From contig NZ_QPJY01000004.1 in assembly GCF_003337735.1 (NCBI RefSeq), positions 207,089-249,878 of the forward strand: a stretch of DNA of 42,790 nt, given 5' to 3'. Below, one piece after another: positions 1-42,790 of the stretch. Position numbers and translations under genes: made by a program. The stretch's first letter is position 1. Every line of letters starts with the position of its first letter. Below the pieces are notes generated by a model that saw nothing but the letters and a program-made list of their open reading frames with translations, did no database searches and was not told where the DNA came from. The DNA is from Thioalbus denitrificans (GTDB taxonomy: Bacteria; Pseudomonadota; Gammaproteobacteria; DSM-26407).

Positions 1-476
1 CAGCGGGTACAGTTGTCCTTGTAGAGCTGCGCCCCCTTCTCATACTCGGGGGTGCCCGGCTCCCACGGACCATAACCCGGCTTCGGGTTCATGGGAATGG
101 TCTCGATGTAGGCCACCACGTCGGCCAGCGCCTGGGCGTCACCGATGGACTCCGGCAGGGCGAAGGGATACATGGTGGGGTTGTCGCGGTTCTTGGCGCG
201 GATGTCCGACAGCTGCTTGATCAGCACGTCCGCGTGCTGGCCGGCCAGCTGCGGGAAGGTGCCGTCCTCGGTGCCCCAGCCCTCGGGCAGGTGGCAGGCG
301 GAGCAGACCTCGAACACGTCGCGGCCGTTCACCTTGTCACCATCCAGCGCGATGGCCTCGTCGATTTCACCGCTGTGAACGCTCCACTTGACCTTCTCCC
401 CTTCCGCGGCCCCGGCGGCACCGGCAAAGACGACGCCCAAAGCCACGGCCAGAATCTTGATCATCGGTTTACGCAT
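1..476 (-). CDS. Diheme cytochrome c, C-terminus cut by window edge
   Basis: Exported c-type cytochrome, probably a periplasmic electron carrier to NosZ. The ATG at 476 has a GGAGG ribosome site 8 nt upstream. An N-terminal Sec signal ends in AGAAGAA near residue 24. The first heme site is CSACH at residues 58-62, followed by a c4/c553-like fold with a candidate Met ligand in NPTMYPF. A second heme motif begins (C-T-R-C) exactly where the window ends, after 158 codons, so the 3' end is missing. It is the third gene on the nosZ strand, separated from the monoheme cytochrome by 260 bp that carries its own FNR-type box. Clade II nos clusters usually contain such cytochromes; the role as NosZ donor is inferred from position. 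Confidence 0.85.
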   Translation of the reverse strand, partial: MRKPMIKILAVALGVVFAGAAGAAEGEKVKWSVHSGEIDEAIALDGDKVNGRDVFEVCSACHLPEGWGTEDGTFPQLAGQHADVLIKQLSDIRAKNRDNPTMYPFALPESIGDAQALADVVAYIETIPMNPKPGYGPWEPGTPEYEKGAQLYKDNCTR

Positions 477-654
477 GATTACTGCCTCCGAACACTTCAC
501 TCTATCTCTGAATCCAGACTACCGGGACAACCCAGGCAGCCCCCACTGTGGTTATGCAAACTGACGATGAATCATCCGCTTGGTATATTCCAAACAGTCG
601 AAAATGAACATCGTCCCATTACCGTGTATTTTCCAATCCCCCGCAGATATTGCC

Positions 655-668
655 TTGACGGTTATCAA
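655..668. promoter_or_regulatory. FNR/Dnr-type box upstream of the diheme cytochrome
   Basis: TTGAC-GGTT-ATCAA matches the FNR/Dnr consensus TTGAT-N4-ATCAA at 9 of 10 specific positions. It lies about 180 bp before the minus-strand cytochrome start at 476 and just downstream of the preceding cytochrome gene, suggesting a separate anaerobic or NO-responsive promoter. The TSS was not located. Confidence 0.6.
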
Positions 669-735
669 TATGGGCGATTTTTTTATACCCGGGAATATTT
701 ACAGATACCTCACTAAATATACGTCTTTAGATAAA

Positions 736-1059
736 TCAGGGCTGCAGACCGGCCAGCCAGGCGGCGATGGTCTTCATCTCATCCTCGTTCACCAGATGCA
801 TCACCCCTTTCATGGCGGCGGTCTGGCCGTTGTTGCGGGCGCCACTCTTGATATCCGTCATCTGGTTCAAGATGTACTGCTCGTTCTGCCCGGCGAGCTT
901 GGGGTAGGTGGGCAGGATCGGCTTCTTGCCGTCCGCGCCATGGCAGGCGATACAGGTCTTCTGGGCGTAGAGTGCCGCGCCGTCCTGGGCCTGCACGCTG
1001 GTGGTCAGGGCCAGGCCCGCCACGGCGGCGCCCAGCAGCATCATCGTCGACTTGCGCAT
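736..1059 (-). CDS. Small monoheme cytochrome c (c553-like)
   Basis: A 107-residue periplasmic cytochrome. It has a Sec signal peptide ending near VQAQD and one heme site, CIACH, about 15 residues into the mature protein. A distal Met is probably within MKGVMHL. The start was placed at 1059 because GAGGTG precedes this ATG; an in-frame upstream start would add 24 residues that do not look like a signal peptide. It lies 119 bp downstream of nosZ on the same strand, with a terminator-like hairpin between them, so expression probably depends on partial read-through from nosZ. Such single-heme cytochromes are common partners of clade II NosZ; direct electron donation is inference. Confidence 0.87.
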   Translation of the reverse strand: MRKSTMMLLGAAVAGLALTTSVQAQDGAALYAQKTCIACHGADGKKPILPTYPKLAGQNEQYILNQMTDIKSGARNNGQTAAMKGVMHLVNEDEMKTIAAWLAGLQP

Positions 1060-1094
1060 TGCATTCACCTCGGTCTTCACTGTTACCGGTTTAT

Positions 1095-1121
1095 AAAAAG
1101 GGGGGGCATCATTGCCCCCCC
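1095..1121 (-). terminator. Intrinsic terminator between nosZ and cytochrome
   Basis: Perfect 9-bp stem (seven G, then CA, at 1100-1108; complement at 1113-1121) with a 4-nt loop. Read on the minus strand it is followed by a T tract (A run at 1095-1099 on the plus strand). It lies 58 bp after the nosZ stop and about 40 bp before the cytochrome start, so it may attenuate the downstream gene. Confidence 0.72.
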
Positions 1122-1178
1122 TCAACTTCACCTATCCATACTGCATTTATTGTTATTCAAGCGACGTTGGGAAAACCG

Positions 1179-3488
1179 TTACTTGATCTTCTTGGCGTTG
1201 TTCTGCTCAAGATAGGTCTTGGCACGCAGACCGAGGTCGGCGGTCTTAACCTGGTACTGCCACCACTGGTTGGCCCAGAGCATGGCGTTCTGCCAGTCTT
1301 CCTTCGCCGCGGCGGCCTCGGACTTGGCCTTGGCATCGGCAGCGAAGTTCAGCTGGTCGGTAGCATCCTCCACCAGGCCCACAACCGTCGGGAAGTCCTT
1401 GTAGTTGTGGCTGGTGATGAAGCCCACCACCTCGTCGATCACCGCCTGGGTCGCGATGTTCTCCTTCACCTGCTTCTCGTAGTCGGCCTTGGTGTAGCTG
1501 GTACCGACCTCACCCTCGCCGACGGTCGCCTTGTAGCCTTTCGGCTTGACCAGCAGGTAACCCTGCATCTCCAGGTGCAGCGCCGAGCAGAACTCGGTGC
1601 AGTAGTAGGGGAACACGCCTTCCTCGGTGGCCATGAGCCGCGCCGTGGAGGTCTTGCCGGGCTCCACGGAGAGCTGCACGTTGTGGCCGTACATCGCGAA
1701 GCCGTGCACCTCGTCCTCCGCGCGCTCGAGGTTGGTCAGGTGAATCAGCACCTCGTCGCCCACTTCGGCCTCGATGGTTTCGGGGGTGATGTGGGAGCGG
1801 ATGAGGGAGCCGAACACCTCCACCTTGCACTTGCCCGAATCGTCGCAGGTCCGCTCGGTCTTCTCGCGGCCGGCGCGGACGGCGTACTCGGATTTGCTGT
1901 CGGTGCGGCTGTTCCAGCCGGACTTGTAGCGGACCTCAGGCTGCAGCTTGTCGGCCTTGATGGCGGCCACGTAGTGGGGCTCGCCCAGGGGCAGCGGCAT
2001 GTCGTAGAGCAGCTCCATCTTGTCACCGCTGATATCGATGAGCTGATGGTTCTGCGGATGCAGCGGACCCACCGGGTTGAAGCGGTCGATGGCCAGCTTG
2101 TTCAGCGACACCAGGTACTTGCCGTCAGGATCGACGGTGTCGCCTTCCATGGTCATCAGGTGGCCGACGTTGTAGTGGATGGAGATCTTGTCCAGCACCT
2201 TGCCTTCGCAGAAGTCCCACTTGACGATCTGGGAGTCAACGTAGAGCGAGGTGTAGGCGACGCACTTCTTGGAGTCGAACTGGGTATGCAGCGGACCCAG
2301 ACCCACCTCGAGCTGCAGGTGGAGGACGTCCTGGATGGGAATGATCGGAATCCCGTAGGGGTCCTTGCCCTCGAAGTTCTTGTCCTTGATCGCCTTCTGG
2401 ATCTTGGCGAAGTCATACACGGACATGTGGGTGTCGAGCTTGCCGTTGACGATGATCTTGGTACCGTCGGGCGTCACGTCCACACCATGGGGGCTCTTCG
2501 GCTCGGGAATCAGGAACAGGATACCCTCGGCGATGGACACATCCATCGGGAGAACCTGCATCCCGTTGATCTCGGTCCCCTTGCCCGCCTTCACCAGTTC
2601 TGCGGCCTTCTTCCAGTTAACCACGTGGAGGAAGTCGGTATCCTTCGCGGAGCAGCCGGCCTCGTAGGGCGGACGGCCCTTCTCGATGCCGCCGACATAA
2701 CGCTCGGTGCAGAAGGAGTTGGTGAACGACCAGCCGTAGCTCGGCCCCTTGCCGGCGTCGGAGAGATCCTGGCTGTAGGGCGGAAGCTCGAGGGTGAAGG
2801 AGTTCTCGGGCTCGAGGCGCCCCTTCTCCTTGTTGAACTTCCAGTAGGTCACGCCACCGCGATACTCGTCGTTGAACTTCTCGAGGGGGTGGTACTTCTT
2901 GTCGTAGGGGGCGGCGTACTGGGTCGCCTCGATGACATACTCGGTGTTGGGTGTGGCGAAGGCGCCGCCGTGCTCGGACTTGAACAGCGGGTTGACCACG
3001 ATCTGCTTGGTCTCGAAATCGTGCAGATCGATCACCGCCACGCGCGGGTTGGCCTTGTCGTTGATGAAGACGTACTTGCCGTCGTAGTCACCGTCGGTCT
3101 CGGAGAAGGCCGGATGGTGGGTGTCACCGTAGTTGATCTCCTTGCCGAGAATGTTGCCCTGGCGCAGCACGGCCTTCGACTCCTCGTCGAAGCCATAGCC
3201 CTGCCACGGCTCCGGCGTGAAGACGCCGATGTACTTCAGGATGCGCATGGACGGAATGCCGTAGACGATCATCTGGCCGCTCTGCCCCCCGGAGCTGAGC
3301 GCGATGTACTCGTCACGGCCGCCGGAAGGCGTGTAGGTCTTCGCCGCAGCAAGAATGTCCTTCTGGGTCAGACCGCGCGCCTTCATGATGTCCTGCAGGG
3401 TGTCCTGGGACCAGGCCGTGCCGGTTACGGCGACGCCCAGCCCGAGCCCTACCAGCAGGGACAGCGTGCGTTTTGTGACAGGTTTCAT
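1179..3488 (-). CDS. nosZ: Nitrous-oxide reductase, clade II (Sec-exported)
   Basis: Reduces N2O to N2 in the periplasm, the last step of denitrification. The 769-residue protein starts with a Sec-type signal (residues 1-28, no twin-arginine motif), which marks clade II; clade I enzymes use Tat. The N-terminal beta-propeller carries the CuZ site, with DTHHP at 122-126 and further His-rich segments (GPLHTQ, GEPHY). The C-terminal cupredoxin domain carries CuA: HGFAMYGHN, then C630-x3-C634-x3-H638-x2-M641. About 105 residues follow the CuA fold, rich in Ala/Lys/Gln and without a CxxCH heme, unlike the cytochrome tail of epsilonproteobacterial clade II enzymes. A GGGGGA ribosome site precedes ATG 3488. 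A near-consensus FNR/Dnr box lies about 95-105 bp upstream. Confidence 0.97.
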   Translation of the reverse strand: MKPVTKRTLSLLVGLGLGVAVTGTAWSQDTLQDIMKARGLTQKDILAAAKTYTPSGGRDEYIALSSGGQSGQMIVYGIPSMRILKYIGVFTPEPWQGYGFDEESKAVLRQGNILGKEINYGDTHHPAFSETDGDYDGKYVFINDKANPRVAVIDLHDFETKQIVVNPLFKSEHGGAFATPNTEYVIEATQYAAPYDKKYHPLEKFNDEYRGGVTYWKFNKEKGRLEPENSFTLELPPYSQDLSDAGKGPSYGWSFTNSFCTERYVGGIEKGRPPYEAGCSAKDTDFLHVVNWKKAAELVKAGKGTEINGMQVLPMDVSIAEGILFLIPEPKSPHGVDVTPDGTKIIVNGKLDTHMSVYDFAKIQKAIKDKNFEGKDPYGIPIIPIQDVLHLQLEVGLGPLHTQFDSKKCVAYTSLYVDSQIVKWDFCEGKVLDKISIHYNVGHLMTMEGDTVDPDGKYLVSLNKLAIDRFNPVGPLHPQNHQLIDISGDKMELLYDMPLPLGEPHYVAAIKADKLQPEVRYKSGWNSRTDSKSEYAVRAGREKTERTCDDSGKCKVEVFGSLIRSHITPETIEAEVGDEVLIHLTNLERAEDEVHGFAMYGHNVQLSVEPGKTSTARLMATEEGVFPYYCTEFCSALHLEMQGYLLVKPKGYKATVGEGEVGTSYTKADYEKQVKENIATQAVIDEVVGFITSHNYKDFPTVVGLVEDATDQLNFAADAKAKSEAAAAKEDWQNAMLWANQWWQYQVKTADLGLRAKTYLEQNNAKKIK

Positions 3489-3580
3489 GTTTCCCCCTTT
3501 TTATCCCCGTTCAAACGGATACACCGAGCCTCGTCCGGATCGGTCGAGACGCATTGCAACCTACTGCGGGTCGTTCAACC

Positions 3581-3594
3581 TTGATGTAGGTCAA
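3581..3594. promoter_or_regulatory. FNR/Dnr-type box upstream of nosZ
   Basis: TTGAT-GTAG-GTCAA matches TTGAT-N4-ATCAA at 9 of 10 specific positions. Its centre is about 100 bp from the nosZ start, a sensible place for a class II activator site with a roughly 60-nt leader. Confidence 0.75.
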
Positions 3595-3917
3595 AGAATA
3601 TTCCTGATAGATACTCAGCTTTATCGATAATTGAGAAATGTCAAATAGATGCCTGTCCTAAGGCATATATGTACATGACACATCTGGATTAACAATTCAC
3701 GACGGACAGCAATTCCATGGATTCGAATGTTCTGAAAAGAGGCGACGGAACCGAAGCGGATCTCCGAATCAGACACACATTTTTGTAAATATATGTGTCG
3801 ACACAGGACCCGACGCTCTCGCCGCCACTCTATCGGATCGGGTACGCGGCTGGAATCCGGCATGCCCACGCGAGCCGGTCGGCATGAACCATGATGCGCG
3901 GACGCCGCACCGGAGGT

Positions 3918-3931
3918 TTGATTTACATCAA
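3918..3931. promoter_or_regulatory. Perfect FNR/Dnr box before cytochrome-nnrS operon
   Basis: TTGAT-TTAC-ATCAA is an exact match to the FNR/Dnr consensus. Its centre is about 70 bp upstream of the ATG at 3994. This predicts activation under oxygen limitation (FNR) or by NO (Dnr/NnrR). Confidence 0.85.
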
Positions 3932-3993
3932 GTCATGCGGAGCCGTTGCTGTGGTCCAATATCGCGCCGTCATCCGCCACATGACCTGCTGCC

Positions 3994-4695
3994 ATGACTC
4001 TGCTCCAGCCCGGAACCTCCCCCCGGCGGGGACTCGCGTCCCTGCTACTGGCCTGCCTGCTGCTCGCGGCCGCCGCGCCGTCCCGTGGCGAGGAGGTGGA
4101 CCTGGAGAACGGCTTCGACATCAACGAGACCTGCGCCGGCTGCCACGGCGTGAACGGGGAAGGCGGCAAGGACGGCGAGTATCCGCGCCTGGCGGGACTG
4201 CCCGCGGCCTATCTCGCGCGGCAGCTGCATCTCTACCGGGACCGCGAACGGCCCAACCTGGCCATGATCGAGTACGTGGACGAGCGGCAGATGCCCGATC
4301 CAGACATCCGCGACATCGCCGCCTACCTCGCCGCCATCGAGCTGCCCATTCGCATGCCCGACCTGCCCGAGGACGCCACTTCGCTGGAAAAGCTGAGGGC
4401 CGCCGAGAAGGTATTCAACGTCCCCAGGGTGGAGGGTGATCCGGACGCCGGGCAGAAGATCTACAAGCGCGAGTGCGCCTCCTGCCATGGTCCGGAGGGC
4501 TGGGGCGACGAGTCGGAAGCGGTGCCGATGCTGGCGGGCCAGTACACCCAGTATCTGTGGCGCTCGGTGGACAAGTATCTCAAGGGAACACGCATCCACG
4601 ACCCCTCCGATCCTGAGTACAGGCTGCTGGCCGAGTTTTCCGAGACCGAGATTCGCGATATCTTCGCCTATCTGTCCACCGTGGATGACCAATAG
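3994..4695 (+). CDS. Diheme cytochrome c (c4/c553 type)
   Basis: A 233-residue exported cytochrome. The signal sequence has a hydrophobic core at residues 13-29 after an Arg pair. Two heme sites are visible, CAGCH at 47-51 and CASCH at 161-165, each in a small class I fold of similar size, the usual c4-like duplication. Candidate distal Met residues are Met100 (DERQMPDP) and the Met in VPMLAGQ. It is the first gene of a three-gene operon with the membrane-anchored protein (8-bp gap) and NnrS. It would be a periplasmic electron carrier for denitrification enzymes (inference). The start is weakly supported: no strong ribosome site is seen, and the nearby ATG at 3981 is out of frame. Confidence 0.85.
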   Translation: MTLLQPGTSPRRGLASLLLACLLLAAAAPSRGEEVDLENGFDINETCAGCHGVNGEGGKDGEYPRLAGLPAAYLARQLHLYRDRERPNLAMIEYVDERQMPDPDIRDIAAYLAAIELPIRMPDLPEDATSLEKLRAAEKVFNVPRVEGDPDAGQKIYKRECASCHGPEGWGDESEAVPMLAGQYTQYLWRSVDKYLKGTRIHDPSDPEYRLLAEFSETEIRDIFAYLSTVDDQ

Positions 4696-4703
4696 GAAGA
4701 AGG

Positions 4704-5201
4704 ATGTCCCCTCGTACCGCACGCCTGCTTCTCTGGGGTCTCATCGCCCTGCTGCTGGCGGCAATCGCCGGCTACGCCATCTACAAGGTGCAGCCCCTGC
4801 TCAATCCCAAGGTGGTGGCCCGGGCCCCCGTGGACGTCTCCTGCAACCTGCGTGATCATCCCTGCAGCGTGGTATTCGACGACGGCACCCGGGTGGAGCT
4901 GAGCATCGAGCCCCGCTACATCCCGCCGCTCAAGCCCCTGCAGGTGGAGGTGCGGGTGGAGGGCCGGGAGACCTCGGGGGCGGAGATCGACCTGGTGGGA
5001 CTGAACATGAACATGGGCTACAACCGTCCGGTGCTGTCCCAGGCCGGGCCCAACCTTTACCGCGGCACGCTCACCATTCCCGTATGCGTGCGCAACCGCA
5101 TGGACTGGGAGGCCACCATCCTGCTGCGCACCAGCGCGGGGCTAATCGCCGCGCCCTTCCGCTTCTCCACCCTCAAGGCCCACGCCTACGAGAAGCCATG
5201 A
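4704..5201 (+). CDS. Membrane-anchored periplasmic protein, YtkA/FixH-like
   Basis: A 165-residue protein with one N-terminal membrane segment (about residues 8-28) and a periplasmic beta-rich domain. The region around GLNMNMGYN and the following L-Y-R-G-T-L-T-I strand resemble the FixH/YtkA-like beta-sandwich, in which a Met/Gly-rich loop precedes the terminal strands. Two Cys (C47 and C54) flank LRDHP and a third lies in IPVCVRN; metal binding is possible but unproven. An AGAAGGATG ribosome site overlaps the start. Its stop overlaps the NnrS start (ATGA), so the two are translationally coupled. A role in assembly or copper handling for denitrification enzymes would be inference from neighbours. 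Confidence 0.7.
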   Translation: MSPRTARLLLWGLIALLLAAIAGYAIYKVQPLLNPKVVARAPVDVSCNLRDHPCSVVFDDGTRVELSIEPRYIPPLKPLQVEVRVEGRETSGAEIDLVGLNMNMGYNRPVLSQAGPNLYRGTLTIPVCVRNRMDWEATILLRTSAGLIAAPFRFSTLKAHAYEKP

Positions 5202-6427
5202 CCATCTCACGTCCCTGGCTGGTGTTCACCGCCGCACCGCACCGGATGATGTTCTTCGGCGGGGCCGTGCAGCTGGTGGCGGTGATGCTCTACTGGAGCA
5301 CCGAGCTGGCCGGCCGCTACACCGGTGCGTGGTCACCGCCGGCGACCGTCATCCCCGCCCTCTGGGCCCACATGGCGCTGATGCTCTACGGGCTGTTCAG
5401 CTTCTTCTTCTTCGGCTTCCTGATGACCACCTACCCGCGCTGGATGCGCGGAAAGGAAATTCCCCGCCCGGCCTATGTCCGCACCTTCCTGCTGCTGGCC
5501 GCCGGCACCCTGCTCTTCTACCCCGGCCTGTTCACCGCGATACCGGTACTGCTCGCGGGCGTTGTGCTGTGGCTGGCGGGACTGGCCTCGGGCATGGCGG
5601 CCCTGTGGCGGGTCTACCGCACCGCCCCCACCGACGACCGGTTCTATGAAACCTGGCTCAACGGCGCCTTCTGCGCCGGCTGGCTGGGGCTGGCAGCCTT
5701 CGCGGCCTGGCTGTTGGACCCGCGGCCGGTCTGGCTGCAGCTGAGCCTGAACCTGGGCCTGTGGCTGTTCCTGGCGCCGGTGCTGAGTACCGTCGCCCAC
5801 CGCATGATCCCCTTCTTCACCGGCGTGGTGGTGCCCGACTACCGCGAGGTGCGGCCGCGCTGGAGCCTGTGGCTGCTGAACGGGGGGCTGGCCCTGCATG
5901 GCCTGCTGGCGGTGCTGGACCTGCGGCCGTGGCTGTTCGCGGTGGACCTGCCGCTCGCGGCACTGGCCTTCTGGCACAGCCGCGCCTGGCGCTTCCGCGC
6001 CGGCCTCACCGTGCGCCTGCTGGCGGTGCTGCACATCGCCTATCTCTGGTTCGGCATCGCCCTGCTGCTCTACGGACTCCAGAGCCTGGCGCTGGCCGTC
6101 ACCGGCACCCTGTGGCTGGACAAGGCGCCGCTCCACGCCTTCGGCATCGGCTTCGTCACCTCCATGCTCATCGGCATGGCCTCCCGGGTGAGCCTGGGCC
6201 ACTCCGGCCGCCCGCTGGAGGCGGACACCTTCACCTGGCTCTGCTTCCTCGGCGTCTCCCTCGCCGCGCTGCTGCGCATCGCCGGCGAGTGGCCGCCCCT
6301 GTGGCCCGCCCTCGGCATCCATCCGAACCTGCTCGCCGGCTTCGCCTGGCTCGGTTTCGTGGGCGCCTGGGTGGCCCGCTTCCTGCCCATCTACCTGCGT
6401 CCCCGGATCGACGGCCGACCCGGCTGA
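5198..6427 (+). CDS. nnrS: NnrS family heme-copper membrane protein
   Basis: A 409-residue polytopic membrane protein with about 12 hydrophobic segments. NnrS-family features include AAPHRMMFFGG near the N-terminus, WAHMALMLYG and FFFFGFLMTTYPRW, STVAHRMIPFFTG in the middle, and HAFGIGFVTSMLIGMASRVSLGHSGR late. The His residues in these motifs are the likely heme/copper ligands. The family is induced during denitrification and relieves nitrosative stress. Translation is coupled to the preceding gene by an ATGA overlap at 5198-5201. The operon is headed by a perfect FNR/Dnr box, in keeping with NO-responsive control. Confidence 0.93.
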   Translation: MTISRPWLVFTAAPHRMMFFGGAVQLVAVMLYWSTELAGRYTGAWSPPATVIPALWAHMALMLYGLFSFFFFGFLMTTYPRWMRGKEIPRPAYVRTFLLLAAGTLLFYPGLFTAIPVLLAGVVLWLAGLASGMAALWRVYRTAPTDDRFYETWLNGAFCAGWLGLAAFAAWLLDPRPVWLQLSLNLGLWLFLAPVLSTVAHRMIPFFTGVVVPDYREVRPRWSLWLLNGGLALHGLLAVLDLRPWLFAVDLPLAALAFWHSRAWRFRAGLTVRLLAVLHIAYLWFGIALLLYGLQSLALAVTGTLWLDKAPLHAFGIGFVTSMLIGMASRVSLGHSGRPLEADTFTWLCFLGVSLAALLRIAGEWPPLWPALGIHPNLLAGFAWLGFVGAWVARFLPIYLRPRIDGRPG

Positions 6428-6640
6428 GCACGCCGGGCACCTGAACGGACCGGGGCAGTCCCCCACCGCCGCGCCTTTCCGCACCCCTGTCGGGGCTCTG
6501 CATGAGACCTTGCATGGGCTTGGGTCTGCAACTGTCTGATATCGATTTGATTGTCTACAATAATCAAAGGTTTTTTAGATCTTGGCCGACATGACCCTGG
6601 AGTGATGTAGCAACCTCCCATACCCAGCAGGGACGCGCCC

Positions 6641-9600
6641 ATGGCCGGAACGCCCAATCGGATCGCAGCAGACGGCAAGGCGGGCCGGGCAGCACTCCGG
6701 CAGCGGCTTCCGGTGCTGCTCCTGGCGCTTCTGGGCACCCTGTTGACCCTCGGTGCCTACCTCCAGGCACACCGGCAGATGGCACACCTGGAGTCCGCCG
6801 AGCTCGAGCGGCGCGCAGCGGAATATGCCACGGAGATCCAGCACACCCTCGACATGAACCTGGAGATACTGGAGGGTGTGGGGGCTCTGTTCGATGCCTC
6901 CCGCGAGGTGAGCCGCACCGAGTTCGAGGCTTACGGCCGCTACGCCCTCGCCCACCACGGCGAGCTGCAGGCCCTGGAATGGGCACCGCGGGTGCCGGCG
7001 GCCTACCGTGCCAACTATGAGACCGCCGCCCGCGCCGAGGGACTGGAGAAATTCCGGATTGTCGAGCGGGCCCCGGACGGCGGCTTGCAACCGGCCGGCG
7101 ACCGTTCTGAATACTTTCCCGTATTTTATCGATTCCCGGACGCGGACGCTGAAAGCCCCTATGGCCTCGACCTGGGAAGCGATCCCCGGCAACGGCCCGT
7201 CATCGAACAGGCCAGGGAACGGGGCGGCACCGTGGCTGCGGTACCCCGGCATGCGGTGGGCACCGCCCGGGATGGAAGGCTCCTGATCGTACTGCCCGTA
7301 TACCGGACCAGCCGGTCCGGGCAGGAACTGGATGGGCCCCTCACCAGCACCCCCCCCTATGGCTTCCTCGTCGCCATCATCCGGATCAGGGAGATGATCG
7401 ACGCAGCACTGCGGCTGTTTCCGGCGGACGAGCTGAACCTCCGCCTCGACGATTCCGGGCACGGGAACGAGATGCCCGCGAGTCTCTACGTCAACGGCAC
7501 GGACTACCTGCCCGGCGCGGATGACCTGCGCTTCGACATCGAGCTGCCCGGCAGCTCCTGGGTGCTGTCCATCGCGCCCGGCCCCGCATTCGGTGCCGGC
7601 CACTACCATCAATGGCCCCTGCTCCTGCTCGTCTTCGGACTGGTGTTCACCTTTTCCTTCACCGCCTATCTGGACACCATGCGGCGCCGCTCCGCCACCC
7701 TCGGGGCCATGAACCGGGCCCTGGCCGAGTCCCGGGATCGGATCGAGCAGGCCCACCGGGAATGGGTCGAGGCCTTCGACGCGGTACCGGATCCCATTTT
7801 CGTGCACGATTCCGAAGGCAGGCTGGTGCGTGCCAACCGCGCCTACGCCGAGGCTGCGGGCCTGCCCTTCAAGGAGATGCTCGGCCGTCCCTACTGGGAG
7901 GTGTTCCCGCGCGGCGACGGACCGTTCCCCGGCTGCAGTCTCCATGATGAATACTCGGAAGAGCCGTACGAAATGACCCTGGCAGGGCGACACTACGCTG
8001 CCCGTAGCTTCAGGCTCCACAATGGCGAAATCCGGCCGCGATCCGGCATCCACATCCTCCAGGACATCACCGCCCGCCGCAGTGCGCAACAGGAGATGCT
8101 GGAGGCCCACCGCCGGGCCCAGCGCTACCTGGACGTGGTCAACGTCATGATCCTCGCCCTGGATCCCGAGGGGCACATCACCCTGATCAACCGCCGCGGC
8201 TGCGAGATACTGGGCTACCCGGAGGAGGAACTGATCGGCTGCGACTGGGTCGAGCAATGCATCCCGGAGCCGCAGCGGGAGGAGGTCCGCGCCCTGTTCC
8301 AGCAGCACTTGGACAGCATGCCCGTCGAGCACGCGGAGGGCCCGGTCCTGACCCGGGACGGACAGGTGCGCTTCATCAGCTGGCACAACACGCTGCTGCA
8401 CGATCAGGCGGGCCGGCCCATCGGCACCCTCTCCTCGGGCCAGGATGTCACCGGGCAGCGCGCCGCCGAAGCCGCCCTGCGCACCAGCGAGGAGCGGCTC
8501 TCGCTGATGCTCGAGGGCACCGAGGACGGCCTGTGGGACTGGGACCTGGTGAATGACAGCGTCTACTTCTCACCCCGCTGGAAGGCGATCATCGGCTACG
8601 CTGTGGCGGAAATCGGCAACAGTGCCGACGAGTGGCAAAGGCGCATCCACCCCAAGGACCGTGAAACCACCCTGGCGGAGGTGGAGCGTGTCCTGCAGGG
8701 CGATGCCGAGCGTATCGACCTGGAGTTCAGGATGCGCCATCGCGATGGTCACGATGTCTGGATCCAGAGCCGCGGCCGCGTATTCCGCGACAGTACAGGC
8801 AGGCCCGTGCGCATGGTGGGCGCCCACACCGACATCACCGCCCGCCGGGAATTCCAGATCCGGGAGCACGCGCTCCTGGAGGCGCTGCGCGAGCGGGTGA
8901 AGGAGATCGACTGCCTCTACCAGGTGACGCGCCTGGCCACCGACACCGAACAGCCCCTGGAGCAGGTGCTGCAGCGGATTGCCGATACGCTGCCCGGGGG
9001 TTGGCAATACCCGGACAAGGCCGCCGCCCGGGTCAGGCTCGGGGAGAGCAACCTCACCAGCCGCGATTACCGCCCCACCGAGTGGACCCTGCGGGCGCCC
9101 ATCCCGCTGCCCGATCCGCCCGACGGCGAGGTGGAACTGTGCTACCTGGAGCCGCTGCCGGAGGCGGATCACGGCCCCTTCCTGGACGAGGAGATGGCGC
9201 TCATCGAGTCGGTGGGCGTGCAGCTGGGGCAGCTCATCGCCCAGCGCCGCCATGCCGAGAGCCTGCACCGCCTCAACCGCACCCTGCGCACCCTCAGCCA
9301 GAGCAATACGGCCCTGGTCCGCGCCGGCAGCGAGGTGGAGCTCAACCAGTCCCTGTGCGATGTCATGGCCCGGCAGGGCGGCTATCCCCTGGTCTGGGTC
9401 GCCCATCGCGGCGACAGGCCGGCCGCCGGCATGCAGATCCGGGCCGTGGCCGGCACCCTCTCCACGTGGGAGGAGTTACTGAGTTGCGCGGGAGCGATCA
9501 ATACCGGTGCATCCGCCGACCTGGCGCTGAGCACGGGCAACGGCGACAGCTCCTGCGTCGTTCTGCCCCTGCTCGAGGCGGGGCATGTATTCGGCGTGCT

Positions 9601-10336
9601 CGGCGTCTGCGCGGCGCCGCAGCAGGAGTTCACCACCGAGGAGGTGGCGCTGCTGGAGGAACTCGCCAACGACCTCGCCTTCGGCATCCGCAGCCACCGC
9701 ACCTCAGACGAACGCGACCGCGCCCGCGAAGCGCTGGGGAAGGTGCTGTTCCAGACCATCGAGGCCATCTCCCGCACCGTGGAGATCCGCGATCCCTACA
9801 CCGCCGGCCACCAGCGCCGGGTGGCCCTGCTGGCCGAGGCCATCGCCCGCGAGTTGGGCTGGAGCGAGGATCGCATCGAGGGGCTGCGCCTCGGCGCCAT
9901 CATCCACGACATCGGCAAGATCTACGTGCCGGCCGAGATTCTCAACCGCCCGGGCCGCCTGACACCGCAGGAGTTCGGCATCATCCAGCAGCATCCCCAG
10001 GTGGGCCACGACATCGTACGGGGCATCTCCTTCCCGTGGCCGGTGGCGGAGATGATCCTGCAGCACCACGAGCGCCTCGACGGCAGCGGCTACCCCAACG
10101 GCCTGGCCGGGGACGCCATCGTGGAGGAGGCCCGCATCCTGGCGGTGGCCGACGTGGTGGAGGCTATCAGCGCCCACCGGCCCTACCGCCCCGCGCTGGG
10201 TCCGGAGAAGGCGCTGGCGGAGATCCGCAGCGGTCGCGGCGGGCGCTACGACGCCGACATCGTGGACACCTGCGTGCGGCTGTTCGAGGAGGCCCGCTTC
10301 CAGTGGCCCGACGAGACGGGGCCGGGGAGTTACTGA
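6641..10336 (+). CDS. CHASE-PAS-GAF-HD-GYP c-di-GMP phosphodiesterase
   Basis: A 1231-residue membrane sensor. Two membrane segments (about 22-41 and 324-345) enclose a periplasmic CHASE-like domain. The cytoplasmic part has three PAS domains (starting near 375, 496 and 618), then two GAF-like regions (about 750-870 and 880-1015). The HD-GYP output domain runs from about 1033 to 1215. The catalytic signature is intact: HDIGK near 1088, HHE near 1142 and LDGSGYP just after. No GGDEF or EAL domain is present, so the predicted output is c-di-GMP hydrolysis only. The gene is transcribed alone, 213 bp after nnrS, and its 3' end overlaps the convergent eIF2B-like gene by 7 bp. The input signal is unknown; several PAS domains suggest redox or gas sensing (inference). 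Confidence 0.92.
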   Translation: MAGTPNRIAADGKAGRAALRQRLPVLLLALLGTLLTLGAYLQAHRQMAHLESAELERRAAEYATEIQHTLDMNLEILEGVGALFDASREVSRTEFEAYGRYALAHHGELQALEWAPRVPAAYRANYETAARAEGLEKFRIVERAPDGGLQPAGDRSEYFPVFYRFPDADAESPYGLDLGSDPRQRPVIEQARERGGTVAAVPRHAVGTARDGRLLIVLPVYRTSRSGQELDGPLTSTPPYGFLVAIIRIREMIDAALRLFPADELNLRLDDSGHGNEMPASLYVNGTDYLPGADDLRFDIELPGSSWVLSIAPGPAFGAGHYHQWPLLLLVFGLVFTFSFTAYLDTMRRRSATLGAMNRALAESRDRIEQAHREWVEAFDAVPDPIFVHDSEGRLVRANRAYAEAAGLPFKEMLGRPYWEVFPRGDGPFPGCSLHDEYSEEPYEMTLAGRHYAARSFRLHNGEIRPRSGIHILQDITARRSAQQEMLEAHRRAQRYLDVVNVMILALDPEGHITLINRRGCEILGYPEEELIGCDWVEQCIPEPQREEVRALFQQHLDSMPVEHAEGPVLTRDGQVRFISWHNTLLHDQAGRPIGTLSSGQDVTGQRAAEAALRTSEERLSLMLEGTEDGLWDWDLVNDSVYFSPRWKAIIGYAVAEIGNSADEWQRRIHPKDRETTLAEVERVLQGDAERIDLEFRMRHRDGHDVWIQSRGRVFRDSTGRPVRMVGAHTDITARREFQIREHALLEALRERVKEIDCLYQVTRLATDTEQPLEQVLQRIADTLPGGWQYPDKAAARVRLGESNLTSRDYRPTEWTLRAPIPLPDPPDGEVELCYLEPLPEADHGPFLDEEMALIESVGVQLGQLIAQRRHAESLHRLNRTLRTLSQSNTALVRAGSEVELNQSLCDVMARQGGYPLVWVAHRGDRPAAGMQIRAVAGTLSTWEELLSCAGAINTGASADLALSTGNGDSSCVVLPLLEAGHVFGVLGVCAAPQQEFTTEEVALLEELANDLAFGIRSHRTSDERDRAREALGKVLFQTIEAISRTVEIRDPYTAGHQRRVALLAEAIARELGWSEDRIEGLRLGAIIHDIGKIYVPAEILNRPGRLTPQEFGIIQQHPQVGHDIVRGISFPWPVAEMILQHHERLDGSGYPNGLAGDAIVEEARILAVADVVEAISAHRPYRPALGPEKALAEIRSGRGGRYDADIVDTCVRLFEEARFQWPDETGPGSY

Positions 10337-11220
10337 TGGCAGCCTGTCGCGCCGGCACGGGGTCCCCGTTCCACGCCCGCCTCGGTGATCCAGGCGCTCA
10401 CCAGGCGGGCCGGCGTCACCTCGAAGTAGGGATTCATCACCCGTACGCCGGGCAGCTCCGGCGCACCCAGCTCGGCCGGATCCATCTCCTCCAGTTCGGG
10501 CCCCTCCGATGAGGGCGACAGGCGCTTGAAGCTCTCGCAGCAGACATAGAAGGGGATGCCGTTGTCCCGGGCAGTCAGCGCCAACAGGTAGGTACCGGTC
10601 TTGTTCACCACTGCGCCATCGGCCGTCAGGGCGTCGGCGCCCACCAGTATCGCATCGGCACCGGCCGCGTAACGGCCCAGCGCCGCGTCGGTGACCAGCG
10701 TGGTGGGTATGTGCCATGCCGAGAGAGCGGCGGCCAGGCGGTGACCCTCGTTCAGGGGACGCGATTCGGCCACGATGGCCCGCACTCCCGCCTCCCGCAG
10801 CTTTTCGAATACCGCGGCCACGGTCGAGCTCAGGCTCAGGGTGGCGATGGTGCATCCCGCCCCGAGGCGGGTGGCGGCATGTCCGGCGGCCCTGTCCACC
10901 GCCCGTTTCGACTCCGCCGCCACGGACTCCGCGGCCCCGGCCGCGGTGGCGCGGGCCTCGGCGAGGGGTAGATGCCCACAACGGGCCAGTTCGCCCTTCC
11001 AGCGCCCGAGCAGGTTGTACAGCGGCGCCATGCTCGGCCGGGTGGCGACGAGGAAATCCGCGGCCGCGCACAAGTCCGCCACCAGTGTCGCCGGGTCCGG
11101 AGCGGCGGTGCGACGGGCCAGTTCGGAGAGGAACTCCAGGGACTGCCGGGCCAGTTCACTGGCGCCGTGGAGGCGATCCGCCGCGAGCCGGGCGCGGAAT
11201 TCGGCGACGGGATCAGCCAC
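10330..11220 (-). CDS. eIF2B-alpha / R15P-isomerase-like protein
   Basis: A 296-residue member of the eIF2B-alpha/MtnA/ribose-1,5-bisphosphate isomerase superfamily. A helical N-terminal half is followed by the Rossmann-like half: AESRPLNEG near 151, GADALTADGAVVNKTGT at 194-210, then VMNPYFEVTPA. The conserved Asp of the isomerases is kept (D196). By manual alignment, the catalytic Cys of R15P isomerase and MtnA is replaced by Ser129 (IATLSLSS), so isomerase activity is doubtful. A regulatory or sugar-phosphate/nucleotide-binding role is possible. It overlaps the upstream Nudix gene by 8 bp and probably shares its transcript. The 3' end overlaps the convergent HD-GYP gene. Substrate unknown. 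Confidence 0.82.
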   Translation of the reverse strand: MADPVAEFRARLAADRLHGASELARQSLEFLSELARRTAAPDPATLVADLCAAADFLVATRPSMAPLYNLLGRWKGELARCGHLPLAEARATAAGAAESVAAESKRAVDRAAGHAATRLGAGCTIATLSLSSTVAAVFEKLREAGVRAIVAESRPLNEGHRLAAALSAWHIPTTLVTDAALGRYAAGADAILVGADALTADGAVVNKTGTYLLALTARDNGIPFYVCCESFKRLSPSSEGPELEEMDPAELGAPELPGVRVMNPYFEVTPARLVSAWITEAGVERGPRAGATGCHQ

Positions 11221-11650
11221 CCGCCGCCTCCCGTTCCAGGCAGGCGGCCAGGGCCTCGGCCAGGGCCGGCACGGTGGCGTATTCGCCGAGGTCCGCTGGC
11301 CGGACCCAGCGCAACTCCAGGTTCTCCCAGTCCAGCCTCACCGCGTCGGGATCGTCCACCTCGAACAGGAAGGGATGCACCACCCAGCAACGCCCCACTG
11401 CCGCATCCTCGATTTCCAGCGGGGGCGCGGCGCTCACCAGGCGCGGGACGGCAGACGGGATCCCCGTCTCCTCCTCCACCTCGCGCCGGGCCTGATCCAG
11501 GGGGTCGGCATCCTCCAGGTAGCCGCTGATCCCCGACCAGAGCCCCTGGTAGGTGCCGACCCGCCCGCTGCGCCTGACCAGCAGCACCCTGTCACCGTGA
11601 CGCAGGAAGGCGGTCACGACGTGGCGCCGCTCGGGGGAGCCGGCAGCCAC
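11213..11650 (-). CDS. Nudix hydrolase
   Basis: A 145-residue Nudix-fold protein. The Nudix box is at about residues 43-64 (GYLED...ARREVEEETGI); its REVEEETG core is intact, while the leading Gly-Glu part is one residue short of the canonical spacing. The start is the GTG at 11650, 6 bp after the upstream HPF-like stop, with no strong ribosome site; coupling to the upstream gene is likely. Its 3' end overlaps the eIF2B-like gene by 8 bp. The substrate cannot be read from sequence; nucleotide-sugar or dinucleoside-type diphosphates are typical of the family. Tight linkage to the eIF2B-like gene suggests a shared metabolite. Confidence 0.88.
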   Translation of the reverse strand: MAAGSPERRHVVTAFLRHGDRVLLVRRSGRVGTYQGLWSGISGYLEDADPLDQARREVEEETGIPSAVPRLVSAAPPLEIEDAAVGRCWVVHPFLFEVDDPDAVRLDWENLELRWVRPADLGEYATVPALAEALAACLEREAAGG

Positions 11651-11656
11651 CCCGCC

Positions 11657-12226
11657 CTACCCGACCACGTGGTGCTTGCCGGCCACGCGCACCGTGCTGG
11701 CCTGGGGCCCCTGCTCCCCCTGCTCCTCGTGGAAGAACACCTCGGTGCCCACCGCGAGCTGCTCGAAGCTGCCGTCGAGCACGCTGTTGCGGTGGAAGTA
11801 GATCACCCGTCCGTCGGGCGTCTCGATCTTGCCGTAATCCTCCGTCGGCAAAAGTCCGAGGACGCGGCCGTAGGCCGGTTCCTCGTGCGCCTTGACGAAG
11901 CCGCGCGACTTGCGCACGCGGTCTTCCAGTTGCCGCTGGAGCGCGGCGAAGGCATCGCGCAGCGCCACGTAGACATCCTCGTGGGAGCGGTCATCGTGGT
12001 GACGTCCACCGCTGACCACCAGCTCCCCCTCGGGGACGGTGGCATCGATGCGCACGTGGAAGCGCTTGCCCTTGTGGTGACGGCCGTGAGGTGATTCCAC
12101 CACCACGCGGCAACTCATGATGTCGCCGAAGAAGCGCTCGAGCTTTTCCGCCTTTTCCTGGATGCGTGCCTCCACGGCGGGCGAGGGTTCCATGTCGCGG
12201 AAGGTGATCTGCAAGGGCAGTTTCAT
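11657..12226 (-). CDS. HPF/RaiA-like domain fused to cold-shock domain
   Basis: A 189-residue two-domain protein. Residues 1 to about 110 are the ribosome-hibernation (sigma-54 modulation/RaiA) fold: LQITFRDME at the start, VVVESPHGRHHKGK, VRIDATVP and a helix with DAFAALQRQLEDRVR. Residues about 120-185 are a cold-shock-like OB fold (YGKIETPDGRVIYFHRNSV and VGTEVFFHEE). Both parts bind ribosome or RNA, so a role in stress-time ribosome inactivation is likely. It is the first gene of an operon with the Nudix and eIF2B-like genes, with only 6 bp before the next start. The 5' region upstream of it is occupied by the palindromic element at 12279-12436. Confidence 0.9.
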   Translation of the reverse strand: MKLPLQITFRDMEPSPAVEARIQEKAEKLERFFGDIMSCRVVVESPHGRHHKGKRFHVRIDATVPEGELVVSGGRHHDDRSHEDVYVALRDAFAALQRQLEDRVRKSRGFVKAHEEPAYGRVLGLLPTEDYGKIETPDGRVIYFHRNSVLDGSFEQLAVGTEVFFHEEQGEQGPQASTVRVAGKHHVVG

Positions 12227-12278
12227 AGGGTTCTCCCCCCTGCGTAGCGGGTTGTTCGCCCCGGTGACGGGGACAAGA

Positions 12279-12436
12279 AGCCTGTCGGACTTGAGGCTGA
12301 TCTACTGCGCCGGCGGGACAGCGGCCCATATGAGGCCGATTTTTCGTTACATAGACCCACTATGCGCCTCAAAATCGGCCCCATCTGTCCTCGCTCTCCC
12401 ACTCGGCTCGCTACGATCGCTCAAGTCCGACAGGCT
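12279..12436. repeat. 158-bp imperfect palindrome with 16-bp perfect ends
   Basis: The ends are perfect 16-bp inverted repeats (AGCCTGTCGGACTTGA at 12279-12294; complement at 12421-12436). Nested inside are a 10-bp inverted pair (GGCCGATTTT near 12335 and its complement near 12371) and a central CATAG-ACCCA-CTATG hairpin. The whole unit can fold as one long hairpin. It starts 1 bp after the DksA-like stop and ends 52 bp before the HPF-like start. A 19-bp piece recurs at 36824-36842, which indicates a dispersed repeat family. Confidence 0.85.
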
Positions 12437-12437
12437 C

Positions 12438-12836
12438 CTAGAGGGTCGGCCGCCCGGGCTGGGCGTGGGTACGCTCATACTCGGCCTGGCAGTCCACGCA
12501 GCGCTCGGCCGTTGGATAGGCCTGCAGACGCTCGTGGCCGATATCCGTCTGGCACTCCCGGCAGATACCGTAGAGATCCTGGGCCATGCGCCCCAGGGCG
12601 GTCTCCAGTGCCCGGATCTCGTGCACATGGCGATCGATGTCGGCCAGCGTGACATCCACCAGCAGGTCGGCCAGGGACTGGTCCTCCAGGTCGTGCACCT
12701 GCCCGGCCAGTTCCCCGTAGTGCTCCTCGTCCGCGCGCAGGAGAATTTCGCGCACCTCGGCACGCTTGTCCTCCAGGCGCGTCCGGATTTGCTGCTTGAG
12801 GCTCTTGAGCTGGGGGGCGGTGAGTCGTTCTGCCAT
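12438..12836 (-). CDS. DksA/TraR-type zinc-finger protein
   Basis: A 132-residue DksA-like protein. A helical N-terminal region suited to a coiled coil (about 8-85) is followed by a four-Cys zinc finger: C92-x2-C95-x17-C113-x2-C116. DksA-family proteins bind the RNA polymerase secondary channel. This one is shorter than DksA and nearer the YbiI/TraR-like DksA homologues, so it may act on a subset of promoters. The start at 12836 has an AGGAGC ribosome site 6 nt upstream; longer in-frame extensions lack one. The stop is immediately followed by the palindromic element, which may serve as the transcript end. Confidence 0.85.
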   Translation of the reverse strand: MAERLTAPQLKSLKQQIRTRLEDKRAEVREILLRADEEHYGELAGQVHDLEDQSLADLLVDVTLADIDRHVHEIRALETALGRMAQDLYGICRECQTDIGHERLQAYPTAERCVDCQAEYERTHAQPGRPTL

Positions 12837-12990
12837 GACCTGCTCCTGCTGCCGGATGGATGTCCGGGTGGCTGGCCCGGCTCTGTGGCGGGGTGGGCCA
12901 TTGCACCCGCCCTCACTCCTATTATGGTCCGGGTTTCGTCTCCCTGCAGTGCCGGCGCCCGACGGACGCCGCCCGCGCCCCGGGGCGCCG

Positions 12991-13686
12991 TCACAGCCCG
13001 TCGAGGTAGCCGGGGCCGAGTTGCCGCATCTGGGCCAGGATCCAGGCCTGGCGTTCGCGCTCCACGGCACCGGGGGCGCTCACCGAGCGCTGCAGCGGGT
13101 TGGGAAGCACCGCCGCCAGCAGCGCCGCCTGCGCCTCGTCGAGCCGGGACGGCTCCACGCCCAGGAAGCGCCGGCTGGCCGCCCCCACGCCGAAGGTGAG
13201 GGGGCCGAGCTCCGCCACGTTCACATACATCTCCAGGATCCGGCGCTTGCCCCAGGCCAGCTCGATGAGGACCGTGTAGTAGGCCTCCAGGGCCTTGCGC
13301 AGCCAGCTCCTGCCCGGCCACAGGAAGACGTTCTTCGCCACCTGCTGGGACAGGGTGCTGGCGCCCCGCAGCCGCCCGCCGCGAGCGGCATCCTCCACCG
13401 CGTCGGCGATGGAATCCAGGTCGAAGCCGAAATGCACGGGGAATTTCTGGTCCTCGGCGGCCACCACCGCGAGCAGGAAGCGGGGCGACACCTCCGCGAG
13501 GTCCACCCACCGGTAGTGGAGCCGCGCGCCGGACGGCGCCTCGAACCAGCGCTGGATCATCAACAGGGTCAGCGGCGGGTCTGCGAAGCGCCATAGCGCC
13601 ACCGGCAGCAGGCTCAGGAGCAGCAGGGCCAGGAGCAGGCGCAGGATCAGTCGGCGCAGCCGGTTTGCTTTGCTTTTACGGCGCAT
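12991..13686 (-). CDS. mtgA: Monofunctional peptidoglycan transglycosylase
   Basis: GT51 enzyme that polymerises lipid II into glycan strands at the outer face of the inner membrane. The 231-residue protein has one N-terminal membrane segment (about 12-33). The catalytic motif AAEDQKFPVHFGFD puts Glu78 as general base. The second motif GASTLSQQVAKNVFLWPGRSW follows, then ELAWGKRRILEMYVN. There is no transpeptidase domain. The ATG at 13686 gives the usual family length; a longer frame would need a TTG start. It is divergent from tetR, with 119 bp between them. Confidence 0.94.
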   Translation of the reverse strand: MRRKSKANRLRRLILRLLLALLLLSLLPVALWRFADPPLTLLMIQRWFEAPSGARLHYRWVDLAEVSPRFLLAVVAAEDQKFPVHFGFDLDSIADAVEDAARGGRLRGASTLSQQVAKNVFLWPGRSWLRKALEAYYTVLIELAWGKRRILEMYVNVAELGPLTFGVGAASRRFLGVEPSRLDEAQAALLAAVLPNPLQRSVSAPGAVERERQAWILAQMRQLGPGYLDGL

Positions 13687-13769
13687 GGGAGTAGCCGGAA
13701 CGGGTGCCGTCGGAGCCGCATTGTCCCTTGCCGGCGGCAGGCTGGGCAATCGGTCCGATTGTTGAAAGG

Positions 13770-13798
13770 TTGAACTGTACCGATCGGTCTATTAGATT
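13770..13798 (+). promoter_or_regulatory. tetR promoter with operator between -35 and -10
   Basis: TTGAAC (13770-13775), a 17-nt spacer, then TAGATT (13793-13798) form a sigma-70-type promoter. The spacer contains the palindrome ACCGATCGGT at 13779-13788, continuing as GGTCTA. This resembles the site before tusA (TAGACC-AACC-GGTCTA). A repressor bound here would block RNA polymerase. The predicted TSS (about 13804-13806) falls at or next to the ATG, so the tetR mRNA may be leaderless. Confidence 0.7.
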
Positions 13799-13805
13799 AG
13801 TGGAT

Positions 13806-14411
13806 ATGAAACCGGAATCGGATACCCGTCGGCGCATCATCGACAGCGCGGCCGACCTGTTCCACGCCCGCAGCTACGGCGAGGTGGGCGTGGCGGCCAT
13901 CTGCGCGCATGCGGGGGTGACCAAGGGAAGTTTCTTCCACTTCTTCCCCAGCAAGCGGGACCTGGCGCTGGCCGTCATGGATCGCTACCGGGAGCAGTTC
14001 TCCGAGGAGATCTTCGCCCGCGCCCTCGACCCGCGCCTCCCGCCCCTGGAGCGCCTCGATCGCTTCGTGGAGGTTCTCCATGCCTTCCAGAAGTCCCGGG
14101 CCGAGACGGCCGGCCACATGCCCGGCTGCCCGTTCGGCAACCTGGCCATGGAGCAGGGCACCCAGGACGAGATCCTGCGCCGCAAGGTGGACGGCATCCT
14201 GCGCGCCCTGGCCGGACACTTCGAGACCCTGGTGGCCGAGGCGGTGGAGCGGGGAGATATTGAAGCCGACGTGGACCCGGCCGCCACCGCCGAGGCGATG
14301 ATGGGCTACCTGGAAGGAATTCAGCTGCTGGCCAAGGCCCGCAACGACCCGGAGATGCTCCGCCGGCTGGGACCGGTGGTGAAGACGATCCGGGTGCTCA
14401 AGTCGGGGTGA
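13806..14411 (+). CDS. TetR-family repressor, probable regulator of tusA-dsrE2
   Basis: A 201-residue TetR regulator. The N-terminal helix-turn-helix spans about residues 7-53 (RRRIIDSAADLF, VAAICAHAGVTKGSFFHFFPSK). The ligand domain contains HMPGCPFGNLAMEQ at 104-117, the CPFGN-type motif of one TetR subgroup. C108 lies where NemR-like repressors carry a reactive Cys (from memory, to be aligned). The start at 13806 is set by the HTH and by the promoter just upstream; no ribosome site precedes it. A nearly identical half-site lies in its own promoter and in front of tusA, so it likely represses itself and the downstream sulfur-transfer genes. Sensing a reactive sulfur or electrophile through Cys is inference. 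Confidence 0.92.
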   Translation: MKPESDTRRRIIDSAADLFHARSYGEVGVAAICAHAGVTKGSFFHFFPSKRDLALAVMDRYREQFSEEIFARALDPRLPPLERLDRFVEVLHAFQKSRAETAGHMPGCPFGNLAMEQGTQDEILRRKVDGILRALAGHFETLVAEAVERGDIEADVDPAATAEAMMGYLEGIQLLAKARNDPEMLRRLGPVVKTIRVLKSG

Positions 14412-14429
14412 TTTTTTTTACCCCGGGAC

Positions 14430-14445
14430 TAGACCAACCGGTCTA
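14430..14445. promoter_or_regulatory. Palindromic operator before tusA
   Basis: Perfect inverted repeat TAGACC-AACC-GGTCTA, 22 bp before the tusA start and 18 bp after the tetR stop. Its right half and following T/A bases match the site in the tetR promoter (GGTCTATT). It is probably the binding site of the adjacent TetR protein. Confidence 0.78.
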
Positions 14446-14467
14446 TTTAATCGAAAGGAGAAAAACC

Positions 14468-14698
14468 ATGGATGCAACCCAACAGACCCTCGACGCCCGC
14501 GGACTCAACTGCCCCCTGCCCATCCTCCGGACCCGCAAGTCGCTCGGCGCCATGGACGCCGGGGAGACCCTGCAGGTGCTCGCCACCGATCCCGGCTCGG
14601 TCAAGGACATGGAGTCCTTCTGCGCCCAGACCGGCAACGAGCTGGTCTCCTCCGGCCAGGAGGACGGCCAGTTCGTCTTCCTGATCCGCAAGGCCTGA
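14468..14698 (+). CDS. tusA: TusA-family sulfur carrier protein
   Basis: A 76-residue cytoplasmic sulfur carrier. The family motif LDARGLNCPLPILRTRK places the persulfide-bearing Cys at residue 15 within CPLP. The fold matches a single TusA domain in length. An AAAGGAG ribosome site ends 7 nt before ATG 14468, which decides this start over an in-frame upstream ATG at 14408. It follows tetR and precedes dsrE2, the arrangement seen in sulfur-oxidising bacteria where TusA and DsrE-type proteins pass sulfane sulfur towards sHdr or reverse Dsr systems. No rhodanese gene is adjacent here. Confidence 0.94.
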   Translation: MDATQQTLDARGLNCPLPILRTRKSLGAMDAGETLQVLATDPGSVKDMESFCAQTGNELVSSGQEDGQFVFLIRKA

Positions 14699-14709
14699 GC
14701 GCGATCCCA

Positions 14710-14734
14710 GGGGCGGACGCTTCGCGTCCGCCCC
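14710..14734 (+). other. Intercistronic hairpin between tusA and dsrE2
   Basis: Perfect 11-bp stem (GGGGCGGACGC at 14710-14720, complement at 14724-14734) with a TTC loop and no T tract. It is more likely an mRNA stability or processing element than a terminator, and could set the TusA:DsrE2 ratio. Confidence 0.6.
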
Positions 14735-14759
14735 GACCCCCACCCGAAGGAGAGCCGCC

Positions 14760-15365
14760 ATGAGTGCGAACCCCCACATTCCCGTTTCCGACCCCGCGGC
14801 GCTGGACGCCTGGTTCGACCGCCGCTTCGAGGAGAAGATGGCCGCGCGCGAGGCCGGCCACGTGCCGTCCATGACCCTGATTGCCACCAAGGGCACCCTG
14901 GACATGGCCTACCCGCCCTTCATCCTCGCCTCCACCGCCGCCGCCCTCGGCTGGGAGGTCTCCATCTTCTTCACCTTCTACGGTTTGGCGCTGCTGAAGA
15001 AGGATCTGGACCTGAAGGTCACCCCGCTGGGCAATCCCGCCATGCCCATGAAGCTCCCGAGCGGCCCGGCGTGGCTGCGCGACCACGAGCTCAACATCCC
15101 CACCGCCCTGATGGCGGCGGTTCCCGGCTTCGAGGGACTGGCCACCGCGATGATGAAGAAGACCCTCAGCAACAAGGGGGTGGCGGCCATCGAGGAGCTA
15201 CGCGAGCTCTGCGTGGAGGCCGACGTGAAGCTGGTGGCCTGCCAGATGACCGTGGATCTGTTCGGCTGGGAGAAGGAGGACTTCATTCCCGGCGTGAGCG
15301 ACTGGGTGGGCGCTGCCAGCTTCCTGCCCACCGCCCTGAAGGCCGACGTCAACCTCTTCGTCTGA
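14760..15365 (+). CDS. dsrE2: DsrE2-like sulfurtransferase
   Basis: A 201-residue DsrE/DsrF/DrsH-like protein. Recognised by MTLIATKGTLDMAYPPFILASTAAA near residue 38 and FFTFYGLALLKK near 70, with Cys151 (ELCVEAD) and Cys161 (KLVACQMTVDLFGW). The second Cys sits in the conserved C-Q-M-T-x-D motif and is the likely sulfur-carrying residue. DsrE2 proteins are often membrane-associated; the hydrophobic stretch at about 55-80 is compatible with this. A GAAGGAG ribosome site precedes the start. With TusA it would move sulfane sulfur in the cytoplasm. Confidence 0.9.
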   Translation: MSANPHIPVSDPAALDAWFDRRFEEKMAAREAGHVPSMTLIATKGTLDMAYPPFILASTAAALGWEVSIFFTFYGLALLKKDLDLKVTPLGNPAMPMKLPSGPAWLRDHELNIPTALMAAVPGFEGLATAMMKKTLSNKGVAAIEELRELCVEADVKLVACQMTVDLFGWEKEDFIPGVSDWVGAASFLPTALKADVNLFV

Positions 15366-15403
15366 ACCGGCGCCAGCGCCCCGGAACCGCGCCCGCCCGG
15401 GGC

Positions 15404-15431
15404 GCCCCCTCCCCTTCGTGCGGGAGGGGGC
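15404..15431. terminator. GC-rich hairpin between convergent dsrE2 and Mqo-like genes
   Basis: A 10-bp perfect stem (GCCCCCTCCC / GGGAGGGGGC) with an 8-nt loop in the 81-bp gap between convergent genes. It has no T tract, so it is probably a shared transcript end rather than a classic intrinsic terminator. Confidence 0.5.
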
Positions 15432-15446
15432 AGTGGCTGCGCCGGA

Positions 15447-16802
15447 TCAGGCCGCCGCGGACAGCTCGCGGCCGCCCAGCAACTCGCGGTTATGGCGGTC
15501 CTCGTCGAACCGGCGCCCGAGATGCCGCACCAGCGCCTCGGCGTTCTGGCGCGCATTGCCGAGGCAGGTGGTGGCGCCCGGCGAGGGCGTGATGCTGAAC
15601 AGCACCCCGTTGCCGGGATTGATCACCGCCTCGCCCAGCATCAACCTGCGGCGGGTACGGTCGATGACCTGCGGGCGCAGGCCGCCGATGCCGTGGGCGT
15701 ACTCCAGCTCGCCCTCACGCAGTGACGGGATGATCTTGCGGGCATCCTCGGCGAACAGACGCCGGCGCAGACCCGGCACCTCGAACAGCATGTTGCGAAT
15801 GATGTAGTTGCGGATGTCACCGTCGCGGAACAGATCCCACAGGGCCGCGGCCACGGCCCGGTCGGGCTTCAGCACGCGCAGGAAGTCGAGGTAGGTGCCC
15901 TTGCGGTAGCGCTCCAGCTTCGGCAGCACCAGGGCGGTGGGACCGAGCCGCGTCCGGCCGGGCACCGCCAGGTCGGGGTCGGCGTGGAGGGCAGCGAAGG
16001 GCAGCTTCGGATTCTGCACCGTGTAGACCTTGCCGCGCATCTCGCGGGGGATGTAGTAGAAGCTGCCGGCCACCGGCAGCAGCCCGTAGTCGAGTCCATG
16101 GCCCATCCCGTGGGCCAGCAGCAGGCTGTGGGCGCCCGCGCAGACCGCGACGCTGCGGGCATGGAAGATACCGTTGTCGGTGCGCACCCCATAGCCGTCA
16201 TCGGCGGCGGTGATTCCAAGCACCCGGTTGTTCAGGAACAGGTCGGTGCGGACCTCCGGCCGGCGCCGGGCCTGCTCCACGAAGGAGGCCGACAGGCCGC
16301 CGTAGTCGATGGCGCACACCTCGTTCAGGGTCCCGCTGGCGAGAATCGGCTCCCGGCGCGGGCGCCCGTCCACCAGGGCCACGTCGGGCTCCACGGTGGC
16401 GATGCGCCGCTCGTCCCACAGCTCCATGTAGGGGAAGACCGCCGAGAATTCGGCATGGCGGCGGGCGATCTGATCCACCTCCGCCTCCCCCACCCCGAGC
16501 ACCATCTTGGGGTAGACGCTCATGTGCCGGCGCGCCTCGGGGACAAGCTCGCCGTAGCGGAGAATCATGTGGGCGATCTGCTTGACCCTGGCCGCCTTCT
16601 CCAGGGTGTAGTTGGTCTCGATGTCGCCGCAATGGAGCGTCTGGCTGTTGGCGCGGGAATTGGAATTGAGCGCCGCGATCCCGTCGTACTTCTCGATGAG
16701 CGCGATGGACTTCACATCGGTGTAGCGAGCCAGCGTGTACATCAGCGCGGTGCCGGATATGCCACCGCCGACGATGATCACCTCATAAGTCTGCCTGCTC
16801 AT
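15447..16802 (-). CDS. FAD-dependent malate:quinone-oxidoreductase-like protein
   Basis: A 451-residue flavoprotein. The N-terminal FAD-binding motif is IIVGGGISGTAL (residues 9-20), followed by an Mqo-like segment IEKYDGIAALNSNSRANSQTLH around 37-58. PGRTRLGPTALVLPKLERY and the C-terminal GGLRPQVIDRT also fit the Mqo/2-hydroxyglutarate dehydrogenase group. There is no membrane segment, so peripheral membrane association is expected. It may oxidise malate or a related 2-hydroxy acid and reduce quinone; substrate not certain. The ATG at 16802 is preceded by GGAGGT at 5 nt, better than the GTG at 16814. Confidence 0.82.
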   Translation of the reverse strand: MSRQTYEVIIVGGGISGTALMYTLARYTDVKSIALIEKYDGIAALNSNSRANSQTLHCGDIETNYTLEKAARVKQIAHMILRYGELVPEARRHMSVYPKMVLGVGEAEVDQIARRHAEFSAVFPYMELWDERRIATVEPDVALVDGRPRREPILASGTLNEVCAIDYGGLSASFVEQARRRPEVRTDLFLNNRVLGITAADDGYGVRTDNGIFHARSVAVCAGAHSLLLAHGMGHGLDYGLLPVAGSFYYIPREMRGKVYTVQNPKLPFAALHADPDLAVPGRTRLGPTALVLPKLERYRKGTYLDFLRVLKPDRAVAAALWDLFRDGDIRNYIIRNMLFEVPGLRRRLFAEDARKIIPSLREGELEYAHGIGGLRPQVIDRTRRRLMLGEAVINPGNGVLFSITPSPGATTCLGNARQNAEALVRHLGRRFDEDRHNRELLGGRELSAAA

Positions 16803-16988
16803 ACGGACCTCCACTCGGCAACGGTTGTGGACGAAGGTTCGCCTCTTTATTTCCTACTGTTCCGCTCAGCTTTGACCGCGATGGAAGCGCAGGATTCCTT
16901 CGCGATTTCCGCTGTTCCATGCGGGAAAACCGAGGCATGCCGGCCGCCCGGTTGTGCCGGGATGCCCGCCGGAATCAGCCCCCGGCGA

Positions 16989-17081
16989 TCAGCCGAAGAG
17001 CCACTGCAGCAGACCGATGGCCAGGGTCGCCACGGCCAGGCAGAGAAGGCAGGCGAGCAGGAGCTTGAGGGGAGTTGTCAC
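16989..17081 (-). CDS. Possible 30-residue single-span membrane protein
   Basis: A GTG-started frame encoding MTTPLKLLLACLLCLAVATL and ten more residues, ending QWLFG. Almost the whole peptide is one hydrophobic helix. No strong ribosome site is visible and no family is recognised. It sits in the long gap upstream of the Mqo-like gene. Low confidence; a chance frame is possible. Confidence 0.3.
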   Translation of the reverse strand: MTTPLKLLLACLLCLAVATLAIGLLQWLFG

Positions 17082-17238
17082 GAGACCACACCGTTTGACG
17101 GGATCACCGTGCGTCAGCATCGCCCCAGGAGGTCGGACGAGGCAACCTCGGAATGGGGGGCGACGGGATGCCGGCGTGTCTCTCCCACGGCGCCTGCTGC
17201 AGCGCAGCACGAATAATACCGCAATATTAATGCAATGC

Positions 17239-17266
17239 AAAAAAAACGGCCCGCCCATGGCGGACC
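17239..17266 (-). terminator. Strong intrinsic terminator without an upstream gene
   Basis: On the minus strand GGTCCGCC-ATG-GGCGGGCC forms an 8-bp stem (one G-T pair) followed by G and eight T. No protein gene ends here; see the candidate small RNA. Confidence 0.75.
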
Positions 17267-17347
17267 GAATCAGATCACAACATCGGAAGAATGAAACGAC
17301 GGCAGATTAACCCTGGTGACACGCGAGCGAATTGACCTGCCTCAAGT
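17239..17347 (-). ncRNA. Candidate small RNA ending at the 17239 terminator
   Basis: The terminator at 17239-17266 needs a transcript from the minus strand, but no coding frame with a ribosome site leads into it. About 90 bp upstream lies an A/T-rich stretch (17345-17380) with TAAAAT at 17354-17359 as a possible -10; the -35 is poor. The predicted RNA is about 110 nt. The 5' end is a guess. Confidence 0.4.
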
Positions 17348-17460
17348 GATACGATTTTATTAATTAATCATTTATTCATGTTTCACCTTGTCGGCTGCAG
17401 ACCGTGCGACAGCGGCAGCCGGAGGCCCATCCACCGGCCATAACGATATCGATCAGGAAT

Positions 17461-17490
17461 AAAAAAACCCGCGCATGGGACGCGCGGGTT
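17461..17490 (-). terminator. Second strong intrinsic terminator on minus strand
   Basis: Stem AACCCGCGC (17466-17474) with its complement at 17482-17490, a 7-nt loop, and a T tract on the minus strand at 17461-17465. A 61-codon frame of doubtful status ends at its base. Confidence 0.8.
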
Positions 17491-17675
17491 CAAAAGGACT
17501 GCCAGATGGAGGATAGACCGTGATGGTCTGGAAACGATGCTACAGCGGCCGTCATTCCGTTGGCGATGACAATCCGCAATGGGCCCATTGATCGATCAGA
17601 ATGAGCCTTGGGCGGCCAGGGAAAACAATGTGGACAGTTGAATAGACCCGAATGACCCACGGCGGGATGCAGCAT
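17490..17675 (-). CDS. Doubtful 61-residue ORF or small RNA before terminator
   Basis: ATG at 17675 has GGGGAG 5 nt upstream, and the stop codon sits in the base of the 17461 terminator. The product has CPHC near residue 16 and no recognised family. Third-position GC is far lower than in neighbouring genes, so this may be a non-coding transcript of about 180-250 nt instead. Both readings need expression data. Confidence 0.28.
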   Translation of the reverse strand: MLHPAVGHSGLFNCPHCFPWPPKAHSDRSMGPLRIVIANGMTAAVASFPDHHGLSSIWQSF

Positions 17676-17812
17676 AGCCACTCCCCGTCTGGTCGGGAAT
17701 CCTGACAGGGACAAACCTCCGAGGTGCGGAGAAATGATTGTCAACAACTATCGCTCAGATAACAAAGAACGATTTCATCTATCTATCAGCACTCGATAAA
17801 GTACATCCCAAG

Positions 17813-17872
17813 CCAGTAACCAGTAACCAGTAACCAGTAACCAGTAACCAGTAACCAGTAACCAGTAACCAG
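17813..17872 (+). repeat. 7-bp tandem repeat in the peroxiredoxin leader
   Basis: Eight perfect copies of CCAGTAA plus a partial ninth (CCAG), ending directly before the GAGAGG ribosome site of the peroxiredoxin gene. Perfect copies indicate recent slippage; copy number could vary and alter leader length. The unit (complement TTACTGG) resembles the GGCAACT array near glnS (complement AGTTGCC), both fitting TTRCYRG. Confidence 0.95.
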
Positions 17873-17885
17873 AGAGGACACCATC

Positions 17886-18536
17886 ATGCAAGAGCTCAAC
17901 AACGCCGCACCGTCCATGCCCCGTCTCAACGAGCGCGCTCCGGAGTTCGAGGCCCCCACCACCCACGGCATCAGGAAGCTCTCCGACTACGAAGGCAAGT
18001 GGCTGGTGCTCTTCTCCCACCCGGCGGACTTCACCCCGGTTTGCACCACCGAGTTCGTCGCCTTCTCCCGGGCCCATGAACAGTTCCAGGCGCTCAATTG
18101 CGAACTGCTGGGGCTGTCCATCGACAGCACCTTCTCCCACATCGCCTGGGAGCGGAACATCAAGGAGAAGTTCGGCGAGGAGATCCGCTTCCCCATCATC
18201 GCCGACCTCTCCATGCAGGTGGCCAGGGCCTACGGCATGATCCAGCCCGGGGCCAGCGACACCTCCGCGGTGCGCGCCACCTTCATCATCGACCCCAAGG
18301 GGGTGCTGCGGGCCATGGTCTACTACCCCATGTCCAACGGCCGCTCGATTCCGGAGTTCCTGCGCCTGGTCATGGCGCTGCAGACCTCCGACGAGCACGG
18401 CGTGGCCACCCCCGAGGGCTGGCAGCCCGGCGACAAGGTCATCGTGCCGCCGCCGGCCACCGCCGCGCAGGCCGCGGCCCGCGAGGCCGAGGGCTACGAG
18501 TGCACCGACTGGTACTTCTGCAAGAAGGCTGTCTGA
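17886..18536 (+). CDS. Prx6-type peroxiredoxin
   Basis: A 216-residue AhpC/TSA-superfamily peroxidase that reduces H2O2 and organic peroxides in the cytoplasm. The active-site motif FSHPADFTPVCTTEF puts the peroxidatic Cys at residue 53. The Prx6-like C-terminal arm contains VRATFIIDPKG and YYPMSNGRS, and two more Cys lie at 206 and 212 (YECTDWYFCKK), as in the archaeal/bacterial 2-Cys members of this group. A GAGAGG ribosome site lies 10 nt upstream. The leader carries the 7-bp tandem repeat. A GC hairpin follows the stop. Confidence 0.95.
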   Translation: MQELNNAAPSMPRLNERAPEFEAPTTHGIRKLSDYEGKWLVLFSHPADFTPVCTTEFVAFSRAHEQFQALNCELLGLSIDSTFSHIAWERNIKEKFGEEIRFPIIADLSMQVARAYGMIQPGASDTSAVRATFIIDPKGVLRAMVYYPMSNGRSIPEFLRLVMALQTSDEHGVATPEGWQPGDKVIVPPPATAAQAAAREAEGYECTDWYFCKKAV

Positions 18537-18558
18537 AGCACCGGCAGTGAGCCGATCC

Positions 18559-18588
18559 ACGGGCGCGGGGCGCGAGCCCCGCGCCCGT
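18559..18588 (+). terminator. Hairpin after the peroxiredoxin gene
   Basis: GGGCGCGGGG and its complement (18561-18570 / 18577-18586) with a 6-nt loop, extended by flanking AC/GT pairing and followed by TTCTGT. Located about 25 bp after the stop. The T tract is weak. Confidence 0.6.
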
Positions 18589-18627
18589 TCTGTCCAACGA
18601 AAACGTCACTCGAAGGCCCCACCCTCC

Positions 18628-19104
18628 ATGAACATTGGTGAGATCACGTTGCGCAGGGCCTCGGCCGATGACCTCGCCGCCATCAACCGGGTGATCGAGG
18701 CCGCCATCATGGGCTGGCAGCTGCCCGAGCGGGTGAAGCGCCTGTCACTGCCGGCCTACCGCTACGCGGTCCATGACCTGGAGAACCTGGTGGTAGGCGA
18801 GGCGGCGGAACGGGGCATCGTGGCGGTCGCCGCCTGGGAGCCGGCCGGGCCCGTTGACGCGCCCGCGGGCATGCAGGCGCTGCTCCTGCACGGCCTCTAT
18901 GTCCTGCCCCCATGCCAGGGCAGCGGGCTTGGATCCCGGCTTCTGGTCGCCGCCGAGCGCAGGGCACGGGAAGGCGGCTTCGACGGCCTGCTGGTGAAGG
19001 CGCAGGCGGAGGCCGCAGGCTTCTTCGCGGCCCGGGGCATGGTGCGGCTGGCGGTGGAGAACCCCCGACGGGACTATGCCCGGAGGTACTGGAAGCGGGT
19101 GTGA
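18628..19104 (+). CDS. GNAT-family N-acetyltransferase
   Basis: A 158-residue GNAT protein. It begins with ITLRRASADDLAAINRVIEAA, typical of the family N-terminus. The acetyl-CoA loop is PPCQGSGLGSRLLVAAERRA at about residues 92-111 (Q-x-x-G-x-G). The end has AEAAGFFAARGM, the family beta5-alpha4 region. The acceptor substrate is unknown. An in-frame GTG at 18547 would add a basic tail overlapping the peroxiredoxin terminator, so ATG 18628 was chosen. Confidence 0.88.
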   Translation: MNIGEITLRRASADDLAAINRVIEAAIMGWQLPERVKRLSLPAYRYAVHDLENLVVGEAAERGIVAVAAWEPAGPVDAPAGMQALLLHGLYVLPPCQGSGLGSRLLVAAERRAREGGFDGLLVKAQAEAAGFFAARGMVRLAVENPRRDYARRYWKRV

Positions 19105-19303
19105 TGCTCCGATGTGCGGGAAACCCGCGCCGGCCGGCCCGCAGGCGGACACCGAAGGATGCGCCGTGCGTACCTGGAGCGCCGCTCTGCAGGCGCCTGA
19201 ACGAGGGTATCCTGGCGGAGAACCGCTCACAGTGCGCGCGGGGATGCCGCGGGGTGCAACAGTGGAGCAGGAAGGAGGTGTTGGCATCCGCGGGCGCGGA
19301 AAA

Positions 19304-19379
19304 TGGCGTCCCCTAGGGGAGTCGAACCCCTGTCGCCGCCGTGAAAGGGCGGTGTCCTAGGCCTCTAGACGAAGGGGAC
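19304..19379 (-). tRNA. tRNA-Glu (anticodon TTC)
   Basis: 76 nt including an encoded CCA. Acceptor arm GTCCCCT pairs with AGGGGAC. The anticodon stem CCGCC encloses CTTTCAC, giving anticodon TTC. The T arm has GTTCGAA. Cotranscribed after tRNA-Ala, with 51 bp between them containing a GC-rich hairpin (about 19400-19423). Confidence 0.97.
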
Positions 19380-19430
19380 GTTGTACCGCTTCAACACGAC
19401 GGGGGCCGGCTAGGCCGGCCCCCTGAAACT

Positions 19431-19506
<76 letters not shown>

Positions 19507-19523
19507 GTAGCGTTGAGGCGCGC

Positions 19524-19552
19524 ATTATGGTCCAGCTTTTTAGGGCTGTCAA
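19524..19552 (-). promoter_or_regulatory. Sigma-70 promoter of the tRNA unit with GC discriminator
   Basis: On the minus strand: TTGACA (19547-19552), 17-nt spacer, CATAAT (19524-19529), then GCGCGCC. A perfect -35, a 5/6 -10 and a GC-rich discriminator are the hallmarks of stringently controlled stable-RNA promoters. Predicted start is near 19517. Confidence 0.88.
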
Positions 19553-19696
19553 CCCTCTCCATGACCGCCCGGCGACCGTTTCCGATCGCCCGCCGCGGAC
19601 GGGTCTCCGCGGCGCCAAGGGACCGCGCGGTGCGGATTGCAGCCCTGTGCGGACGGCGCCGCATCCCGTCCCCGGACTTCTCCGCAGACGCCGGGA

Positions 19697-20113
19697 TCAG
19701 TGGTCCGTGCCAGCGTAGATCCACAGGGGCGTGGTGCCGCCGGCGCGCTCGAAGCCGCAGCGGCGGTAGAACTCCACCGCCCCGCCGTCGGCCACCAGCA
19801 GCTGCTGGTGGAAGCCGCGGTAACGGGCCATGAGCCGCTCCACCAGCCGCCGACCGATGCCCCGCCCCTGGTAGTCGGGGTGCACCAGCAGGTGGGGGTA
19901 GTAGACCACCAGGTGGCCGTCGGACAGGGCATTGCCCAGCCCCACCAGCCGCTCCCCGTCCCAGGCGGTCACCAGGGCGTCGGAGTTGAGCAGGCCCAGC
20001 CGCAGCCGCTCGGGCTTCTCCGCCGCCGACCAGCCGACAGCGCGGTAGAGGGCCACCAGCGCCGCCGCGTCCGGCTCCGCCGACTCGCGGTAGACGATTT
20101 TCCCGTTGCCCAT
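19697..20113 (-). CDS. GNAT-family N-acetyltransferase
   Basis: A 138-residue GNAT protein. Core motif [25 protein letters not shown] contains the acetyl-CoA loop Q-G-R-G-I-G. The C-terminal [17 protein letters not shown] matches the family N-x2-A-x2-F-Y-x2-x-G-F pattern. Upstream residues [18 protein letters not shown] fit the short ElaA/YpeA-like single-domain group. Substrate unknown. Divergent from fbp; the start is supported by an AGGAGG-type site about 10 nt upstream. Confidence 0.9.
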
Positions 20114-20301
20114 CAGCCTCCTCTCCCGGTGAAAACAGACTCCGCGCCAGTGTAACCGCCCGTCGCGACGCCTGCCCGCGCCGCCGGCGGCGGAACCGGC
20201 ATTTATCAGTTTTTCATGATTTTGTGATAGATTGCCGCCCTCAATTTTCAGCGCGCCTCCAGAGCGTGTCCGTTACACAGCCGAGAGATTCGAGGTTCCC
20301 C

Positions 20302-21336
20302 ATGCACGACAACCGCACCACCCTCACCCAGTTCCTCATCGAGGAGCAGCGCCACATCGCCGGGGCCACCGGCGACTTCACTTCCCTGCTCAACGACATC
20401 GTCACCGCGTGCAAGGTCATCTCCAGCATGGTGAACCACGGCGAGCTGATGGGGGTGCTGGGTCAGGCCGGCAGCGAGAACGTGCAGGGCGAGGACCAGA
20501 AGAAGCTGGACGTCATCTCCAACGAGGTGTTCCTGAAGACCAACGAGTGGGCCGGCCACCTGGCCGCGATGGCCTCCGAGGAGATGGAGGCGGTCTATCC
20601 GATCCCGTCCCACTACCCGAAGGGCAAGTACCTGCTCACCTTCGATCCCCTGGACGGGTCCTCCAACATCGACGTGAACGTCTCCGTGGGCACCATCTTC
20701 TCCATCCTGCGCTGCAAGGGAAACTGCGTGAACCCCACCGCCGAGGACTTCCTCCAGCGCGGCACCGAGCAGGTGTGCGCCGGCTACGCCCTCTACGGCC
20801 CTTCCACCATGATGGTAATCACCACGGGCAACGGGGTGAACGGCTTCACCCTGGACCAGAACATCGGCGAGTTCATCCTCACCCACCCGAGGATGACCAT
20901 CCCCGCCGCCACCCGGGAGTTCGCCGTCAACGCCTCCAACATGCGCTTCTGGGAGCCGCCGGTGCGCCGCTACGTGGAGGAGTGCCTGGCCGGCAGGGAG
21001 GGTCCGCGCGGGGAGGACTTCAACATGCGCTGGATCGCCTCCATGGTGGCGGAAGTGCACCGCATCCTCACCCGCGGCGGCCTGTTCACCTACCCCTACG
21101 ACGCCAAGATGCAGGCCAGGGGGCTGGAGGGGAAACTGCGGCTCATGTACGAGGCCAACCCCATGGCCTTCATCGTGGAGCAGGCCGGCGGTGCCGCCTC
21201 CACCGGTCGCCACCGCATCCTCGACATCCAGCCCTCCAGCCTGCACCAGCGTGTACCGGTGATCCTGGGTTCGAAGGAGGAGGTGGAGCGGCTGGCCGCC
21301 TACCACGCGGAGCACGACCGCGGGCAGGCGGCCTGA
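20302..21336 (+). CDS. fbp: Fructose-1,6-bisphosphatase class I
   Basis: Hydrolyses fructose 1,6-bisphosphate to fructose 6-phosphate in gluconeogenesis and the Calvin cycle. The 344-residue length is typical. The metal-binding motif [11 protein letters not shown] at 114-124, the GEDQKKLD region near 63 and [11 protein letters not shown] late in the protein are diagnostic. GAGG lies 7 nt before ATG 20302. It stands alone, with no other Calvin-cycle gene adjacent. With the class I aldolase at 37.4 kb it supports active hexose synthesis. Confidence 0.97.
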
Positions 21337-21428
21337 GCCCTGCCGCGACCGGCGGCGGCCGCGCGCCCCCCGGTCGCGGCTCATCCGCAATCCGGCGCCA
21401 GGACCGCGGCCGAACCGGGCGCCGCGCC

Positions 21429-22394
21429 CTACGGCCGCTCGTGACGCCGGAAAAAGGCCCAGATCGCCTCCGCCCCGTCGAAGTCGTTGTTCTTGCGCCC
21501 CAGCAGCCGGGGCAGCTCCGGCGTGTCGCTGCCGGGGAAGTGGTGCCCGCCCCCATCCACCCGGTACAGGATCACCTCGCAGCCGTTGTCCGGATTGGTG
21601 TAGCGGATCACCTCCACCCGGCTCCCGTCGCGGGCGTCCCGGTCGGGCAGGCGGGTGAGCGTGGGTACCGGCCGACAGTGGTTGTGCGCCACCCAGAACC
21701 GGACCGTGTCCGGGGTGGAGGCCACCTCGCCGCGGCTCTGGCGGAGGATGGTCACCGCTCCGCCCGCCCACGGCACCAGGGGATCCCCGGTGCCGTTCAT
21801 CACCAGCACCGGCAGCGGGGCATCCGGCCGGCAGCTCCGCAGCACCTCGAGCGGCATGGCGGCGATCACCGGCGCAATGGCGGCCAGGCGCCGGCCGAGT
21901 TCGCAGCCGAGCCGCAGGGTCATCATGCCGCCGTTGGAGAGCCCGGTGACATAGACCCGGCGCGGATCCCCCCGGTAGCGCCGGAGCACCGTGTCGATGA
22001 GGCCGGCGATGAAGCCCACGTCGTCCACCGCCGCGCTCTCCCGCCCCTGCCGGAAGGTCGGCCCCCGCCCGTCGTTCCAGCGCGCCCCGACACCGTTGGG
22101 GTAGACGGCGATGAATCCCTCCCGATCCGCGATCCGGTTGTAGCTGGTGCGCCGCGCCAGGTCGTCGCCGGCCGTCCGGCCGCCGCCATGGAGCACAATG
22201 ACCACCGGCCGCCGTTCCGGCCGGGCCGCGCCGGCGGGCAGATGGAGATAGTAGCTTCGCTCCCTGCCGTCGTGGACGAGGGTGTGGAGCGAGAGCCCGG
22301 CGTCGCGCGCCGCGGTGGCGCACACCGGCGCCAGGCAAAGGAGCGTGGCCAGGGCGGCCGCCCAGCGGCTGACACGCGGATTGATTCCCTTCAT
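21429..22394 (-). CDS. Secreted PHB-depolymerase/LpqC-like esterase
   Basis: A 321-residue alpha/beta-hydrolase with an N-terminal Sec signal (about 1-29). The oxyanion segment is VIVLHGGGRTAGDD (65-78). The nucleophile is Ser153 in GLSNGG, the acid Asp204 in NGTGDPLVPW, and the base His284/285 in GGGHHFPG, so the triad is complete. The closest family is the extracellular poly(3-hydroxybutyrate) depolymerase/feruloyl-esterase-like group. ATG 22394 was chosen because GGGAGG precedes it and a signal peptide begins there. Extracellular or periplasmic ester hydrolysis is expected; the substrate is not proven. Confidence 0.9.
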   Translation of the reverse strand: MKGINPRVSRWAAALATLLCLAPVCATAARDAGLSLHTLVHDGRERSYYLHLPAGAARPERRPVVIVLHGGGRTAGDDLARRTSYNRIADREGFIAVYPNGVGARWNDGRGPTFRQGRESAAVDDVGFIAGLIDTVLRRYRGDPRRVYVTGLSNGGMMTLRLGCELGRRLAAIAPVIAAMPLEVLRSCRPDAPLPVLVMNGTGDPLVPWAGGAVTILRQSRGEVASTPDTVRFWVAHNHCRPVPTLTRLPDRDARDGSRVEVIRYTNPDNGCEVILYRVDGGGHHFPGSDTPELPRLLGRKNNDFDGAEAIWAFFRRHERP

Positions 22395-22457
22395 CACCAG
22401 CGCCTCCCGGGTTCCGGGCGGACCCGGCGCACGAGCCCGCCCGCCGCACTCAGCCAC

Positions 22458-23087
22458 TCAATCGATCGCCCGCACCGCGGCGCAGCGGTCCTCCGGCTCC
22501 TCGATGCCGAGAATCGGGTACATGTAGGCCCGCTCGCAGGGCTGTCTCTGCTCCAGCAGTTCCAGGAAACCGGCCGCATCCAGGCCATCGGCAGCGGAAT
22601 CCGGGCGGCGGATGGGCAGCGCGGCATCGGCACCGCCGTCCAGGACCCGCTCCAGGTAAACCCGGTCGTTGAACAGGATTGCCTCGTGCAGCGCCGTCAT
22701 GCCTTCGAAGTAGGCATCGACCGCCTCGCCACGGGCGATGAAGTGGCCGATCAGCTCATGCAGGCGCTCGTCGCCCGCCACCGAGCCGCCCAGCCCCCTC
22801 CCCGCCCACAGGATCATCGGCATGTCGCAGACGGCCATCTCCCTGCGGAAGCCCGTGCAGCGTCCGTAGAAGAGCTCCGTGTTCTCCAGCAGCCAGACGG
22901 CATTCCCCGGCGTCAGCAGGCTGAGGGTCCGTCCGGTGTCCAGGGGGTTGCGGGTGAATCCGGAGTCATCACTTCCCGCGAGCGTCACCAGGCCATGGGC
23001 ATCACCGGCCCACTCCCAGGTCCGGTAGAGAGCGTAGGACAGGTAGAGGGCAAGCCCCAGCAGGACCAGCAGCAGCAGTCGTCTCAT
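22458..23087 (-). CDS. Unknown single-span protein with ankyrin-like segment
   Basis: A 209-residue protein with an N-terminal membrane anchor (residues 4-22) and a soluble, probably periplasmic domain. No firm family match. A segment around GMTALHEAILFNDRVYLERVLDGGADA is a good ankyrin repeat; only one clear copy is visible. Four or more Cys in the soluble part (GRCTG, AVCDM, QPCERA, EDRCAA) suggest disulfides. Its ATG overlaps the stop of the upstream gene (ATGA), so the two are coupled and likely function together. Confidence 0.75.
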   Translation of the reverse strand: MRRLLLLVLLGLALYLSYALYRTWEWAGDAHGLVTLAGSDDSGFTRNPLDTGRTLSLLTPGNAVWLLENTELFYGRCTGFRREMAVCDMPMILWAGRGLGGSVAGDERLHELIGHFIARGEAVDAYFEGMTALHEAILFNDRVYLERVLDGGADAALPIRRPDSAADGLDAAGFLELLEQRQPCERAYMYPILGIEEPEDRCAAVRAID

Positions 23088-23416
23088 GGCATGGCCTCGA
23101 ACGCCGCCTCGGCGGTCGCCTTGCGAATACGGAGCCGCAGCTCGCAGTAGCCGTTCTCCACCATCGGCTCGTCCCCGCAGCCGCAGTTCCCCACGGTTTC
23201 GGTGTAGAACAGGCCGACGTTGACCCGGATGGAGTCCCCCTCCTCCACAGCGCCCAGGACCGTCGCCGTGACAGCGCCGAAATCGGCATAACCGCCACGG
23301 GGACTCAGCTCCGCAAGCGGCAGACCGGCGGGGCCGAGGCACGCAATTTCCCGGCACAGCGTCTGCGCGAAGGCTTCCGTACGCCAGGCGTCGCGGGATT
23401 CAGGGAATCTGGGCAT
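23084..23416 (-). CDS. Unknown 110-residue protein with CGCGDEP motif
   Basis: No family recognised with confidence. The N-terminal half is helical (WRTEAFAQTLCREIACL). The C-terminal half is beta-rich and carries VGNCGCGDEPMVENGYCELRL, a Cys-rich acidic loop that could bind metal, followed by a basic helix. It reads as cytoplasmic (no signal peptide). The gene is translationally coupled to the ankyrin-like gene by a 4-bp overlap and starts 5 bp after the GNAT remnant. Confidence 0.7.
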   Translation of the reverse strand: MPRFPESRDAWRTEAFAQTLCREIACLGPAGLPLAELSPRGGYADFGAVTATVLGAVEEGDSIRVNVGLFYTETVGNCGCGDEPMVENGYCELRLRIRKATAEAAFEAMP

Positions 23417-23421
23417 CGGCG

Positions 23422-23646
23422 TCAGGCCACGGCCCGGGTCAGCAGGACGAGGTCGCCCGTATAGGGATGGCACGGGTGGGGCACGACGGCGCGCCGCTCG
23501 ACGACGCGGTAGCCGAGGCGTTCGTAGAGCCGGAGGGCGCCCTGGTTCTGCTCGAACACCTCGATGCTCGCCAGGGAGCAGCCCGCCGCTTGCGCCAGCT
23601 CCGCGAGCGCACGGCAGTCCGCCCTGGTCGCCTTCCGGATATGCAT
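23422..23646 (-). pseudogene. GNAT acetyltransferase remnant with internal deletion
   Basis: A 74-codon frame joins a GNAT N-terminus (MHIRKATRADCRALAELAQA) to a GNAT C-terminus (SIEVFEQNQGALRLYERLGY and PHPCHPYTGDLVLLTR). The roughly 100 residues that normally lie between, including the acetyl-CoA-binding Q/R-x-x-G-x-G/A loop, are absent. The frame is kept, so a single in-frame deletion is the simplest explanation. The product cannot bind acetyl-CoA in the usual way and is probably non-functional. The following two genes remain intact downstream. Confidence 0.8.
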
Positions 23647-23783
23647 GGTCGTCCACCCGCCTGGAATCTTCGGGAACCGCCCGGCCATCCGCTCACCCCC
23701 GCGACCGGGACCGGTACGCTCCCTATATGGCAGACAGGGGCTGCGGCGGCAAACGCCGGTGACAATGGTTTGCAATGATTCAG

Positions 23784-23906
23784 TTGCCGGTTGCCGGTAT
23801 CCAGTCGCCGGGCGCGGGTCCGGCCGCCACGAATCCCGGTGCAGGCCGCGGCAAGTGCGCAGCTGTCACCCGGCAACTGGCAACTGGCAACTGGCAACTG
23901 GCAACT
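23784..23906. repeat. Intergenic core bounded by inverted 7-bp tandem repeats
   Basis: Left side: two TTGCCGG units at 23784-23797. Right side: five perfect GGCAACT units at 23872-23906, whose complement reads TTGCCAG. The two sides are inverted relative to each other around a roughly 75-bp core. The right array ends 3 bp before the glnS stop codon. Confidence 0.8.
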
Positions 23907-23909
23907 ACC

Positions 23910-25595
23910 CTAGCGTCCCTCCTGCTTCGCCCAGGAGTCCCGCAGCGTGACGGTCCGGTTGAAGACCAGGCCACCCTCATTGCTGTCCCGGCTGTCGACG
24001 CAGAAGTAGCCTTCGCGCTCGAACTGGAAGCGGTCGCCGGCCCCGGCGCCGGCGAGCACGGGCTCGAGCTTGCAACCGGTGAGGACCTGGAGTGAGACCG
24101 GGTTGAGGTGCTCGATGAAGTCCTCCGCCCCCTTGCCCGGGATGGGTTGACTGAAGAGCCGGTCGTAGAGGCGCACCTCGGCATCGACGGCGTGCCGGGC
24201 GGAGACCCAGTGGATGACGCCGCGGGGCTTGATGCCCTCGGGGTTGCCCTCCAGGCTCTCGGGGAAGCAGGTGCAGCGCAGCTCGGAGAGCTCGCCGTTG
24301 TGCTCCCTCACCACCTCGTCGCAGCGGATGACGTAGGCGTTGCGCAGACGGACCGCCTCCCCCTTCACCAGACGCTTGTAGCTCCTGGGCGCCTCCTCGC
24401 GGAAGTCGTCACGGTCGATCCAGATCTCGGCGGAGAAGGGGATCCTGCGGCTGCCGAAGGCAGGATCCTTGGGGTGGTTGGCGGCTTCCAGCCACTCCTC
24501 GGCCAGGGCCAGGTAGTTGGTGAGGACCACCTTGAGCGGGCGCAGCACGGCCATGCGCCGGGGGGCGCTGCGGTCGAGGTCCTCGCGCACGCTGTTCTCC
24601 AGCACGCCCATCTCGGTGGTGCTGTCGGACTTGGTGACGCCGATGCGCTCGCAGAAATCGCGCACCGCAGCCGGCGTGTAGCCGCGCCGGCGCAGGCCGG
24701 CGATGGTGGGCATGCGCGGGTCGTCCCAGCCGCTGACGAAGCCCTCCTGCACCAGACGGGTGAGCTTGCGCTTGCTCATCACCGTGTACTGGAGGTTGAG
24801 GCGGGCGAACTCGTACTGGCGCGGGCGCGCCGGGGCGCTGACGTGCTCCACCGCCCAGTCGTAGAGGGGGCGGTGATCCTCGAACTCCAGGGTGCAGATG
24901 GAGTGGGTAATCCCCTCGATGGCGTCGGACAGCGGATGGGTGTAGTCGTACATGGGGTAGATGCACCACTCGGCGCCGGTCTGGTGGTGAATCACCCCGT
25001 GGCGGATCCGGTAGAGCACCGGGTCGCGCAGGTTCAGGTTGGGCGAGGCCATGTCGATCTTCGCCCGCAGGGTGCGGCTGCCGTCCGGGAACTCGCCGGC
25101 CCGCATGCGCCGGAAGAGATCCAGGTTCTCCTCCACGCCGCGGTTGCGGTAGGGACTCTCCTTCCCCGGCTCGGTGAGGGTCCCGCGGTGGGCGCGCATC
25201 GACTCGGCGTCGAGATCGCAGACGTAGGCCAGCCCCTTCCCGATCAGTTCCACGGCGAAGTCGTAGAGCTTCTCGAAGTAGTCGGAGGCATAGTAGAGGC
25301 GCTCCTCCCAGTCATAGCCCAGCCAGCGCACGTCCTCCTTGATGGACTCGACGAACTCCATGTTCTCCTTGTGGGGATTGGTGTCGTCGAAGCGCAGGTT
25401 GCACTTGCCGCCGTAGTCCCGCGCGATGCCGAAGTTGAGCACGATGGACTTGGCGTGGCCGATGTGGAGATAGCCGTTGGGCTCCGGCGGGAAACGGGTG
25501 TGCACCACGCCCCCCGGCACCCGGCCCGCGGCCAGGTCGGCGTCGATGATCTGGCGGATGAAGTTGCTCTTCTTTTCGGATTCGTTGGCAGCCAT
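23910..25595 (-). CDS. glnS: Glutaminyl-tRNA synthetase
   Basis: Class I synthetase charging tRNA-Gln. 561 residues, the usual bacterial length. The HIGH motif is at 44-47 ([12 protein letters not shown]), the KMSKS-equivalent is VMSKRK in the middle, and the C-terminal beta-barrel anticodon-binding domains end with [14 protein letters not shown]. The early [12 protein letters not shown] is diagnostic for GlnRS over GluRS. It lies next to gltX on the same strand, with 183 bp between them that carry an inverted-repeat element. Its presence implies direct Gln-tRNA charging rather than sole reliance on the GatCAB route. Confidence 0.98.
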
Positions 25596-25623
25596 GGTGA
25601 CCGGGGTTCCGATTTGTTTTTAA

Positions 25624-25766
25624 ACCGCAGATTGACGTTGATTGGCGTGAATTCGTCAGGGGTCAACCGGGCGCCGGAGTAATACCACTGACGCGGAAAA
25701 CCTCACCCTTACCTCAGACACCCTGCGTCTCCAATCAATCAACGTCAATCCATGTCAATCTGCGGT
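25624..25766. repeat. 143-bp element with inverted 10-nt-period arms (glnS-gltX gap)
   Basis: Perfect 13-bp inverted ends ACCGCAGATTGAC (25624-25636; complement 25754-25766). Inside each arm the sequence continues as degenerate 10-mers ending in GATT/GAATT. It fills nearly the whole gap between glnS and gltX. The same arm sequence bounds the element at 35873-36125. Confidence 0.88.
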
Positions 25767-25778
25767 CGCTGATTGTCT

Positions 25779-27200
25779 TTAGTAATTGCCGGCCTCGGCG
25801 GCACGGCCCTTGACGAAGCCGATGGCGCGGTCGACGCGGCGCAGGGTCGCCTCGCGGCCCACCAGGTGGAGGGTAACGTCGATGCCGGGCGAGGCGGCGC
25901 GGCCCACGACGGCGACCCGCAGCGGCTGGGCCACCTTCCCCATGCCGAGTTCCAGGGCTGCGGAGACCTCCGCCACGCAGCCATGGATGGCCTCGGGGGT
26001 CCACTCGGGCAGGGCCGCGAGGGCGGCGCGGACCCGCTCCAGCGGCTCCAGGGCCACGGGGCGCAGGTGCTTCTTCGCCGAGGTCTCGTCGTAGTCCTCG
26101 AAGTCACGGTAGAAGAAGGAGCTCAGCTCGGCCATCTCCACCAGGGTCTTGGCCCGCTCCTGCATGGCCTTGACCACCTCGATGAGCGCCGGGCCCTCGC
26201 AGGGATCGATGCCCAGCGCCCCGATGTGGGGGCTCAGCAGGTGGGCGATGCGCGCCGGGTCGTCGTTCTTGATGTAGTGCTGGTTGAGCCACTGCAGCTT
26301 CTCCATGTTGAAGCTGGAGGCGGCCTTGTTGACATCGGTGACGTCGAACTTCTGGATCAGCTCGTCGAGGGAGAAGATCTCCTGGTCCCCATGGGACCAG
26401 CCGAGCCGGGCCAGGTAGTTGATGAGCGCCTCCGGCAGGTAGCCGTCGTCGCGGAACTGCATGACGCTGACCGCGCCGTGGCGCTTGGACAGGCGCGAGC
26501 CATCCGGACCCAGGATCATGGGCACGTGGGCGTAGCTGGGCGTGTCCCGGCCCATGGCGCGCAGGATGTTGATCTGGCGCGGGGTGTTGTTGATGTGGTC
26601 GTCACCGCGGATGACGTGGGTGATGCCCATGTCGGCGTCGTCCACCACCACCGTCAGGTTGTAGGTGGGGCTGCCGTCGCTGCGCAGCAGGATCAGGTCG
26701 TCCAGCTCGTCGTTGCTGATGGTGATGCGACCGCGGATGAGATCGTCGAACTCCACCACCCCGTCCTGGGGGTTCCTCAGGCGCACCACGTAGGGCTGGC
26801 CCTCGGGGTGGTCGGTGCGATGGCGGCAGTGGCCGTCGTAGCGCGGCTTGAGCTTGTTGGCCATCTGCTCCTCGCGCAGCGCCTCGAGACGCTCCCTGGA
26901 GCAGTAGCACCTGTAGGCCTTGTCCTCCGCCAGCAGCTTGTCCACCACCGCCCGGTACTCGCCGAAGCGATGGGTCTGGTAGAAGGGGCCCTCGTCGTAG
27001 TCGAGCCCCAGCCAGGTCATCCCCTCGAGGATGGCGTTCACCGACTCGATGGTGGAGCGCTCCAGGTCGGTGTCCTCGATGCGCAGGACGAATCGGCCGC
27101 CGTGCTTGCGGGCATGGAGCCAGGAAAAGAGGGCGGTTCTCGCGCCGCCGACATGGAGGTAGCCGGTAGGACTGGGCGCGAAGCGGGTGACAGTGGTCAT
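25779..27200 (-). CDS. gltX: Glutamyl-tRNA synthetase
   Basis: Class I synthetase charging tRNA-Glu. 473 residues. The N-terminus [21 protein letters not shown] carries the HIGH-equivalent HVGG at 16-19. [10 protein letters not shown] is the KMSKS-equivalent. A Cys-rich segment ([10 protein letters not shown] and GHCRHR) is the zinc-binding region of many GluRS enzymes. The C-terminus is the all-helical anticodon-binding domain of bacterial GluRS. ATG 27200 was chosen because family homology starts there. Adjacent to glnS on the same strand. Confidence 0.98.
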
Positions 27201-27299
27201 GATGGTATCGGGTCGTCGCAAGCGGAGAGGAAAGCGGATCATTTTAACCGCGACGCCCCGGGGCCGCCACCTGACCGATTTCCGGAACTCTACGGGCTG

Positions 27300-27487
27300 C
27301 CGCAGAGGACACAGAGGGCGCAGAGAGATGTGCGGGTCATGGCAGGGCCGGCGCGGCTTCCGCAACGGACAACCGGAGGCCGTCTCCCGGGCATACCCGC
27401 CTGCACCCCGGCAACGTCCCCGCAGCGGTTCACCGGGGCGCGGGCATGGCCGTGTCCCCCGCTCCGTGGCCGCTGTGTCCTCTGGGG
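27300..27487. repeat. Intergenic core bounded by inverted 9-nt-period arms
   Basis: Left arm CCGCAGAGGACACAG (27300-27314) continues with degenerate 9-mers up to 27330. Right arm 27473-27487 is its complement with one mismatch (14/15). The core is about 160 bp, GC-rich, without a gene. It lies between the gltX start and the 3' end of the M14-family gene. Confidence 0.75.
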
Positions 27488-27516
27488 CTCCAGGGTGAAC
27501 GGACGTCCCGGGCGGC

Positions 27517-28536
27517 TCAGGCCGAGGCGGCGGCCTGGACCGGGTCGATGCGCTCCATGACGTAGCAGAGGCAGTCCTGGCGGATCACGGTGGCGTCGAG
27601 GGTCAGCATCGAGGGCATGAGCGGCCGCAGCAGCCGGACCTGGCCCTGGGCCAGGCCGAAGTAGCGGGCGGTCACATTGCGCCCCGCCTCGTCCACGGCG
27701 ACGAGGCCCGTTCCCCGGGTCCCTTCGGGCCGGGTGGCGAGTACCGTGTCGGCCGGCAGTTCACGGAAATTCAGGTGGTCCATGTCCCCCGGGAAGCAGA
27801 GGGACTCCCCGCACTCGCCGAAACCGAAGCGCAGCCCCTGTTCCACCTCCACCCGGGCCACGGTGTGGAACAGGTCGAGGTCGTGGGCCGCCACCGGGTG
27901 CTCGGGCAGGGCCGCCAGGTGCAGGCAGGCATCGAGAAAGTCGGTGGCCCGCTCCACCCCCAGGGGGTCGCGGGACTTGCCGCACTCCAGGGTCACCGCC
28001 GGGCACAATTCGGCGAAGGCCCGCGACTGTACCGTGTCCGGCTGGGTGAAATAGACCACGGTACGGCCGAACAGCGCCGCCAGGTGCAGGAACCGGTGGT
28101 CCAGGTGGTTGACGCAGCCGTAGTGGGGATTGACCCCGGTGTTGTTGTGCACGTCGACGCTGACAAAAGGGCGGCGCGGACGCATCTCCTCGATGACCCG
28201 GCGGGCCATGGCGTGCTCCGGGGTGGGACCGGGCTTCCAGATGCGGTTGAAGTCGGGCTGTCCGGGCAGATGACGGAGCCCGTCGCGGGCGGCGGCCACG
28301 TTGCCGATGAAAACCGACAGCGCCCGCGGCAATTCCACCCCCACGTAGCGGCGCAGCAGCGCCTGCAGGGCCAGCAGGCCGCTGACCTCGTTGCCGTGCA
28401 GCAGGGTGGAGATGAACAGCGGCTGTTCCCGGCGCCCGGGAAGATGGATCAGGGTCGGGCCGTCGAGCACGCGATGCAGATCGAGCGGATCCACATCCAG
28501 CAGCCCCGGCGGCAGCTGGTCGATGACGTTCAGCAT
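27517..28536 (-). CDS. M14-family aspartoacylase/succinylglutamate-desuccinylase-like deacylase
   Basis: A 339-residue zinc hydrolase. The metal site is LLHGNE (His47, Glu50) and SVDVHNNTG (His130). LECGKSRDP supplies the likely catalytic Glu. The C-terminal beta domain fits AstE/aspartoacylase relatives, which cleave N-acyl or amide bonds of amino-acid derivatives. ATG 28536 is preceded by GGGGAG and overlaps the upstream ligase stop by 7 bp (ATGCTGA), so the two genes are translationally coupled. Opposing ligase and deacylase activities on one gamma-glutamyl or amino-acid amide are suggested; the substrate is unknown. Confidence 0.85.
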
Positions 28537-29966
28537 AAAACTCCCCATTCATGCACGGGCAGTCCCTGCTGCTGGTGCTCGAGGTAGGCCAGAGTGAGGG
28601 CCTCCATGTCGCGTCCATGGCGGGCGACATAGTCGAGCTGCCACTGGGCGCCCGTGCGCCCGGTGCGGGTGCGGGCCTCGATGATATCCAGGCACTCGTC
28701 CGTGTCACCGGGGTCGATGTCGAGCCGCTGCAGGCCCTTGCGGGCGAGCGGCAGAAGCGTTTCCAGCACCAGGGCGCGCAGCGGCACCTCGCGCCCGTCG
28801 AGCCAGCGCACCTGGGCGGCCAGACCGTAGCGGGCGGCGGCGTAGAAGTTCTCCCGCGCCGTCTGGAAATCGATGCGCGCCTCGGGCGGTTCGGGCGCGG
28901 CGGCGAGCGCCTGCGCCAGGCCGTAGTAGAAGGCGGCGTTGGCGATGGCGTCCGGAACGCTCGGACCGGCGGGGATGACCCGGTGCTCGATGCGCAGGTG
29001 CGGCGTGCCGTCCCCGTCGAAGCCGATGAGCGGCCGGATCCAGCGCCAGATGGTGCCATTGTGGAGCCGCAGGTGGTAGAGCCGCTCGGGCGGCTCGGAC
29101 TCGCACATGGGCAGGAGCACAGGGTAGCAGTCCCGGTTCTCGGCGAACAACTCGAACAGGCTCTCGCGCACATAGCCGCTGCCGAAGGTGACCCGCGGGT
29201 TGGGACCGCCGCCGGCCTCCTCCCCGCCCACCGCCACCGCCTGCTCGAATACCGGTACGCGGGTTTCCTGCCACAGTTTGCGGCCGAACAGGAACGGCGA
29301 GTTGGCGGCCACCGCCACGGTGGGCGCGGCGGCCACCACCGAGGCGTTGAACAGGCGCGCGGCGGACGCTTCCGGGGTCTGCAGATGGAGCTGGAAAGAG
29401 GTGGTGGCCGCTTCCAGCATCACATCGGGCTGGCGGATGCGGAGCAGTTCCGCGCCGCGCACCTCCAGCTCCAGGGGCCGTCCCTGGCGCAGCCGCAGCA
29501 CCTGCTCGTTGAGGGCGCGGTAGCGCTGCAGGGGTGACATGCTGTGGAGCCCGAGATCCTCCTCGCGCAGGCTGGGCAGGGTGCCAATCATGGCCAGCCT
29601 GGAGCCGAAGCGGGACGCGACCTCGTTGCACCGGGCCCAGATGGCGTCGAGGGAATCGCGCATCCGCCCCAGCGCCGCGCCCTCCAGCGGCCGCTGACGG
29701 GTATTGATTTCGACGTTGTAGACGGAGAGTTCGGGAACCACCAGCGGGCTGCCGAGCGCATCGAGGTACTCGGCATTCATGGCCGCGGGCCGTCCGTCGG
29801 CGCTCACCAGCCACGCCTCCAGCTCGAATCCCGCCACGCAACCGGTGGTGTCGAAACGCGCCTCCCGGAACCATGTCTCGAGCAGTGCGGTCTCCTCGGC
29901 GAGCCGGGTCCCGAACTGCTCGAAATCCTGGCGCCGGAACCGGCTCGTACTGATCTCCTGGCCCAT
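28530..29966 (-). CDS. GCS2-type carboxylate-amine ligase
   Basis: A 478-residue protein of the glutamate-cysteine ligase family 2 fold. FELEAWLVSADGRP near residue 47 is the GCS2 start motif (substrate and Mg contacts by the Glu pair). Other family landmarks are VPELSVYNVEINT near 85, MIGTLPSL near 127, EAATTSFQLHLQ near 190 and ANSPFLFGR. It is longer than YbdK-type enzymes. It would ATP-dependently join a carboxylate to an amine, as gamma-glutamyl ligases do. Whether it makes gamma-glutamylcysteine or another amide is unclear. Translational coupling to the M14 deacylase suggests one small pathway. Confidence 0.83.
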   Translation of the reverse strand: MGQEISTSRFRRQDFEQFGTRLAEETALLETWFREARFDTTGCVAGFELEAWLVSADGRPAAMNAEYLDALGSPLVVPELSVYNVEINTRQRPLEGAALGRMRDSLDAIWARCNEVASRFGSRLAMIGTLPSLREEDLGLHSMSPLQRYRALNEQVLRLRQGRPLELEVRGAELLRIRQPDVMLEAATTSFQLHLQTPEASAARLFNASVVAAAPTVAVAANSPFLFGRKLWQETRVPVFEQAVAVGGEEAGGGPNPRVTFGSGYVRESLFELFAENRDCYPVLLPMCESEPPERLYHLRLHNGTIWRWIRPLIGFDGDGTPHLRIEHRVIPAGPSVPDAIANAAFYYGLAQALAAAPEPPEARIDFQTARENFYAAARYGLAAQVRWLDGREVPLRALVLETLLPLARKGLQRLDIDPGDTDECLDIIEARTRTGRTGAQWQLDYVARHGRDMEALTLAYLEHQQQGLPVHEWGVLC

Positions 29967-30120
29967 GCCCGCCCCGCTTCGTGTTGTATTGTTGTAATGC
30001 CGCCGTGGTCACCCGCCATCGGCGCTTCACCGGGTGACCGTCGGCAACGTCGCTACAGCGGTCCGCTCTGGTTAGAATGTTGCCTCTCTACACCCTGCAG
30101 GGCAATGTAAAATCAACACC

Positions 30121-30732
30121 ATGGCTACATGCGACATCACGGGCATCATCCTCGCCGGCGGGCGCGGCACCCGCATGGGCGGCCGCGACAAGGGGCTGGT
30201 GGCGCTGGCGGAGCGCCCACTGGTGGCGCACGTGGTGGACCGCCTGCGGCCCCAGGTGGAGACCATCGTCATCAGCGCCAACCGCAACCGTGAGCGCTAT
30301 GCCGGCCTGGGCTACCCGGTCGTCGCCGATGCCACGCCCGATTTCCCCGGCCCGCTGGCAGGCATCGCCAGCGCGGGCGCCATGGCGGGGACCCGGTGGC
30401 TGCTGGTCACCCCCTGCGACACGCCACACCTGCCCACCGACCTGGCGGAGCGCCTCCTGGCGGCCTGCGCGGCACAGCACCGCCCCCTTGCCGTCGCCCA
30501 CGACGGTGCGCGCCTGCAGCCACTGTTCCTCCTGCTTCGGCGGGAGTTGCTGGTCGACCTTGACGCCTTTCTCGCCGGCGGCGGACGGGCCGTCTACCGC
30601 TGGCTGGATTCGCAGCAGCCCGCGCAGGCCGATTTCTCCGACTGCCCGGCCGCCTTCGGGAATCTCAATGCACCCGCCGACGACGATCGCCTGGCGGCTC
30701 ACCACACGACCGAGGAAACGGCTACCACATGA
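30121..30732 (+). CDS. mobA: Molybdenum cofactor guanylyltransferase MobA
   Basis: Attaches GMP to Mo-molybdopterin to make the MGD cofactor used by nitrate and other DMSO-family reductases. 203 residues. The nucleotide-binding loop is GIILAGGRGTRMGGRDKGL (8-26), then PGPLAGIASA near 78 and TPCDTPHLP near 98, all typical of MobA. The ribosome site is weak. Its stop overlaps the mobB start by 4 bp, so they form an operon. This matches the denitrification genes at the other end of the window. Confidence 0.95.
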   Translation: MATCDITGIILAGGRGTRMGGRDKGLVALAERPLVAHVVDRLRPQVETIVISANRNRERYAGLGYPVVADATPDFPGPLAGIASAGAMAGTRWLLVTPCDTPHLPTDLAERLLAACAAQHRPLAVAHDGARLQPLFLLLRRELLVDLDAFLAGGGRAVYRWLDSQQPAQADFSDCPAAFGNLNAPADDDRLAAHHTTEETATT

Positions 30733-31265
30733 GTGATCTCGACGCCCCCGTGCCGCTGCTGGGCTTCGCCGCCTGGAGCGGCACGGGCAAGACCACGCTG
30801 CTGTGCGCCGTGCTGCCCCGCCTGCGCGCGGCGGGACTGCGGGTGGGTCTGGTGAAGCACGCCCATCACCACTTCGACATCGACCATCCGGGCAAGGACA
30901 GCTACGAGTTGCGCCAGGCGGGCGCCGGCCAGGTGCTGGTGGCCTCGCGCCACCGCTGGGCGCTCATCCGGGAGACTCCCGAGTGCGGCAGCGACCCGGC
31001 GCTCGATGCGCTCATCGGGCAACTGGATCTCGGCCGGCTCGACCTGGTGCTGGTGGAAGGATTCCGCCACCTGCGCTTCCCCAAGATCGAACTGCACCGC
31101 CCCGTGCTGGGCAAGCCACTGCTCTACCCCGACGACGACTCCATCATCGCCATCGCCCACGACGGGGTGATCGATCCGCCCCCCTCCATCCCCAGCCTCT
31201 CCATCAACGAACCGGAGGCGGTGGCAGAGCTCATCATTCGCTACGTCAGGGAATGGAACCGCTGA
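30729..31265 (+). CDS. mobB: MobB, molybdopterin-guanine dinucleotide assembly GTPase
   Basis: 178-residue P-loop protein. The Walker A region is AAWSGTGKTTL (14-24). LRVGLVKHAHHHFDIDHPGKDSYELRQAG is the MobB signature segment, and LVEGFRHLRFPKIELHR is the conserved late motif. It assists MobA in cofactor maturation; not strictly essential in E. coli. Coupled to mobA by an ATGA overlap. Confidence 0.94.
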   Translation: MSDLDAPVPLLGFAAWSGTGKTTLLCAVLPRLRAAGLRVGLVKHAHHHFDIDHPGKDSYELRQAGAGQVLVASRHRWALIRETPECGSDPALDALIGQLDLGRLDLVLVEGFRHLRFPKIELHRPVLGKPLLYPDDDSIIAIAHDGVIDPPPSIPSLSINEPEAVAELIIRYVREWNR

Positions 31266-31856
31266 CCGGATCGCGGCTCGCCCGCTGCCCGGCTGCCGTT
31301 TGCGCCGGCGCCGGAATGTCGGGGTCGCACACTTTCCGGGTACGCCGGCAGCACCCCCGGATGCGCGGCAGGCCACTGCCGGCAACGCCTTTCACCACAC
31401 ACATCGCTGTTGTCCACAAATCCTGTGGATAACTTTGTGGATGCCTTGCGGAAACATGACGCAACTGCCCGTCAGCCGGTCGGCCGCAACAAATTGGTCA
31501 AAATTTGACCGACCGAATGGTTCAGACAGAAATCAACAAGTTACACTCGCATTATCATCAAACCCCGGGGGCCGGATTCCGATGCGTGACCGTTCCATGA
31601 CGGTTCGGGGCGGGATGTGCAAAAAGCTGCCACATGTCAACCAGCGGATGGTGATTCGTGCGGATACGGAACCGCAACGCCGAGGTGTCTGGGCAGACAG
31701 GGGAAAAAGCGGGGCTACGGCGGCATCCGGACCGGGGAACGGGGATCGCGGGAGTGGAAAACACGGATTCATGGACAGTCCCGGCGCCGCCCCGGCCGGA
31801 ACGGCGCTTGCCGGTCCCGCCTCCGGCCGGGCCTTGATCGGCGACTCACCCGGGGG
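31266..31856. other. 590-bp gap with DnaA-box-like sites and a palindrome
   Basis: No convincing gene. At 31410-31443 lie three DnaA-box-like 9-mers: TTGTCCACA (31410), TGTGGATAA (31424, an exact complement of TTATCCACA) and TTGTGGATG (31435). At 31496-31510 is the near-perfect palindrome GGTCAAA-A-TTTGACC within an A/T-rich stretch that continues to about 31570. The rest is featureless. Confidence 0.55.
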
Positions 31857-32387
31857 TCAGGTCTTCGCCCTGCGTCGGCGGGTTGATCGGGTCGTCGCCG
31901 GCTTCTTCTGCTTGCGCGCGTATTGACGTTCGAAGGCCGCCTCGGCCTGGGCCAGCATCCTCTGCCGGGAGGCGTTCTTGCGGGCCGTCTCCCGCTCCAG
32001 CGCCTCGCGGGCTTTCTGATAGGCAGCCTGCTCCGCGGACTTGAGCTGGTTGCGGAACTCCGTGGTCAGGTCGCGAATCTTCTGCCTGAGCGCCCGCTCC
32101 TTCTCGGTGGCCGCGCGTCGGATCTCCTTCATCCGCTCCTTCGCGGCCCGCTCACGCGCCGCGGCGCGCTGCAGGGAGGCGCGGAGCCGTTCCCCGGTCG
32201 CGGTCTTCTTCGGAGCCGTCTTCTTCGGAGCCGTCTTCTTCGGAGCCGTCTTCTTCGGTGCTGCCTTCTTCGGTGCTGCCTTCTTCGGTGCTGTCTTCTT
32301 CGGTGCCGCCTTCTTCGGCGCGGGATTCCGACTCGCAGCCCCGGCAGCTGCCGAGGTCACTGTATTCGTACGTTCTCTCTTCGCCAT
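31857..32387 (-). CDS. AlgP/histone-H1-like basic repeat protein
   Basis: 176-residue very basic protein. Residues 24-63 are eight tandem PKK[AT]A pentapeptides, like the C-terminal tails of AlgP and eukaryotic histone H1. The rest (about 70-165) is a charged helix rich in Ala, Arg, Lys and Glu, predicted to form a coiled coil (MKEIRRAATEKERALRQKIR). It probably binds DNA or RNA non-specifically as a nucleoid protein. GAGGAG lies 8 nt before ATG 32387; a longer frame lacks such a site. The repeats are at the N-terminal side, the reverse of AlgP. Confidence 0.82.
   Translation of the reverse strand: MAKRERTNTVTSAAAGAASRNPAPKKAAPKKTAPKKAAPKKAAPKKTAPKKTAPKKTAPKKTATGERLRASLQRAAARERAAKERMKEIRRAATEKERALRQKIRDLTTEFRNQLKSAEQAAYQKAREALERETARKNASRQRMLAQAEAAFERQYARKQKKPATTRSTRRRRAKT
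32199..32318 (-). repeat. 15-bp coding tandem repeat (PKK[AT]A)
   Basis: Eight in-frame 15-bp units within the H1-like gene, nearly identical at DNA level (plus strand TTCTTCGG[AT]GC[CT]G[CT]C). Copy changes keep the frame, so the length of the basic tail can vary between strains. Confidence 0.9.
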
Positions 32388-32559
32388 TCCGACACTCCTC
32401 GTTCGCGGGAACCCTGTGCAAATCTGTAATGAGTTAAGCACAAAGATCCAGGCTGAGCGAAAAACCCCCTGTTTTCCCGGCATCTGCGCCCTACATAGAC
32501 ACCTTCACCGGCGAGGTTGGTGCTACCATGAATCCCGAACTCCATTACCGACCGCGTCC

Positions 32560-32901
32560 ATGCGCAACCCGATGCTGCCCGATGAATGCGAACTGCTCGA
32601 CCCGTTGCCGGCACCGTCGGCACGGGCACTGTTCAGCGGAACGTTCGAGGGCAGGCGCGTGCGCTGGTCGGCGTGGATCGAGGCGCTCGGCACCCCCGAT
32701 CCCGGTGCCCCGGAACCCGCTTACCTGGAGGTGGGTGACTCCCATGACGGTCTCCGCACCCTGCATATAGGGCTCCCGGTGGCCGTCATCGATGGGCCGA
32801 CCCTGTTCAAGACCGTGATCATGGTGCGTCAGTACAAGGCCCTGCGACGAGGTCGCCAGCCCTTCGCGCGCACTCTTGCGCCATCCCCGGCACAGCCATG
32901 A
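32560..32901 (+). CDS. Unknown 113-residue protein coupled to RNase Z-like gene
   Basis: No recognised family. Mixed alpha/beta composition, no signal peptide, no membrane segment. It reads as an acidic start (DECELLDPLPAPSARA), then FEGRRVRWSAWIEALGTP, a central LEVGDSHDGLRTLHIGLP and a basic C-terminus (YKALRRGRQPFARTL). The ATG at 32560 or 32572 is possible. Its stop overlaps the start of the RNase Z-like gene (ATGA), so the two are translationally coupled and probably related in function. Codon use is like that of neighbouring genes. Confidence 0.7.
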   Translation: MRNPMLPDECELLDPLPAPSARALFSGTFEGRRVRWSAWIEALGTPDPGAPEPAYLEVGDSHDGLRTLHIGLPVAVIDGPTLFKTVIMVRQYKALRRGRQPFARTLAPSPAQP

Positions 32902-33917
32902 AGCCGCTCATCCATCCACGGCTGGTCAACGATCCTTTCGGTGATCCGGGTCTCTACGTGGAGCTGCTGTTCGAGCACCGCGCCCTGCTCTTCGATCTCG
33001 GCGACATCCGTGCGCTCGCTCCGCGCCAGTTGCTGCGCGTCAGCGACGTGTTCGTTTCCCACACCCACATGGATCATTTCATCGGCTTCGATCACCTGCT
33101 GCGAATCCTGCTCGGACGCGAGCGGAACGTCCGTCTCTACGGACCGCGGGGCTTCATTGCCCAGGTGGAGCACCACCTCGGCGGCTACACCTGGAACCTG
33201 GTGGGCAACTACACCGGGGAACTGGCTTTCGAGGTCACCGAGATACTGGATTCAACCACGGCCAGACGGGCGCGATTCGCCTGCCGCAGCGGCTTTCGCC
33301 GGGCGGCGGACGCCGAGTTGGAGCTGAGCGGCGGCATGCTGCTGGCGGAGGACGCCATCGAGGTGAGCTGCACGCTGCTGGATCACGGCACGCCGAGCCT
33401 CGCCTTCAGGCTCGCCGAGACCAGTCACCTCAATGTCTGGAAGGACCGGCTACAGGCGCTGGGGCTGCCCACCGGCGGCTGGCTGCGCGATCTGAAAGCG
33501 GCGGTACGCGCCGGCGCGCCGCCGGAGACGCCCATCACCATTCGCTGGCACGAGGCCGGGGTACCGCGCGAGGTCCGCCACACGCTCGGCTGGCTGCATG
33601 ACACCCTGCTGCGCGAGGCTCCCGGACAGACGCTGGTCTACGTGGCCGACTGCGCGGCCACCGACGCCAATGCCGGGCGTATCGTGGCGCTCGCCCGCAG
33701 CGCCGACTGGCTGTGCATCGAGTGCACGTTCCTGGAGGAGGATCGGGATCACGCCGCACGCAAGTTTCACCTCACCGCCGCCGATGCCGGACGGCTGGCC
33801 CGTGAGGCGGGCGTGAAACGGATCATTCCCTTCCACTTCTCACCCAAGTACGAGGCGCGCCCGGAGGCCCTGGAGGCGGAGCTCTACGCGGCGTTCCTGG
33901 GGGCGGCCGAGGGGTAA
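32898..33917 (+). CDS. Metallo-beta-lactamase-fold RNase Z-like protein
   Basis: A 339-residue MBL-fold protein. The metal motif is SHTHMDHFIGFDHLLR (His55, His57, Asp59, His60). Later zinc ligands are likely in LDHGTPSLAFRL, YVADCAATDAN and the C-terminal IIPFHFSPKY. The layout and PFHFSxRY-like end match RNase Z (tRNA 3' processing endonuclease) relatives. Because many tRNA genes here encode CCA (both tRNAs in this window do), a true tRNase Z would have few substrates, so another RNA or small-molecule substrate is possible. Coupled to the unknown upstream gene. Confidence 0.82.
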   Translation: MKPLIHPRLVNDPFGDPGLYVELLFEHRALLFDLGDIRALAPRQLLRVSDVFVSHTHMDHFIGFDHLLRILLGRERNVRLYGPRGFIAQVEHHLGGYTWNLVGNYTGELAFEVTEILDSTTARRARFACRSGFRRAADAELELSGGMLLAEDAIEVSCTLLDHGTPSLAFRLAETSHLNVWKDRLQALGLPTGGWLRDLKAAVRAGAPPETPITIRWHEAGVPREVRHTLGWLHDTLLREAPGQTLVYVADCAATDANAGRIVALARSADWLCIECTFLEEDRDHAARKFHLTAADAGRLAREAGVKRIIPFHFSPKYEARPEALEAELYAAFLGAAEG

Positions 33918-33970
33918 GGACATCTCCGCCCGTGGCGCGCGGCGATGGCAAGAGGATACCGGCGCCGTAC

Positions 33971-34324
33971 TCAGAGCAGCTGCATCTCCTGCTCGTCCTC
34001 GAGCTTGAACAGCTGCTTGGTGATGCCTATGGCCACGGTGACGAAGTTGTCGATATCGCTCAGTCCATCGCTGTTGCCGAGCACCTTCTCGCCGCTGGCG
34101 GCGATTACCCGCAGGCGGTGGGAACCCTGTTCCCGCTCGCCCGGCGGGTTCGCCTCGCTGGTGACGAACAGGTCCGGCTGCGCCTCGCCATCCCGGGTCA
34201 GGGCCATGATCCAGGTGTAGTCGTGGCCGTCGAGGCTGGCCACCTCGCCGAGCACCACCAGCCCGTACTCGCCGAGCTGGTAGCGTCGCTTGGGAATTGC
34301 CGTGCCGATGCGGGGTGCGTCCAT
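33971..34324 (-). CDS. Unknown 117-residue cytoplasmic protein
   Basis: No family recognised. Predicted beta-rich: RRYQLGEYGLVVLGEVASL, then HDYTWIMALTRDGEAQPDLFVTSEANP, then a C-terminal half ending in a short acidic tail (KLEDEQEMQLL). No signal peptide or membrane segment. GGAGAGACTGAGG precedes the ATG, giving a good ribosome site. Single gene, convergent with the RNase Z-like gene, with its 5' end facing the MITE. Codon use is typical of the window, so it is likely a real gene. Confidence 0.72.
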   Translation of the reverse strand: MDAPRIGTAIPKRRYQLGEYGLVVLGEVASLDGHDYTWIMALTRDGEAQPDLFVTSEANPPGEREQGSHRLRVIAASGEKVLGNSDGLSDIDNFVTVAIGITKQLFKLEDEQEMQLL

Positions 34325-34457
34325 CCTCAGTCTCTCCAGGCAGGTTCACTCTGCGTGGATTGAAACACAGCCGGGCCACCGGCTGCCACCGGCCCGGGCC
34401 CTGGCAAAACCCCACGAAGTCTCCCTCTATCCACGGGCACCGAGCCGCTACAATTTA

Positions 34458-34725
34458 GTGTACTGCTTCACTCTTGGAGGTACTTTCAGAGCCCCCCGAA
34501 AGTGCCAGGACAAGGCGCAGTGCGCAGGCAATGGTTGTTCCCTTGTCAAGCGCTGCAACGCCGTCATGGTGCTTTCGGGGGGCTCCCTGCGGGCGAGCCG
34601 CCGGCCGGCCATCTGCGGCGTTGCGCTTGCTTGAAAGGGGGCCTGCCATTCCTGCGCAAGCGCGCCTTGCATCTGACCGGCCGGCGACTCGCTGAATGTG
34701 CCTCCAAGAGTGAAGTAGTACACTA
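34458..34725. mobile_element. 268-bp MITE with 36-bp terminal inverted repeats
   Basis: Ends 34458-34493 and 34690-34725 are inverted repeats matching at 32 of 36 positions (the first 27 at 25). Termini read TAGTGTACT..., compatible with a TA target duplication of IS630/mariner type around GTGTACT. Nested inverted repeats are inside: GAGCCCCCCGAAAG near 34491 and its exact complement near 34568, plus a longer pair around the GCGCAGGNAATGG segments. It encodes no protein. The right end lies 4 bp before the COG3146 gene start. Confidence 0.88.
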
Positions 34726-34729
34726 GGTC

Positions 34730-35863
34730 ATGGAGCTGCGCTTTCTCGACAGCCTGGAGGAGATCCCCGCCACGACCTGGAACGCCCTGGCCGGGATCGA
34801 CCACCCCTTCACCCGCCACGAGTTTCTCGCGGCGCTGGAGCGACACGGCTGCGCCGGCCCGGAGTTCGGCTGGCGCCCCCATCACGCGGTGCTCTACCGC
34901 GACGGCGAGGCACTGGCCGCCGCACCCTTCTACCTGAAGTCCAACTCCTATGGCGAACTGGTGTTCGACCATGCCTGGGCCGACGCCTACCGGCGCCACG
35001 GCCTGGACTACTACCCCAAGCTGGTGAACGCCGTGCCCTACACCCCCGCCACCGGGCCCCGGCTGCTGCTGGCCGCAGGCGCCGATCGTTCCGTGGCCGA
35101 GGCCCTGGTGCACGGAATCATCGAAGCCTGCGAACGGCACGGGATCTCCGGTGCGCACTGGCTCTTCCCCCGCCCCGAGGCGATGGCGCTGTTCACCGGC
35201 GCGGGACTCATCCCGCGGCTCGGCTGCCAGTTCCACTGGAACAATCCCGGCTACCGCGACTTCGAGGATTTCCTCGACACCTTCAGCGCGGCCAAGCGCA
35301 AGAAGGTGAACCGGGAACGGCGGCGGGTCCGGGATCAGCGGGTGGAGATCGAGGTGGTGCGCGGCGACCGGGCCGACGAGTCCCAGTGGGCGCAGATGGA
35401 CGCCTTCTACCGCCGCACCTTCGACGACAAGTACGGCGTTCCGACCCTCAACCTCGGTTTCTTCCTCGAGGTGGCCGAGCGGATGGGCGAGCAGGCCCTG
35501 CTGGTTTTCGCCCGGCACGAGGGACGCACCGTCGCCGGCGCGCTCAACTTCATGAGCGGCGATACCCTCTACGGCCGCCACTGGGGCACCACCGGCGACT
35601 ACCACAGCCTCCACTTCGAGGTCTGCTACTACCAGGGCATCGAGTACTGCATCCGCGCGGGGCTGCGGAGTTTCGAACCGGGCGCCCAGGGCGAGTACAA
35701 GGTCAGCCGCGGCTTCGTCCCCACCGCGACCTGGTCCGCCCACTGGATCCGCGATCCCGCCTTCCGCGCCGCCATCGAGCGCCACACCCGCCAGGAACAG
35801 GCCTACGTCGAGGCCTACATGGCCGAGATGAACGCCTCCGCGCCCTATAAAAACATCATCTGA
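34730..35863 (+). CDS. COG3146 FemAB-like GNAT-fold protein
   Basis: A 377-residue member of the COG3146/FemAB-like (DUF482) family. Landmarks: NALAGIDHPFTRHEFLAALERHG near the start, YLKSNSYGELVFDHAWADAYRRHG near 65-90, YYPKLVNAVPYTPATGPRLL around 95-115, FSAAKRKKVNRERRRV near 190, and the C-terminal CYYQGIEYCIRAGLRSFEPGAQGEYK. The fold is a double GNAT; FemAB relatives transfer aminoacyl groups in cell-wall synthesis, but the function of this group is unproven. No strong ribosome site lies upstream; the sequence just before the ATG is the MITE terminus. Confidence 0.87.
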   Translation: MELRFLDSLEEIPATTWNALAGIDHPFTRHEFLAALERHGCAGPEFGWRPHHAVLYRDGEALAAAPFYLKSNSYGELVFDHAWADAYRRHGLDYYPKLVNAVPYTPATGPRLLLAAGADRSVAEALVHGIIEACERHGISGAHWLFPRPEAMALFTGAGLIPRLGCQFHWNNPGYRDFEDFLDTFSAAKRKKVNRERRRVRDQRVEIEVVRGDRADESQWAQMDAFYRRTFDDKYGVPTLNLGFFLEVAERMGEQALLVFARHEGRTVAGALNFMSGDTLYGRHWGTTGDYHSLHFEVCYYQGIEYCIRAGLRSFEPGAQGEYKVSRGFVPTATWSAHWIRDPAFRAAIERHTRQEQAYVEAYMAEMNASAPYKNII

Positions 35864-35872
35864 ATCTCTTGA

Positions 35873-36125
35873 ACCGCAGATTGGCGTGAATTGACGTTGA
35901 TTCTCCGCCACTGGACGAACCTTTGTCGTTACGCCTGGCGTGGAGCGTCGTATGAGGTCGACCTGTCGCGAACCGCAAATGCAGTGAACCCGGTCCCTGG
36001 GTGGCGTCGGCACCGTCGGGGATCTGCCGCCCCCGGATGTGCGCTTCCTTTCGAACCCCCCATCCCGGCAACACACTGATCGCCGTCTTGCAAACAATCA
36101 GCGCGAATCAACGTCAATCTGCGGT
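35873..36125. repeat. 253-bp element with inverted 10-nt-period arms
   Basis: Left arm 35873-35902 and the complement of the right arm 36096-36125 match at 24 of 30 positions. The arms consist of degenerate 10-mers ending in GATT (ACCGCAGATT, GGCGTGAATT, GACGTTGATT). The arms are of the same family as those at 25624-25766, but the core differs. It fills the gap between two convergent genes. Confidence 0.85.
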
Positions 36126-36136
36126 AAGCATGCTCT

Positions 36137-36727
36137 TCATGCCCCCGCCAGGCGGCGGCGCAGGTTGACGAGGATGGCGGCGGTGGCGCCCCAGATGTGA
36201 AAGTCGGGGTAGTCGAGTACGAAGTACTCGCGCAGCTCGCCACGGTGGCGACGCTGTTCCCTGCGGTAGTTGCCGGGTTTCAGGACATGGTGGAGCGGCA
36301 CCTCGAAGACCGCCTCCACTTCGAAGGGATCCGGTGCCGGTATGAAGCCGGGGGTGACGATGCCCACCACGGGATGGACGAGGAAGCCGGTGATGGTGGC
36401 ATAGGGTTCGAGCTCACCCACCACTTCCACCTGGGTCGGGGCGAGCCCCACCTCCTCCCAGGTTTCGCGCAGTGCCGTCGCCACGGGGTCGGCATCGTGG
36501 GCCTCCACCCGCCCGCCGGGGAAACTCACCTGCCCGGCATGATCGCGCAGATGCCGGGTGCGCTGGGTGAGCAGCACGGTCATTCCGGCGGGATGATCCA
36601 CCAGCGGCACGAGCACCGCGGCCTGGACCAGCGGGGCGCTGGCCGGGGGCCTCTCGCGCAACGGCACATCACCCTCGATGCCGGGTTCGGCGGCCTGCTG
36701 TAGTAGCTGGATGATCTGCAGACGCAT
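36137..36727 (-). CDS. NudL-type Nudix hydrolase (CoA diphosphatase-like)
   Basis: 196-residue Nudix protein. The UPF0035/NudL motif LLTQRTRHLRDHAGQVSFPGGR (about 83-104) runs directly into the Nudix box ending TALRETWEEVGL, as in CoA pyrophosphatases. The family splits CoA or acyl-CoA into phosphopantetheine and 3',5'-ADP. FEVPLHHVLKPGNYRREQRRHRGELREYFV is the typical C-terminal part. The ribosome site is weak; ATG 36727 gives the expected N-terminus. Confidence 0.9.
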   Translation of the reverse strand: MRLQIIQLLQQAAEPGIEGDVPLRERPPASAPLVQAAVLVPLVDHPAGMTVLLTQRTRHLRDHAGQVSFPGGRVEAHDADPVATALRETWEEVGLAPTQVEVVGELEPYATITGFLVHPVVGIVTPGFIPAPDPFEVEAVFEVPLHHVLKPGNYRREQRRHRGELREYFVLDYPDFHIWGATAAILVNLRRRLAGA

Positions 36728-36823
36728 GTTCGTGACCGCTCGCCACCTCAACGGAATGCCTATCCTGACATCATAACCTGATGCGGGTTCCAGGACGGCC
36801 TGGCGGAAAGGGATTACTAGCAA

Positions 36824-36842
36824 CCTGTCGGACTTGAGGCTG
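36824..36842. repeat. Solo 19-bp copy of the 12.3-kb palindrome end
   Basis: CCTGTCGGACTTGAGGCTG is identical over 19 bp to positions 12281-12299, the left end of the 158-bp palindrome. No inverted partner is seen nearby. Located 11 bp after the YkgJ-type stop. Likely a decayed or half element. Confidence 0.85.
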
Positions 36843-36853
36843 CCAGGGGCGTT

Positions 36854-37297
36854 TCAGCGCTGACGCTCGAGTTCGGCCTCGATGCGGGCGAGCGGTACCG
36901 GCGCCCCGCGCCCGATGCCCTCGCAGCGCCGTGCCTCCTGCTCCCAGGCCTTGCGGGTGGCCACCACTTCGGGCCAGAAGGGATAGGTCCGGCACTGCAG
37001 GGGGCGGACCGGGTAGATGCGGCAGCGCCCGTCGGCGCCGAGAAACACGCAGCGCCCCGGCTCGGCACCCCAGGCCAGAACCGTTTCCTCCTCACCGGTC
37101 CGCGCGAGGTAGCGGCGCCGGAACCAGGCCGTGGAGAGACCGAGATGGTGGCGGATGGCTTCGGCCTCACCCGGTTCCAGGAAGACATGGCTCTCCTCGG
37201 TGCCGGTGCAGCAGGCACCGCAGCCGGTGCACTCGAAACGCAGCGTTTCGCGCCGATGGAACGGCTGGGTGTAGAGGGAACTGGTTCGTTTCGCCAT
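36854..37297 (-). CDS. YkgJ-family Cys-cluster protein
   Basis: 147-residue protein of the YkgJ zinc/iron-chelating family. N-terminal cluster FECTGCGACCTGTEESHVFLEPGE carries four Cys near residues 23-30. A second group is GRCVFLGADGRCRIYPVRPLQCRTYPFWP near 80-108, the family hallmark (C-x-F-L-x(n)-C-x-I-Y-x-x-R-P-x-x-C-R). Metal or Fe-S binding is expected; cellular role unknown. No partner gene is obvious. Confidence 0.9.
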   Translation of the reverse strand: MAKRTSSLYTQPFHRRETLRFECTGCGACCTGTEESHVFLEPGEAEAIRHHLGLSTAWFRRRYLARTGEEETVLAWGAEPGRCVFLGADGRCRIYPVRPLQCRTYPFWPEVVATRKAWEQEARRCEGIGRGAPVPLARIEAELERQR

Positions 37298-37382
37298 GGG
37301 GCGCTACCGGATACGTGCCGCTAGGGAGAGAGCGACAGGATACCCACTGCGCACCGCCGCGGGTATCGCCCCGCGCCGGCAC

Positions 37383-38432
37383 TCAGGCCAGGGTGATGGA
37401 ACCGTCGAGATAGACGTCCTGGATGGCATTGAGGAGCTTCACCCCCTCGTCCATCGGCTTCTGGAAGGCCTTGCGCCCGGAGATGAGCCCCATGCCGCCG
37501 GCACGCTTGTTGATGACCGCGGTCCGCACGGCCTGGTGCAGGTCGTCCTTGCCGGAGGCGCCGCCAGAGTTGATCATCCCCACCCGGCCCATGTAGCAGT
37601 TGGCCACCTGGTAGCGGACCAGGTCGACGGGATGCTCGGAGGTGAGTTTCTCGTACACCCAGGGGTGGGTCTTGCCGAACTGCAGGTGGGTATAGCCGCC
37701 GTTGCAGTCGGCCTGCTTCTGCTTGACGATGTCCGCCCCGATGGTGGAGGCCAGGTGGTTGGCCTGGCCGGTGAGATCGGCCGCGGTGTGGTAGTCCACC
37801 CCGCCCAGCTTGAAGTTGGGATTGCGCAGGTAGGCCCAGAGGACAGTCACCATCCCCAGGTCGTGGGCCAGTTCGAAGGCCTCGCTCACCTCCTGGATCT
37901 GCCGCCGCGACTCCTGCGAGCCGAAGTAGATGGTGGCGCCCACCGCCACGGCGCCCAGGTCGAAGGCCTGCTGCACGCTGGCGAACAGGGTCTGGTCGTG
38001 CATGGCGGGATGAGTGAGCAGCTCGTTGTGGTTGATCTTCACCAGGAACGGGATGCGGTGGGCGTAACCGCGTGCCACCGAGTGCAGCACCCCCAGGGTC
38101 GAGGCCACGGCATTGCAGCCACCCTCGATGGCCAGCCGGCAGATGGTTTCCGGGTCGAAAAAGGCCGGATTGGGCGCAAAGGAGGCGCCGCCGGAGTGCT
38201 CCACGCCCTGGTCGACCGGCAGGATGGAGAGGTAGCCGGTTCCCGCCAGGCGGCCGGTGTTGAACAGCAACTGCAGATTGCGGAGCACCGTTGGCTTGAG
38301 GGCCTTGGCGGAAACCACCCGTTCCACGTAGTCGGGTCCCGGGGCATGAATCTGCTCCGCGGGTATGCCTGAACAGCGGTGCTTGAGCAGGTTTTCAGCC
38401 TCGTTACCGAGCAAACCAACAATATCCGTCAT
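37383..38432 (-). CDS. Class I fructose-bisphosphate aldolase (DhnA type)
   Basis: 349-residue aldolase that joins DHAP and glyceraldehyde 3-phosphate through a Schiff-base Lys, without metal. Motifs: [21 protein letters not shown] near 70-90, [15 protein letters not shown] near 140, [13 protein letters not shown] near 175, and [23 protein letters not shown] and [10 protein letters not shown] late. The ATG at 38432 has GGAGAG upstream, and the 349-residue length is typical. It would work with fbp (20.3 kb) in hexose synthesis or the Calvin cycle. Confidence 0.95.
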
Positions 38433-38583
38433 GGGTACTCTCCGCGCGTGGGTAACATCCATCCTGACCGGGCGAACCGCCGGCCGCAGCGGCAGCGGGA
38501 ATCCCCGCACAGCCCCGGGCTGACGCGACGCCGCTCCCTGTCTTCCCTGAAACCTCCGTGGCCGACCAGCGGCTTCCGGACGC

Positions 38584-39105
38584 CTACTCGACCTTCACCG
38601 TCCGCCGCCGGGCACTCTCCACCTTCGGCAGGGTAAGCTCCAGCACGCCGTCGGTGAATTTCGCCTTGGCCTTGTCGCCATCCACCGCGGCGGGCAGGCG
38701 CAGTGTGCGGCAGAACCCGCCGCGATGTATCTCGCTGCGGTAGTAGTTCTCGCCCGACTCCTTCTGCTCGTGCTTCCGGCTGCCGCGGATGGTGAGGGTA
38801 TCCTCGCCAAGGGTGACTTCCAGGCCGTCCTTCGTGACCCCGGGCAACTCGGCATGCACCACCAGTTCCTTGTCGCGGTCGACGATGTCGACCCGAGGCA
38901 TCCGCTCCTCCAGCGTCGCCAGGCGCGGCATCTCGGGCCAGTCGAACAGCGACGACCGCATCAGTCCGCGGCGGAAGAAGCTGTCGAACAGGCGATCGAA
39001 CTCGTCGAAAGGCTCCATCAGGCCACCGCGCCGGCCGGCCAGCTGGAGTTCCTGTTCCGGCGCCTTCGATACTTTCAACTCCTTCTCCTTGCGTTTTTCG
39101 GCCAT
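38584..39105 (-). CDS. Hsp20 small heat-shock protein
   Basis: 173-residue ATP-independent chaperone. A variable N-terminal arm (1 to about 70) contains [19 protein letters not shown]. The alpha-crystallin domain runs from [22 protein letters not shown] (about 74) to the terminal [17 protein letters not shown], with the A-x-x-x-G-V-L signature. The oligomerisation I-x-I motif at the end is weak (RRRTVKVE). A purine-rich ribosome site precedes ATG 39105. No sigma-32 promoter was recognised. Confidence 0.95.
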
Positions 39106-39396
39106 GTCACAGTCCCCCCGTGAACCGCCCCCTCCACCCCCTCTGGGTGTCTCCGTGCAGATCCTGTCAGAGGAGCACAGGGCGGTAATGACGATTGTTG
39201 TCCTCTGCACAAATGAAGCATAGACAACCGTCATCAGCCTGCAACGGGAGGCCGCGACGGCCGCCCTTGGCTTCACCTCGCCCGTGCCGCGAAACAGGCC
39301 CGCACCCACAATCGACGTAGCGACTGCGGCCGCCGAACGTCGCCCGGGTTGTGGCAGGAGGAAGATCGGGAAGGGAATTGAAGAATGCGGTCCGGG

Positions 39397-39588
39397 TCAG
39401 GGATCACCGCTCAGCTCGCGCAGGGCATCGAGCAGCAGGCGCCGGTGCTCGAGGCGAGTATAGTCGTCGCTGACGGCGTTGCCGGACTGTATGCGTCGTT
39501 CCAGTTCGTCGATTTCCCGGCGCAGTTCCGCCGGTGTCGGTTCAAGGCCCGATCCGGGAAGCTCCAGGACCCCCTCGCGCGCGTCCAT
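39397..39588 (-). CDS. Small coiled-coil protein, unknown
   Basis: 63-residue acidic/charged peptide, mostly helical: TPAELRREIDELERRIQSGN then DDYTRLEHRRLLLDALREL, a short helical hairpin. GGAGGGGGCGGA lies directly before the ATG, a strong ribosome site, so it is probably a real gene. No family recognised. Divergent from the iron-transport operon. Confidence 0.65.
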   Translation of the reverse strand: MDAREGVLELPGSGLEPTPAELRREIDELERRIQSGNAVSDDYTRLEHRRLLLDALRELSGDP

Positions 39589-39767
39589 TCCGCCCCCTCC
39601 TCATGCTCTGGTTGTGCGCCGGTCCGGCCGGCGGCTGTTGTTGTTTGTGCTGTTGTTGTTTGTGATACCGCGCCCCTCCCGGACGCAATCGGTTTTGTAT
39701 AGCAAACCCCGGCCCGTCTCTCCAACACCCGGCAAGCGGATGGGCACCGAATTTAACTGTTGCCATA

Positions 39768-39786
39768 ATTAACGAGAATCGTTATC
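39768..39786. promoter_or_regulatory. Fur box upstream of the iron transporter
   Basis: Matches the 19-bp Fur consensus GATAATGATAATCATTATC at 14 of 19 positions (core AACGAGAATCGTTATC). It lies 41 bp upstream of the binding-protein start, so iron-replete repression is expected. Confidence 0.78.
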
Positions 39787-39826
39787 GTTTGCATTGTCAG
39801 TTACAACACTGCTGGAGGAAGCCTTA

Positions 39827-40825
39827 GTGAAAACCGTCCGCACCCTGCTGCTGGCCTGCCTGGCCCTGTCCGCGCTGCCTGCATCCGCCGCCGACGAGGT
39901 GATCGTCTACTCCGCCCGCACCGAAGAACTGATCAAGCCTCTGTTCGATGCCTACACCGGGAAGACCGGAGTCGAGATCCGGTACATCACCGACAAGGAG
40001 GGGCCGCTCCTGGCCCGGCTGCAGGCCGAGGGCGAGAATACCCCGGCCGACATGCTGATCACGGTGGATGCCGGCAATCTCTGGCAGGCAGCCGAGCGCG
40101 GGGTGCTGGCGCCCTACGCCTCCGGGACGCTGGAGACCCATGTGCCCGCCCACCTGCGCGACCCGGAGAATCGCTGGTACGGTCTCTCGGTCCGGGCCCG
40201 CACCCTCGTCTACAGCACCGAGCGGGTGGATCCCGCCAGTCTTTCCACCTACGAGGCGCTGGCCGATCCGGCCTGGAAGGGACGGCTGTGCCTGCGTACC
40301 TCGAAGAAGGTCTACAACCAGTCCCTGGTGGCCATGATGATCGCCCGCCTGGGGGAGGAGCGCACCGAGGCCGTCGTGCGTGGCTGGGTGGCGAACCTGG
40401 CCACCGCGCCCTTTTCCAACGACACCCAGGTGATGGAGGCCATCGCCGCCGGCCAGTGCGACGTGGGCATCGTCAACACCTACTACTTCGGCCGGCTGCA
40501 GAAGAAGGAGCCCGGCATCCAGCTGGCCCTGTTCTGGCCCAACCAGGCCGAGAGCGGCGTGCACGTGAACGTCTCCGGCGCCGGCATCACCCGCCATGCC
40601 AAGCACCGCGAGGCGGCGGGAAAACTGCTGGAGTGGCTCGCCTCCGCCGAGGCCCAGGGACTGTTCACCAGCCTGAACATGGAGTACCCGGTCAACCCGG
40701 AGGTGGCGCCCGACCCGGCGGTGGCCGCCTGGGGCGGATTCAGGGCCGATCCGGCCAACGTGGCCGAGGCCGGCCGCCTGCAGGCGCAGGCGGTGATGCT
40801 CATGGACCGGGCCGGTTACCGCTGA
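39827..40825 (+). CDS. fbpA: Fe(III) ABC transporter periplasmic binding protein
   Basis: 332-residue FbpA/FutA-type ferric-binding protein. A Sec signal ([21 protein letters not shown]) is followed by [26 protein letters not shown]. The paired Tyr that bind Fe(III) are in [12 protein letters not shown], near residue 220. Late segment [13 protein letters not shown] fits the family. Start is GTG 39827, chosen because GGAGGAAG lies 5 nt upstream and the signal peptide begins there. Four bp separate it from the permease gene. A Fur box lies upstream. Confidence 0.94.
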
Positions 40826-40829
40826 TTCC

Positions 40830-42482
40830 ATGACCGCCGCAACCGCCGTGAACGCAGCCCGCGCTGCCCGGCGCGGGCTGCGCCGTGTCCCGGCCTGGCG
40901 CCTGGCCGCCCTGGGCCTGGCCGGCGTGACCGCGGTGCCGCTGCTGGTGGTGTTCGCCGCCTGGCTGACACCGGAGACCGAGATCTGGCGCCACCTGGCC
41001 CGCACGGTGCTGGGCGGCCTGGTGAACAACACCCTGGCGCTCATCGCCGGGGTGGGCGCGGGCGTGCTGGTGCTGGGAGTGGGGCTCGCCTGGCTGACCG
41101 CCCGCTGCGAGTTTCCCGGGCGCCGCTTCTTCGACTGGGCCCTGATGCTGCCGCTGGCGGTGCCCGCCTACGTGCTCGCCTTCGTGGTCCTCGGGCTGCT
41201 CGATTTCAGCGGCCCGGTGCAGACCGGGCTGCGGGGGATGCTGGGCCAGGATCTGCGGCTGCCCGAGGTGCGCTCCGCCGGCGGAGTCATCGCGGTGATG
41301 ACTCTCGCCTTCTATCCCTACGTCTACATGCTCACCCGCGCCGCCTTCCTGGGGCTGGGGCGCGGCACCCTGGAGGCCGCGCGCCTGCTCGGGCTCGGCC
41401 CCTGGGCCACCTTCTTCCGGGTCGCCCTGCCCACGGCCCGCCCCGCCATCGTCGCCGGCCTGGCATTGGCCCTGATGGAGACCCTGGCCGACTTCGGCAC
41501 CGTGGCGGTGTTCAACTTCGACACCTTCACCACCGCCATCTACAAGGCCTGGTTCGGCCTGTTCAACCTGCAGGCGGCCGCCCAGCTCGCCACCTTCCTG
41601 CTGCTGTTCGTGGCGCTGGCCCTCTATGCCGAGCGACGCCTGCGCGGCGGCGCCCGCTACCACGAGGGCGGACGCGGGGCGCCCGCGCCCCGCGTCCGGC
41701 TGCGGGGCGGGCGCGCCACCCTGGCCGTGACCGCGGCGGCACTGGTGTTCGGACTGGCCTTCGTCGTACCCATGGTCCAGTTGCTGATCTGGGCCGTCGA
41801 CGCCATGGGCGATCTCGACCGCCGCTACCTGAACCTCCTCTGGCACACGCTGGGACTCGGCGGCAGCGCGGCGCTGGTGACGGTTTCCGCGGCCCTGGTG
41901 CTGGCCCATGCCCGCCGGGTCGACGGTGATCCGCTCACCCGCGGCGCCGCCGGGCTGGCGACCCTCGGCTACGCCCTGCCCGGCTCGGTGCTGGCGGTGG
42001 GGGTGATGCTCGCCTTCACCGCGCTGGACAACGGCCTCAATACCCTCTCCCGCCTGGTCACCGGCGAGGCCCACGGCCCCCTCCTGGCCGGCTCCCTTGC
42101 CGGACTGCTGCTGGCCTACCTGGTCCGGTTCATGGCCGTGGCCTACGGGCCGGTGGGCAGCGCCCTGGAGCGGCTGCGCCCCAGCCTGCCGGAGGCGGCG
42201 CGCTGCCTCGGCGCCGGGCCGCTGGAGGTGCTGCGCCGGATCCACCTGCCCCTGCTGCGCCCCGGGCTGCTCACCGCGGCCCTGCTGGTGGCCGTTGAGG
42301 TGATGAAGGAGATGCCCGCCACCCTGCTCCTGCGTCCCTTCGGCTGGGACACCCTCGCCGTGCGCATCTACGAGCTGACCTCCGAGGGCCTGTGGGAGCG
42401 CGCCGCCCTGCCCGCCGTCACCCTGGTCCTCGCCGGCCTGCTGCCGGTGGTCCTGCTGGTGCGCCGCTCGGCGGGAAATTGA
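40830..42482 (+). CDS. fbpB: Fe(III) ABC transporter permease (fused two-domain)
   Basis: 550-residue inner-membrane permease with about 12 spans. It is a tandem of two permease domains, each with the ATPase-contact EAA loop: EAARLLGLGPWATFFRVALP near residue 180 and EAARCLGAGPLEVLRRIHLP near 452. It partners the adjacent binding protein to import ferric iron. No ATPase gene (FbpC) follows within the 308 bp left in the window. Confidence 0.95.
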   Translation: MTAATAVNAARAARRGLRRVPAWRLAALGLAGVTAVPLLVVFAAWLTPETEIWRHLARTVLGGLVNNTLALIAGVGAGVLVLGVGLAWLTARCEFPGRRFFDWALMLPLAVPAYVLAFVVLGLLDFSGPVQTGLRGMLGQDLRLPEVRSAGGVIAVMTLAFYPYVYMLTRAAFLGLGRGTLEAARLLGLGPWATFFRVALPTARPAIVAGLALALMETLADFGTVAVFNFDTFTTAIYKAWFGLFNLQAAAQLATFLLLFVALALYAERRLRGGARYHEGGRGAPAPRVRLRGGRATLAVTAAALVFGLAFVVPMVQLLIWAVDAMGDLDRRYLNLLWHTLGLGGSAALVTVSAALVLAHARRVDGDPLTRGAAGLATLGYALPGSVLAVGVMLAFTALDNGLNTLSRLVTGEAHGPLLAGSLAGLLLAYLVRFMAVAYGPVGSALERLRPSLPEAARCLGAGPLEVLRRIHLPLLRPGLLTAALLVAVEVMKEMPATLLLRPFGWDTLAVRIYELTSEGLWERAALPAVTLVLAGLLPVVLLVRRSAGN

Positions 42483-42790
42483 TATCGAATTGAATAGACA
42501 GGATTAACAGGATGGACAGGATTGAGAGTGGTTCAGGATTTTTCAACTGCATGATGGGCGACTGGCAATGGGAGCTTTACATATGGCCACACCCTGCATC
42601 ACAAAAACTCACAGCAGCCTGTCTTTCGGGCTCAACCATCGGTGCGATCCGTGTAACCTGCGGAGAACAGGTTTCGTTTTTCATCCTGTAATTCCCGCGG
42701 ATTCAACTCACTAGTGCAACCGGTGGGTTGATCCCGAAAAATACCTGGTTCGGCGTTTTCATTCCAAGGCATTTGCGGGGGCGGTTGTTC
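42483..42790. repeat. Downstream gap with 9-bp tandem and inverted arm
   Basis: No gene seen. At 42498-42524 are three degenerate 9-mers (ACAGGATTA, ACAGGATGG, ACAGGATTG). At 42683-42693 is ATCCTGTAATT, the approximate complement (9/11). The layout resembles the other bounded intergenic elements: inverted arms around a roughly 160-bp core. The element lies directly after the permease stop. Confidence 0.65.

Follow-up and report, generated by a model that had tools for sequence, protein, structure and literature searches.

What does a protein with the fold of the sugar-phosphate isomerases do in a bacterium when it has lost the catalytic Cys and is encoded next to a Nudix hydrolase and a ribosome hibernation factor? 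The regulatory core of eIF2B has its origin in the sugar-phosphate isomerase family, and we know of no role for the Cys-less branch of this family outside eukaryotes. Besides, bacteria have, to our knowledge, no aIF2. We address this question for a locus of Thioalbus denitrificans, contained in the stretch of 42,790 nucleotides analyzed here (the window). A sequence-only reading of this locus had proposed a metabolite-binding regulator linked to translation arrest, with the Nudix protein making or removing its ligand.

Gene organization of the locus

Three genes on the minus strand make up the locus. They encode an HPF-cold-shock-domain (HPF-CSD) protein of 189 aa (11657..12226; Pfam Ribosomal_S30AE, 67 bits, and CSD, 30 bits), a Nudix hydrolase of 145 aa with a GTG start (11213..11650; Pfam NUDIX, 53 bits, and subfamily alignment) and an aIF2Bα-like (PF01008) protein of 296 aa, also with a GTG start (10330..11220), which was identified by Pfam (IF-2B, 180 bits), alignment, predicted fold and tree. 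The gap between the HPF-CSD and Nudix genes is 6 nt, and the Nudix and eIF2B-like genes overlap by 8 nt, in agreement with the earlier description of three genes that overlap or nearly touch. The second IF-2B gene of this genome is a true MtnA with Cys (L001). A DksA/TraR-type zinc-finger protein (12441-13070, minus strand) is encoded immediately upstream of HPF-CSD. A defence system was considered and rejected, as PADLOC produced only weak hits, to a Nudix and a CSD profile.

The HPF-CSD protein, with an S30AE domain followed by a CSD, belongs to the HPFcold class. It resembles CBU_0020 of Coxiella, likewise a two-domain protein of HPF and CSD of about 20 kDa (PMC13392368), from which no family-level difference was found; the gene neighborhood alone is special to the genus. 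In the Coxiella ribosome, HPFcold occupies the tRNA cleft of the 30S subunit, and its CSD rests on the anti-Shine-Dalgarno sequence (PMC13392368).

Loss of the catalytic cysteine in the eIF2B-like protein

The eIF2B-like protein carries Ser129 (codon 10834..10836, minus strand) where the isomerases have their catalytic Cys, and it keeps the catalytic-site Asp196 (codon 10633..10635, minus strand). These residues align with Cys135 and Asp204 of the Pyrococcus R15P isomerase PH0208, whose motif THCHSK is TLSLSS in the window protein. The sequence-only reading had made both assignments, and they are borne out: alignment to R15P isomerase, MtnA and eIF2Bα places Ser, not Cys, at the catalytic position, and a superposition of folds was run as well. 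For the AlphaFold model (mean pLDDT 94.7), the best superposition was with the ligand-bound R15P isomerase (Z 34.7, 286 residues, 2.0 Å), and comparison of the model with PH0440 (1vb5) gave a Z of 32.8 at 34% identity. The window protein shares with the R15P isomerases PH0208 and TK0185 the fold, the sugar and 5-phosphate residues and the catalytic Asp, but differs from them in having Ser for Cys and changes at the Arg22 and Gln166 positions, and with 148 bits it scores far below the curated cut-off of 314 bits for TIGR00511 (R15P isomerase). It has the fold and the PF01008 domain of MtnA but lacks the Cys, falls on a separate branch and scores 98 bits against a curated cut-off of 279 bits for TIGR00512 (MtnA).

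PH0208 binds the 1-phosphate through Arg22, Arg65, Gln166 and Lys215, the 5-phosphate through Ser137, Lys240 and the backbone, and the sugar through Asp204, Asn214 and Lys215; its C135S variant is inactive, yet binds R15P like the wild type (PMC5789824). The window protein has His18 and Glu158 in place of Arg22 and Gln166; Arg61 and Lys207, 1-phosphate ligands in R15P isomerase, are still present. R15P isomerase activity is unlikely, judging from these residues, because Arg22 and Gln166 are changed while the other ligands, Arg61 and Lys207 included, are kept. The same pattern suggests that the ligand is probably a sugar 5-phosphate or a 5'-nucleotide without a 1-phosphate.

A Cys-less clade with its own pocket signature

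Relatives of the window protein were gathered from its own class, two other bacterial phyla, the Thermoplasmatota and a genome collection, and scoring of the pocket residues split them cleanly into the window clade on one side and MtnA and the R15P isomerases on the other. The MtnA and R15P isomerase rows share Cys, Gln (Gln166 of PH0208), Arg (Arg22) and Ala, which are replaced in the window clade by Ser, Glu, a variable residue and Met, respectively; the clade retains Asp196, Asn206, Lys207, Ser131 and Lys232 (except for L156 and L157, with Gly for Lys207). The Ser was found in every scored member of the clade bar L039, a fragment with Gly, and the Glu in all members but L156 and L157, which have Tyr.

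The archaeal PH0440 falls in the same clade, with Ser at the Cys position (THSxSS), Glu for Gln, Met, and the Asp, Asn and Lys kept, so that the window protein shares its Ser/Glu/Met signature; the two proteins differ in that PH0440 has Asn where the window protein has Arg61. The Ser clade forms one side of a branch with an SH-aLRT of 99 when the four signature columns and the longest rows are left out, and of 80 with all rows and columns; these are quick trees of a clade first chosen by its residues, and thus lend support rather than proof. As far as the aligned residues tell, the Ser/Glu pocket is the mark of the whole clade, archaeal aIF2Bα included, and sets it apart from MtnA and R15P isomerase. 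The Ser had previously been treated as a local loss, a view that has to be revised accordingly.

The Nudix hydrolase as a lasting partner

The Nudix subfamily scores over the cut-off of PF00293 and is invariant at E57, E60 and E61, the metal-binding glutamates of the Nudix helix (E-x2-E-E); it also features RRS..V.TY.G.W and HPFLF. Among 369 gammaproteobacterial genomes, this subfamily occurs in 9, the eIF2B-like clade in 11 (our own tally, with MtnA-type hits left out) and both in 6 (Fisher p = 1e-8, or 6e-6 when the own genus is left out). The two genes are close together in all six genomes that have both, one of the pairs being some 600 nt apart.

The order of the Nudix and eIF2B-like genes, unlike that of the HPF-CSD gene, is kept outside the genus in several phyla. 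Within the Desulfobacterota, the two proteins are fused in Desulfuromonas (L062), fused behind a Cys-rich N-terminus in L094 and L095, and encoded by neighboring genes in L096 and L097. Adjacent pairs are found in the Chloroflexota as well (L145, L146, L148-L157), overlapping or touching in at least nine genomes; of the Chloroflexota genomes that carry both genes, about half have them at separate places, and in one Anaerolineae genome the two share a strand but are some 5 kb apart, separated by a segment that contains a transposase. Both genes are present but unlinked in the Thermoplasmatota, and clade members of family f155, Marinobacter and Pseudomonadales have no such Nudix gene nearby. A further archaeal case, comparable to the Desulfuromonas fusion by annotation alone, is the 43-kDa HVO_1934 of Haloferax, annotated as a NUDIX family hydrolase/eIF-2B domain protein (PMC8576121).

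That they are fused or overlapping in several phyla suggests that the Nudix and eIF2B-like proteins work together. The Nudix hydrolase is a lasting partner of the eIF2B-like protein, from which a ligand or substrate shared between them can fairly be inferred.

An all-against-all comparison of 35 neighborhoods yielded no third partner that recurs across distant lineages. GloB (hydroxyacylglutathione hydrolase) was rejected as such a partner, as it recurs in f155 and Desulfuromonas only, and SDR genes look like chance. In f155, the eIF2B-like genes without Nudix (L045, L048, L049) lie near GloB and a MetY-like PLP enzyme of Cys/Met metabolism; in Desulfuromonas, GloB is found near the fusion (L062 3233-3988). 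The Cys-rich N-termini of L094 and L095, of about 95-135 aa and without a Pfam match, are possibly metal-binding. Another Nudix-eIF2B fusion of the Desulfobacterota (L099 1465-2400) is apparently decayed or truncated, with the central eIF2B part missing.

Proposed function and alternatives

The products of Nudix enzymes are nucleoside monophosphates or phosphorylated sugars. We tentatively propose that the Nudix and aIF2Bα-like proteins form a two-part metabolic module for a nucleotide or sugar phosphate, a reading that is plausible though short of probable and the likeliest of those weighed here. The Nudix protein would cleave a nucleotide-type substrate, and the aIF2Bα-like protein would accept the product, a 5-phosphorylated ribose or nucleotide, in a pocket of the isomerase type from which the Cys and part of the hold on the 1-phosphate are gone. 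The module builds on the observed gene pair, its overlap and fusion, the clade, its residue changes and the fold; in addition, both parts would have to act on the same molecule, the ligand would carry a 5-phosphate and no 1-phosphate, and the eIF2B-like part would still perform some, presumably changed, chemistry rather than only bind. We favor this reading because Nudix products fit and the contacts to ribose and 5-phosphate are preserved in the pocket of the partner. Counting against it are the unlinked genes in about half of the Chloroflexota genomes with both and in the Thermoplasmatota, some clade members without such a Nudix gene nearby, the retention of Arg61 and Lys207, and the loss of Lys207 and Glu158 in two members of Chloroflexota pairs.

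Next in rank, and possible though clearly less likely, is a pure ligand sensor, in which the eIF2B-like protein would switch the Nudix enzyme and have no chemistry of its own. Such a role would fit a kept pocket that has lost its Cys and is fused to Nudix, and human eIF2Bα offers a precedent, as it binds F6P in the same pocket (PMC8187479), with Ala at the Cys place and Glu at the Asp place in our alignment. The human protein thus resembles the window protein in the fold, the lost Cys and the sugar-phosphate pocket, but differs in both catalytic places, in using Arg132 as a phosphate ligand and in being a subunit of the eIF2B decamer. On the other hand, the strict conservation of Asp196 across phyla, which human eIF2Bα does not share, hints at retained chemistry, and the Nudix protein is the only output partner found for a sensor.

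We consider it improbable that the pair serves the house-cleaning of damaged nucleotides, with the eIF2B-like part binding or processing a damaged 5'-monophosphate. In the gammaproteobacterial family f78, MutY and a YggX-like gene directly follow a Nudix gene of the same subfamily (L090-L092; genomes G078, G306 and G204), and NudG, NudI and MutT types are among the closest Nudix structures solved. However, the MutY/YggX context is limited to this one family, none of whose sampled genomes yielded a member of the eIF2B-like clade, and the Nudix fold neighbors are too mixed to fix a substrate. Matches of the Nudix search to ubiquitin chains in the PDB were discarded as repeat artefacts.

Slightly less probable still is the view of the sequence-only reading, in which a protein that binds a metabolite would regulate ribosome hibernation from an operon shared with HPF. 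The 6-nt spacing to the HPF-CSD gene is kept in a sister genome, and eIF2B relatives act in translation. Nevertheless, the HPF-CSD gene is a neighbor of the pair in this genus alone (in two genomes, with eIF2B-like proteins 90% identical) and is unlinked to it in every other pair-bearing genome checked; it lies elsewhere in the genome in G284, G342 and G160, and no full-length match was found in f155. In addition, the Haloferax fusion is dispensable, as growth showed no phenotype when HVO_1934 was deleted, whether singly or together with HVO_2706 (PMC3828320), and no more than one or two contacts link the fusion to initiation factors (PMC8576121). The translation-arrest part of the earlier reading is weak because the hibernation factor is linked only in this genus, and we rejected it as the main reading; its metabolite-binding and Nudix part stands up better, given the missing Cys, the largely kept pocket and the lasting Nudix partner. 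Finally, an ordinary R15P or MTR1P isomerase using Ser is very unlikely despite 30% identity to R15P isomerase and the same fold, as C135S inactivates PH0208 (PMC5789824), two 1-phosphate ligands are changed and the own genome has its normal, Cys-bearing MtnA.

Implications for the Cys-less branch

Each part of the locus is of a known kind. In the literature searched, which covers part of the journals, we found no description of the bacterial Nudix/eIF2B-like unit and its pocket signature. The unit may represent an unrecognized enzyme activity or metabolite switch common to bacteria and archaea, in which a Nudix enzyme and then a changed R15P-isomerase fold would act on one nucleotide or sugar phosphate, with the pocket chemistry of the Cys-less branch, to which eukaryotic eIF2Bα is closest; we regard this as a possibility, though a rather doubtful one. 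With its fixed Nudix partner and a setting free of eIF2 and aIF2, a bacterial member would provide a clean system for finding the ligand or reaction of the Cys-less branch.

No plasmid-borne homologues of the window eIF2B-like protein were found at E 1e-20, and a plasmid search with the fusion as the query returned only MtnA-type genes and one divergent haloarchaeal protein. In this eIF2B-like protein (L083 1965-2816), Glu takes the place of the Cys and Asn that of the Asp, and its gene is flanked by an aldo/keto reductase and an alpha-amylase-family gene.
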